Assembly (NCBI GenBank): GCA_031179215.1
Contig: JAPSIA010000004.1
Location: 1 to 38,058, forward strand
Direction: 5' to 3'
Source: Agrococcus sp.
GTDB taxonomy: Bacteria; Actinomycetota; Actinomycetes; Actinomycetales; Microbacteriaceae
DNA length: 38,058 bases
Below, in pieces: positions 1 through 38,058 of the stretch (its first letter is position 1; each line of letters starts with the position of its first letter). A model generated the notes under the pieces. It was given only the letters and a program-made list of their open reading frames with translations. It searched no databases and was not told the origin of the DNA. The position numbers and the translations under genes were made by a program.

Positions 1-127
1 CGTCGCGGAGCAGAAGGTCACGCTCGCGAACCGCAAGCTCGACAAGGCCGTCTCCAAGGGCGTCATCCACAAGAACCAGGCCGCGAACCGCAAGTCGGCC
101 ATCGCGAAGCAGGTCGCGTCGCTCTGA
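1..127 (+). CDS. rpsT: 30S ribosomal protein S20, C-terminal part (5' cut by window edge)
   Basis: The first 127 bases hold the last 41 codons of a small basic protein, read in the frame starting at base 2 and ending in TGA at 125-127. The residues ([19 protein letters not shown], then a basic ending in QVASL) match the C-terminal helix of ribosomal protein S20, which binds 16S rRNA in the 30S body. The start lies outside the window. A strong hairpin terminator follows 7 bases after the stop. The gene converges on holA, as is usual in actinobacteria; between the two lies the 20-bp repeat array. Confidence 0.93.
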
Positions 128-134
128 CCTGAGC

Positions 135-180
135 CGCACGCGAAGGAGGGGTCCCGGCCGGGGCCCCTCCTTCGCGTGCG
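135..180 (+). terminator. rpsT terminator hairpin
   Basis: A perfect 17-bp stem pairs 135-151 with 164-180 around a 12-base apex that can pair further (153-155 with 161-163). It begins 7 bases after the rpsT stop. There is no clear T-tract, as is common for high-GC actinobacterial terminators. It separates rpsT transcription from the repeat array that follows. Confidence 0.85.
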
Positions 181-220
181 CGCCGGGCTGGCCCGCGCGC
201 CTCGCCCGCGCGCCCGCTCT

Positions 221-600
221 CTGGCGGCTCCCGCCAGCCATCGGCGCCTCCCAGCATCGAGCGGCGCCTCCCAGCATCGAGTGGCGCCTCCCAGCATCCA
301 TTGGCGCCTCCCGCCGCCCATTGGCGCCTCCCGCCGCTCAGGGGCGCCTCGCGGCATCCATTGGCGCCTCCCAGCATCGAGTGGCGCCTCCCGGCATCGA
401 GTGGCGCCTGCCGGCATCCGATGGCGCCTCCCGCCGCCCATTGGCGCCTCCGGCCGCCTAGTGGCGCCTCGCTGCATCCATTGGCGCCTCCCACTGCCCG
501 TTGGCGCGTTCCAGCATCGGTTGGCGCTTCCCGGCGTCCTTTGGCGCTCGCCGGCATCTGTAGGCGCCTCTCCACATCGAGTGACGGCTTCCCTGATCGG
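221..600 (+). repeat. 20-bp GGCGCC tandem array, forward arm (about 19 units)
   Basis: Nineteen contiguous units of exactly 20 bp start at 221, 241, 261 and so on to 581, with no insertion or deletion. The consensus is GGCGCCTCCCAGCATCGAGT. Fourteen units keep the palindromic core GGCGCC at offset 3-8 (the units at 241-481 and 561). The units at 221, 501, 521, 541 and 581 are degenerate, so decay is concentrated at the edges. The second half of the unit comes in two main types: CAGCATCGA or CGGCATCGA, and CGCCGCCCA. The junction to the next core is mostly GA-GT or CA-TT. Long stop-free frames cross the array on both strands only because the unit lacks stop codons; I see no credible gene. Confidence 0.95.
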
Positions 601-670
601 GCGGGTGTTGCCAAGGCGCGGGAGCGCATCCTGCGGGGGTGCGCCGAGGGCGGCCTTCGGCACGCGCGCT
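601..670. other. 70-bp spacer between the two array arms
   Basis: This segment separates the forward and inverted arms. It has no 20-bp unit. It contains an imperfect inverted repeat around 639-663 (GTGC-CCGAGG against CCTTCGGCAC) that could form the tip if the two arms pair. No gene, promoter or known element was recognised. Confidence 0.6.
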
Positions 671-845
671 GAAAGGCGCCACTCGATGCTGCAAGGCGCC
701 ATTCGATGCTGCAAGGCGCCACTCGACGTGGAGAGGCGCCACTCGATGCTGCAAGGCGCCATTCGATGCCAGCAGGCGCCACTCGATGTGGAGAGTCGCC
801 GATGGATGCTGGGAGGCGCCACTCGAGGTGGGGAGGCGGCGGGGG
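671..845 (-). repeat. 20-bp GGCGCC tandem array, inverted arm (8 units plus a partial)
   Basis: Units of exactly 20 bp start at 671, 691, 711, 731, 751, 771, 791 and 811, and a degenerate partial unit runs from 831 into the holA stop codon (846-848). Seven of the eight full units keep GGCGCC. Read on the minus strand the consensus is GGCGCCTTGCAGCATCGAGT, which differs from the forward arm only around positions 8-9. The arm is therefore the same repeat in inverted orientation. Relative to each flanking gene (rpsT on plus, holA on minus) the repeat reads in the same direction, so the region is mirror-symmetric. No terminator was seen between holA and this arm. Confidence 0.94.
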
Positions 846-1835
846 CTAGGCGGCGCGGCGCTCGGCGAGCTGCCGCACGAGGCGCTCGACCGCGAAGTGC
901 GGGTCGCGCTCCGCGCCCTTCACCGCGTGGTCGGCGCGCGCGATCGCCTCGATCGCGTCGCACAGCGTCGCATCGGTGAAGCCGCGCAGGTCGCGCCGCG
1001 CGTTCTGCAGCTGCCAGTCCTGCATCCCCAGCTGGCGCGCGACCTGCGCTCCGCCGCCCGAGACGCCCGAGACCTTCGCGAGCTGCCGGAAGCGCATCGC
1101 GAACGCGGCGACGATCGGCACGGGATCCGCTCCCGTCGCGATGGCCTGCCGGAGGGTCACGAGCGCCTTCGCGGTGTCGCCCGCGACCACCGCGTCGACG
1201 ACGGCGAACGCGGTCGTCTCGACGCGGCCGGCGTAGTAGGTGCGAACGACCTGCTCGGTGACGGGGCCCTCGGTGTCGAGCGCGACCTGCCGGATGGCGT
1301 TGGCGAGCTCGGCGATGTCGGAGTGGAAGGCGTCGACGAGCGCCGCGATCGCGCCGGGGGTCGCCTCGCGCTCGAGCAGGCGCAGCTCGTTGCGCGCGAA
1401 CGGCACGAGCTCGCCCCGGCCGAGCGGCTGGCACACGACCTCGAGCGCGCCGGGCGTCGAGCGGATCGCGTCGAGCAGCTTCTTGCCGCGCACCGTCGAG
1501 CCGTCGTGGCGGATGACGAGCGTCGTGCCGTCGACCGGTGCGGCGAGGTAGCGCAGGGCGTCGGCGATGAACGCATCCGTCGCCTTGACGCCGTTCGCGA
1601 CGCGCACGAGGCGCGGCTCGTCGAACAGCGACGGGCTCGCGATGAGCTCGAGCGCGCCGTCGGTGTACTGGCCCGCGTCGAGGTCGGAGACCTCGAGCTC
1701 GGGGTCCTCCATGACGAGCAGCGACCTCAGCCGCTGCAGCGCGCGGTCGGCGAGGAACGACTCCTTGCCGAACACGAGCACGACCGGCGCGGGAGAGACC
1801 TGGTCCCAACCGATCTTGGGGATGCTCGCCGCCAT
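846..1835 (-). CDS. holA: DNA polymerase III subunit delta
   Basis: The 329-residue product is the delta subunit of the clamp loader, which opens the beta sliding clamp and loads it on primed DNA. The N-terminus has the family segment VFGKESFLADRALQRLRSLL (about residues 20-40), followed by the usual RLVRVANG strand and the C-terminal helical collar domain (AFAMRFRQLAKVSG). Length is normal for the family. It is the last gene of comEA-comEC-holA, 9 bp after the comEC stop. The ATG at 1833-1835 is preceded by TAGGCT and a 6-nt spacer with no usable ribosome site, so it probably also has its own leaderless promoter inside the end of comEC. The stop codon touches the inverted arm of the 20-bp array. 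Confidence 0.93.
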   Translation of the reverse strand: MAASIPKIGWDQVSPAPVVLVFGKESFLADRALQRLRSLLVMEDPELEVSDLDAGQYTDGALELIASPSLFDEPRLVRVANGVKATDAFIADALRYLAAPVDGTTLVIRHDGSTVRGKKLLDAIRSTPGALEVVCQPLGRGELVPFARNELRLLEREATPGAIAALVDAFHSDIAELANAIRQVALDTEGPVTEQVVRTYYAGRVETTAFAVVDAVVAGDTAKALVTLRQAIATGADPVPIVAAFAMRFRQLAKVSGVSGGGAQVARQLGMQDWQLQNARRDLRGFTDATLCDAIEAIARADHAVKGAERDPHFAVERLVRQLAERRAA

Positions 1836-1841
1836 GGCTCC

Positions 1842-1847
1842 AGCCTA
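1842..1847 (-). promoter_or_regulatory. Putative leaderless -10 box for holA
   Basis: TAGGCT on the minus strand ends 6 nt before the holA ATG. Its first three bases are the TAG stop codon of comEC, so the stop and the promoter element share bases. No clear -35 was seen. Confidence 0.5.
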
Positions 1848-4172
1848 CGGCGGGCCGCCCACCCCGGCCGACGCAGGGCGCTCCGACCAGGCGCGGACGC
1901 CGCTCGCATCGACCGCGAGCGCGATCGTGCCGAGCTCGTCGGTGCGCAGAGGCATGCCGCCGGCCTCGCGCACGATGCGCAGGGATGCCTCGGTCGGGTG
2001 CCCGTAGTCGTTGGGCCCGACACCGACGAGGCCCGCGACGGCACCGATCTCGCGGTAGAGCGCCGGCAGCTGATCGGCGGACCCGTGGTGCGCGACGACC
2101 ACGACCGCAGCCGCAGGGACGCCCGCGCGGAGCAGCCGCGACTGCGACTCGGCGCCGAGGTCCCCGAGCACGACGAGCTCGAGCGCGCCGGGCGCCGCTG
2201 CTCCGCCCCCGACCGCCCCCCGTCCGGCGCCGTCCGCGCCGCCCGCGCCGCCCGCGCCGCCCGCGGCAGCGTCGGGCAGGTCGATCGACACCGCGACGCT
2301 CGCGTCGTTGCCGGGCTCGAGGTCGCCGACAGGCCACAGCGCCTCGACGCGGATCGCACCGACCTGCCACGCGTCCCCCCGGCGCGCCTCCGCTGTCGCC
2401 GCGCCGCCTGCGGCGAGGGCCTCGACGACGGGCACGGCGCGCTCGTCGAGCGGGCCGTGCACGAGCAGTCCCGTGCGGCCGACGAGGGCGGGCGAGCCGC
2501 CCGAGTGATCGACGTCGAAGTGGGTGAGCACGAACAGGTCGACGCGCTCGACGCCGAGCACGTCGAGGCATCGCTGCACGAGCGGAGGCTCCCGCCCCGC
2601 GTCGACGAGCACGACCGCGCCGGCGTGGCGCACGAGGGTCGCGCTCCCCTGCCCGACGTCGCACTGCGCGATGCGCCAGTCGGCGAGCGCCCCGAGCCTG
2701 ATCGCCGGCCACGCCGCGCCGAGGCCGACGACGAGCGCGAGCACGAGCGCCGCCGCGACCCCTCGGGCGAGCCGCCGGCGAGCGTGCGCGACCGCGACGA
2801 GCGCGAGCATCGCGGATGCGGCGACGACGCCCCACGGCGGGGCCGGCCACGGAAGCTGCGCCGCGGGCAGCTGCTGCGCCACCAGCGCGACGTGCGCGAT
2901 CCACGCCGCCGGCAACCACGCGACCCACGCGAGGGCCACGGCCACCGCCGGCGCGAGTGGCGCGGCGAGGCACGCCACCAGGCCGACGATCGTCACGGCG
3001 GGGGCGGCAGGGCCCGCGAGGAGGTTCGCGAGCACCGACACGACGCTCACTCGCGCGTCGAGAGCGACGAGCACGGGCAGGCACCACAGCTGCGCGGCCA
3101 CCGGCACCGCGACGAGCGCCGCGAGCGGCATCGGCAGCCACCTCGCGAGCACGCCGGCGATCGACCGGCCGTGCACGATGAGCCCGCTCGTCGCCAGCGC
3201 CGAGAGCGCGAAGCCCGCGCTCGTCGCGAGCTGGGGCTGCACGGCCAGCACGACGAGCACCGCGAGCGAGAGCAGCGCGAGCGCGCCCGCGCGGCGGCCC
3301 GTGACGATGCCGAGGAGGCCGATCGCGGCCATGGTCGCCGCCCGCACGACCGAGGGCTCGGGCGTGACGAGGATCACGAAGGCGACGAGCGCCGCCGCAG
3401 CCGACGCCACCCGGAGCCCGCGCCGCGCGCCGAGCGCCGCCGCCGCCTGGAACGCCGCACCGACGACGATGACGCAGTTCGCGCCTGAGACGGCGGTGAG
3501 GTGCGAGAGGCCCGTGTCGAGCATCGCGGTGCGCAGCTGCGCGCTCACGCGCCGCTCGTCGCCGATCGCGAGCCCGGGCAGCAGCTCGCCGCCGGCCCCC
3601 GGCAGCTGGGCGGATGCGTGCAGGAGGCCGTCGCGCAGCGGCGCGGCCCACGAGGCCCACGCGTCGGGCTCCGCGACCTCGAGCTCGGCGCATGCGAGCA
3701 GCCAGCGGGAGCCGTCGAGCCACGCGTCGCACGCGCCCACGCCGGTGCCGCCGATGGCGAGCGGGGCCTCGGCGCGCAGCAGCATGGCGCTGCGTGCCCC
3801 GATCGCGGGCAGGGCGGCGCCGTCGCAGCCCGTCACGAGCACCTCGGTCGGCGTGGTCTCACCGAGCAGCAGCAGCGTGACCGACTCGCACTCGTCGAGC
3901 CGGCTCGCCGCGACCGCGTCGGCGCCGGCGAGCAGGGGGCACGCGAGGGCCGCGCCGAGGGCGAGCGTGCGCATCCCAGCGAAGTGCGCCGACGCCGGCG
4001 AAGGAGCGCCGGCGGCCCCGCGGCGTCCGAGCACCTGCGCGACGAGCAGCCCCGCGAGCCCGATGGCCGCAGCGCCGACAGTGGCGGCGCCCAGCAGGCT
4101 CGCGTGCGGGCTCAGCGCGGCGAGCGTCGCCCACGCGATCGCGACGGGCAGCGCGAGCCGCAGGTCGCGCAT
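1845..4172 (-). CDS. comEC: ComEC/Rec2 DNA-uptake channel with metallo-beta-lactamase-like domain
   Basis: The 775-residue polytopic membrane protein is the ComEC family channel that moves single-stranded DNA into the cytoplasm. After N-terminal hydrophobic helices and a soluble part comes the competence domain, with a cluster of hydrophobic segments in roughly residues 230-480. The C-terminal metallo-beta-lactamase-like domain has LTHFDVDHSGG (about 549-559) and a later VVAHHGSADQLP. A glycine/alanine-rich insert of about 27 residues (about 636-663), encoded partly by an in-frame 9-bp repeat near 2236-2262, interrupts this domain. The ATG at 4170-4172 has a strong GGGGGAGGG ribosome site, 16 bp after the comEA stop. 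The family is widespread in actinobacteria, many of which are not known to be naturally competent; other competence genes are not visible here. Confidence 0.92.
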   Translation of the reverse strand: MRDLRLALPVAIAWATLAALSPHASLLGAATVGAAAIGLAGLLVAQVLGRRGAAGAPSPASAHFAGMRTLALGAALACPLLAGADAVAASRLDECESVTLLLLGETTPTEVLVTGCDGAALPAIGARSAMLLRAEAPLAIGGTGVGACDAWLDGSRWLLACAELEVAEPDAWASWAAPLRDGLLHASAQLPGAGGELLPGLAIGDERRVSAQLRTAMLDTGLSHLTAVSGANCVIVVGAAFQAAAALGARRGLRVASAAAALVAFVILVTPEPSVVRAATMAAIGLLGIVTGRRAGALALLSLAVLVVLAVQPQLATSAGFALSALATSGLIVHGRSIAGVLARWLPMPLAALVAVPVAAQLWCLPVLVALDARVSVVSVLANLLAGPAAPAVTIVGLVACLAAPLAPAVAVALAWVAWLPAAWIAHVALVAQQLPAAQLPWPAPPWGVVAASAMLALVAVAHARRRLARGVAAALVLALVVGLGAAWPAIRLGALADWRIAQCDVGQGSATLVRHAGAVVLVDAGREPPLVQRCLDVLGVERVDLFVLTHFDVDHSGGSPALVGRTGLLVHGPLDERAVPVVEALAAGGAATAEARRGDAWQVGAIRVEALWPVGDLEPGNDASVAVSIDLPDAAAGGAGGAGGADGAGRGAVGGGAAAPGALELVVLGDLGAESQSRLLRAGVPAAAVVVVAHHGSADQLPALYREIGAVAGLVGVGPNDYGHPTEASLRIVREAGGMPLRTDELGTIALAVDASGVRAWSERPASAGVGGPP

Positions 4173-4188
4173 CAGCGCCCTCCCCCGC

Positions 4189-4782
4189 TCACAGCGACAC
4201 GAGCGGCGTGAGCGACGCGAGCAGCGCAGGGCCGATGCCGGGCACGTCGTCGAGCTGCGCGATGTCGGTGAATGGCCCGTGCTCGTCACGGTGCGCGATG
4301 ATCGCCGTCGCGAGCGAGGGCCCGACGCGCGGCAGCGACTCGAGCGCCGCCTGATCCGCGCGGTTGAGCGAGACGAGACCGCCCGCACCCGCGCCGTGCG
4401 CGCCCGTGCCGCCCGCCTCCTCGCGCGCCTGCGCTGCCGCGGCCTGCTCCTCGACGGTCGGCACGACGAGCTGCTCGCCGTCGACGAGGGTTCGCGCGAG
4501 GTTGAGCGCGCCCGCCGCCGCGCCCTCGGCCGTGCCGCCCGCCCTCGCGAGCGCGTCGAGCACGCGAGACCCCTGCGGCAGCCGGTAGACGCCCGGCTCG
4601 ACGACGGCGCCCTGCACGTCGACCACGAGCTCCGCGGCCGCGCTCGCGACCGGGGTGGGCAGCACGGCAGCGGGCTGCGCGTCGGCGACCATGCCCTGCG
4701 CGACGCCGCCGGCGACCGCGCCGAGCACGAGCAGCACGGCGGCTCCCGCGCCCAGCCGCCACCGCGCATCCGTTCCGGCCAT
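4189..4782 (-). CDS. comEA: ComEA-like helix-hairpin-helix DNA-binding protein
   Basis: The 197-residue protein has an N-terminal membrane anchor (AVLLVLGAVAGGVAQGMV), a SLBB domain (VDVQGAVVEPGVYRLPQG), an alanine-rich linker, and C-terminal paired helix-hairpin-helix motifs (LNRADQAALESLPRVGPSLA and DVPGIGPALLASL). This is the ComEA layout: an envelope-anchored receptor that hands double-stranded DNA to ComEC. I start it at the ATG at 4780-4782 rather than an ATG 9 bp upstream, because TACCGT ends 7 nt before the inner ATG and the outer ATG would overlap that -10 box. It is followed by comEC after 16 bp. Confidence 0.9.
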   Translation of the reverse strand: MAGTDARWRLGAGAAVLLVLGAVAGGVAQGMVADAQPAAVLPTPVASAAAELVVDVQGAVVEPGVYRLPQGSRVLDALARAGGTAEGAAAGALNLARTLVDGEQLVVPTVEEQAAAAQAREEAGGTGAHGAGAGGLVSLNRADQAALESLPRVGPSLATAIIAHRDEHGPFTDIAQLDDVPGIGPALLASLTPLVSL

Positions 4783-4789
4783 GGCGAGC

Positions 4790-4795
4790 ACGGTA
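4790..4795 (-). promoter_or_regulatory. Putative leaderless -10 box for comEA operon
   Basis: TACCGT on the minus strand ends 7 nt before the comEA ATG (4782). No Shine-Dalgarno fits in that space. It is the best promoter candidate for comEA-comEC-holA. Confidence 0.55.
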
Positions 4796-4865
4796 GGGCG
4801 GATGCGGCGGGCGGCGCCGAGGAGGCGCGCCCGGCTGTGGACGGCGGCGCGCGCGACGCGAGCAC

Positions 4866-4918
4866 CGCGACGGACGGGGCGCGAGCGGGGTTCGGCCGCC
4901 CGCGCCCCGTCCGTCGCG
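4866..4918 (-). terminator. leuS terminator hairpin
   Basis: A perfect 18-bp stem pairs 4866-4883 with 4901-4918 around a 17-nt loop, starting 9 bases past the leuS stop codon. It separates leuS from comEA. Confidence 0.85.
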
Positions 4919-4927
4919 ACGAGCGGG

Positions 4928-7468
4928 TCAGATCACGAAGTTCACGAGCCGCGGCCCGCGCACGATCGCCTTGCGGATCTCGGCGTCGCCGATCGCGCGC
5001 TGCACGCCGGGGAGCGCCCGCGCCATCGCCTCGAGGTCGGCGTCGTCGATGTCGGCGGGCACGTCGACCCGGTCGCGCACCTTGCCGTTGACCTGCACGA
5101 CGGCCGTGACGGTCTGCTCGACGAGCAGCGAGCGGTCGGCCTTGCGCCAGCCCGCGTTCGCGATCGACGGCTCGAAGCCGAGGTTCGCCCACATGTCCTC
5201 CGCCGTGTACGGCGCGAAGAGCGACAGGCCGAGCGCGATCGTCTCGACGGCCTCGCGCACCGCGGGGTCGGCGGCGCCGGGGCCCGAGTCGACGGCCTTG
5301 CGGGTCGCGTTCGTCAGCTCCATGAGGCGCGCGACGACGACGTTGAACTTGAGCCCCTCGATGAGGCCCGGCGCATCCGCGAGGAACTTGTGCGTCTCGC
5401 GCCGCAGGCCGCGGTCGCCCGGCTTCGGGTCGGTGCCGGGCTTCGCGAGCTGCTCCTTCGAGAGCCGCCAGGCGCGCGCGAGGAACTTCTGCGCGCCGGT
5501 CGGCGAGACGTCCTTCCAGTCGATGTCGTCCTCGGGCGGACCCGCGAACGACATCGTGAGCCGCACCGCGTCGACGCCGTACTGCTCGAGCTCCTCCGAG
5601 AGCGTGACGAGGTTGCCCTTCGACTTCGACATCTTCGAGCCGTCGAGGATGACCATGCCCTGGTTCAGGAGCGACTCGAAGGGCTCCGTGAACGGCACGT
5701 GCCCGAGGTCGAAGAGCACCTTCGTGATGAAGCGCGCGTAGAGCAGGTGCAGGATCGCGTGCTCGACGCCGCCGACGTAGCGGTCGACGGGTGCCCAGCG
5801 CTCCACCTGCGCGGGGTCGAACGCCTGCGTGTCGTCGTTGGGGCTCAGGAAGCGCAGGTAGTACCAGGACGAGTCGACGAAGGTGTCCATGGTGTCGGCG
5901 TCGCGCTTCGCGGGCGAGCCGTCGATCGGCGAGGGCACGGTGACCCACTCCTCGGCCGCACCGAGCGGGCTCGTGCCCTTCGGGGTGAGGTCGAGGCCCG
6001 CGGAGTCGGGCAGCGTGACGGGCAGCTGCTCGAACGGCACCGGCACCTCCTGCCCGTCGCTCGTGTGGATGATGGGGATGGGCGTGCCCCAGTAGCGCTG
6101 CCGGCTCACGAGCCAGTCGCGCAGCCGGTACGACTTCGCGGCGCGGCCGACGCCCTTCGCCTCGAGCAGCTGCACGCAGCGCGCGATCGCGTGCCGCGTC
6201 GAGAGCCCGTCGAGCTCGCCCGAGTTGACCATGCGGCCCTCGCCGGTGAGCGCCTCGCCCGTGACCTTCGGGTCGACGATCGGCACCTCATCCGGCAGCA
6301 CGGCGTGGCCGTCCTCGTCGAGCGGGATGGTCGGCATGACGCCCGTCACGGGCGCGCTCGTGTCGACGACGACCCTGACCGGCAGGTCGAACGCGCGCGC
6401 GAAGTCGAGGTCGCGCTGGTCGTGCGCGGGCACGGCCATGACGGCGCCGTGGCCGTAGTCGGCGAGCACGTAGTCGGCGGCCCACACCGGCATGCGCTCG
6501 CCGGTGAGGGGATGGATCGCGACGCGACCGAGGTCGACGCCCGTCTTCACGCGCTCGGTGCTCTGGCGATCGATCTCGGTCATCCGGCCGACCTCGTCGA
6601 GGTACGCCTGGAACCGCATCCGCACGTCGGCGTCCGCGCCCGCAGCGAGCTCGGCCGCGAGGTCGGAGTCGGGGGCGACGACCATGAACGTCGCGCCGTA
6701 GAGCGTGTCGGGGCGCGTCGTGAACACCGGCACCCTGCCGGGATGGCCCTCGATCTCGAACTCGACCTCCGCGCCCTCGGAGCGGCCGATCCAGTTGCGC
6801 TGCATGCGCAGCACCTTCTCGGGCCAGCGGCCCTCGAGCTGGTTGAGGTCGTCGAGCAGCCGGTCGGCGTAGTCGGTGATCTTGAAGTACCACTGCGTGA
6901 GCTTCTTCTTCACGACCGGGGTGTCGCAGCGCTCGCAGCGGCCGTCGACGACCTGCTCGTTCGCGAGCACCGTCTGGTCCTTCGGGCACCAGTTGACGTT
7001 CGAGGGCTTCCGGTAGGCCAGGCCCGCCTTGTAGAGCTCGAGGAAGAGCCACTGGTTCCACTTGTAGTACGAGGGGTCGGAGGTGTGCAGGATCCGGTCC
7101 CAGTCGAACGCGGTCGCGTACTGGCGCATCGAGCGCTTGTGCTGCTCGATGTTGGCGTTCGTCCACGCCGCCGGGTCCGCACCGCGCTTGATCGCCGCGT
7201 TCTCGGCGGGCAGGCCGAAGGAGTCCCAGCCGATCGGGTGGAGCACGTTGAAGCCCTGCTGGCGCCAGTAGCGCGCGAGCACGTCGCCGTAGGCGTACGA
7301 CTCCGCGTGGCCCATGTGGAGGTCGCCCGAGGGGTAGGGGAACATGTCGAGCACGTACTTGCGAGGGCGCGCGTCGGTCTCGTCGTCCGTCGCGAAGGGC
7401 CGGATGCGGTCCCACACGGGCAGCCAACGCTGCTGGATGCGGGCGAAGTCGTAGGTCTCGTCGGTCAC
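4928..7468 (-). CDS. leuS: Leucine--tRNA ligase
   Basis: The 846-residue class I synthetase attaches leucine to tRNA-Leu in the cytoplasm. Visible landmarks: the HIGH-type motif HMGH at residues 51-54 after FPYPSGDL, a zinc-binding segment ([13 protein letters not shown] then CERCDTPV), the CP1 editing domain with [22 protein letters not shown] at about 612-616, the anticodon-binding domain and a C-terminal domain ending in RLVNFVI. Length is typical. The start is GTG at 7466-7468, chosen because AGGAG lies 6 nt upstream and the family N-terminus ([19 protein letters not shown]) begins there; the frame stays open further upstream without homology. A hairpin terminator follows the stop. Confidence 0.97.
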
Positions 7469-7515
7469 AGATGCTCCTGGGATGCGGCGGCCGTCGGCGG
7501 CACGTGCAGCTCTCA

Positions 7516-7521
7516 AGTCTA
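7516..7521 (-). promoter_or_regulatory. Putative -10 box for leuS
   Basis: TAGACT on the minus strand lies 47 nt before the leuS GTG, predicting a leader of about 40 nt with the AGGAG ribosome site. It sits in the 114-bp divergent region shared with the START-like gene. A leader of this size leaves no room for a T-box. Confidence 0.5.
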
Positions 7522-7582
7522 GGCGGCGGTGCGATGGGGATGCGTCGTGCCACAATCGTGCACGAGCGTCGAGGAGGTGGTC

Positions 7583-8053
7583 GTGCCGGAGTTCGAGAAC
7601 CCGCCAGCGACCGTCGACGTGCCCGCGTCGCGCGTCACGCGCATCGTCTCCGTCGATGCCCCGGTCGCGACGGTGTGGCGCTGCCTCGTCGAGCCCGAGC
7701 TGCTCGCGCGCTGGCTCGGCGACATCGCCGCGTTCCCCGACGGCATCGCGCCCGGCGCGATGGGGCGCTTCGCGTGGACCGGCGAGGTCGTGCTCGCGGC
7801 GCGCATCCGCGAGGTCGAGCCGGCCTCGCGCTTCTCGTTCGAGTGGGCGGAGGGGATCCTCTCGGATCGCGCCTCGCTCGTCGAGGTGACGCTGCGGGAG
7901 ATCGACGGCTGCGCGCAGGTGCACCTCGTCGAGTCGGGCTTCCCGCTCGAGGGCGACGACGCGACGCGGCGCGAGGCGCTGCGCTCGCTCGCCGCCGGCT
8001 GGACGGTCGAGCTCGACGAGCTCGTCGAGCTCGCCGAGTCGCTGCCCCGCTGA
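7583..8053 (+). CDS. SRPBCC (START-like, AHSA1-type) domain protein
   Basis: The 156-residue protein has the beginning typical of the Bet v 1/START superfamily ([30 protein letters not shown], about residues 15-45). The later pattern [15 protein letters not shown] and a C-terminal helix ([22 protein letters not shown]) fit the AHSA1/YndB branch, which forms a hydrophobic ligand pocket. The ligand cannot be told. The start is GTG at 7583-7585, with GGAGG 5 nt upstream; an earlier in-frame start at 7529 would put the ribosome site inside the gene. It diverges from leuS and converges on pabB, with which it shares a terminator hairpin. Confidence 0.82.
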
Positions 8054-8068
8054 GCCCTCAGCGGGGCA
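8043..8068. terminator. Bidirectional terminator containing both stop codons
   Basis: An 11-bp perfect stem (8043-8053 with 8058-8068) with a 4-nt loop (GCCC). The TGA of the START-like gene (8051-8053) and the TGA of pabB on the other strand (8058-8060) are both paired bases of the stem. Confidence 0.75.
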
Positions 8069-9362
8069 CGAGCGCGGCGAGCATCGCCGCGGCCTTGACG
8101 TGCAGCTCCTCGACCTCGAAGGCGGGATCCGAGAGCGCCGTCACTCCCCCGCCGACCCCGATGTGCGCGCCCTCGTCGTCGGCCACGACGCTCCGGATCA
8201 CCATCGCGAGCTCGCACGACTCGTCCGCGACGAGCCCGAAGCAGCCGCTGTAGACCCCTCGCGCCGCATCCTCGAGCCCCCGCAGCAGCTCGACGGTGCG
8301 CCGCTTCGGCGCGCCGGTCATCGAGCCGGCGGGGAAGAGCGCGCGCACGGCGTCGAGCGGCCCGAGGCCCGGCAGCAGCCTCCCCTGCACGGTGGAGACG
8401 AGCTGGTGCACCGTCGGGTACGACTCGACCTCGAGCAGCCGCGTGACCTCGACCGAGCCCGGCGCGCACACGCGCTGCAGGTCGTTGCGGCAGAGGTCGA
8501 CGATCATGACGTTCTCGGCGCGCTCCTTCTCGCTCTCGTGCAGCTCGCGTGCGAGCGCCGCGTCGTCCTCGGCGCCGCGGCGGCGCGTGCCCTTGATCGG
8601 TCGCGTCGTCGCGACGCCGTCGCGCACGCGCAGGAACGTCTCGGGGCTCGCGCTCGAGACGGTCGCGCCGGCGATGCGCAGCAGGCCGCCGTGGTGCACG
8701 GGGCTCGCCGCGCGCAGTCGCGCGTGCGTCGCGATCGCGTCGATCGGCGGCGCCTCGATCGCGGTCGTGAGGCACAGCACGTAGGAGTCCCCGTCGCGGA
8801 TGTGCGCGCGGCAGCGCTCGACCTTCGCGGCGTAGCCGGCGTCGTCGTCGCGCCAGCGCAGCGCCGACGGCTGCACCGTGCGCGTCGACGCGGGCTGTGG
8901 CGGCACGGGCTCGAGCGCCCACGGCGCGCCGTCGCGCGACTGCAGCTGCGCCTCGTCGCCGTCGATGACGACCCACCGCTCGAGCAGCAGCCACGCGGCC
9001 TCGGGGAACCGCGACGCGCCGGCCGGCGCATCCCCCGCCGGCCGGAGGCCGAGCATCCGCACGCCCGCTTCGAAGCCGAGCCAGCCGACCCACGGCCCCG
9101 GCAGCGAGGCGCGAGCCGCCTCGAGCGCCTCGAGCGCGTCGCCCGGCACGGGCTCGCCGTCGAGCAGGGCCGCGCCCTCGCGGACGACGAGCACGTGCTC
9201 GCCGACGCCGATGACGTGCGCGCCGCGCGATGAGGAGTCGAGCCAGACGACGTCGCCCCCCGCGGCCTCGAGCGCGGCGAAGGCGGCCTCGGGCGTCGTC
9301 TCGACCGCGTGCGCCCAGCGCGCCCCGAGATGCGGCAGGAGCGGCGCAGAGGTCGCGGGCAT
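8058..9362 (-). CDS. pabB: Aminodeoxychorismate synthase component I (chorismate-binding)
   Basis: The 434-residue protein belongs to the anthranilate synthase I / PabB family. PabB converts chorismate and ammonia to 4-amino-4-deoxychorismate, the first step of p-aminobenzoate and folate synthesis. The chorismate-binding domain is clear: [76 protein letters not shown] and a C-terminal [12 protein letters not shown]. The lysine in PIKGT is the signature of PabB rather than TrpE. There is no fused glutaminase; the PabA partner must lie elsewhere. The start ATG (9360-9362) follows a -10 box after 7 nt, suggesting a leaderless mRNA. It is divergent from the class IV aminotransferase gene, 12 bp away. 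Confidence 0.88.
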
Positions 9363-9377
9363 AGGCTCGATCCTATG
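9360..9377. promoter_or_regulatory. Divergent, mutually overlapping leaderless promoters of pabB and the aminotransferase gene
   Basis: The two ATG start codons are 12 bp apart and divergent, and the whole 18-bp segment is a near-palindrome (CATAGG, 6 bases, CCTATG). On plus, TAGGCT (9362-9367) ends 7 nt before the ATG at 9375. On minus, TAGGAT (9370-9375) ends 7 nt before the ATG at 9362. The first T of each -10 box pairs with or belongs to the start codon of the other gene. No Shine-Dalgarno fits. The -35 regions would lie inside the opposite gene. Confidence 0.65.
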
Positions 9378-10211
9378 AGCGGGACTCATGGCGCGCGCGC
9401 GTGGTCGCACCCTCGGTTCGAGCCCACCGACGAGCCCGTCGGCCCCACGCTCGCCGCGGATTCGTGGCTCGTCGAGGACGGCCGCGTGCTCGCGCTCGAC
9501 CGGCATCGGCTGCGGTTCGCGGATGCGGTCGTCGCCGCGGGCGGCGACCGCCTCGACGCGCTTACGGCCGCGCGGCACGCGATGGCGCACGTGCCCGCCG
9601 AGGGCCGCTGGTCGCCGCGCCTCGACCTGACGCCGAGCGGGATCCGGCTGCGCGTGCGCCCCGCGCCCGAGCGGACCGCGACGGTCGAGGTCGTGACGGC
9701 CGCGCGCGATCCCCGCTCGCTGCCGCTGCGCAAGGGGCCCGACCTCGAGGCGCTCGGGGCGCTGCAGGCCGAGCACGCCGAGCTGGCGGGCGCAGCCGTC
9801 GAGCCGGTGATCCTCGTCGACGGGCTCGTGGTCGAGAGCGCGCGCTCCGCCGTGCTGTGGTGGCGGGACGGCGCGCTGTGCGTGCCGCACGCGAGCATCC
9901 CGCACCTGCCGTCGGTGACCGCGGCGGTCATCGCCGAGGTCGCGCGGATCGACGGCGTCGCGGTGCGCCAGGAGCGAGCGACGCCCGCCGAGCTCGAGGG
10001 CGCGGAGGTGTGGCTCGCGAACGCGCTGCGCGGCATCCGCGGGGTCACTCGCTGGGTCGGCGGGCCGCAGGTCGCGGCCCCGACGCGCGCCGCCGCGTGG
10101 CAGGAGCGCCTCGAGGCGCTCCGCGCAGCGCCCGCCGAGCGCGCACGGGTCGACCGCGGATCCGCCGACCGCGCGCCGGCGGAGCGAGCGCCGAGCGAGC
10201 GCCCGCGGTGA
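9375..10211 (+). CDS. Class IV aminotransferase, probable aminodeoxychorismate lyase-like
   Basis: The 278-residue protein looks like a fold-type IV PLP enzyme. It has SWLVEDGRVLALDRHRLRFADAV near the N-terminus, a lysine in LPLRKGPDLEALGAL that could be the PLP-binding residue, and VVESARSAVLWWRDGALCVP, the family phosphate-cup segment. Placement head-to-head with pabB suggests a 4-amino-4-deoxychorismate lyase (PabC) role, releasing p-aminobenzoate and pyruvate. D-amino acid or branched-chain aminotransferase activity cannot be excluded from sequence alone. The start at 9375 is fixed by the leaderless -10 box. Its stop overlaps the start of the DedA gene as GTGA. Confidence 0.78.
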   Translation: MSGTHGARAWSHPRFEPTDEPVGPTLAADSWLVEDGRVLALDRHRLRFADAVVAAGGDRLDALTAARHAMAHVPAEGRWSPRLDLTPSGIRLRVRPAPERTATVEVVTAARDPRSLPLRKGPDLEALGALQAEHAELAGAAVEPVILVDGLVVESARSAVLWWRDGALCVPHASIPHLPSVTAAVIAEVARIDGVAVRQERATPAELEGAEVWLANALRGIRGVTRWVGGPQVAAPTRAAAWQERLEALRAAPAERARVDRGSADRAPAERAPSERPR

Positions 10212-10864
10212 TCGACGACGTCATCGGCGACTTCCTCGACGCCGTCGGCTCGGTCGACCCGCTGCTGCGCACGCTGCTCGCGGGGCTCGCGATGCTGCTC
10301 GAGACGAGCGTGCTGCTGGGCCTCGCGGTGCCGGGCGACACGATCGTCATCGTGGCCGCGCTCGCGGTCGAGCAGTGGCCGTGGTGGCTCGCCCTCATCG
10401 GCGCGACCGTCGTCGGCGCGCTGTGCGGCGAGACGATCGGCTTCGCGATCGGCCACTGGCTCGGCCCCAGGATCGACCGGTGGCTCGAGCGCCGCTGGCC
10501 GCGCGCGTCGGAGCGGTGGCGGCGCACCGAGCGCTACCTCTCGCGCCGAGGCGGCCCCGCGATCTTCCTCTCGCGCTTCCTGCCCGTCGCGCACTCGCTC
10601 GTGCCGCTCATCGTGGGCGCCTCGGCGATGCCCTACCGGCGCTTCCTGGCGTGGACGATCCCCGCGTGCATCGTGTGGGCGAGCGCCTACGCGACCGCGG
10701 GCTGGCTCGCCGGCGGCACGTACCGCGAGCTCGCCGACCGGCTGCACGGCGCGGGCTACGTGCTCGTCGCCGTGATCGCGGGCTTCGTCGTGCTCGTCTG
10801 GATCGCCAAGCGACTCATCGGCCGCCTCGAGGCGCGCCACATGCGCGACGAGCCGCACGAGTGA
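10208..10864 (+). CDS. DedA family membrane protein
   Basis: The 218-residue integral membrane protein has the DedA/SNARE-associated (VTT) domain. Visible are the early helix LLAGLAMLLETSVLLGLAVPGDTIVIVAA with its glutamate and the conserved PGD(T), the core FAIGHWLGPRIDRW, and FLSRFLPVAHSLVPLIVGASAMPYRRFLAW with the F-x-R-F-x-P motif. Two further helices follow, then a basic cytoplasmic tail. DedA proteins act in membrane homeostasis, some as undecaprenyl phosphate or phosphatidylethanolamine flippases; which applies here is unknown. The GTG start overlaps the previous stop in GTGA, so translation is probably coupled. A second DedA protein is at 22003-22677. Confidence 0.88.
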   Translation: MIDDVIGDFLDAVGSVDPLLRTLLAGLAMLLETSVLLGLAVPGDTIVIVAALAVEQWPWWLALIGATVVGALCGETIGFAIGHWLGPRIDRWLERRWPRASERWRRTERYLSRRGGPAIFLSRFLPVAHSLVPLIVGASAMPYRRFLAWTIPACIVWASAYATAGWLAGGTYRELADRLHGAGYVLVAVIAGFVVLVWIAKRLIGRLEARHMRDEPHE

Positions 10865-10921
10865 GATCGGCGGGGCGACGCCGACGCGCCGCTCGCGCGG
10901 CCGCGGTCGACCGCTTCGTCG

Positions 10922-11557
10922 TCAGTCAACCGCGGCGAAGACCGGCTCGAGCTGCTCGTGCGCGATCCGCAGCCCCATCGCGAGGTAGCGGGGGTCGCCG
11001 TCGGCGTCGTGGAGGAACGCGTACGTGACGAGCGCGTCGAGCCCGCCGATCGCGAGCTCGAGCCGCTCGCGGCTCTCGTCGTCGACCTCGATGCCCCACC
11101 GCTCCCGCAGGTAGACGGCGACCTCCGCGACGTACTGGGGCACGATCGGCTCGCGGTCCTGGGCGCCGAGGTCGAGGCCCTCTCCCGAGCGCAGCGCGCG
11201 GAACGAGGGCACCTCGCGGAACGTCTCGACCATCGCCTCGACGACCGCCTCGAGCACCTCGGGCCACGTCTCGTGCGTCGCGGCGAGCACGCGGCCGACC
11301 GCGAGGTGCATGCGCTCGAAGTTGCGCTCTGCGAGCGCGACGAGCACGGCCACGCGGTCCGGGAAGTACCGGTAGACGGTGCCGATGGATGCGCCGGCGC
11401 GCTCGGCGACGAGCGCCGTCGTGAGGTGCTCGATCCCGTGCTCGACGACCACGGCGGCAGCCGCGTCCAGCAGGGCCTCGATGCGCTGCGCCGCGCGTGC
11501 CTGCACGGGCTCATGACGCACGGTCACCGTGGACCCTGCAAGGCTGCGTTCCTTCAT
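10922..11557 (-). CDS. TetR family transcriptional regulator
   Basis: The 211-residue protein has an N-terminal TetR helix-turn-helix (residues about 20-70: AQRIEALLDAAAAVVVEHGIE, then LVAERAGASIGTVYRYFPDR). A C-terminal helical ligand and dimer domain follows. Its ligand is unknown. It is transcribed away from the SRAP gene across 48 bp, so it may control itself and/or that gene. The ATG at 11555-11557 is preceded by GATGAT and a 6-nt spacer, matching the leaderless layout seen elsewhere; a GTG start 27 bp further in would also be possible. It converges on the DedA gene with a 57-bp gap that contains a 12-bp palindrome but no convincing terminator. Confidence 0.88.
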   Translation of the reverse strand: MKERSLAGSTVTVRHEPVQARAAQRIEALLDAAAAVVVEHGIEHLTTALVAERAGASIGTVYRYFPDRVAVLVALAERNFERMHLAVGRVLAATHETWPEVLEAVVEAMVETFREVPSFRALRSGEGLDLGAQDREPIVPQYVAEVAVYLRERWGIEVDDESRERLELAIGGLDALVTYAFLHDADGDPRYLAMGLRIAHEQLEPVFAAVD

Positions 11558-11605
11558 GCCCCCATCATCTCGCATTCTGGCCGTGAGAGGTGAGAGGCTC
11601 TCGGC

Positions 11606-12301
11606 ATGTGCGGACGCTACGTCATGGCCACCCCCGCGAGCGACCTCGTGGCGCTGTTCGAGGTCGACGAGTCCGGTGACGGGCTCCCGGAGCCGAACTG
11701 GAACATCCCGCCGACGACGACGGTGCCGATCGTGGTCGAGCCGCGCCCGCGCGACGCGAGCCCGCCCATCCGACGCCTCGAGGCTGCGCGCTGGGGCCTC
11801 GTGCCGACGTGGGCCGACGACGTCTCCGTCGGCGCTCGGGCGTTCAACGCGCGCAGCGAGACGGCCGCGTCGAAGCCGATGTTCCGCGACGGCGTCCGCG
11901 AGCGCCGCGCGCTCGTGCCGGCCGACGGCTGGTTCGAGTGGCAGCGGCAGGGGGATCGCAAGACGCCGCACTACATCCACGGCGACGCGCCCATCTCGTT
12001 CGCGGGGCTCTACGCCTGGTGGAAGCAGCCGGACGGCGCGTGGCTGCTCTCGACCACGATCCTGACGACCGCCGCCGCGGGCGAGCTCGCCGGCATCCAC
12101 GAGCGCATGCCGCTCCTCGTGACGCCCGAGATGCGCGATGCGTGGCTCGATCCCGACGAGGACGGCGAGGCGGCCCTCGAGGCCGTGGTCGCCGAGGCTC
12201 CCGAGGCGGTCGCCGATCTCTCGATGCACGCGGTGGATGCGCGCGTCGGCAGCGTGCGCGAGACGGGCGAGGGCCTCATCGCGCCGCGCAACCCGCTCTA
12301 G
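11606..12301 (+). CDS. SRAP / YedK-type abasic-site processing protein
   Basis: The 231-residue protein belongs to the SOS response-associated peptidase (YedK/HMCES) family. The family forms a covalent thiazolidine link between its N-terminal cysteine and abasic sites in single-stranded DNA, shielding them. Catalytic features are in place: Cys2 directly after the initiator Met (MCGRY), the NAR motif at about 81-83, Glu111 in WFEW, and His165 in GIHERMP. The substrate groove segment RWGLVPTWA is also present. The start is certain because Cys2 must be exposed. GAGGCT ends 6 nt before the ATG, so a leaderless mRNA is possible. I see no LexA-type operator in the 48-bp divergent region. Confidence 0.93.
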   Translation: MCGRYVMATPASDLVALFEVDESGDGLPEPNWNIPPTTTVPIVVEPRPRDASPPIRRLEAARWGLVPTWADDVSVGARAFNARSETAASKPMFRDGVRERRALVPADGWFEWQRQGDRKTPHYIHGDAPISFAGLYAWWKQPDGAWLLSTTILTTAAAGELAGIHERMPLLVTPEMRDAWLDPDEDGEAALEAVVAEAPEAVADLSMHAVDARVGSVRETGEGLIAPRNPL

Positions 12302-12324
12302 CCGTCGCACCAGGGCACAGCCAG

Positions 12325-12330
12325 TAGGGT
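12325..12330 (+). promoter_or_regulatory. Putative -10 box for the App1 gene
   Basis: TAGGGT lies 31 nt before the ATG at 12362, leaving a short leader that carries a GGGAGGT ribosome site (12350-12356). This makes App1 and the coupled Nudix gene an independent unit from the SRAP gene. Confidence 0.5.
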
Positions 12331-12361
12331 CGAGGGGCGTCCACGGCTCGGGAGGTCACGC

Positions 12362-13399
12362 ATGGAGGAGCTCGATCCGCTCGCGCGCATCCCGGAGCGG
12401 ATCAAGCACACCGCCGCTCGCGTGGAGGACTGGATCCACGAGCACCGCGAGGCGGGCGCCCTGCGCTCCGGCCGCCTCCCCGCGATCGTCACCTACCCCG
12501 GCTACGGCGGCGAGGGCTGGGTGCGCGTGCTCGCCCGCGTGCTGCTCGTCGAGCCCGGCGCCGAGCGCAGCGTGCACTACGAGAACGTGCGCGGCTGGCG
12601 CTCGTTCACCTCGCTCGCGCTCAACGACGCCGAGGTGACCGTCGAGGCCAACGGCGAGCGGCACGTCGCGATCGCCGACCGCGGCGGCATCGTCGACGCG
12701 ATCGTGCCGAGCGCGCTCGAGCCGGGGTGGCAGGAGATCACGCTGAGCGTCGCCGGGAGCCCGCCCGTGAGCGCGCCGGTGTTCATCGTCGACCCCGAGA
12801 CCCGCTTCGGCGTCGTGAGCGACATCGACGACACCGTGATGGTGACCGCCCTCCCCCGCCCCCTGCTCGCGGCGTGGAACGCGTTCGTGCTCGACGAGCA
12901 CGGCCGCCAGCCCGTGCCCGGCATGGCCGTGCTCTACGAGCGGATCGCGAAGGCGCATCCGCTGAGCCCGTTCGTCTACCTCTCCACGGGCGCGTGGAAC
13001 GCGGCGCCCGCGCTCACGCGCTTCCTCTCGCGCAACCTCTACCCCGCCGGCAGCATGCTGCTGACCGACTGGGGACCGACGCCCGACCGCATCTTCCGCT
13101 CGGGCCGCGAGCACAAGCGCGCGCAGCTGCGGCGCCTCGCTCGCGAGTTCCCGAACATCGCGTGGCTGCTCGTCGGCGACGACGGCCAGCACGACGAGGA
13201 GATCTACGGCGAGTTCGCGAGCGCGCACCCGCGGTCGGTGCGGGCGGTCGCGATCCGCGAGCTCTCGACGCAGGAGGCGGTGCTCGCCGGTGGCCGCAAG
13301 CACTCCGAGACGCGCTCGATGCACCCGTGGGTGTGGTCGCCCAACGGCGGCGGGCTCGCGAAGGAGCTCGCGGCCATCCCCGAGCTCGACGTGCTGTGA
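12362..13399 (+). CDS. App1-type phosphatidate phosphatase domain protein
   Basis: The 345-residue protein matches the App1 family (formerly DUF2183), whose yeast member dephosphorylates phosphatidate. An N-terminal beta domain precedes the catalytic HAD-like core, which begins GVVSDIDDTVM with the DxDxT-type motif at about 154-158. It continues with FVYLSTGAWN, the family segment LTDWGP and a basic HK, and WLLVGDDGQHDEEIY as the acidic motif. No signal peptide or membrane helix is visible, so a cytoplasmic enzyme is likely. The bacterial substrate is not settled. The start has GGGAGGT 5 nt upstream. The stop overlaps the Nudix start in GTGA. Confidence 0.88.
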   Translation: MEELDPLARIPERIKHTAARVEDWIHEHREAGALRSGRLPAIVTYPGYGGEGWVRVLARVLLVEPGAERSVHYENVRGWRSFTSLALNDAEVTVEANGERHVAIADRGGIVDAIVPSALEPGWQEITLSVAGSPPVSAPVFIVDPETRFGVVSDIDDTVMVTALPRPLLAAWNAFVLDEHGRQPVPGMAVLYERIAKAHPLSPFVYLSTGAWNAAPALTRFLSRNLYPAGSMLLTDWGPTPDRIFRSGREHKRAQLRRLAREFPNIAWLLVGDDGQHDEEIYGEFASAHPRSVRAVAIRELSTQEAVLAGGRKHSETRSMHPWVWSPNGGGLAKELAAIPELDVL

Positions 13400-13848
13400 G
13401 CGCTCCGCGGCCCATCGCGATCGCCGTCATCCGCCGTGCCGACGGCGCCCTGCTCGTCACGAGCGCGGTGGAGCCCGGCACCGCGGGCCGCGGCCGGCCG
13501 CGCACGCTCGTGCGCCCACCGGGCGGCGGCATCGAGCCGGGCGAGGGCGCGGCGAATGCCGTCGTCCGCGAGCTGCGCGAGGAGCTCGGCGTCGCGATCG
13601 CGGACGTCGCGCCGCTCGGCGTCCTCGAGCACCGGCTCGCCTTCGCGGGCCGCGAGCTGCACGAGCTCGTGCACGTGCTCTCCGCCGCGGTCGAGGCGGA
13701 TGCCGCGCTCCCGCCGACGACGGATGCGGGCCATCCCGTGTGGTGGCTCTCGCCCGACCGCTTCGACGACCCCGCGCTCGAGATCGTGCCAGCAGGCTTG
13801 CTCACACTCGTCGAGCGGGCCGCGCGCGGCGCGGCCGAGCGCGGCTAG
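13396..13848 (+). CDS. Nudix hydrolase
   Basis: The 150-residue protein carries a perfect Nudix box at residues 44-66: G, five residues, E50, seven residues, then RELREELGV. These enzymes cleave nucleoside diphosphates linked to another group, using the glutamates to bind magnesium. The N-terminus (IAIAVIRRADGALLVTSAV) is the usual first strand; the substrate cannot be deduced. The GTG start overlaps the App1 stop in GTGA. The TAG stop overlaps the TAG stop of the convergent gene in a shared CTAG (13845-13848). Confidence 0.92.
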   Translation: MSAPRPIAIAVIRRADGALLVTSAVEPGTAGRGRPRTLVRPPGGGIEPGEGAANAVVRELREELGVAIADVAPLGVLEHRLAFAGRELHELVHVLSAAVEADAALPPTTDAGHPVWWLSPDRFDDPALEIVPAGLLTLVERAARGAAERG

Positions 13849-14459
13849 CGCGCGAGCACCTCGCCCGCGTGGCCCGACGCGCGCATCCAGCCGCCCGCCT
13901 CCGTCACGCGCACCGGGGCGTCGCCGAGGAAGCGCATCGCGACGAGCGCTGCCGCTTGACCGGCGGTGAGCCCGCTCGGGTCGACGGTGCGCGACCACAC
14001 CGCGCGCTCCGCTCGCCGGCGCACGGCTTCGCCCGGCGAGCGCGGCAGCGCCTCCTCGACATCGGCCGCGGCGCGCGTCGCGAGCTCGCGCACGACGGCC
14101 GCTGCCACGTCGCCCGTGTGCATCCAGCCCGACCTCGGCGGCGAGACCGCGGCCCACGCCGGGCGGCCCACCGCGTCGGGCACCTCGATGTCGGCGCCCT
14201 GCACGAGGGCGTCCTTGAGCGCGGGCAGCGCGACGACGCCGTCGAAGCGCGCGGGCCCGCGCATCCGGGCCGCGCGGGCGACGAGCACCGTCGGACCCGT
14301 GTCGAGCAGGCCCGCAGAGGCGGTCATGGGGGTCGTGACGAGCGCGACGTCGCCGTCGGCGGCGAGGCGCACGGTGCCGTCGCCGAAGACGGCCGCGCGG
14401 TCGAGCAGCAGGACGAGGTCGGCGCGGGCGCGCTCGTCGAGGGCGAGGATGGCGTGCAT
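13845..14459 (-). CDS. Hypothetical protein
   Basis: A 204-residue, slightly acidic soluble protein with no family that I recognise. It has an N-terminal alpha/beta-looking half (LDERARADLVLLLDRAAVFGDGTVRL), a central LPALKDALVQGADIEVPD, and an alanine/arginine-rich helical C-terminal half. No signal peptide, membrane segment or metal motif is visible. The coding call rests on strong codon bias, the clean convergent CTAG stop with the Nudix gene, and a -10 box (TAGTCT, 14469-14474 on minus) 9 nt before the ATG. It is divergent from tesB. Confidence 0.7.
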   Translation of the reverse strand: MHAILALDERARADLVLLLDRAAVFGDGTVRLAADGDVALVTTPMTASAGLLDTGPTVLVARAARMRGPARFDGVVALPALKDALVQGADIEVPDAVGRPAWAAVSPPRSGWMHTGDVAAAVVRELATRAAADVEEALPRSPGEAVRRRAERAVWSRTVDPSGLTAGQAAALVAMRFLGDAPVRVTEAGGWMRASGHAGEVLAR

Positions 14460-14463
14460 GCGC

Positions 14464-14477
14464 TCTCTAGACTAGAG
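14464..14477. promoter_or_regulatory. Palindromic divergent -10 boxes (hypothetical gene / tesB)
   Basis: Within an inverted repeat (CTCTAG, one base, CTAGAG) the plus strand reads TAGACT at 14468-14473 and the minus strand reads TAGTCT at 14469-14474, so the two -10 boxes overlap by five base pairs. On plus it would start tesB with a leader of about 35 nt carrying GAGAGGA; on minus it would give an almost leaderless mRNA for the hypothetical gene. Confidence 0.55.
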
Positions 14478-14515
14478 CGGCCCCGATCGGGGCGACGCTC
14501 GTCGAGAGGACCGGC

Positions 14516-15409
14516 ATGACCGATCGCATCCGCATCCTGCTGGAGACGCTCGCGCTCACCGACACGGGAGCCCGCACGAGCGAGGACATCTTCACCGGCA
14601 CGAGCCACCCGATGCCCTACGGTCGCGTCTTCGGCGGCCAGGTCATGGCGCAAGCGGTCGTGGCGGCGCAGCGCACGACGCCCGAGGCGCGCTTCGTGCA
14701 CTCGGTGCACGGCTACTTCGTGCGCCCGGGCGACACCGAGCTGCCCATCACGTTCGCCGTCGAGCGCATCCACGACGGCCGCTCGTTCTCGACGCGTCGC
14801 GTGCAGGCCTACCAGCAGGGCGTGCCGATCATGTCGATGATCGCGTCGTTCCAGGACGTCGACGCGGGCCCGAGCTCCCAGCACCCCATGCCGCAGGGAC
14901 TGCCGGGCCCCGAGGAGCTGCCGAGCTCGGATGAGCTGCTCGCGCCCTACGCGGGCCACCCGCAGGCGCGAGCCGTGATCGCCCGCCCCTTCGACATCCG
15001 CCACGTCGAGGGGCCGATCTACCTGCCGGACCCCTCGCGCCCGCGCGACGGCAAGCAGCACGTCTGGATCAAGGCGAAGGATCGGCTGCCCGACGACGAC
15101 GCGCTGCACCGCGCGGCGCTCGCCTACCTCTCCGACTACGCGATGCTCGAGCCGATCGTGCGCATGCACGGCGCCGCGTGGACGACGCCGGGCCTCAAGG
15201 CCGCGAGCCTCGACCACGCGCTGTGGTGGCACCGGCCCGCGCGCGTCGACGAGTGGCTGCTGCTCGAGCTCGAGACGAGCTCCTCCGGCGGCGGTCGCGG
15301 GCTCGGCCACGGCCACATCTACACCGCCGACGGCACGCACGTCGCGACCGTCGCGCAGGAGGGCATGGTGCGCGTGCCCCAGGAGGACACCGCAGCGGAC
15401 GGGCGGTGA
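14516..15409 (+). CDS. tesB: Acyl-CoA thioesterase II
   Basis: The 297-residue double-hotdog protein is a TesB-type thioesterase that hydrolyses acyl-CoA to free fatty acid and CoA. N-terminal signatures are PYGRVFGGQVMAQAV (about 34-48) and FVHSVHGYFVRPGD. The hallmark FSTRRVQAYQ and ASFQ follow, and the second hotdog has AYLSDYAMLEP, LDHALWWHRP and GRGLGHGHIYTADG. Length is usual for the family. The ATG has GAGAGGA 5 nt upstream. Its stop overlaps the acetyltransferase start in GTGA, suggesting a two-gene operon. Confidence 0.94.
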   Translation: MTDRIRILLETLALTDTGARTSEDIFTGTSHPMPYGRVFGGQVMAQAVVAAQRTTPEARFVHSVHGYFVRPGDTELPITFAVERIHDGRSFSTRRVQAYQQGVPIMSMIASFQDVDAGPSSQHPMPQGLPGPEELPSSDELLAPYAGHPQARAVIARPFDIRHVEGPIYLPDPSRPRDGKQHVWIKAKDRLPDDDALHRAALAYLSDYAMLEPIVRMHGAAWTTPGLKAASLDHALWWHRPARVDEWLLLELETSSSGGGRGLGHGHIYTADGTHVATVAQEGMVRVPQEDTAADGR

Positions 15410-15990
15410 CGGCGATGCCCGTGCAGCCCATCGCGCCCGCCGAGGCGATGCGCGTCGTGCGCTCGGCGCTGCCGCTGCGCACCGAGCGCCTCGTGCTGCG
15501 CACGCTGCACCCGGGAGACATCGATGCCGTGCGCGCGTACCGCAACGCCCCGGGCCAGCGGCGCTGGACCTACACGCGCGACCAGACGGAGGCCGAGCTC
15601 ATGGCGTGGACGGCAGGCGGCGCGCCGGTGTTCCTGCGCGACGGCGACGCGGTGCAGCTCGGCATCGAGCTCGACGGGCAGCTCGTCGGCGACCTCATGC
15701 TGCGCATCACGAGCCTCGGCAGCCGCCAGGCGGAGCTCGGCTGGATGATCGCCGCCGACGCGCAGGGGCAGGGCATCGCGACCGAGGCCGCCCGAGCCGC
15801 GCTCGAGCTGTGCTTCGCGGCCGGGGCGCACCGCGTGACGGCGCAGCTCGACGAGGAGAACGTCGCCTCGCGGCGCGTCGCGGAGCGCATCGGCATGGCG
15901 CTGGAGGGCCGCTTCGTCGAGGACGAGGTGAACCCGGCGACGGGCGAGCTCGGCACGTCGCTCATCATGGCCGTCCGCCGAGCGGCGTAG
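15406..15990 (+). CDS. GNAT family N-acetyltransferase
   Basis: The 194-residue protein has the RimJ/RimL-like GNAT layout: LPLRTERLVLRTLHPGDIDAVRAYRN at the N-terminus, the beta4 segment ELGWMIAADAQGQGIATEAARAALELCF with the acetyl-CoA pyrophosphate loop (QGQGIA), and HRVTAQLDEENVASRRVAERIGMALEGRF near the C-terminus. The acceptor is unknown. I take the GTG that overlaps the tesB stop in GTGA; an in-frame ATG three codons later (15415) is an alternative. A bidirectional terminator follows. Confidence 0.88.
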   Translation: MTAMPVQPIAPAEAMRVVRSALPLRTERLVLRTLHPGDIDAVRAYRNAPGQRRWTYTRDQTEAELMAWTAGGAPVFLRDGDAVQLGIELDGQLVGDLMLRITSLGSRQAELGWMIAADAQGQGIATEAARAALELCFAAGAHRVTAQLDEENVASRRVAERIGMALEGRFVEDEVNPATGELGTSLIMAVRRAA

Positions 15991-15992
15991 CC

Positions 15993-16030
15993 GCACCGGG
16001 GCCGGCCCGCGAGGGTCCGGGCCCCGGTGC
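15993..16030. terminator. Bidirectional terminator between the GNAT gene and mmsA
   Basis: An 11-bp perfect stem (15993-16003 with 16020-16030) lies between two convergent stop codons, 2 bases after the GNAT stop and 8 bases from the mmsA stop. The loop is itself GC-rich and partly complementary. Confidence 0.75.
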
Positions 16031-16038
16031 TGCCTGGC

Positions 16039-17589
16039 CTAGTCGTGCTGCGGGAAGCCCAGGTTCAGGCCGCCGTGGCTCGGGTCGAGCCACCGGCTCG
16101 TGACGACCTTCTCGCGCGTGTAGAACTCGAACGCGTGCTTGCCGTAGGCCTTGCCCTGGCCGAAGATCGAGCGCTTCCACCCGCCGAACGAGTGGTAGCC
16201 GACGGGCACGGGGATCGGCACGTTGATGCCCACCATGCCCACCTGCACCTCGTTCTGGAACCGGCGCGCGGCGCCGCCGTCGTTCGTGAAGATCGCGGTG
16301 CCGTTGCCGAAGGGGTTGGCGTTGATGAGCTCGAGCCCCTCCTCGTACGACTGCACCCGCACGATCGAGAGCACCGGCCCGAAGATCTCCTCCTGATACG
16401 CGGTCGACTCGGTGGGCACGTTGTCGAGGAGCGTGGGCTTCAGCCAGAAGCCGGCGGGGTCGCCGTCGACCTCGGGGTCGCGCCCGTCGACGACCACCGC
16501 GGCACCGTCGTCGGCGGCCGTCTGGATGTAGCCGGCGACCTTGTCGCGGTGCTGCCCGGTGATGAGCGGGCCCATGTCGTTGTCGCGCGTGCCGTCGCCC
16601 GTGCGGATCGTCGCCATCTTCTCGGCGATCTTCGCCGCGAGCTCATCGGCGATCGACTCGACGGCGACGACGACCGAGATCGCCATGCACCGCTCGCCCG
16701 CGGAGCCGAAGCCCGCGTTGACGGCCGCGTCGGCGGTGACGTCGAGGTCGGCGTCGGGCAGCACGAGCATGTGGTTCTTCGCGCCGCCGAGCGCCTGCAC
16801 GCGCTTGCCGTGCTTCGAGCCCGTCTCGTAGACGTACTGCGCGATGGGCGTCGATCCCACGAACGAGATCGCCTCGACGTGCGGATGCGTCAGGAGCGTG
16901 TCGACCGCCTCCTTGTCGCCGTGCACGACGTTGAGCACGCCGTCGGGCAGGCCCGCCTCCTGGAAGAGCTCGGCGATGAAGATCGACGCGGAGGGATCCT
17001 TCTCGCTCGGCTTGATGACGACGGCGTTGCCGGCGGCGAGCGCCACCGGCGCGAACCACAGCGGGATCATCGCCGGGAAGTTGAACGGGCTGATGATGCC
17101 GACGACGCCGAGCGGCTGGCGCAGCGAGTACACGTCCACCCCGGTCGAGGCGTTCTCGGAGTACTCGCCCTTCGTCAGCAGCGGGAACGCCGTCGCGAGC
17201 TCGACGACCTCGATGCCGCGCGCGATCTCGCCGAGCGCGTCGGAGTGCACCTTGCCGTGCTCGCGCGTGACGATCGCCGCGAGCTCGTCCTTGCGCTGCA
17301 CGATGAGCTCGCGGAACCGGAACATGATGGCCTGGCGCTTCGCGATCGACAGGTCGCGCCACGCGGGGAACGCGGCCTTCGCCGTCGCGATCGCCTCCGC
17401 GGTCTCGTCGGCGCTCGCGAGGCCGACCTCGGAGACGGGCTGGCCGATCGCGGGGTTGAAGACGGGCGCGGTGCGTCCGCCGCCCTCGCGGCGCTGCCCG
17501 CCGATCCAGTGCGGGATGCGGTGCGGCGCCGGGCGCTCGCCGGTCCCCTCGGTCTCCTGCTGCTCGGGCTCGACGGCGGTGTCGGTCAT
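16039..17589 (-). CDS. mmsA: CoA-acylating methylmalonate-semialdehyde dehydrogenase
   Basis: The 516-residue aldehyde dehydrogenase matches the MmsA/IolA branch, which converts (methyl)malonate semialdehyde plus CoA and NAD+ to propionyl- or acetyl-CoA in valine and inositol breakdown. Branch-specific segments are HWIGGQRREGG, REHGKVHSDALGEIARGIEVVE, RQPLGVVGIISPFNFPAMIPLW, QALGGAKNHMLVLPDADLD and GSAGERCMAIS with catalytic Cys301. The start is the inner ATG at 17587-17589, with GGAGG 8 nt upstream; an ATG 15 bp earlier would place that site inside the gene. TAGGCT at 17628-17633 is a likely own promoter. No valine- or inositol-pathway partners are nearby. Confidence 0.9.
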   Translation of the reverse strand: MTDTAVEPEQQETEGTGERPAPHRIPHWIGGQRREGGGRTAPVFNPAIGQPVSEVGLASADETAEAIATAKAAFPAWRDLSIAKRQAIMFRFRELIVQRKDELAAIVTREHGKVHSDALGEIARGIEVVELATAFPLLTKGEYSENASTGVDVYSLRQPLGVVGIISPFNFPAMIPLWFAPVALAAGNAVVIKPSEKDPSASIFIAELFQEAGLPDGVLNVVHGDKEAVDTLLTHPHVEAISFVGSTPIAQYVYETGSKHGKRVQALGGAKNHMLVLPDADLDVTADAAVNAGFGSAGERCMAISVVVAVESIADELAAKIAEKMATIRTGDGTRDNDMGPLITGQHRDKVAGYIQTAADDGAAVVVDGRDPEVDGDPAGFWLKPTLLDNVPTESTAYQEEIFGPVLSIVRVQSYEEGLELINANPFGNGTAIFTNDGGAARRFQNEVQVGMVGINVPIPVPVGYHSFGGWKRSIFGQGKAYGKHAFEFYTREKVVTSRWLDPSHGGLNLGFPQHD

Positions 17590-17627
17590 GGCGGGATCCT
17601 CCATCCGGATGGCATCGTTGCCCCTCC

Positions 17628-17633
17628 AGCCTA
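17628..17633 (-). promoter_or_regulatory. Putative -10 box for mmsA
   Basis: TAGGCT on the minus strand, 38 nt before the mmsA ATG at 17589, in the 54-bp gap after the thioesterase gene. It implies that mmsA need not depend on ettA transcription. Confidence 0.5.
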
Positions 17634-17643
17634 CCCGGGCGCG

Positions 17644-18098
17644 TCAGCCGTGGCGGAAGGTCACCGGCTCCTCGAGGTAGGGCTCCCACGCCGCGCGCTC
17701 CGCGTCGGTGAGCCGCCGCGGCCGCCCGGTCGACGCATCGAGCATCACGACCGTCGTGGCCGCGCGGGCGTAGAGCTCGGAGCGGTCGGGCGCGTGCACC
17801 TCGTAGCAGACGAGCATGCTCGCGCCGCCGAGGTTCCCGATCCAGGTCTCGACGAGGATCGGCTCGCGATGGTGCGGGATCTGCGCCAGGTACTCCGCCT
17901 CCTGCCGCGCGATGACGGTGACGCTCGTCGCACCGGGTCCCGCGTCGATGATCGCGGTCGCGGGCGAGCCCTCCGGCCCGCCCGCCCAGAACGCGGCGAC
18001 GCGGGCCTCCTCGAGCAGCGTCAGCAGCGAGGCGTTGTTGACGTGCCCGTACGCGTCGAGATCCGACCAGCGGACCGTCACCGGCACCGCGAGGCGCA

Positions 18099-18099
<1 letters not shown>
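17644..18099 (-). CDS. Hotdog-fold acyl-CoA thioesterase (4HBT type)
   Basis: The 151-residue single-hotdog protein carries the 4-hydroxybenzoyl-CoA thioesterase/YbgC motif VRWSDLDAYGHVNNASLLTLLEEAR (about residues 9-33), with the acidic pair, GHVNN and the glutamate of the catalytic helix. It presumably hydrolyses a short or medium acyl-CoA; the substrate is unknown. Its ATG shares one base with the ettA stop (TGATG), so translation is likely coupled. This ettA-thioesterase pairing is, to my recollection, common in actinobacteria. Confidence 0.88.
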
Positions 18100-19781
<1,682 letters not shown>

Positions 19782-19787
19782 GCTCCC

Positions 19788-19810
19788 AGTCTAGGGCGAG
19801 GACCTCGCCC
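19788..19810 (-). promoter_or_regulatory. ettA leaderless -10 box with adjacent inverted repeat
   Basis: TAGACT (19788-19793, minus) ends 6 nt before the ettA ATG. Immediately upstream is a 7-bp inverted repeat, GGGCGAG at 19794-19800 and CTCGCCC at 19804-19810, which occupies the spacer between -10 and -35. It could be an operator for ettA or the terminator of the upstream ssb gene, whose stop is 43 bp away. Confidence 0.5.
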
Positions 19811-19852
19811 GCCCGGCGCGACCGCCCACCCGTCCCACGAGAGCGGCCCGAC

Positions 19853-20323
19853 TCACGTGCCGAAGGCCATGGCCGCCGCCGGGTCGGCCCACGCGTCGGG
19901 CGCCGGGCCGGCGGCCGCCGACTCCGGCTCGGCCTGCTCGGGTGGGCGCTGCGCGTCGCCGCTCGCCTCGACCGGCCCGCCGCGCCGCGCGCGCGTCGTC
20001 GGCCCGACGCGCAGCGAGTGGCCGACGTGCTCGGCGCGGATCCGCACGCTCGTGCCGCGCTTGTCGCCGGACTCCCACTGGTCGATCCTGAGCTTGCCGG
20101 AGACGATCACGAGGTCGCCCTTGCGCAGCGACGCGCGCACGTGGTCGGCGAAGCCGCCCCATGCCTCGACGCCGTACCAGTTGGTGTGCGCGTCGACCCA
20201 CGTCTCGCCCTCCTTCCGGCGAGCGGTGCAGCCGAGGCGGAACTCGGCGACCTGATCGCCGTTGACGGACTTCAGCGTCGGGTCGGCCGCGAGCGACCCG
20301 ACGACGGTGATTGCATCGTTCAT
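19853..20323 (-). CDS. ssb: Single-stranded DNA-binding protein, accessory paralogue
   Basis: The 156-residue protein begins with the OB fold of bacterial SSB: ITVVGSLAADPTLK, VAEFRLGCTARR, NWYGVEAWGGFADHVRASLRKGDLVIVSGKLRIDQWE, then VRIRAEHVGHSL (to about residue 110). The remaining roughly 45 residues form a disordered Pro/Ala/Glu-rich tail ending AAAMAFGT. The acidic partner-binding tip (DDDIPF type) of the main SSB is absent, and there are no rpsF or rpsR neighbours, so this is probably the second SSB common in actinobacteria. I start at the ATG at 20321-20323 (family start), which follows CATGCT by 7 nt; an ATG 12 bp upstream is possible. Confidence 0.86.
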   Translation of the reverse strand: MNDAITVVGSLAADPTLKSVNGDQVAEFRLGCTARRKEGETWVDAHTNWYGVEAWGGFADHVRASLRKGDLVIVSGKLRIDQWESGDKRGTSVRIRAEHVGHSLRVGPTTRARRGGPVEASGDAQRPPEQAEPESAAAGPAPDAWADPAAAMAFGT

Positions 20324-20389
20324 GCGGGCGAGCATGCCCGGCGGGCGCGCGGCGCCGCCGAGCGCGACGGCCCGGCTGTGGAGAGAACG

Positions 20390-20914
20390 TCAGACGCGCA
20401 GGTAGTCGGCGAAGCCGGCGCGGATCTTGTTGACCTTGGGCTGCGCGACCGCGAGGCAGTACCCCTGCGTGGGGTTCTTGGCGAAGAAGTCCTGGTGGTG
20501 CTCCTCGGCCGGGTAGAACTCGCCGAGCGGCTCCAGGGTCGTGACGATGTCGCCCGGCCACCACTCGCTCGCGCGATCGATCGCCGCCTCGAAGCGCGCG
20601 CGCTCCTCGTCGTCTCGGTAGAACATCGCCGAGCGGTACTGCGTGCCGATGTCGTTGCCCTGCCGGTTGAGCTGCCGCGGGTCGTGCATCGTGAAGTACA
20701 TGTCGAGCACGACCTCGGTCGGCAGCCGCGACTCGTCGTAGACGACCTTCACGGCCTCCGCGTGCCCGGTCGAGCCCGTGCACACGAGCTCGTAGCTCGG
20801 GTGGGCGACCGTGCCGCCCGTGTAGCCGGAGACGACCTCCTCGACCCCGTCGACGACGCGGTAGGCGGCGTCGAGGCACCAGAAGCAACCACCGGCGAGC
20901 ACGATCTCCTGCAT
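20390..20914 (-). CDS. msrA: Peptide-methionine (S)-S-oxide reductase
   Basis: The 174-residue enzyme reduces the S epimer of methionine sulfoxide in proteins. It has the active-site GGCFWC at residues 8-13 (Cys10 nucleophile), the family segments VVSGYTGG, HAEAVKVVYD, MHDPRQLNRQGNDIGTQYRSAMFY and EEHHQDFFAKNPTQGYC, whose C-terminal cysteine could be the resolving residue. Length is normal. TAGGCT ends 6 nt before the ATG without a Shine-Dalgarno, so the mRNA is probably leaderless. It is divergent from the 83-residue gene. Confidence 0.95.
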   Translation of the reverse strand: MQEIVLAGGCFWCLDAAYRVVDGVEEVVSGYTGGTVAHPSYELVCTGSTGHAEAVKVVYDESRLPTEVVLDMYFTMHDPRQLNRQGNDIGTQYRSAMFYRDDEERARFEAAIDRASEWWPGDIVTTLEPLGEFYPAEEHHQDFFAKNPTQGYCLAVAQPKVNKIRAGFADYLRV

Positions 20915-20920
20915 GCCCCC

Positions 20921-20926
20921 AGCCTA
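20921..20926 (-). promoter_or_regulatory. Putative leaderless -10 box for msrA
   Basis: TAGGCT on minus, 6-nt spacer (GGGGGC), then the msrA ATG. Confidence 0.6.
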
Positions 20927-20997
20927 GTGGTCGCCGCTCTCCGCCGCGTCGGTGTGGGTGGCCCGCCGTAGCGTCGGAGGCACCGAGAGGAGCACCG

Positions 20998-21249
20998 ATG
21001 GCCATCATGACCAGCACCCAGCGGCGCACCGCGCCGGCGGCACCGCACGTGCGCACGCGTCGCGTGCGCGACGACCTCTGGCGGGTCACGAGCGCATCGG
21101 GCCTCGCCCTCGGCTACATCGCGCGCGTCGACGGCGTGAGCGGCGGTGCGTTCGAGGCGCGCCGGCTCCTCCCCGGTGGCACCGCGATGCTGCCGATCGG
21201 CACGTGCTGGTCGCTCGAGGACGCCCTGAGCTGCTTCACGCGGCCCTGA
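20998..21249 (+). CDS. Small hypothetical protein, 83 residues
   Basis: A short basic protein that I cannot assign. After a Thr/Arg/Ala-rich start, the core reads as one compact domain (HVRTRRVRDDLWRVTSASG, then GYIARVDG, AFEARRLLPGG and WSLEDALSCF) with alternating strands and a final helix. The F-x-A-R-R-L-L and W-x-x-x-D-A-x-x-C-F patterns recall small uncharacterised actinobacterial proteins. Coding is well supported: AGAGGAG lies 5 nt before the ATG, TAGCGT at 20969-20974 is a fitting -10 box, and a bidirectional hairpin follows the stop. Confidence 0.72.
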   Translation: MAIMTSTQRRTAPAAPHVRTRRVRDDLWRVTSASGLALGYIARVDGVSGGAFEARRLLPGGTAMLPIGTCWSLEDALSCFTRP

Positions 21250-21279
21250 CGCCCGCCGCGATGCCGGTCGCGGGACGAC

Positions 21280-21315
21280 GAAGCGGGGCAGCGGCGTTCG
21301 CCGCGGCCCCGCTTC
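21280..21315. terminator. Bidirectional terminator between the 83-residue gene and the YceI gene
   Basis: Outer stem of 10 bp (21280-21289 with 21306-21315) and inner stem of 5 bp (21291-21295 with 21300-21304), separated by one unpaired base on each side. It lies between two convergent stops (21249 and 21345). Confidence 0.8.
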
Positions 21316-21344
21316 CTCGGTGCGGGAGCGAGTGCTCCGCGGGG

Positions 21345-21905
21345 TCAGACCGTCGCGGGGACCTGCTTGATCGCCGAGATCTCGATCTCGATGTCGACGT
21401 CGTCGGAGAGCATGACGCCACCGGTCTCGATCGCCACGTTCCAGCTGATGCCGAAGTCGCTGCGCTTGACGCGCGTGCGGGCCGAGGCGCCGGCGCGCGT
21501 GTTGCCCCACGTGTCGGGGCCGATGCCGCCGAACTCCACGAGCAGCGAGACGGGCTTCGTGACGCCGCGCAGCTGGAGGTCGCCGTCGATGAAGAGGTCG
21601 TCGCCCTCGACGCGCGCGCCGGTCGAGACGAACGTCCACTCCGGGTGCTCCTCGGTCGCGAAGAAGTCGTTCGAGCGCAGGTGCGCGTCGCGGTCGGCGT
21701 TCTTCGTGTTGATCGTCGACGGGTCGACGGTCGCGGTGATCGACGACTCCTCGGGGTTCTCGCCGAGCACGATCGTGCCCTCGAGGCCCTCGATCTCGCC
21801 GCGCACCTTGGCGACCATCATGTGGCGCACCGAGAAGGTGACGTTGGAGTGCGAGCCGTCGATGACGTAGGTGCCGGGCTGGTAGCCGGGGAGGTTCTGG
21901 AGCAT
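21345..21905 (-). CDS. YceI family lipocalin-like protein
   Basis: The 186-residue protein matches the YceI domain, a beta barrel that binds polyisoprenoid-type lipids. It shows the family opening GTYVIDGSHSNVTFSVRHMMVAKVRGEIEGLEGTI, then NADRDAHLRSNDFFATEEHPEWTFVS, GDLQLRGVTKPVSLLVEF and SDFGISWNVAIETGGVMLSDDVDIEIEISA. No signal peptide is present, so it is probably cytoplasmic, unlike the periplasmic E. coli member. I start at the ATG at 21903-21905, with AAGGGA upstream; the frame runs 66 bp further but that part would cover the promoter (TACGTT, 21949-21954). Confidence 0.92.
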   Translation of the reverse strand: MLQNLPGYQPGTYVIDGSHSNVTFSVRHMMVAKVRGEIEGLEGTIVLGENPEESSITATVDPSTINTKNADRDAHLRSNDFFATEEHPEWTFVSTGARVEGDDLFIDGDLQLRGVTKPVSLLVEFGGIGPDTWGNTRAGASARTRVKRSDFGISWNVAIETGGVMLSDDVDIEIEISAIKQVPATV

Positions 21906-21948
21906 GGATGCATCCCTTTCGGTCGTCGGAAGTCCTTCGGATTCGAAC

Positions 21949-21954
21949 AACGTA
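21949..21954 (-). promoter_or_regulatory. Putative -10 box for the YceI gene
   Basis: TACGTT on the minus strand, 43 nt before the ATG at 21905. The leader is relatively AT-rich for this genome and carries an AAGGGA ribosome site. Confidence 0.45.
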
Positions 21955-22002
21955 GCGCGTGCGAGATCCATTCCCGACCGATCTGGCGGAGCTTCCGGGG
22001 CG

Positions 22003-22677
22003 TCACTCCCCGTGGAGGAGGTGCTTCCCCTCTGCGTGGTTCAAGCGCATCCGACGCACCACGAAGACGGCGATCGCGAGCACGACGGCGCCGATCACGA
22101 CCCACTGGAGCACGTCCATGTAGGGCTCGATCACGTGGAAGTCCCGCCCGAGCGCGACGCCGATCAGGATGAAGATCGTGTTCCAGATGGCCGAGCCGAC
22201 CGCCGTGAGCCCGAGGAAGAGCAGCACCGGCATCCGCTCGACGCCCGCCGGGATCGAGATGAGGCTCCGGAAGATCGGCAGGAACCTGCCGAACAGCACC
22301 GTCTTCCAGCCGTGCTTCGCGAACCACGCGGTGGTCTTGTCGATGTCGCTCGCGCGCACGAGCGGCATGCGGCGCGCGATGGCGGCGAGGCGCTCGTGGC
22401 CGAGCAGGCGGCCGAGCAGGTAGAGCGCGAGGGCGCCGACGACCGAGCCGATCGTCGTCCAGATGATCGCCTCCGCGACGGTGAAGGCTCCCTGCGCGGC
22501 CGAGAAGCCCGCGATCGGCAGGATGATCTCGCTCGGGATCGGCGGGAAGAGGTTCTCGGCCGCGATCGCCACCGCCGCTCCCGGGGCGCCGATCGCCTCC
22601 ATGAGCCCGACAGCCCAGCCGGCCACCCCCGTGAGCTCGTCGTCGGCCGCGGCGGTCAGGAGGAGGGAGTGGAGCAC
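22003..22677 (-). CDS. DedA family membrane protein
   Basis: The 224-residue protein is a second DedA/VTT membrane protein. It has VGLMEAIGAPGAAVAIAAENLFPPIPSEIILPIAGF with the E-N-L-F-P-P-I-P-S-E motif, the core LYLLGRLLGHERL, and VLFGRFLPIFRSLISIPAGVERMPVLLFL with the F-x-R-F-x-P motif and conserved arginines. Two C-terminal helices follow, then a basic tail. It resembles the YngC/YohD type more than the protein at 10208-10864. The GTG at 22675-22677 follows TAGGCT by 6 nt, indicating a leaderless mRNA. Confidence 0.92.
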   Translation of the reverse strand: MLHSLLLTAAADDELTGVAGWAVGLMEAIGAPGAAVAIAAENLFPPIPSEIILPIAGFSAAQGAFTVAEAIIWTTIGSVVGALALYLLGRLLGHERLAAIARRMPLVRASDIDKTTAWFAKHGWKTVLFGRFLPIFRSLISIPAGVERMPVLLFLGLTAVGSAIWNTIFILIGVALGRDFHVIEPYMDVLQWVVIGAVVLAIAVFVVRRMRLNHAEGKHLLHGE

Positions 22678-22683
22678 CCCGAC

Positions 22684-22689
22684 AGCCTA
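22684..22689 (-). promoter_or_regulatory. Putative leaderless -10 box for the second DedA gene
   Basis: TAGGCT on minus, 6-nt spacer (GTCGGG), then GTG at 22677. It lies in the 27-bp gap after the HNH gene stop. Confidence 0.6.
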
Positions 22690-22704
22690 CGGTCGTCGAT
22701 CCGA

Positions 22705-23136
22705 TCACCGCATCAGGTAGGCGTCGTGCCACGACGAGCCCCTGCGCTCGATCGTCACGATCGCATGGCAGTTCCGGCAGCGCACGTCGCACTTCGCGAT
22801 CTCCAGCTGGATCGCGGCCAGGGCGCGCCCTCTTCGCACCATGCTGCCGACGCTGGCGACCTTCGCGCCGCGGACGTGATCGAACTCGAGCACGCGGATG
22901 TCCGTGCTGCCGCAGTCCACGCAGCCCTCGGAGAACCGAGCCATGATCGCGTCGAGCGCTTGCTGGCGTCGGCGCCTGCTCGTGCGGCGCACGTTGGACT
23001 TGTGCCGGACCGCGTTGTCCCGGTAGTGCGCCTTCTGGCAGTCGCGGCAGTACGAGTGCCGGCCGTCCTTGTTGCGGGGGCTGCGGTTGAACTCGTCGAG
23101 GGGCTTCTCCGCCCGGCACCGCGCGCAGCGCTTCAT
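22705..23136 (-). CDS. Small zinc-finger/HNH-type protein
   Basis: The 143-residue basic protein has an N-terminal zinc ribbon (CARC at residues 4-7, then YCRDC) and a C-terminal treble-clef HNH-like fold: GCVDCG, LEFDHVRGAK and CDVRCRNCHAIVTIERR. The pattern C-x2-C, D-H and C-x2-C-H is that of a compact HNH nuclease, so DNA nicking or cleavage is plausible but not certain. The final asparagine/histidine position reads CHAIVTIER, and the family varies here. TACCAT ends 6 nt before the ATG. It lies just downstream of tRNA-Arg on the same strand, and GC content is a little lower (65-70% in sampled lines) than in neighbours, which could hint at acquisition. Confidence 0.8.
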   Translation of the reverse strand: MKRCARCRAEKPLDEFNRSPRNKDGRHSYCRDCQKAHYRDNAVRHKSNVRRTSRRRRQQALDAIMARFSEGCVDCGSTDIRVLEFDHVRGAKVASVGSMVRRGRALAAIQLEIAKCDVRCRNCHAIVTIERRGSSWHDAYLMR

Positions 23137-23142
23137 GGCCGG

Positions 23143-23148
23143 ATGGTA
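23143..23148 (-). promoter_or_regulatory. Putative leaderless -10 box for the HNH gene
   Basis: TACCAT on minus, 6-nt spacer (CCGGCC), then ATG at 23136; no ribosome site visible. Confidence 0.55.
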
Positions 23149-23171
23149 CGAGGCGCCACGGACATCCCTGA

Positions 23172-23184
23172 GAGGCTCCGCCTC
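23172..23184 (-). terminator. Weak hairpin downstream of tRNA-Arg
   Basis: A 5-bp stem (23172-23176 with 23180-23184) with a 3-nt loop, 13 bases past the tRNA-Arg 3' end. It is short, so its role as terminator is uncertain. Confidence 0.4.
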
Positions 23185-23197
23185 GCTCGGAGCACCG

Positions 23198-23270
23198 CGC
23201 CCCCGGCGGGAGTCGAACCCGCGACAAAAGGATTAGAAGGCCTCTGCTCTATCCGCTGAGCTACGGGGGC
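23198..23270 (-). tRNA. tRNA-Arg (anticodon TCT)
   Basis: A 73-nt cloverleaf on the minus strand. The acceptor arms are GCCCCCG (23264-23270) and CGGGGGC (23199-23205). The D arm has GCTCAGCGGATAGAGC, the anticodon loop CTTCTAA gives TCT, and the T arm has GCGGGTTCGACTCCCGC. CCA is not encoded. TAGATT ends 6 nt before the first tRNA base, so transcription may start at or next to the mature 5' end. Confidence 0.96.
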
Positions 23271-23276
23271 CAAGCC

Positions 23277-23282
23277 AATCTA
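23277..23282 (-). promoter_or_regulatory. Putative -10 box for tRNA-Arg
   Basis: TAGATT on minus, 6 nt before the first base of tRNA-Arg. The rest of the 191-bp gap up to 23461 holds an 8-bp hairpin near 23393-23415 but no gene. Confidence 0.55.
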
Positions 23283-23461
23283 CTGCGTGCTGGCGCCCAG
23301 TGGGCTCGGCGGCCGCCTGGGTCACCGGCGCGGGGAGGGCGGCCGAGAGCGACGCGCTCGCCACTGCAAGTCCTTCCTCGAGCCCGAGCGGTCCGCTTCC
23401 GCAATGGGAGCGGCAGCGCCCGGCATGCAACGGGCTCCGCACGAGATGGCAGGCTGTCTGC

Positions 23462-24103
23462 ATGACCGGTGCGCTCCTGTTCGACATGGACGGCACGCTC
23501 ATCGACTCCGAGCCCGTGTGGCACGAGGAGATGCGCGCCTTGGCCCGACACCACCGCATCGAGTGGACGGCGGAGGACGCGCACTGGACGACGGGTCGGC
23601 CCATGGCCGAGTGGGCGGAGCGCATGCGCGAGCGCGGCGTCGCGCTCGACCGGCCGACGATCATCGAGACCGTCGCGACGACCGTCGCCGAGCGCGTGCG
23701 CGCCGACGTGCCCTGGCTGCCCGGCGCTCGCGCGCTGCTCGAACGGGTCGCCGAGGCTGGCGTGCCCGCGGCGCTCGTGACGAACGCGACGCGCGGGAAC
23801 GCTCGTGCGCTGCTCGAGGCGGCACCCGAGGGCGCGCTGCGGTTCGCCATCTCGCGCGAGGACGTCGAGCGCGACAAGCCTGACCCCGAGCCGTACGCGG
23901 CCGCCATCCGACGCCTGGGCGCCGACGCGACGGCGTGCATCGCCTTCGAGGACTCGAATTCCGGTGCGCGCTCGGCGACCGCTGCGGGGGCTCGCCTGTG
24001 GTTCCTCACGACGCACCTGCCGTCGTCGCCCGTGCCGGCCGAGCGCACGCTCGCGACGCTCGCCGACCTCGACCCCGACGCGCTCTTCGCGGCCGTCGCC
24101 TGA
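23462..24103 (+). CDS. HAD superfamily hydrolase (phosphoglycolate phosphatase/beta-phosphoglucomutase-like)
   Basis: The 213-residue protein has all four HAD motifs: FDMDGTLIDSE (Asp8 nucleophile, Asp10), VTNAT around residue 120, the lysine in ERDKPDPEPY, and IAFEDSNSGARSATAAG as the acidic motif. A helical cap (C1 type) sits between motifs 1 and 2, as in phosphoglycolate phosphatases, beta-phosphoglucomutases and sugar-phosphate phosphatases. Substrate is not determinable. CAGGCT ends 6 nt before the ATG at 23462, fitting the leaderless layout. The frame extends upstream to 23300 but without homology. It is followed 47 bp later by orn. Confidence 0.92.
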   Translation: MTGALLFDMDGTLIDSEPVWHEEMRALARHHRIEWTAEDAHWTTGRPMAEWAERMRERGVALDRPTIIETVATTVAERVRADVPWLPGARALLERVAEAGVPAALVTNATRGNARALLEAAPEGALRFAISREDVERDKPDPEPYAAAIRRLGADATACIAFEDSNSGARSATAAGARLWFLTTHLPSSPVPAERTLATLADLDPDALFAAVA

Positions 24104-24138
24104 GCGCCGCTCGCGCGGCTGGCCGCGACCGGTCGGCA

Positions 24139-24144
24139 TAGACT
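24139..24144 (+). promoter_or_regulatory. Putative leaderless -10 box for orn
   Basis: TAGACT, 6-nt spacer (CTCGCC), then GTG at 24151. It fixes the orn start. Confidence 0.6.
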
Positions 24145-24150
24145 CTCGCC

Positions 24151-24774
24151 GTGGCTGCTGCTGACCGGATCGTGTGGATCGACTGCGAGATGACGGGCCT
24201 CGATCCGACGGTCGACGAGCTCGTGGAGATCGCGGTCGTCGTGACGGACTTCGAGCTCGAGGTGCTCGATCCAGGGCTGCAGATCGTCATCCGGCCGAGC
24301 GATGCCGCGCTCGCGCAGATGGGCGACTTCGTGCGCCAGATGCACGCGACGAGCGGCCTCGACGCCGAGATCCCGCACGGCGTGAGCCTCGCCGACGCCG
24401 AGCTGCGCGTGCTCGAGTACGTGCAGCGCTTCGTGCCGCTCGAGCGCACCGCGCCACTCGGCGGCAACACGATCGGCACCGACCGCATGTTCATCGCGCG
24501 CTACATGCCCGCGCTCGACGGCTTCCTGCACTACCGCTCGATCGACGTCTCGAGCATCAAGGAGCTCGCTCGCCGCTGGTTCCCCCGCGCCTACTTCCAG
24601 AGCCCCGAGAAGGCGGGCGGCCACCGGGCGCTCGCCGACATCCTCGAGTCGATCCGGGAGCTGCGCTACTACCGCGCCGCGGTCTTCACGGATGCGCCGG
24701 GGCGCGCGAGCGAGGAGCTGCAGCAGATCTCGGCCAAGGTCGTGGAGGACTTCGGACGGCATCTGCCCGCCTGA
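24151..24774 (+). CDS. orn: Oligoribonuclease
   Basis: The 207-residue DEDDh exonuclease degrades RNA oligomers of a few nucleotides (including pGpG) to mononucleotides. The sequence shows WIDCEMTGLD (Asp11, Glu13), the conserved QMHATSGL, GNTIGTDRMFIARYMP with the third acidic residue, YRSIDVSSIKELARRW, and KAGGHRALADILESI with the catalytic histidine and last aspartate. Length is slightly above the E. coli enzyme because of a short C-terminal tail. The GTG start follows TAGACT after 6 nt. tRNA-His lies 66 bp downstream, a neighbour arrangement common in actinobacteria. Confidence 0.96.
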   Translation: MAAADRIVWIDCEMTGLDPTVDELVEIAVVVTDFELEVLDPGLQIVIRPSDAALAQMGDFVRQMHATSGLDAEIPHGVSLADAELRVLEYVQRFVPLERTAPLGGNTIGTDRMFIARYMPALDGFLHYRSIDVSSIKELARRWFPRAYFQSPEKAGGHRALADILESIRELRYYRAAVFTDAPGRASEELQQISAKVVEDFGRHLPA

Positions 24775-24807
24775 ACGACCGATGCGGCGAGAAGCCGCCG
24801 GATGTCG

Positions 24808-24813
24808 TACACT
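24808..24813 (+). promoter_or_regulatory. Putative -10 box for tRNA-His
   Basis: TACACT lies 26 nt before the tRNA-His 5' end, implying a short 5' leader removed by RNase P. No clear -35 hexamer was seen. Confidence 0.5.
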
Positions 24814-24840
24814 GTCATGGTTGCGCAGCGCGCACGCATG

Positions 24841-24913
24841 GTGGGTATAGCTCAGTTGGTAGAGCGCCTGGTTGTGGTCTAGGAGGTCGCGGGTTCAAGC
24901 CCCGTTACTCACC
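24841..24913 (+). tRNA. tRNA-His (anticodon GTG)
   Basis: A 73-nt cloverleaf: acceptor GTGGGTA (24841-24847) with TACTCAC (24906-24912), D arm AGCTCAGTTGGTAGAGC, anticodon loop TTGTGGT giving GTG, T arm GCGGGTTCAAGCCCCGT. The base before it (G at 24840) can pair with the discriminator C (24913), the encoded G-1 that histidyl-tRNA synthetase requires. CCA is not encoded. The last 19 bases overlap the 3' end of the convergent DUF3253 gene. Confidence 0.95.
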
Positions 24914-25206
24914 CCGACAGAAGGCCCGGAGGGATCCTCCGGGCCTTCTCGCGTCTCCGAGCGGCGGATGCGGATCGGCCCGCGCGCGAGCGCGGGGTCG
25001 ACGACCTCGCCGCGCTGGGTGACGACCACCTCGCCGCGAGCGACGAGTCGCGCCGCCGCGGCGCGCGCCGCATCCATGCGCGGGCGCCACTGCGCCTCGT
25101 CGTCGCCGGCGACCCGGCGCGCCGCATCGCTCGGGCAGATCGTCGCTCCAGGGCGGCGGGCGGCGAGCAGCGCGAGGATCGCTGCCTCCATGGGGTCATC
25201 GGTCAT
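24895..25206 (-). CDS. DUF3253 protein; 3' end overlaps tRNA-His antisense
   Basis: The 103-residue protein holds a DUF3253 domain over about residues 5-80: EAAILALLAARRPGATICPSDAARRV, then MDAARAAAARLVARGEVVVTQRGEVVDP and ARGPIRIRR. It looks like a winged-helix-type fold; function unknown. After RIRRSE the frame continues for about 20 residues (EGPEDPSGPSVGVSNGA) that are simply the antisense of the tRNA-His terminator and the 3' part of the tRNA, with the TGA inside the T arm at 24895-24897. The start is the ATG at 25204-25206; another ATG lies five codons in. No Shine-Dalgarno is obvious. Confidence 0.78.
   Translation of the reverse strand: MTDDPMEAAILALLAARRPGATICPSDAARRVAGDDEAQWRPRMDAARAAAARLVARGEVVVTQRGEVVDPALARGPIRIRRSETREGPEDPSGPSVGVSNGA
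24919..24949 (+). terminator. tRNA-His terminator hairpin
   Basis: A 14-bp perfect stem (24919-24932 with 24936-24949) with a 3-nt loop, 5 bases after the tRNA. It lies inside the coding 3' end of the DUF3253 gene. Confidence 0.85.
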
Positions 25207-25309
25207 GCGGCCATCCTCGCGCGGCGGGCGCTCGCGCGCACCCGTCTCGCTGCGCCTCGGCCCTTCCTGGCTGCCGCGCGTGTCCGCCGAGCACCGCCGG
25301 GCCCGTCCG

Positions 25310-25315
25310 TAGGCT
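25310..25315 (+). promoter_or_regulatory. Putative leaderless -10 box for the asparagine-synthetase-like gene
   Basis: TAGGCT, 6-nt spacer (GGCGGC), then GTG at 25322 (directly followed by a second GTG). No ribosome site is visible. Confidence 0.58.
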
Positions 25316-25321
25316 GGCGGC

Positions 25322-27103
25322 GTGGTGAACTCGCTCGTCGTCGTGCATGACCGCTCCGCCGGTCGCACGCTCGGCGGCTGGCTCGACGCGCACGCGAGTC
25401 CCGCCTCCGAGCGCCGCACGGTCGAGCTCGACCGCAGGCGCAGCCTCACGATCGTCAGCCGCGACGTCGACCGGAGCGTGCGGGGCGGCACCTACTTCCG
25501 CGGCACCGCGCTCTCGCCCGAGCACCGGGCGATCGCCTTCGGCGTCGACGGCTGGCTGCAGCTGCCGCGGCCGCTCGACGAGCACGGGGTCGCCGGCGAG
25601 TTCCTGCTCGTCGCCTGGGATCGCCACCGCGTGCGCCTTCGGCACGACGCCTTCGGCAGCGCCGCGCTCATGCACACCGCCGGCCCCGGCTTCGTCGCGG
25701 CATCCGACTCGCTGCTCGTGCTCGACGACCTGCGCCGCGCGTTCGGGCTGCGGTCGACGCCGCACCGCGAGGCGCTGCTGGCCCGGTCGGTGCTCAACAG
25801 CGTCGCGGCGCAGCAGCTCTCGCCCGGCACCCTCATCCGCGAGATCGAGTGGGTCCCCGCGGGGCAGGGCCTCGAGATCCGGCTCGGCCTGCGCACGAGC
25901 GCTCGGGTCGACGGCGAGCCCCTCGCCGAGCGCATCGTCGACGGCGACGCCGAGCCGGAGCGGGCGCTGCGCTCGGCCGCCGGCTTCGTCGCGGGCGCCA
26001 CCGCCGCCCTCGCGGAGATCCCGGGATGGTGGACGGATCTGCAGCTCTCCGGCGGCTACGACTCGCGCGTCATCCTCGCGGGCGCGCTGCGCAGCGGCGC
26101 GATCGAGGGCATCCACGTGAGCTCGTCCTCGACCGTGGCGGCGCAAGCGGAGGACCACCGCATCGCGACGCTGCTCGCCGAGCGCTTCGGCTTCCCGCTC
26201 AACGAGCAGCCCGCCGCCGGCGAGCCGCTCGACCTCGGCGTGAACCCGGTCGCGATCTGGGCCGCGAGCCTGCTGGGCATCTACGACCGGCTCATGCCGT
26301 GGACGTCGGTGCGGAAGGCTCCGCGCGAGCTGACCCTCACCGGGCTCGGCGCGGGTGTCCTCAAGGGCGGCTGGGGCTGGACGGACCTCGAGGGCATGCT
26401 CGCCGGGCTGGAGGTCGAGCCCGCCGTGCTCGCCGCGCTCCGCGCACAGCTCGCCGAGGGGATGCGGGCGATCGGAGCCGATCCCGCGTGGTCCGATGCC
26501 TCCGAGCTGCACTACGCCGGCTACCGCAACGGCCTCCACGGCGCGGGCCACATCGCGCTGCACATGACGGGGGTGCGCCTGCTGCAGCAGCTCCCCCTCG
26601 CGATCGTGGGGCACCGCCGCAGCGACGACCGGCCGCCGCGCCAGGATCGGGCGTCGGCGGCCTTCGACGACCGCGTGCGCGGCATCACGGACCTCTTGGC
26701 GCTGCTGCACCGCGAGGCCGCGCTCATGCCGTTCGAAGGCGCGGGCCGATCCCTCGACGCGGCGTCGCTCGACCGCCGCCTCGCGGCGCTCGGCGGCCCG
26801 CTCGACGACGCCGAGGCAGCGCCGGCTCGGCTGCTCGGCTCGCCCGACGACGTGCCCGCGGGGCCGGCGGCGCTCGGCGACGCGGTCGCGGCGCGGCGGG
26901 GCTTCGACATCGAGCTCACCCCGGACGCGATCCTCGCCGCCGCCGAGCCGGGCCTCGAGGCGATCGACGACGCGGTCGTGCGCGAGGCCTACCGCGCGCA
27001 GCTCGCCCACGCACGGTGGAAGCTCATCACGAAGGGCCTCCCGCCGCAGCACGCCGGCTACTCGACGCCGCGATCGCTCGGGCTGCTGCTGTTCGCGCGG
27101 TGA
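25322..27103 (+). CDS. Asparagine-synthetase-like protein without glutaminase cysteine
   Basis: The 593-residue protein resembles class-B asparagine synthetases in layout. An N-terminal Ntn-like half has GVDGWLQLPRP, GEFLLVAWDRHRVRLRHDAFGSAALMH and FVAASDSLLVL. An ATP-pyrophosphatase half follows with the PP-loop LSGGYDSRVILA at residues 242-253, then DHRIATLLAERFGFPL. The catalytic Cys2 of glutamine-dependent enzymes is missing (the start reads MVNS), so glutamine hydrolysis is unlikely. Relatives with this form include beta-lactam synthetase and lasso-peptide cyclases, but no peptide or biosynthetic partner is nearby, so I leave the product open: an amide- or lactam-forming or adenylating enzyme. 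It converges on the siderophore-interacting gene with a 7-bp hairpin between. Confidence 0.75.
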   Translation: MVNSLVVVHDRSAGRTLGGWLDAHASPASERRTVELDRRRSLTIVSRDVDRSVRGGTYFRGTALSPEHRAIAFGVDGWLQLPRPLDEHGVAGEFLLVAWDRHRVRLRHDAFGSAALMHTAGPGFVAASDSLLVLDDLRRAFGLRSTPHREALLARSVLNSVAAQQLSPGTLIREIEWVPAGQGLEIRLGLRTSARVDGEPLAERIVDGDAEPERALRSAAGFVAGATAALAEIPGWWTDLQLSGGYDSRVILAGALRSGAIEGIHVSSSSTVAAQAEDHRIATLLAERFGFPLNEQPAAGEPLDLGVNPVAIWAASLLGIYDRLMPWTSVRKAPRELTLTGLGAGVLKGGWGWTDLEGMLAGLEVEPAVLAALRAQLAEGMRAIGADPAWSDASELHYAGYRNGLHGAGHIALHMTGVRLLQQLPLAIVGHRRSDDRPPRQDRASAAFDDRVRGITDLLALLHREAALMPFEGAGRSLDAASLDRRLAALGGPLDDAEAAPARLLGSPDDVPAGPAALGDAVAARRGFDIELTPDAILAAAEPGLEAIDDAVVREAYRAQLAHARWKLITKGLPPQHAGYSTPRSLGLLLFAR

Positions 27104-27121
27104 GCGGCGCCTGCGCGCCGC
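27104..27121. terminator. Hairpin between convergent genes
   Basis: A 7-bp perfect GC stem (27104-27110 with 27115-27121) with a 4-nt loop fills the 22-bp gap between the asparagine-synthetase-like stop and the stop of the siderophore-interacting gene. Confidence 0.6.
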
Positions 27122-27125
27122 GGGC

Positions 27126-27974
27126 TCAGCTCGCGACGCGCTCCGGCGGCAGGATCTGCCCGACCGGATCGCGCTTCTCGGCCTGGAAGCGGTCCTCGGT
27201 GCGGCCGAGCGCCCAGTAGCCCGACAGCGAGACCTGCCCGCGCTCGAGGCCGCGCCGACCGAACAGCTCGTCGCGCATCGCCTTCATCGACTCGCGCTCG
27301 CCGTGCACGAAGGCCTGCACGCGCCCCGCCGGGAACGACAGCTGCGCGACCGTCTCGGCGAGCAGCCGCACGCTGCCGTGGCTCGGCTCGCCGCGGTGCA
27401 GCCACCGCACCTCGACCCCCGTCGGCGCGTCGATCGCGATCTCCTCCGAGGCATCCCGCACCTCGACGAGCGCGACGCCCCGCGCGTGCGCGGGCAGCGC
27501 CTCGATCGCGCGCGAGATGGCGGGCAGCGCCGACTCGTCGCCGGCGAACAGGTGCCAGTCGGCGCTCGGGTCGGGCGCGAAGCCGCCGCCGGGGCCGTGC
27601 AGGGCGATGCGCTCCCCCGGCTGCGCGCGCGCCGCCCAGGGGCCCGCGACCCCCTCGTCGCCGTGCACGACGAAGTCGATCGCGATGGAGTCGTGGTGCA
27701 CCTCGCGCACGGTGTAGGTGCGCGTGACCGGCCTGTCGTCGGGATCGAGCGACTCGCGCAGCGCCGCGAGGTCGTACGGCGGCTCGAGGCCGAGCTCCGG
27801 CTTGACGAACAGCAGCTTCACGTAGGCGTCCGTGCACGCGTTGGGCTCGAACGTCGCGAAGCCGCCGCCGCCGAGCCGCACGCGCACGAGGCTCGGCGCG
27901 ATGCGCTCGGTGCCGAGCACCTCGAGCACGTGCTGCGGGCGGGACGGACGCGCGGGTCGCTCGGCGATGCTCAT
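27126..27974 (-). CDS. Siderophore-interacting protein (ferric-siderophore reductase family)
   Basis: The 282-residue flavoprotein belongs to the SIP/ViuB family, which reduces ferric siderophores in the cytoplasm to release iron. It has an FAD-binding beta-barrel domain with RTYTVR (residues 85-90) and VHGDEGVAGPWAARAQPGERIALHGPGG. The second, nucleotide-binding-like domain has WHLFAGDESALPAISRAIEALP, EVRWLHRG, AFVHGERESMKAMRDELF and the C-terminal GYWALGRTEDRFQAEKR, a family hallmark. No siderophore synthesis or uptake genes are adjacent. TAGCGT (27984-27989) lies 9 nt before the ATG. Confidence 0.93.
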   Translation of the reverse strand: MSIAERPARPSRPQHVLEVLGTERIAPSLVRVRLGGGGFATFEPNACTDAYVKLLFVKPELGLEPPYDLAALRESLDPDDRPVTRTYTVREVHHDSIAIDFVVHGDEGVAGPWAARAQPGERIALHGPGGGFAPDPSADWHLFAGDESALPAISRAIEALPAHARGVALVEVRDASEEIAIDAPTGVEVRWLHRGEPSHGSVRLLAETVAQLSFPAGRVQAFVHGERESMKAMRDELFGRRGLERGQVSLSGYWALGRTEDRFQAEKRDPVGQILPPERVAS

Positions 27975-27983
27975 GGTGCTTCG

Positions 27984-27989
27984 ACGCTA
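27984..27989 (-). promoter_or_regulatory. Putative -10 box for the siderophore-interacting gene
   Basis: TAGCGT on minus, 9 nt before the ATG at 27974. No DtxR/IdeR-type iron box was recognised in the 85-bp divergent region. Confidence 0.5.
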
Positions 27990-28024
27990 GCAGCGGGTGA
28001 GGATGCCCTCAGTCGGCGTCGCGG

Positions 28025-28030
28025 TATCGT
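28025..28030 (+). promoter_or_regulatory. Putative -10 box for the metallopeptidase gene
   Basis: TATCGT, 29 nt before the ATG at 28060, leaving a leader with a GGGAGGGG ribosome site. Confidence 0.5.
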
Positions 28031-28059
28031 CGCCGTGGCGGATCGACGGGAGGGGCGGC

Positions 28060-28404
28060 ATGGTCGAGCTCGACGCCGCTGCCTTCGAGCGGCTCGTGAC
28101 CGAGGTGCTCGACGAGCTGCCCGACGAGATGGTCGAGGGGCTCGACAACGTCGTCTTCCTCGTCGAGGACGAGCACCCCGACGAGGATCTGCTCGGCCTC
28201 TACGAGGGCGTCGCCATCACCGACCGCGGGCACTACGGCTTCGGCGAGCTGCCGGATCGCATCATGGTCTACCGCGTGCCGCATCTCGAGGGCGCCGACT
28301 CGCTCGAGGAGCTGCGGGCGGAGGTGCGCACGACGCTCGTGCACGAGATCGCGCACTTCTTCGGGATCGACGACGCGCAGCTCCACGAGCTCGGCTGGGC
28401 CTAG
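28060..28404 (+). CDS. Minimal zinc metallopeptidase (zincin family, formerly DUF1025)
   Basis: The 114-residue acidic protein is a member of the very small zincin-like family. The zinc motif is HEIAHFFGIDD at residues 95-105, with His95, Glu96, His99 and Asp104 as the likely third ligand region. The rest is a short alpha/beta scaffold (FERLVTEVLDELPDEMVEGLDNVVFLVED, LLGLYEGVAITDRG, DRIMVYRVPHLEG). Whether it cleaves peptides is not known for most members. The start at 28060 has GGGAGGGG upstream; the frame opens 63 bp earlier over the promoter. The TAG stop shares CTAG with the convergent kinase gene. Confidence 0.92.
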   Translation: MVELDAAAFERLVTEVLDELPDEMVEGLDNVVFLVEDEHPDEDLLGLYEGVAITDRGHYGFGELPDRIMVYRVPHLEGADSLEELRAEVRTTLVHEIAHFFGIDDAQLHELGWA

Positions 28405-28880
28405 CTGCTGGGCGACGTCGACCGCACCTCGTCCGCGAGCGCCGCGGGATCGTTCGCGGCGATGTGCGCATCCTCCTGCTCGCGCCACAGGGTCCACCAC
28501 GAGTCGTCGCCGTCGCGTCCGAGGGCGCGCGCTCGACGCACGGGCTCCGGCGCCTCGAGCCAGATGGCGAGGCTCGCGTGCTCACGCGAGGCGATCGTGA
28601 GCGAGCCGCAGCCCTCGACGATGAGCGGCGCGCCGGGCTCCGCGGCGTCCTCGACGCCCCAGTCGCCGACCGCCCAGTCCCAGCGACGCCAGCGCGCGGG
28701 CCGACCCGCCGCGAGCGGCGCGAGGATGCCCCGCTCGAGCAGCCGCGACCCGGTCGCTAGCCCGTGCCAGCCGGCGTAGAGGTCGTCCATGTGGATCACG
28801 CGCGCGCCGGTCTCGGCCGCGAGCTGCGCTGCGAGCCGGGTCTTGCCGGCGCCCGAGCGCCCGTCGATGATCGTGATCAC
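28401..28880 (-). CDS. P-loop nucleoside/uridine kinase-like protein in the thiamine-uptake operon
   Basis: The 159-residue protein is a small P-loop kinase. Walker A is GRSGAGKT at residues 7-14. The sequence continues with VIHMDDLYAGWHGLATGSRLL (acidic substrate-binding segment as in uridine kinases), WDWAVGDWG, LIVEGCGSLT as Walker B-like strand, and RARALGRDGDDSWWTLWREQEDAHIA as the lid/arginine region. The substrate is unknown. The GTG start overlaps the ykoC stop (GTGA), so it is the last gene of a TPP-riboswitch operon, which makes a vitamin-precursor kinase thinkable. The same family also occurs outside thiamine loci, as far as I recall, so this is inference only. Confidence 0.82.
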   Translation of the reverse strand: MITIIDGRSGAGKTRLAAQLAAETGARVIHMDDLYAGWHGLATGSRLLERGILAPLAAGRPARWRRWDWAVGDWGVEDAAEPGAPLIVEGCGSLTIASREHASLAIWLEAPEPVRRARALGRDGDDSWWTLWREQEDAHIAANDPAALADEVRSTSPSS

Positions 28881-29662
28881 CGCACGCCCTCCCACAGCGG
28901 CCGGAAGGAGCCCGTCGCGAGGGAGGTGCCGATCGCGAGCGCGACGACTGCGAAGGTGACGACGAGCAGCACGAGATCCGCGCGGCCGAGCGTCGAGGGC
29001 CTCGCCCACGTGCGCTGCGGCCCGCCGAAGCCTCGCGCCTCCATCGCCGTCGCGAGCGTGCCGCCGCGCCGCAGGGCCACGACGAGCAGCGCGAACGCGG
29101 CCTGCAGCGCTCGGCGCACGGCGCCCGTGTCGCCGAGGCCCCGCGCGCGCCGCGCGAGCGCGATCTGCCGCCAGTCCTCCCCCAGCACGCCGAACAGGCG
29201 CACGCCGGCGAGCGCAGCGAGCACGAAGCGGTGCGGGAGCCGCGCAACTTGCGCGAGGCCGTCGGCGAGCCGGGTCGGGTCGAGGCCGGCGAGCCCGACG
29301 AGGATCGGGACGCCGATCGCGAGCACGCGCAGGCCGATCGCAGCCGCGAGCTCGACGGAGCGGTCGCTCACGATCGCGAGCCAGAGCTCGGCATGGATGC
29401 GCCCGCCGGGCTCGGCGTAGAGCAGCATGCTGACCGCCGAGAGCGGCGCCGCGAGCAGCAGCGGCCACGAGCGGCGCAGCACGGTGCGCGGGCCGATGCC
29501 GGCCGCGCCGAGCACCGCGAGCCACGCGCCGAGCGCGACCGCGGCCGTCACGAGGTCGATCGTGAGCAGCATCGGCACGGAGTACAGCACCGCCGCGGCG
29601 AACGGCGTGACGGGGTTGACGCGATCGAGCGCCGTCGGCCGCGAGGGCGCTCGAGACCTCAC
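28877..29662 (-). CDS. ykoC: ECF transporter transmembrane component (EcfT/CbiQ type), YkoC
   Basis: The 261-residue membrane protein is the energy-coupling T component. Hydrophobic helices at the N-terminal half (PFAAAVLYSVPMLLTIDLVTAAVALGAWLAVLG, SWPLLLAAPLSAVSMLLY) are followed by RVLAIGVPILVGLAGLDPTRLADGLAQVARLPHRFVLAALAG. The coupling helices have the Ala-Arg-Gly signatures ALARRARGLGD and ATAMEARGFGG that grip the two ATPases. The GTG start overlaps the ykoD stop and its stop overlaps the kinase start, both as GTGA. YkoC is assigned from the riboswitch and gene order. Confidence 0.88.
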   Translation of the reverse strand: MRSRAPSRPTALDRVNPVTPFAAAVLYSVPMLLTIDLVTAAVALGAWLAVLGAAGIGPRTVLRRSWPLLLAAPLSAVSMLLYAEPGGRIHAELWLAIVSDRSVELAAAIGLRVLAIGVPILVGLAGLDPTRLADGLAQVARLPHRFVLAALAGVRLFGVLGEDWRQIALARRARGLGDTGAVRRALQAAFALLVVALRRGGTLATAMEARGFGGPQRTWARPSTLGRADLVLLVVTFAVVALAIGTSLATGSFRPLWEGVR

Positions 29663-31119
29663 GGCGCCCCCAGCCGCAGCCTGCGGTCGCCGAGCACGCG
29701 CTCGACGTCGGCATCGTGCGTGACGGCGACGACGGCGCAGCCGCGCTCGTCGACGAGCGCCGCGATGAGTCGCACGAGCTCCTGCCACGTGCGGCGGTCC
29801 TGCCCGAAGGTCGGCTCGTCGAGCACCATGATGCGCGGCGCCGGGGCGAGCACCGTCGCGACCGAGAGCCGCCGCTGCTCGCCGCCCGAGAGCGTGAACG
29901 GGTTCGCGTCGGCGAGCGCGTCGAGCCGGAGCGCGGCGAGCAGCTCGTCGACGCGGCGCTCGATGTCAGCGCGGGGCAGCCCCTGCGCCCGCAGCCCCGC
30001 CGCGACCTCGTCGCGCACGCGCGAGGCGACGAACTGGTGCTCGGGCTGCTGGAAGACCGTGCCGATCCGGGTCGCGAGCTGCTTCGGGCGCCAGCGCAGC
30101 GGATCGGCCTCGCGCAGGGGCGAGGTGCCGGAGCCCGGTGCCCGCAGCGCCTCGGTCGCGCGCACGCGCCCCTCGACCGCGGGCATGAGTCCCGCGAGCG
30201 TGAGCGCGAGCGTCGACTTGCCCGCCCCGTTGGGGCCCGTGACGACGAGCGCCTCCCCCGCGCGCACCTCGAGCGAGACAGCCTCGTGCACGGGCACGCC
30301 GCCGCGGCCCGCGCGCACGCCGTCGAGCGCGAGCAGCGGCCCGCCCGCTCGCCTCGCCCCGCGCGGCACCTCGACGGGAAGTCCTGGCACCCACACGCCG
30401 CCCGCCGCGAGCTCGTCCCGGTGGGCGTCGAGCACGGCCGAAGGCGCGCCGTCGGCGACGGCGCCGCCGCCGGGCGCGAGCACGACGACGCGGTCGACGA
30501 CGGGCAGCCACGTCTCGACGCGGTGCTCGACGACGACGAGCGTCGCCCCCGTCTCCCGCGCGACGCGAGCCACGGCATCCCGCACCTCGAGCACGCCCGC
30601 CGGGTCGAGGTTCGCGGTCGGCTCGTCGAGCAGGATGAGCCCCGGCCGCATCGCGATGGCGCCGGCGAGCGCGAGCCGCTGCCGCTGCCCGCCAGAGAGC
30701 GCCGCGGTGGAGCGGTCGAGGTCGACGTCGAGCCCGACCGCGTCGAGCGCGTGCCGCACGCGCGGCCAGATCTCCGCCCTCGGCACCGCGAGGTTCTCGC
30801 AGCCGAAGGCGACGTCGTCGCCGACCCGCTCCATGATCGTGTTCGCCTGCGGATCCTGCAGCACGAGGCCAGCGATGCCGCGGCGGCTCGAGGGGTGCGC
30901 GTCGTCGACGCGGAGCTCGCCCGACTCGTCGCCCTCCTCCTCGCCGCCGAGCACGCCGGCGAGCGCCGACAGGAGCGTCGACTTGCCGGCGCCGGAGGGC
31001 CCGAGCAGCAGCACGCGCTCGCCGGGCTCGACGTCGAGGTCGAGCCCGGCGACGGCGGGCGCGTCGCGGCCCGCGTGCTGCCAGCCCCAGTCGCGCGCGC
31101 GGATGCGCGATCCGGTCAC
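29659..31119 (-). CDS. ykoD: ECF transporter fused double ATPase, YkoD
   Basis: The 486-residue protein has two ABC ATPase domains in one chain. Domain 1: Walker A GPSGAGKST (40-48), QDPQANTIMERVGDDVAFG, LSGGQRQRLALAGAIAM, LDEPTANLDP. Domain 2: GPNGAGKST (295-303), QQPEHQFVASRVRDEVAAGL, LSGGEQRRLSVATVL, LDEPTFGQDRRTW. The Q-loop variants and the FGQD D-loop are typical of ECF vitamin transporters. It powers uptake through YkoC and YkoE. The GTG start overlaps the ykoE stop as GTGA. Confidence 0.92.
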   Translation of the reverse strand: MTGSRIRARDWGWQHAGRDAPAVAGLDLDVEPGERVLLLGPSGAGKSTLLSALAGVLGGEEEGDESGELRVDDAHPSSRRGIAGLVLQDPQANTIMERVGDDVAFGCENLAVPRAEIWPRVRHALDAVGLDVDLDRSTAALSGGQRQRLALAGAIAMRPGLILLDEPTANLDPAGVLEVRDAVARVARETGATLVVVEHRVETWLPVVDRVVVLAPGGGAVADGAPSAVLDAHRDELAAGGVWVPGLPVEVPRGARRAGGPLLALDGVRAGRGGVPVHEAVSLEVRAGEALVVTGPNGAGKSTLALTLAGLMPAVEGRVRATEALRAPGSGTSPLREADPLRWRPKQLATRIGTVFQQPEHQFVASRVRDEVAAGLRAQGLPRADIERRVDELLAALRLDALADANPFTLSGGEQRRLSVATVLAPAPRIMVLDEPTFGQDRRTWQELVRLIAALVDERGCAVVAVTHDADVERVLGDRRLRLGAP

Positions 31120-31730
31120 CGGCGCCGCGCGCGCCCCGAGGCGAAGCGGTCGAGCACGCCCGTCGCGGCGAGCGCGCGCGTGAGCAGCCAGCCGAGCAGG
31201 CCCGCGAGCACGGCGCCGGAGGCGACGACGCACGCGAGGTAGATCGCGAGGAACTCGCCGCTCATCGCGAGGTTGCCGGAGGTGAACAGCTCGAGCGTCC
31301 ACGCCGCGACGGCCGCGCCGATGCCGGCGAGCACCGCGACGAGCGGGCCGAAGCGACGGTAGGCGAACAGCAGGAAGACGAGCTCGGCGCCGAGGCCCTG
31401 CGCGATGCCGGAGTAGACGGTCTCGATCGCCCACTGGCTGCCGAGCAGCATCGAGACGACCGAGGCGAGCACCTCGACGAAGAGCGCGGCGCCGGGCTTG
31501 CGGATGATGAGGCCGCCCAGCACGCCGCCGATGAGCCAGATGCCGACGGCGATGCCGCCGAAGCCCGGCGTGAGCGCGTCCATCGCGCTGAACCAGACGT
31601 AGCCGACGCCGTTCCAGAGCACGAACAGGAGGCCGGTGGCCACGCCGAGCACGGCGGCGACGACGATGTCGACGACGCGCCAGCGGCTCGAGCGGCGCGC
31701 GGGCGCGACGGATGGGGCAGTTGCGGTCAT
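31116..31730 (-). CDS. ykoE: ECF transporter substrate-binding (S) component, YkoE
   Basis: The 204-residue membrane protein is the S component that binds the substrate, thiamine or its pyrimidine precursor HMP. It has about five or six helices: IVVAAVLGVATGLLFVLWNGVGY, then GGIAVGIWLIGGVLGGLIIRKPGAALFVEVLASVVSMLLGSQW, AQGLGAELVFLLFAYRRFG, and two further helices. The W-N-G-V-G and R-K-P-G-A-A segments match the YkoE family. I start at the ATG at 31728-31730 (AAGG upstream); an ATG at 31787 lies in the riboswitch aptamer and is not a start. TPP-dependent control follows from the riboswitch. Confidence 0.92.
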   Translation of the reverse strand: MTATAPSVAPARRSSRWRVVDIVVAAVLGVATGLLFVLWNGVGYVWFSAMDALTPGFGGIAVGIWLIGGVLGGLIIRKPGAALFVEVLASVVSMLLGSQWAIETVYSGIAQGLGAELVFLLFAYRRFGPLVAVLAGIGAAVAAWTLELFTSGNLAMSGEFLAIYLACVVASGAVLAGLLGWLLTRALAATGVLDRFASGRARRR

Positions 31731-31768
31731 GAGGTGCCTTCCACTCGGTGTGATGGCACGGGCGATGG

Positions 31769-31857
31769 TGTCTCCCTGCGCTGGCATGATCCAGATCAGG
31801 TTCGACGGTCGAAGGCTTCGGCCTTCCTCTCAGCCCGGCGCACCGGACTCCCGTGTC
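31769..31857 (-). promoter_or_regulatory. TPP riboswitch aptamer (THI element)
   Basis: On the minus strand the conserved TPP-aptamer blocks appear in order: CTGAGAG (31827-31833), CCTGATCTGG (31791-31800), ATGCCAGCG (31779-31787) and AGGGA (31773-31777). The aptamer ends about 40 nt before the ykoE ATG. No clear T-tract terminator is visible in that gap, and the AAGG ribosome site lies at its end, so translation control is more likely than termination. Confidence 0.93.
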
Positions 31858-31863
31858 TCGGGC

Positions 31864-31869
31864 AGTCTA
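31864..31869 (-). promoter_or_regulatory. Putative -10 box for the ykoEDC operon
   Basis: TAGACT on minus, with the TPP aptamer beginning about 6-7 nt downstream, so the transcript would start at the aptamer's 5' edge. Confidence 0.6.
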
Positions 31870-32023
31870 GCCCGGCCGCGGGCCGTCCGGCGCCTCCTGC
31901 CCGCATCTGCCCCGCGATTCCGCTTCCCGACCTGCCGCTCGCCCGGCGGACCCCGCTCCCCCGATCGGACCCGAGCCCCGGGGTCCGCGTGGCGGATCGA
32001 GGTCCGCTCGCCCGCCGGGGACG

Positions 32024-32029
32024 TAGGCT
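32024..32029 (+). promoter_or_regulatory. Putative leaderless -10 box for the SGNH hydrolase gene
   Basis: TAGGCT, 6-nt spacer (TGTGCG), then GTG at 32036; no ribosome site. Confidence 0.6.
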
Positions 32030-32035
32030 TGTGCG

Positions 32036-32797
32036 GTGCAGCGGATCGAGTCCTTCGTCGCGATCGGCGACAGCTTCACCGAGGGCGTCGGCGACGAGCT
32101 GCCCGACGGCAGCGTGCGCGGCTGGGCCGACTTCGTCGCGGCCGGCCTCGCGACGGCGCAGGGCGCGCCCGTGCGCTACGCCAACCTCGCCATCCGCGGC
32201 CGCAAGCTCGCCGGGATCCTGCACGAGCAGCTCGACGCGGCGATCGCGCTCGCGCCCGACGCGATCTCGATCAACGGCGGCGGCAACGACATCCTGCGCC
32301 CGCGCGTCTCGATCGACCACGTCGCGGCGCGCCTCGCCGACGCCGCGCGACGCATCGCGGCCGCGGGCATCCGGCCGGTGATGCTCTCGGGCGGCAACCC
32401 GAGCGAGGTCATGCCGATCGGCGCCGTCATGCAGCGCCGCGGCGACGCGCTCGCCCGCGCCTTCCACGCGCACGTCGGAGCGCTCGACGCGCCCTACGTC
32501 GACAACTGGGCAGACCCGGAGCTGCGGGCGCCGCGCTTCTGGTCGGTCGATCGCCTGCACCTCAACGCCGCGGGGCACGCGCACGTCGCGCGCAACGTGC
32601 TGCGCGCCCTCGGGCATCCCGCGCCGGAGGCGTGGCGCGACCTGGCGAGCGCGACGACGGCGGAGGGCAGGCGCGACCTGCGCTACTACCGCGAGTTCGT
32701 GCTGCCGTGGCTCGGCCGCCGCTTCACGGGCCGATCCTCCGGCGACGGGCGCGACCCGAAGCTGCCCGGGTTCGTCGAGGTGCCGCCGATCGCGTAG
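32036..32797 (+). CDS. SGNH/GDSL-type esterase
   Basis: The 253-residue protein is an SGNH hydrolase. Block I is AIGDSFTEG with nucleophile Ser13; block II glycine is in NLAIRGRK; block III is INGGGNDIL with Asn84; block V is SVDRLHLNAAGHAHVARNVL with the catalytic Asp and His. It has no signal peptide, so the enzyme is probably cytoplasmic, and the acyl substrate is unknown. A C-terminal extension (REFVLPWLGRRFTGRSSGDGRDPKLPGF) is typical of the actinobacterial branch. The GTG start follows TAGGCT after 6 nt. Confidence 0.92.
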   Translation: MQRIESFVAIGDSFTEGVGDELPDGSVRGWADFVAAGLATAQGAPVRYANLAIRGRKLAGILHEQLDAAIALAPDAISINGGGNDILRPRVSIDHVAARLADAARRIAAAGIRPVMLSGGNPSEVMPIGAVMQRRGDALARAFHAHVGALDAPYVDNWADPELRAPRFWSVDRLHLNAAGHAHVARNVLRALGHPAPEAWRDLASATTAEGRRDLRYYREFVLPWLGRRFTGRSSGDGRDPKLPGFVEVPPIA

Positions 32798-32820
32798 CGA
32801 ACCCGGCACGGCCGCGCGCC

Positions 32821-33672
32821 CTACGGGAGCGCCGGCGCGGTGACGAAGTCGATGAGCTCCTCGACCCTGCCGAGGAGCGCCGGCTCGAGGTCGTTCCAGT
32901 CGCGCACGCGCGAGCGGATGCGCTGCCAGGCCCGGCCGACGTCCTCCTGGCTCTCGTGCGGCATCCCCAGCCGGCGCAGCGTGCCGCGCTTCCAGTCCTC
33001 GCCCTTCGGCACGTCCGGCCACGCCGCGATGCCGAGCCGCGCGGGCTTGACCGCTTGCCAGATGTCGATGAACGGATGGCCGACGATGCGCACGTGCGCG
33101 CCGTGCGGGCCGCGCGCGACCGCCTCGGCGATGCGCGACTCCTTCGAGCCCGGCACGAGGTGGTCGAGCAGCACGCCGAGCCGGCGCTCTCGCGTCGGCG
33201 CGAAGGCGGCGACGATGTCGGCGAGGTCGTCGGCGCCGTGCAGCGGCTCGACCACGACGCCCTCGACGCGCAGGTCGTGCCCCCACACCTGCTCGACGAG
33301 CTCGGCGTCGTGCACGCCCTCGACGAGGATGCGGCTGGGCAGCGCGACGCGCGCCTTGAGCCCGTGCACCGCGCGGGAGCCGGACGCCGTCCGCGTCGGC
33401 GCGGCCTGCTTCGCGACCGCTGGCACGAGCTCGACCTCTGCGCCGTCGACGAAGAAGCCGCGGCCCAGCGGGAACGCGCGCACCCTGCCGCGCCGGTCCT
33501 CGAGCTGCACGAGCCCCGCCTCCACGCGCACGACGGCGCCGACGAAGCCGTCGTGACGCTCGACGACGAGGTCGCGCACCGCCTCGACCCGGGCGGGCGG
33601 AGCGGGCGTGCGTGCCGCCTTCGCCTCCGCAGAGAGCACGTCGCCGCCCCAGCTGCCCCAGTCCATCTGCAC
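32821..33672 (-). CDS. DUF3097 family protein
   Basis: The 283-residue protein matches DUF3097, a conserved actinobacterial family. It opens with DWGSWGGDVLSAEAKAARTPAPP, has a small beta-barrel-like part (FVGAVVRVEAGLVQLEDRRGRVRAFPLG), and then a Toprim-like core (LPSRILVEGVHDAELVEQVWG, VVEPLHGADDLADIVAAF, LGVLLDHLVPGSKESRIAE, VRIVGHPFIDIW). The Toprim resemblance (glutamate in ILVEG, later acidic D-H) suggests a nucleic-acid function, which is inference. TAGGAT ends 6 nt before GTG at 33670-33672, favouring that start over the ATG two codons later. Confidence 0.85.
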   Translation of the reverse strand: MQMDWGSWGGDVLSAEAKAARTPAPPARVEAVRDLVVERHDGFVGAVVRVEAGLVQLEDRRGRVRAFPLGRGFFVDGAEVELVPAVAKQAAPTRTASGSRAVHGLKARVALPSRILVEGVHDAELVEQVWGHDLRVEGVVVEPLHGADDLADIVAAFAPTRERRLGVLLDHLVPGSKESRIAEAVARGPHGAHVRIVGHPFIDIWQAVKPARLGIAAWPDVPKGEDWKRGTLRRLGMPHESQEDVGRAWQRIRSRVRDWNDLEPALLGRVEELIDFVTAPALP

Positions 33673-33678
33673 CCGTCG

Positions 33679-33684
33679 ATCCTA
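33679..33684 (-). promoter_or_regulatory. Putative leaderless -10 box for the DUF3097 gene
   Basis: TAGGAT on minus, 6-nt spacer (CGACGG), then GTG at 33672. It lies in the 67-bp gap after the upstream LLM gene. Confidence 0.55.
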
Positions 33685-33739
33685 GGATCGGGGCACGCGA
33701 GCGGCGCGCGGGCACGCCGCCGGCGGCCGCGGCGCCGGT

Positions 33740-34774
33740 TCAGCCGCGCAGCCGCGCGACTGCCCGGAGCGCCTCGACATCGCCCTGCACGAGGATCCGT
33801 GTCACGACCGACTCCTCCCACCGCGCGAGCCCGTCGCGGATGCGGTCGAGGGGCCCGACGAGCGCGATCTCGTCGATGAGCCGCATCGGCACGGCCGCGA
33901 TCGCCTCCGCCTTCCTCCCGGCGAGGTAGTGCTCCTGGATCGCCGCGCACTCCGCCTCGAAGCCGAGCCGCGCGACGGCGTCGAGGTGGAAGTTGGCGCC
34001 CTTCGCCCCCATGCCGCCGACGTAGAGCGCGATCATGGGCCGCAAGCGGTCAGCGGCGGCCTCGACATCGGCGTCGACGACGACCGGCACGGGCACCGAC
34101 ACCTCGAACGCGCCGGGATCCGGCAGCGCGGCGTCGCGCTTCGCGAAGCCCTCGGCGAGCAGGGCGCGAGCCTCGCGGTCGTGCGCGGGCGAGAACAGGA
34201 ACGGCAGCCAGCCGTCGGCGATCTCGGCGGCGAGCGCGGTGTTGCGCGGCCCCTCGGCGGCGAGGTGGATCGGGATGCGGGGGCGCACGGGGTGCAGGGT
34301 CGACACGAGCGGCTTCCCGAGGCCCGTCGTGCCCTCCCCGGTGCGCGGCAGCGGCAGCTGCGGTCCCGTGGCCGTGACGGGCGCCTGGCGCGCCATGATG
34401 CTCCGCAGGATCGCGACGTACTCGCGCGTGCGCGCGAGCGGCTTCGGGAAGGGCTGGCCGTACCAGCCCTCGACGACCTGCGGGCCGCTCACGCCGAGGC
34501 CGAGGATGACGCGTCCGCCCGAGAGGTGGTCGAGGGTCATCGCCGTCATCGCGGTCGACGCGGGCGTGCGCGCCGACAGCTGCGCGATGCCGGTCGCGAG
34601 CTTGATGCTCGACGTCGTCGCGCCCCACCACGCGAGCGGCGTGAAGGCGTCCGAGCCGTACGCCTCCGAGGTCCAGATCGAGTCGAAGCCCAGCCGCTCC
34701 GCCTCGAGCACCGCCTCCTGCGCGCCCGCGGGAGGCCCCGCCTTCCAGTAGCCGAGCATGTAGCCGTAGTCCAT
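33740..34774 (-). CDS. LLM-class F420-dependent oxidoreductase
   Basis: The 344-residue TIM-barrel protein belongs to the luciferase-like monooxygenase superfamily, F420-dependent branch. It opens MDYGYMLGYWKAGPP and has AERLGFDSIWTSEAYGSDAFTPLAWWGA, IKLATGIAQLSARTPASTAMTAMTLDHLSGGRVILGLGVSGPQVVEGWYG, then PIHLAAEGPRNTALAAEIADGWLPFLFSP. This matches the type seen in actinobacteria with N5,N10-methylene-tetrahydromethanopterin-reductase-like annotation. Substrate is unknown. The ATG at 34774 has no clear ribosome site; CACGAT lies 6 nt upstream. It is divergent from another LLM gene. Confidence 0.9.
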   Translation of the reverse strand: MDYGYMLGYWKAGPPAGAQEAVLEAERLGFDSIWTSEAYGSDAFTPLAWWGATTSSIKLATGIAQLSARTPASTAMTAMTLDHLSGGRVILGLGVSGPQVVEGWYGQPFPKPLARTREYVAILRSIMARQAPVTATGPQLPLPRTGEGTTGLGKPLVSTLHPVRPRIPIHLAAEGPRNTALAAEIADGWLPFLFSPAHDREARALLAEGFAKRDAALPDPGAFEVSVPVPVVVDADVEAAADRLRPMIALYVGGMGAKGANFHLDAVARLGFEAECAAIQEHYLAGRKAEAIAAVPMRLIDEIALVGPLDRIRDGLARWEESVVTRILVQGDVEALRAVARLRG

Positions 34775-34857
34775 GGGCCGATCGTGGCACCTGGGCGCGC
34801 GGCGGCGGGGGCGTTTGTGGGCGATCCACCACTCGGCAGCCGGCGTCGCGCCCCGCC

Positions 34858-34863
34858 TAGGCT
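34858..34863 (+). promoter_or_regulatory. Putative leaderless -10 box for the second LLM gene
   Basis: TAGGCT, 7-nt spacer (GTCTGAC), then ATG at 34871. The 96-bp divergent region also contains a TTGTGG run near 34815, too far away to be its -35. Confidence 0.58.
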
Positions 34864-34870
34864 GTCTGAC

Positions 34871-35794
34871 ATGGACTTCCGCATCTTCACCGAGCCCCAG
34901 CAGGGGGCCTCCTACGACGAGCTGCTCGCGGTCGCGCTCCGCACCGAGCAGCTGGGCTTCGACGGCTTCTTCCGCTCCGACCACTACCTCCGCATGGGCG
35001 ACGGCGATCCCGGCTACGGGCCGACGGATGCGTGGACGTCGCTCGCGGGGCTCGCGCGGGACACCGAGCGGGTGCGGCTGGGTACGCTCGTCTCCTCCGT
35101 CACCTACCGGCTGCCGGGCATCCTCGCCGTGCAGGTCGCGAACGTCGACCAGATGTCGGGCGGCCGCGTGGAGCTCGGGCTCGGCACCGGCTGGTTCGCC
35201 GAGGAGCACGCGGCGTACGGCATCCCCTTCCCCGAGCGGCGCTTCGGGCTGCTCGAGGAGCAGCTCGCGATCGTGACGGGCATGTGGCACACGCCGGCCG
35301 GTGCCCGCTTCTCGTTCGAGGGCGAGCACTACCGGCTCGAGGACTCGCCCGCGCTGCCCAAGCCCGAGCAGGAGCGGCTGCCGGTGATCGTCGGCGGCCT
35401 CGGCGAGCGGCGCACCCCGCGGCTCGCGGCGCAGTTCGCCGACGAGCACAACCTGCCCTTCCCGGCGTTCGACCGCATCCGACCGCTCTTCGCCGCGCTC
35501 GACCGCGCGATCGAGGCCGAGGAGCGCGAGCGGCCGGTCGTGCGCTCCGTCGCGCTCGTCGCGTGCGTGGGCGAGGACGAGGCGACCGTGCGCCGCCGCG
35601 CCGAGGCGATCGGGCGCGAGCCTGCGGAGCTCCGCGAGCACGGCATCGCCGGCACGCGGGCCGAGGTCGAGGATCGGCTCGGCGCCCTCGCGGAGGACGG
35701 CGTCGAGCGCGTCTACCTGCAGACGCTCGACCTCCGCGACCTCGATCACGTCGACGAGCTCGCGTCCTTCGCCCGCGTGGCGGTCCCGGCCTGA
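34871..35794 (+). CDS. LLM-class F420-dependent oxidoreductase
   Basis: The 307-residue protein is another luciferase-like TIM barrel, distinct from its neighbour. It starts MDFRIFTEPQQGASYDELLAVALRTEQLGFDGFFRSDHYLRMG and has VRLGTLVSSVTYRLPGILAVQVANVDQMSGGRVELGLGTGWFAEEHAAYGIPFPE and PVIVGGLGERRTPRLAAQFADEHNLPF. A C-terminal HGIAGTRAEVEDRLGALAEDGVERVYLQ completes the TIGR-type F420 LLM pattern common in mycobacteria. The substrate is unknown. The start is set by the leaderless -10 box. A strong terminator follows. Confidence 0.9.
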   Translation: MDFRIFTEPQQGASYDELLAVALRTEQLGFDGFFRSDHYLRMGDGDPGYGPTDAWTSLAGLARDTERVRLGTLVSSVTYRLPGILAVQVANVDQMSGGRVELGLGTGWFAEEHAAYGIPFPERRFGLLEEQLAIVTGMWHTPAGARFSFEGEHYRLEDSPALPKPEQERLPVIVGGLGERRTPRLAAQFADEHNLPFPAFDRIRPLFAALDRAIEAEERERPVVRSVALVACVGEDEATVRRRAEAIGREPAELREHGIAGTRAEVEDRLGALAEDGVERVYLQTLDLRDLDHVDELASFARVAVPA

Positions 35795-35804
35795 CGCGCA
35801 CACG

Positions 35805-35838
35805 CGAAGAGGGGCGGCCCGCAGGCCGCCCCTCTTCG
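35805..35838. terminator. Bidirectional terminator after the LLM gene
   Basis: A 15-bp perfect stem (35805-35819 with 35824-35838) with a 4-nt loop, between the LLM stop at 35794 and the convergent GlsB-like stop at 35851. Confidence 0.85.
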
Positions 35839-35850
35839 TGCAGTCGTGTG

Positions 35851-36123
35851 TCAGGCCTGGGTGCGGCCGCGGTTCTTCGTGAGGAGTCCCCAGATCAGCA
35901 GCACGACGATCGAGCCGCCGATCGCGACCAGCCAGGTCTCGAGCGACCAGAACTCCTCGATGCCGACGTTGAACAGCATCGAGCCGATCCAGCCGCCCAG
36001 CAGCGCACCGACGATGCCCAGGATGAGGGTCATGATCCATCCGCCGCCCTGACGGCCGGGGAGGATCAGCTTCGCGATCGCGCCGGCGATGAGGCCGAGG
36101 ACGATCCATCCGAGAATGCCCAT
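35851..36123 (-). CDS. GlsB/YeaQ/YmgE family small membrane protein
   Basis: The 90-residue protein is a transglycosylase-associated-type (GlsB/YeaQ/YmgE) membrane protein. It has an N-terminal helix IVLGLIAGAIAKLILPG, the basic linker RQGGGWIMTLILGIVGALLGGWIGSMLF with a glycine-rich second helix, and a third helix TWLVAIGGSIVVLLIWGLL. The family is linked to stress responses; the exact function is unknown. I start at the ATG at 36121-36123, with AAGGGA 9 nt upstream. The frame runs to 36204 but that part covers the leader. Confidence 0.92.
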   Translation of the reverse strand: MGILGWIVLGLIAGAIAKLILPGRQGGGWIMTLILGIVGALLGGWIGSMLFNVGIEEFWSLETWLVAIGGSIVVLLIWGLLTKNRGRTQA

Positions 36124-36194
36124 GTGATTGGTCCCTTCTCTACACAGCGGTGCGGTCGGCACTGCTGGGTTCCCGCATCTGCGGGGCCAGTTCG

Positions 36195-36200
36195 AGACTA
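36195..36200 (-). promoter_or_regulatory. Possible -10 box for the GlsB-like gene
   Basis: TAGTCT on minus, 71 nt before the ATG at 36123. This intergenic region is the most AT-rich of the window. A stress-sigma promoter is possible but not recognisable. Confidence 0.35.
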
Positions 36201-36212
36201 CCAATCGTCCTG

Positions 36213-36244
36213 AAAATAGCCTGAGAGCGCTATGTGCAGGCTTT
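36213..36244 (-). terminator. gatB intrinsic terminator with T-tract
   Basis: Read on minus, AGCCTG (36237-36242) pairs with CAGGCT (36218-36223) around a 13-nt loop containing AGCGCT, followed by A and four Ts. It lies 21 bases past the gatB stop and is the only hairpin here with a clear T-tract. Confidence 0.65.
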
Positions 36245-36264
36245 GGATCCGGGCTCGGACAGGA

Positions 36265-37776
36265 TCAGCCCTGCGCGCGCTCGAGCACGATCTCGCGCAC
36301 GCGAGCGGCGTCGGCCTGGCCGCGCATCGCCTTCATCACGGCGCCGATGACGGCGCCGGCTGCCTGCACCTTGCCGTCGCGGATCTTCTGCAGCACGTCG
36401 GGCTGCGCCGCGAGCGCCTCGTCGACCGCCGCGACGAGCGCCGACTCGTCGGTGACCACCTGCAGGCCGCGGGCCTCGGCGACCTCGGCGGGGCTGCCCT
36501 CCCCCGCGATGACGCCCTCGAGCGCCTGCCGCGCGAGCCGATCGGTCAGCGTGCCGTCGTCGATGAGCCGCTGCAGCTCGGCGACGTGCGCCGGCTCGAC
36601 GAGCGTCGCCGCCTCGACGCCGCGCTCGTTGGCGATGCGCGCGATCTCGCCCGTCCACCACTTCCGCGCGCTCTGCGGCGCCGCCCCTGCGGCGACCGTC
36701 GCGTCGACGAGGTGCAGCATGTCGCCGTTGACGACGTCCTGGAACTCGAGGTCGGTGAAGCCCCACTCGGCCTTCAGCCGGCGGCGACGCGCGACGGGCT
36801 GCTCGGGCAGCGCCGCGCGCAGCTCCTCGACGAGCTCGCGGCTCGGCTCGACCGGCAGCAGGTCGGGCTCCGGGAAGTAGCGGTAGTCGTCGGCGTCCGA
36901 CTTCGGGCGGCCCGGGCTCGTGGTGCCGGTGTCCTCGTGCCAGTGGCGCGTCTCCTGCGTGATCGTGCCGCCGTCGGCGAGGATCGCCGCCTGCCGCTGG
37001 ATCTCGTACCGCACCGCGCGCTCGACCGAGCGCATCGAGTTGACGTTCTTGGTCTCGGTGCGCGTGCCGAGCCGCTCCTGGCCGCGAGGCCGCAGCGACA
37101 CGTTCGCGTCGCAGCGCAGGTTGCCGCGCTCCATGCGCGCCTCGGAGATGCCGAGCGCGAGCACGATGTCGCGGATCGCCGCGACGTAGGCCCGCGCGAT
37201 CTCCGGCGCGTCGTGCTCAGCGCCGAAGATCGGCTTCGTGACGATCTCCACGAGCGGCACGCCCGCGCGGTTGTAGTCGACGAGCGAGTACTCGGCGCCC
37301 TGGATGCGCCCCGTGGAGCCGCCGACGTGGGTGAGCTTGCCCGCGTCCTCCTCCATGTGCGCGCGCTCGATCGGCACGGTGATGACGCGGCCGCTCGAGA
37401 GCTCGATCTCGACCTCGCCCTCGAACGCGATGGGCTCGTCGTACTGCGAGATCTGGTAGTTCTTCGGCACGTCGGGGTAGAAGTAGTTCTTCCGCGCGAA
37501 GCGGCACGACGTCGCGATCTGGCAGTTGAGCGCGAGGCCGAGGGAGACCGAGTAGCGCACGGCCTGCTCGTTCGTGACCGGCAGGCTGCCCGGCAGGCCG
37601 AGGCTCAGCGGGTCGATGAGCGTGTTGGGCTCGACGTCGTGGAAGTCGGGGTGCGCGGGGTTCGGCGCGGCCGAGAACATCTTCGTGCGCGTGCCGAGCT
37701 CGACGTGCACCTCGAAGCCGAGGACGGGCTCGAAGCGCTCGAGCGCCTCGTCGAAGTCCATGAGCTTGTCCTTCAT
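36265..37776 (-). CDS. gatB: Aspartyl/glutamyl-tRNA amidotransferase subunit B
   Basis: The 503-residue protein is GatB, which with GatA and GatC converts misacylated Glu-tRNA-Gln (and Asp-tRNA-Asn) to the amide form. It opens [25 protein letters not shown] and has [54 protein letters not shown], the zinc- and tRNA-binding cradle ([30 protein letters not shown]), [47 protein letters not shown] and a C-terminal YqeY-like tail domain. GatA would lie upstream, outside the window. GGAG lies 7 nt before the ATG. The 39-bp palindrome array begins 33 bp upstream of the start. Confidence 0.97.
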
Positions 37777-37808
37777 CGTCCTGCTCCCGTTCCGTCGTGC
37801 CCGGCAGG

Positions 37809-38042
37809 GGCGGTCCCTGAGGAGCCGCCGGAGGCGGCGTCTCGAAGGGCGGTCCCTGAGGAGCCGCCGGAGGCGGCGTCTCGAAGGGCGGCCCCTGAGG
37901 AGCCGCCGGAGGCGGCGTCTCGAAGGGCGGCCCCTGAGGAGCCGCCGGAGGCGGCGTCTCGAAGGGCGGTCCCTGAGGAGCCGCCGGAGGCGGCGTCTCG
38001 AAGGGCGGTCCCTGAGGAGCCGCCGGAGGCGGCGTCTCGAAG
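37809..38042 (-). repeat. 39-bp palindromic tandem array, six units
   Basis: Six contiguous units of exactly 39 bp start at 37809, 37848, 37887, 37926, 37965 and 38004. Every unit has the arms CCCTGAG and CTCGAAGGG around the perfect hairpin GCCGCC-GGA-GGCGGC. The only variation is one base near the start of the unit (GGTCCC in units 1, 2, 5 and 6; GGCCCC in 3 and 4). The sequence after unit 6 diverges at 38045. The arms resemble the dispersed CCCTTCGA...CAGGG palindromes frequent in actinobacterial intergenic DNA, here amplified in tandem. It lies 33-266 bp upstream of the gatB start and would be part of a gatB leader or of a gatA-gatB spacer transcript. Confidence 0.95.
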
Positions 38043-38058
38043 GGTCGTGAGGATGCCG

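What the first reader, a model, noticed from the sequence alone, without database searches (positions are those of the whole stretch)
221..845. Inverted array of exact 20-bp GGCGCC units filling the rpsT-holA convergent region
About 27 units of exactly 20 bp lie in two opposed arms (19 forward, 8 plus a partial inverted) around a 70-bp centre. The palindromic core GGCGCC occurs 21 times in about 600 bp; at about 73% GC roughly 1.4 would be expected by chance. There are no indels, so spacing seems to be under constraint or recently made by duplication. Twenty bp is close to two helical turns, so the cores lie almost on one face of the helix, as expected for a cooperative protein-binding array. 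Relative to each flanking gene the repeat reads in the same direction. I know of no described element with this layout; a site for a nucleoid or partition-type protein, a decoy array, or a huge RNA hairpin are all open.
Basis: partly seen in the sequence, partly recalled or inferred. Interest (0 to 1): 0.85.

Follow-up and report, generated by a model that had tools for sequence, protein, structure and literature searches.

The report
Repeat arrays paired with a nuclease
A two-armed array of 20-letter DNA repeats between two genes of a soil-type bacterium belongs to a repeat family scattered through its genome, and the same repeats bracket one gene for a probable DNA-cutting enzyme; relatives of that enzyme are usually bracketed by repeats of their own, which suggests an undescribed partnership of enzyme and repeats.

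Summary
The array is real: 19 + 9 twenty-bp units in two opposed arms, window 222-601 and 668-845. It is not unique: the genome, an Agrococcus, has 13 such sites. Paired arms always face inward; arrays favour 3'-3' gaps and shun divergent ones.

At one site the arms enclose a gene for an AbiEi-like / Vsr-fold nuclease (DUF559/PF18741). Orthologs in other Agrococcus are enclosed likewise although the unit's sequence differs; the 20-bp period persists. Homologs elsewhere in Microbacteriaceae share an inverted repeat between their two flanks in 16 of 26 loci, against 1 of 26 for pyruvate kinase. The repeats are private: flanks match within a locus in 32 of 38, between paralogs of one genome in 2 of 58. 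In two other genera the flanking palindrome has about 45 places genome-wide.

Best reading: a gene-less, dispersed member of a repeat family owned by a cognate nuclease; it works like a REP/REPtron with an unrelated enzyme. The association is shown; binding, cutting and copying are inferred. Ten literature searches found no description.

The parts
1..127 (+). 3' end of rpsT (S20)
   Evidence: open frame called; S20 match (L077)
135..180 (+). GC-rich hairpin after rpsT, probable intrinsic terminator, lies before the array
   Evidence: inverted repeat 135-157 / 158-180, 96% complementary; terminator role inferred
222..601 (+). left arm, 19 units of 20 bp, sense of the unit TGGCGCCTCCC...GAG
   Evidence: to 581; last unit by eye
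602..667 (.). centre between the arms, no gene found in it
   Evidence: sequence; no nuclease homolog lies on this contig
668..845 (-). right arm, 9 units of 20 bp in opposite orientation
846..1835 (-). holA, convergent neighbour
   Evidence: ORF; homologs

Best explanation
The array is a gene-less, dispersed member of a repeat family whose partner is one nuclease gene elsewhere in the genome (G000:C180:24659-25537), which sits between two inward-facing arms of the same 20-bp unit. The protein joins an AbiEi-like N-terminal part to a C-terminal Vsr / I-Bth0305I-type nuclease. SHOWN: the family, inward-facing arms, bias to 3' gaps, the nuclease between two arms in its orthologs, private repeats around most nuclease paralogs, genome-wide dispersal of such repeats in two other genera, predicted folds. 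INFERRED: the AbiEi-like part binds the repeat, each 20-bp unit offering a site about every two helical turns; the nuclease nicks or cuts at or near it; repair copies units within an array (tandem growth) and now and then to new places; copies last mainly where they harm no promoter, that is beyond gene 3' ends. It would thus work like a REP/REPtron with an unrelated enzyme.
Against: No binding, cutting or movement was observed. 10 of 26 outside-genus loci, 5 of 19 further paralogs and 1 of 26 in-genus loci show no shared inverted repeat. The three 58-63% homologs (G007, G009, G017) lack clear two-sided period-20 arrays. G006 and G010 dispersed units fit other genomes' profiles better, and the rpsT-holA gap matches the own nuclease flank first in only 4 of 12 testable genomes. 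G005 keeps both arms with a broken nuclease gene. The pyk control is a housekeeping gene; isolated accessory genes were not used as control.
Confidence: 0.6

Rival explanations
1. Neutral satellite: the arrays grow and spread by replication slippage and recombination without a dedicated enzyme; the nuclease gene happens to lie in repeat-rich gaps.
For: Copy number and unit sequence change quickly between species; close relatives lack the array at rpsT-holA. Arrays lie where insertion is harmless.
Against: Repeats are private to each paralog (2 of 58 cross-matches); the association holds in other genera and on plasmids; off-phase spacings are rare, 11 of 651.
Confidence: 0.15
2. The arms are 3'-end elements: bidirectional terminator or stabilising RNA hairpin of the upstream genes.
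For: In co-directional gaps the arm that is sense to the upstream gene is present in 28 of 29 and is the only arm in 14, the other arm alone in 1. Window 221-845 folds as RNA far better than 20 shuffles, z -9.4.
Against: 7 of those 14 single arms are one orthologous site. Both arms occur in 14 of 29 co-directional gaps, so half of these put an arm just before a downstream gene. A hairpin already follows rpsT before the array. The fold follows from the inverted arms and is not independent evidence. It does not explain the nuclease between arms.
Confidence: 0.1
3. Architectural site of the BIME type: the periodic sites bind gyrase or a nucleoid protein and absorb supercoils between convergent genes.
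For: Bias to convergent gaps: 33 convergent, 29 co-directional, 2 divergent against 5, 47, 30 in array-free gaps of 100 bp or more; period near two helical turns.
Against: Many convergent gaps in related species lack arrays; the unit changes between species; no such protein was tested.
Confidence: 0.08
4. Operator only: the repeats beside the nuclease gene are autoregulatory sites of its AbiEi-like part and the dispersed arrays are titration sites; nothing is cut or copied.
For: AbiEi and Rv2827c autoregulate through inverted repeats (PMC7319586, abstract); AbiEi-like fold.
Against: An operator is not needed downstream of the gene nor at some 45 other places; residues of the nuclease domain such as E189, D221, H238 and D247 are invariant in 30 homologs.
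Confidence: 0.07

Closest known systems
REP / BIME / REPIN with RAYT (TnpA-REP), the REPtron
   Same: A single enzyme gene flanked by inverted repeats that are dispersed, mostly extragenic, and specific to that gene (PMC6006769 and PMC3733652, passages).
   Different: The enzyme is an AbiEi-like / Vsr-fold nuclease, not an HUH tyrosine transposase; in Agrococcus the repeat is a pair of inward-facing tandem 20-bp arms rather than a short tagged hairpin.
Type IV toxin-antitoxin AbiE (AbiEi, Rv2827c)
   Different: A nuclease domain is fused to it, and the neighbouring genes encode an ANTAR regulator and a thioesterase, not a DUF1814 toxin.
EDxHD homing endonucleases (I-Bth0305I) and Vsr
   Different: Free-standing gene between repeat arrays; no intron or intein context was seen; target and activity unknown.
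Insertion sequences and MITEs
   Same: A gene between inverted repeats, plus gene-less copies of the repeats.
   Different: The gene-bearing copy lies at one orthologous site across species while gene-less arrays are many; the encoded protein matches no transposase family in Pfam.

Membership tests
REP/REPtron (RAYT) | Enzyme gene flanked by repeats of the dispersed family | tested here: met
   dispersal in G000, G030, G091
REP/REPtron (RAYT) | Partner is an HUH (Y1) tyrosine transposase | tested here: not met
   30 of 30 homologs scanned against Pfam match only MTES_1575, DUF559 or DUF2726 at E 0.01; nuclease fold
REP/REPtron (RAYT) | GTAG or CGTC tag at one end of the repeat | not tested
   no tag search was made
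REP/REPtron (RAYT) | Enzyme binds and cleaves the repeat | not testable with these tools
   needs purified protein
BIME / gyrase-type sites | Binding of gyrase or a nucleoid protein | not testable with these tools
   needs ChIP or EMSA
AbiE type IV toxin-antitoxin | AbiEi-like DNA-binding protein | tested here: inconclusive
AbiE type IV toxin-antitoxin | Adjacent AbiEii (DUF1814) toxin gene | tested here: not met
   the genes on either side in G000 are ANTAR regulator and 4HBT thioesterase
EDxHD / Vsr nucleases | Vsr-like fold with conserved catalytic residues | tested here: met
   E189, D221, H238, D247 invariant in 30 sequences; that these are the EDxHD residues is recalled and inferred, not mapped on the structure
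EDxHD homing endonucleases | Homing into its own cleavage site | not testable with these tools
   needs cleavage and transfer assays
Insertion sequence | Encodes a transposase | tested here: not met
   no transposase family among Pfam matches of 30 homologs

The most novel reading that the evidence does not exclude
AbiEi-like / Vsr-fold nucleases of Actinomycetota form a class of repeat-propagating enzymes independent of RAYTs: each paralog owns, recognises and spreads a private family of extragenic inverted repeats, and in Agrococcus its action has turned the palindrome arms into tandem 20-bp arrays such as the one in this window.
Probability: 0.45. Interest if true: 0.92.

Novelty: new variant of a known kind. 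Interest (0 to 1): 0.8.

Why it matters
REP repeats with RAYTs are the standard case of a dispersed bacterial repeat with a dedicated enzyme. A second, unrelated enzyme family with the same layout would mean that such partnerships arose more than once. It would suggest a function for a group of 'DUF559 / endonuclease domain' genes present in 43 of 60 sampled Microbacteriaceae genomes and an origin for many intergenic palindromes of these genomes. Because a paralog usually carries its own repeat beside it, enzyme-target pairs can be read from sequence and tested directly.

Tried and rejected

Rows dropped before counts: outside-genus nuclease 26 of 28 loci (two too short), in-genus 26 of 30 (two too short, two being pieces of the broken G005 gene), pyk 26 of 28, HolA 21 of 23, further paralogs 19 of 20 (the one cut by a contig end scored 23.9 on a shorter flank). 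Plasmid homologs used slightly different flank windows and no control of their own; scores 22.0 to 28.2. G030 and G091 searches scored 40 of 50 and 40 of 109 first-look candidates, so their counts are lower bounds; for G091, 44 of 86 rows were merged by script and the other 42 seen by eye to overlap them. Array gaps come from patterns that require GGCGCC- or TGGCGC-type triplets, so arrays with other units are missed. Genes are from my own codon-usage caller, not an annotation.

Papers: PMC3710099, PMC3733652, PMC6006769, PMC12308824 and PMC12306157, passages only; PMC7319586, abstract and section list; all others search listings only. 'No description found' rests, in an open-access library without preprints.

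Full report
1. The observation. The two-armed array is as described: 21 GGCGCC between 243 and 820, 18 + 9 positions in 20-bp phase at one mismatch or fewer, and a 19th degenerate left unit by eye. The contig belongs to G000, an 88% complete genome in 231 contigs. Its HolA is 85-91% identical to that of six named Agrococcus and 57% to A. jejuensis.

2. It is a family. A search of the own genome with the array found further sites. Thirteen loci, the window included, carry arms of the unit. The pattern GGCGCC(N14)GGCGCC(N14)GGCGCC occurs 92 times in G000, in 13 of 24 Agrococcus genomes and in none of 36 others searched; the reversed control pattern gave 0 to 3 per genome. A position matrix grown from 230 seed units gives the sense consensus TGGCGCCTCCCGCGCCCGAG (position 17 is C or T about equally), most informative at TGG, T8 and A19.

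3. Anatomy and place. I collected 67 array gaps from 9 genomes; the nuclease site counts as two gaps in each genome where both are seen. Of the 64 gaps with both neighbours called, 34 hold one + and one - arm and all 34 show + first; 28 hold a single arm; one has two - arms and one has + - -. Classes are 33 convergent, 29 co-directional, 2 divergent and 3 at contig ends. Array-free gaps in the same loci are 5, 47 and 30 at 100 bp or more, and 22, 93 and 67 at 30 bp or more; convergent against divergent at 100 bp, Fisher p 4e-12. Of 651 spacings 627 are 20 bp, 13 are 40, and 11 are not a multiple of 20, against 1481 mismatches to the arm consensus among 15,140 positions. In co-directional gaps both arms occur in 14, the sense arm alone in 14 (7 of them the one orthologous nuclease site) and the antisense arm alone in 1.

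4. The rpsT-holA gap through the genus. The gap was read in 21 of 31 loci (some genomes appear twice); in 10 the S20 query found no rpsT in the locus. By eye a hairpin follows rpsT in these gaps. Beyond it some species have 20-bp arrays of another unit (G018, GAGTGGCCGCGTCCGCGCTT), some have other repeats (G002, with GGTACC), and G005, G008, G012, G021 and G023 have short gaps without an array. The array is a replaceable occupant, not a fixed part of rpsT or holA.

6. The nuclease is bracketed by arrays. Tandem Repeats Finder shows period-20 arrays on both sides of the ortholog in G000, G001, G004, G005, G006, G010, G011, G013, G016, G018, G019, G020 and G022, and on one side in G014, where the contig ends. 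Units differ, for example GAGCGGTCACTCCGGAGCCT in G001 and a GGCCAAT type in G010, but the period stays 20. The 58-63% homologs of G007, G009 and G017 lack clear two-sided arrays. Some more distant homologs at other sites have arrays of period 20 or 21 on both sides (G008, two loci of G021) or one side (G023); others have none. Among 125 genes next to an array, the 6 with arms in both adjacent gaps are all this nuclease.

7. Beyond the genus. For 26 homologs (34-43% identity) from other Microbacteriaceae, the upstream and the reverse-complemented downstream flank align above the 99th percentile of mispaired flanks in 16; in direct orientation 14; in either 18. At the same threshold pyk gives 1 of 26 inverted and 1 direct, HolA 0 of 21, in-genus nuclease loci 25 of 26, of which 12 are one orthologous site. 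Nineteen further paralogs at other sites in the genus give 14. Four plasmid homologs, three from Arthrobacter and one from Tsukamurella, give 4 of 4. Many flank repeats are palindromes of some 50-90 bp. In G030 the palindrome CATCGAGTGGGCAGTTTGGGCCC...GGGCCCAAACTGCCCACTCGATG is at 45 places; in G091 its counterpart is at 44; the G091 query found nothing in G067. CATCGAGTGG is shared, by eye, with the unit of this window.

8. Privacy. Within a genome, flanks of different paralogs match in 2 of 58 comparisons, flanks of the same gene in 32 of 38. This argues against the idea that these genes merely sit in gaps full of one common repeat. Dispersed units fit the profile of their own genome's nuclease site best in 5 of 7 genomes; G006 and G010 rank fourth. 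For the single rpsT-holA gap the own nuclease flank is best in G002, G007, G011 and G017 only, 4 of 12.

9. Mechanism. The layout is that of a REPtron with dispersed repeats (PMC6006769, PMC3733652, passages), but the partner enzyme has another fold. AbiEi and Rv2827c bind inverted repeats (PMC7319586, abstract), so I infer that the N-terminal part recognises the repeat and the nuclease acts on it. How copies arise is open; cut-and-repair copying and unit duplication are the simplest guess. The 3'-gap bias may reflect selection against copies in promoters. The strong RNA fold (z -9.4 against 20 shuffles) follows from the inverted arms and is not separate evidence.

10. Verdict. Observation confirmed; the guess of a protein-binding array partly supported; the GGCGCC core not. 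I rate it a new variant of the repeat-plus-cognate-enzyme kind. It is not a member of RAYT/REP, because the partner is no HUH transposase.

Noticed in passing
window 37808-38044: A second tandem array at the contig end: 39-bp unit GGGCGGTCCCTGAGGAGCCGCCGGAGGCGGCGTCTCGAA, 6.1 copies, 98% matches; its unit is unlike the 20-bp unit.
   Followed up: no
L202 and L212 (G005): The closest relative by HolA (94%) has the array-site nuclease in two pieces with an internal TGA, while both arms remain.
   Followed up: partly
L098 and L099, rpsT-holA gap (G015, G003): This gap carries another inverted repeat, ACACTTCTCGGTCTATG...CATAGACCGAGAAGTGT type, unlike the nuclease flanks seen in those genomes.
   Followed up: partly
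L316, L320, L321, L323, L327, L329, L330, L333, L334: Other nuclease paralogs in the genus carry their own flank repeats, e.g. GGTACC-type, CGCAGAGTGCCGGAACTCTGCG-type and GACTGGTCGCAGTT-type.
   Followed up: partly
L150 (G095), L151 (G164): 20-bp GAGTGG arrays in another genus of the family; fetched, not analysed.
   Followed up: no
phage record MT837503.1, 4989-5930: A 33% identical homolog of the nuclease in a 6.7-kb record named Bacteriophage sp..
   Followed up: no
window 31756-31855 (-), 23198-23270 (-), 24841-24913 (+): TPP riboswitch and two tRNAs.
   Followed up: no
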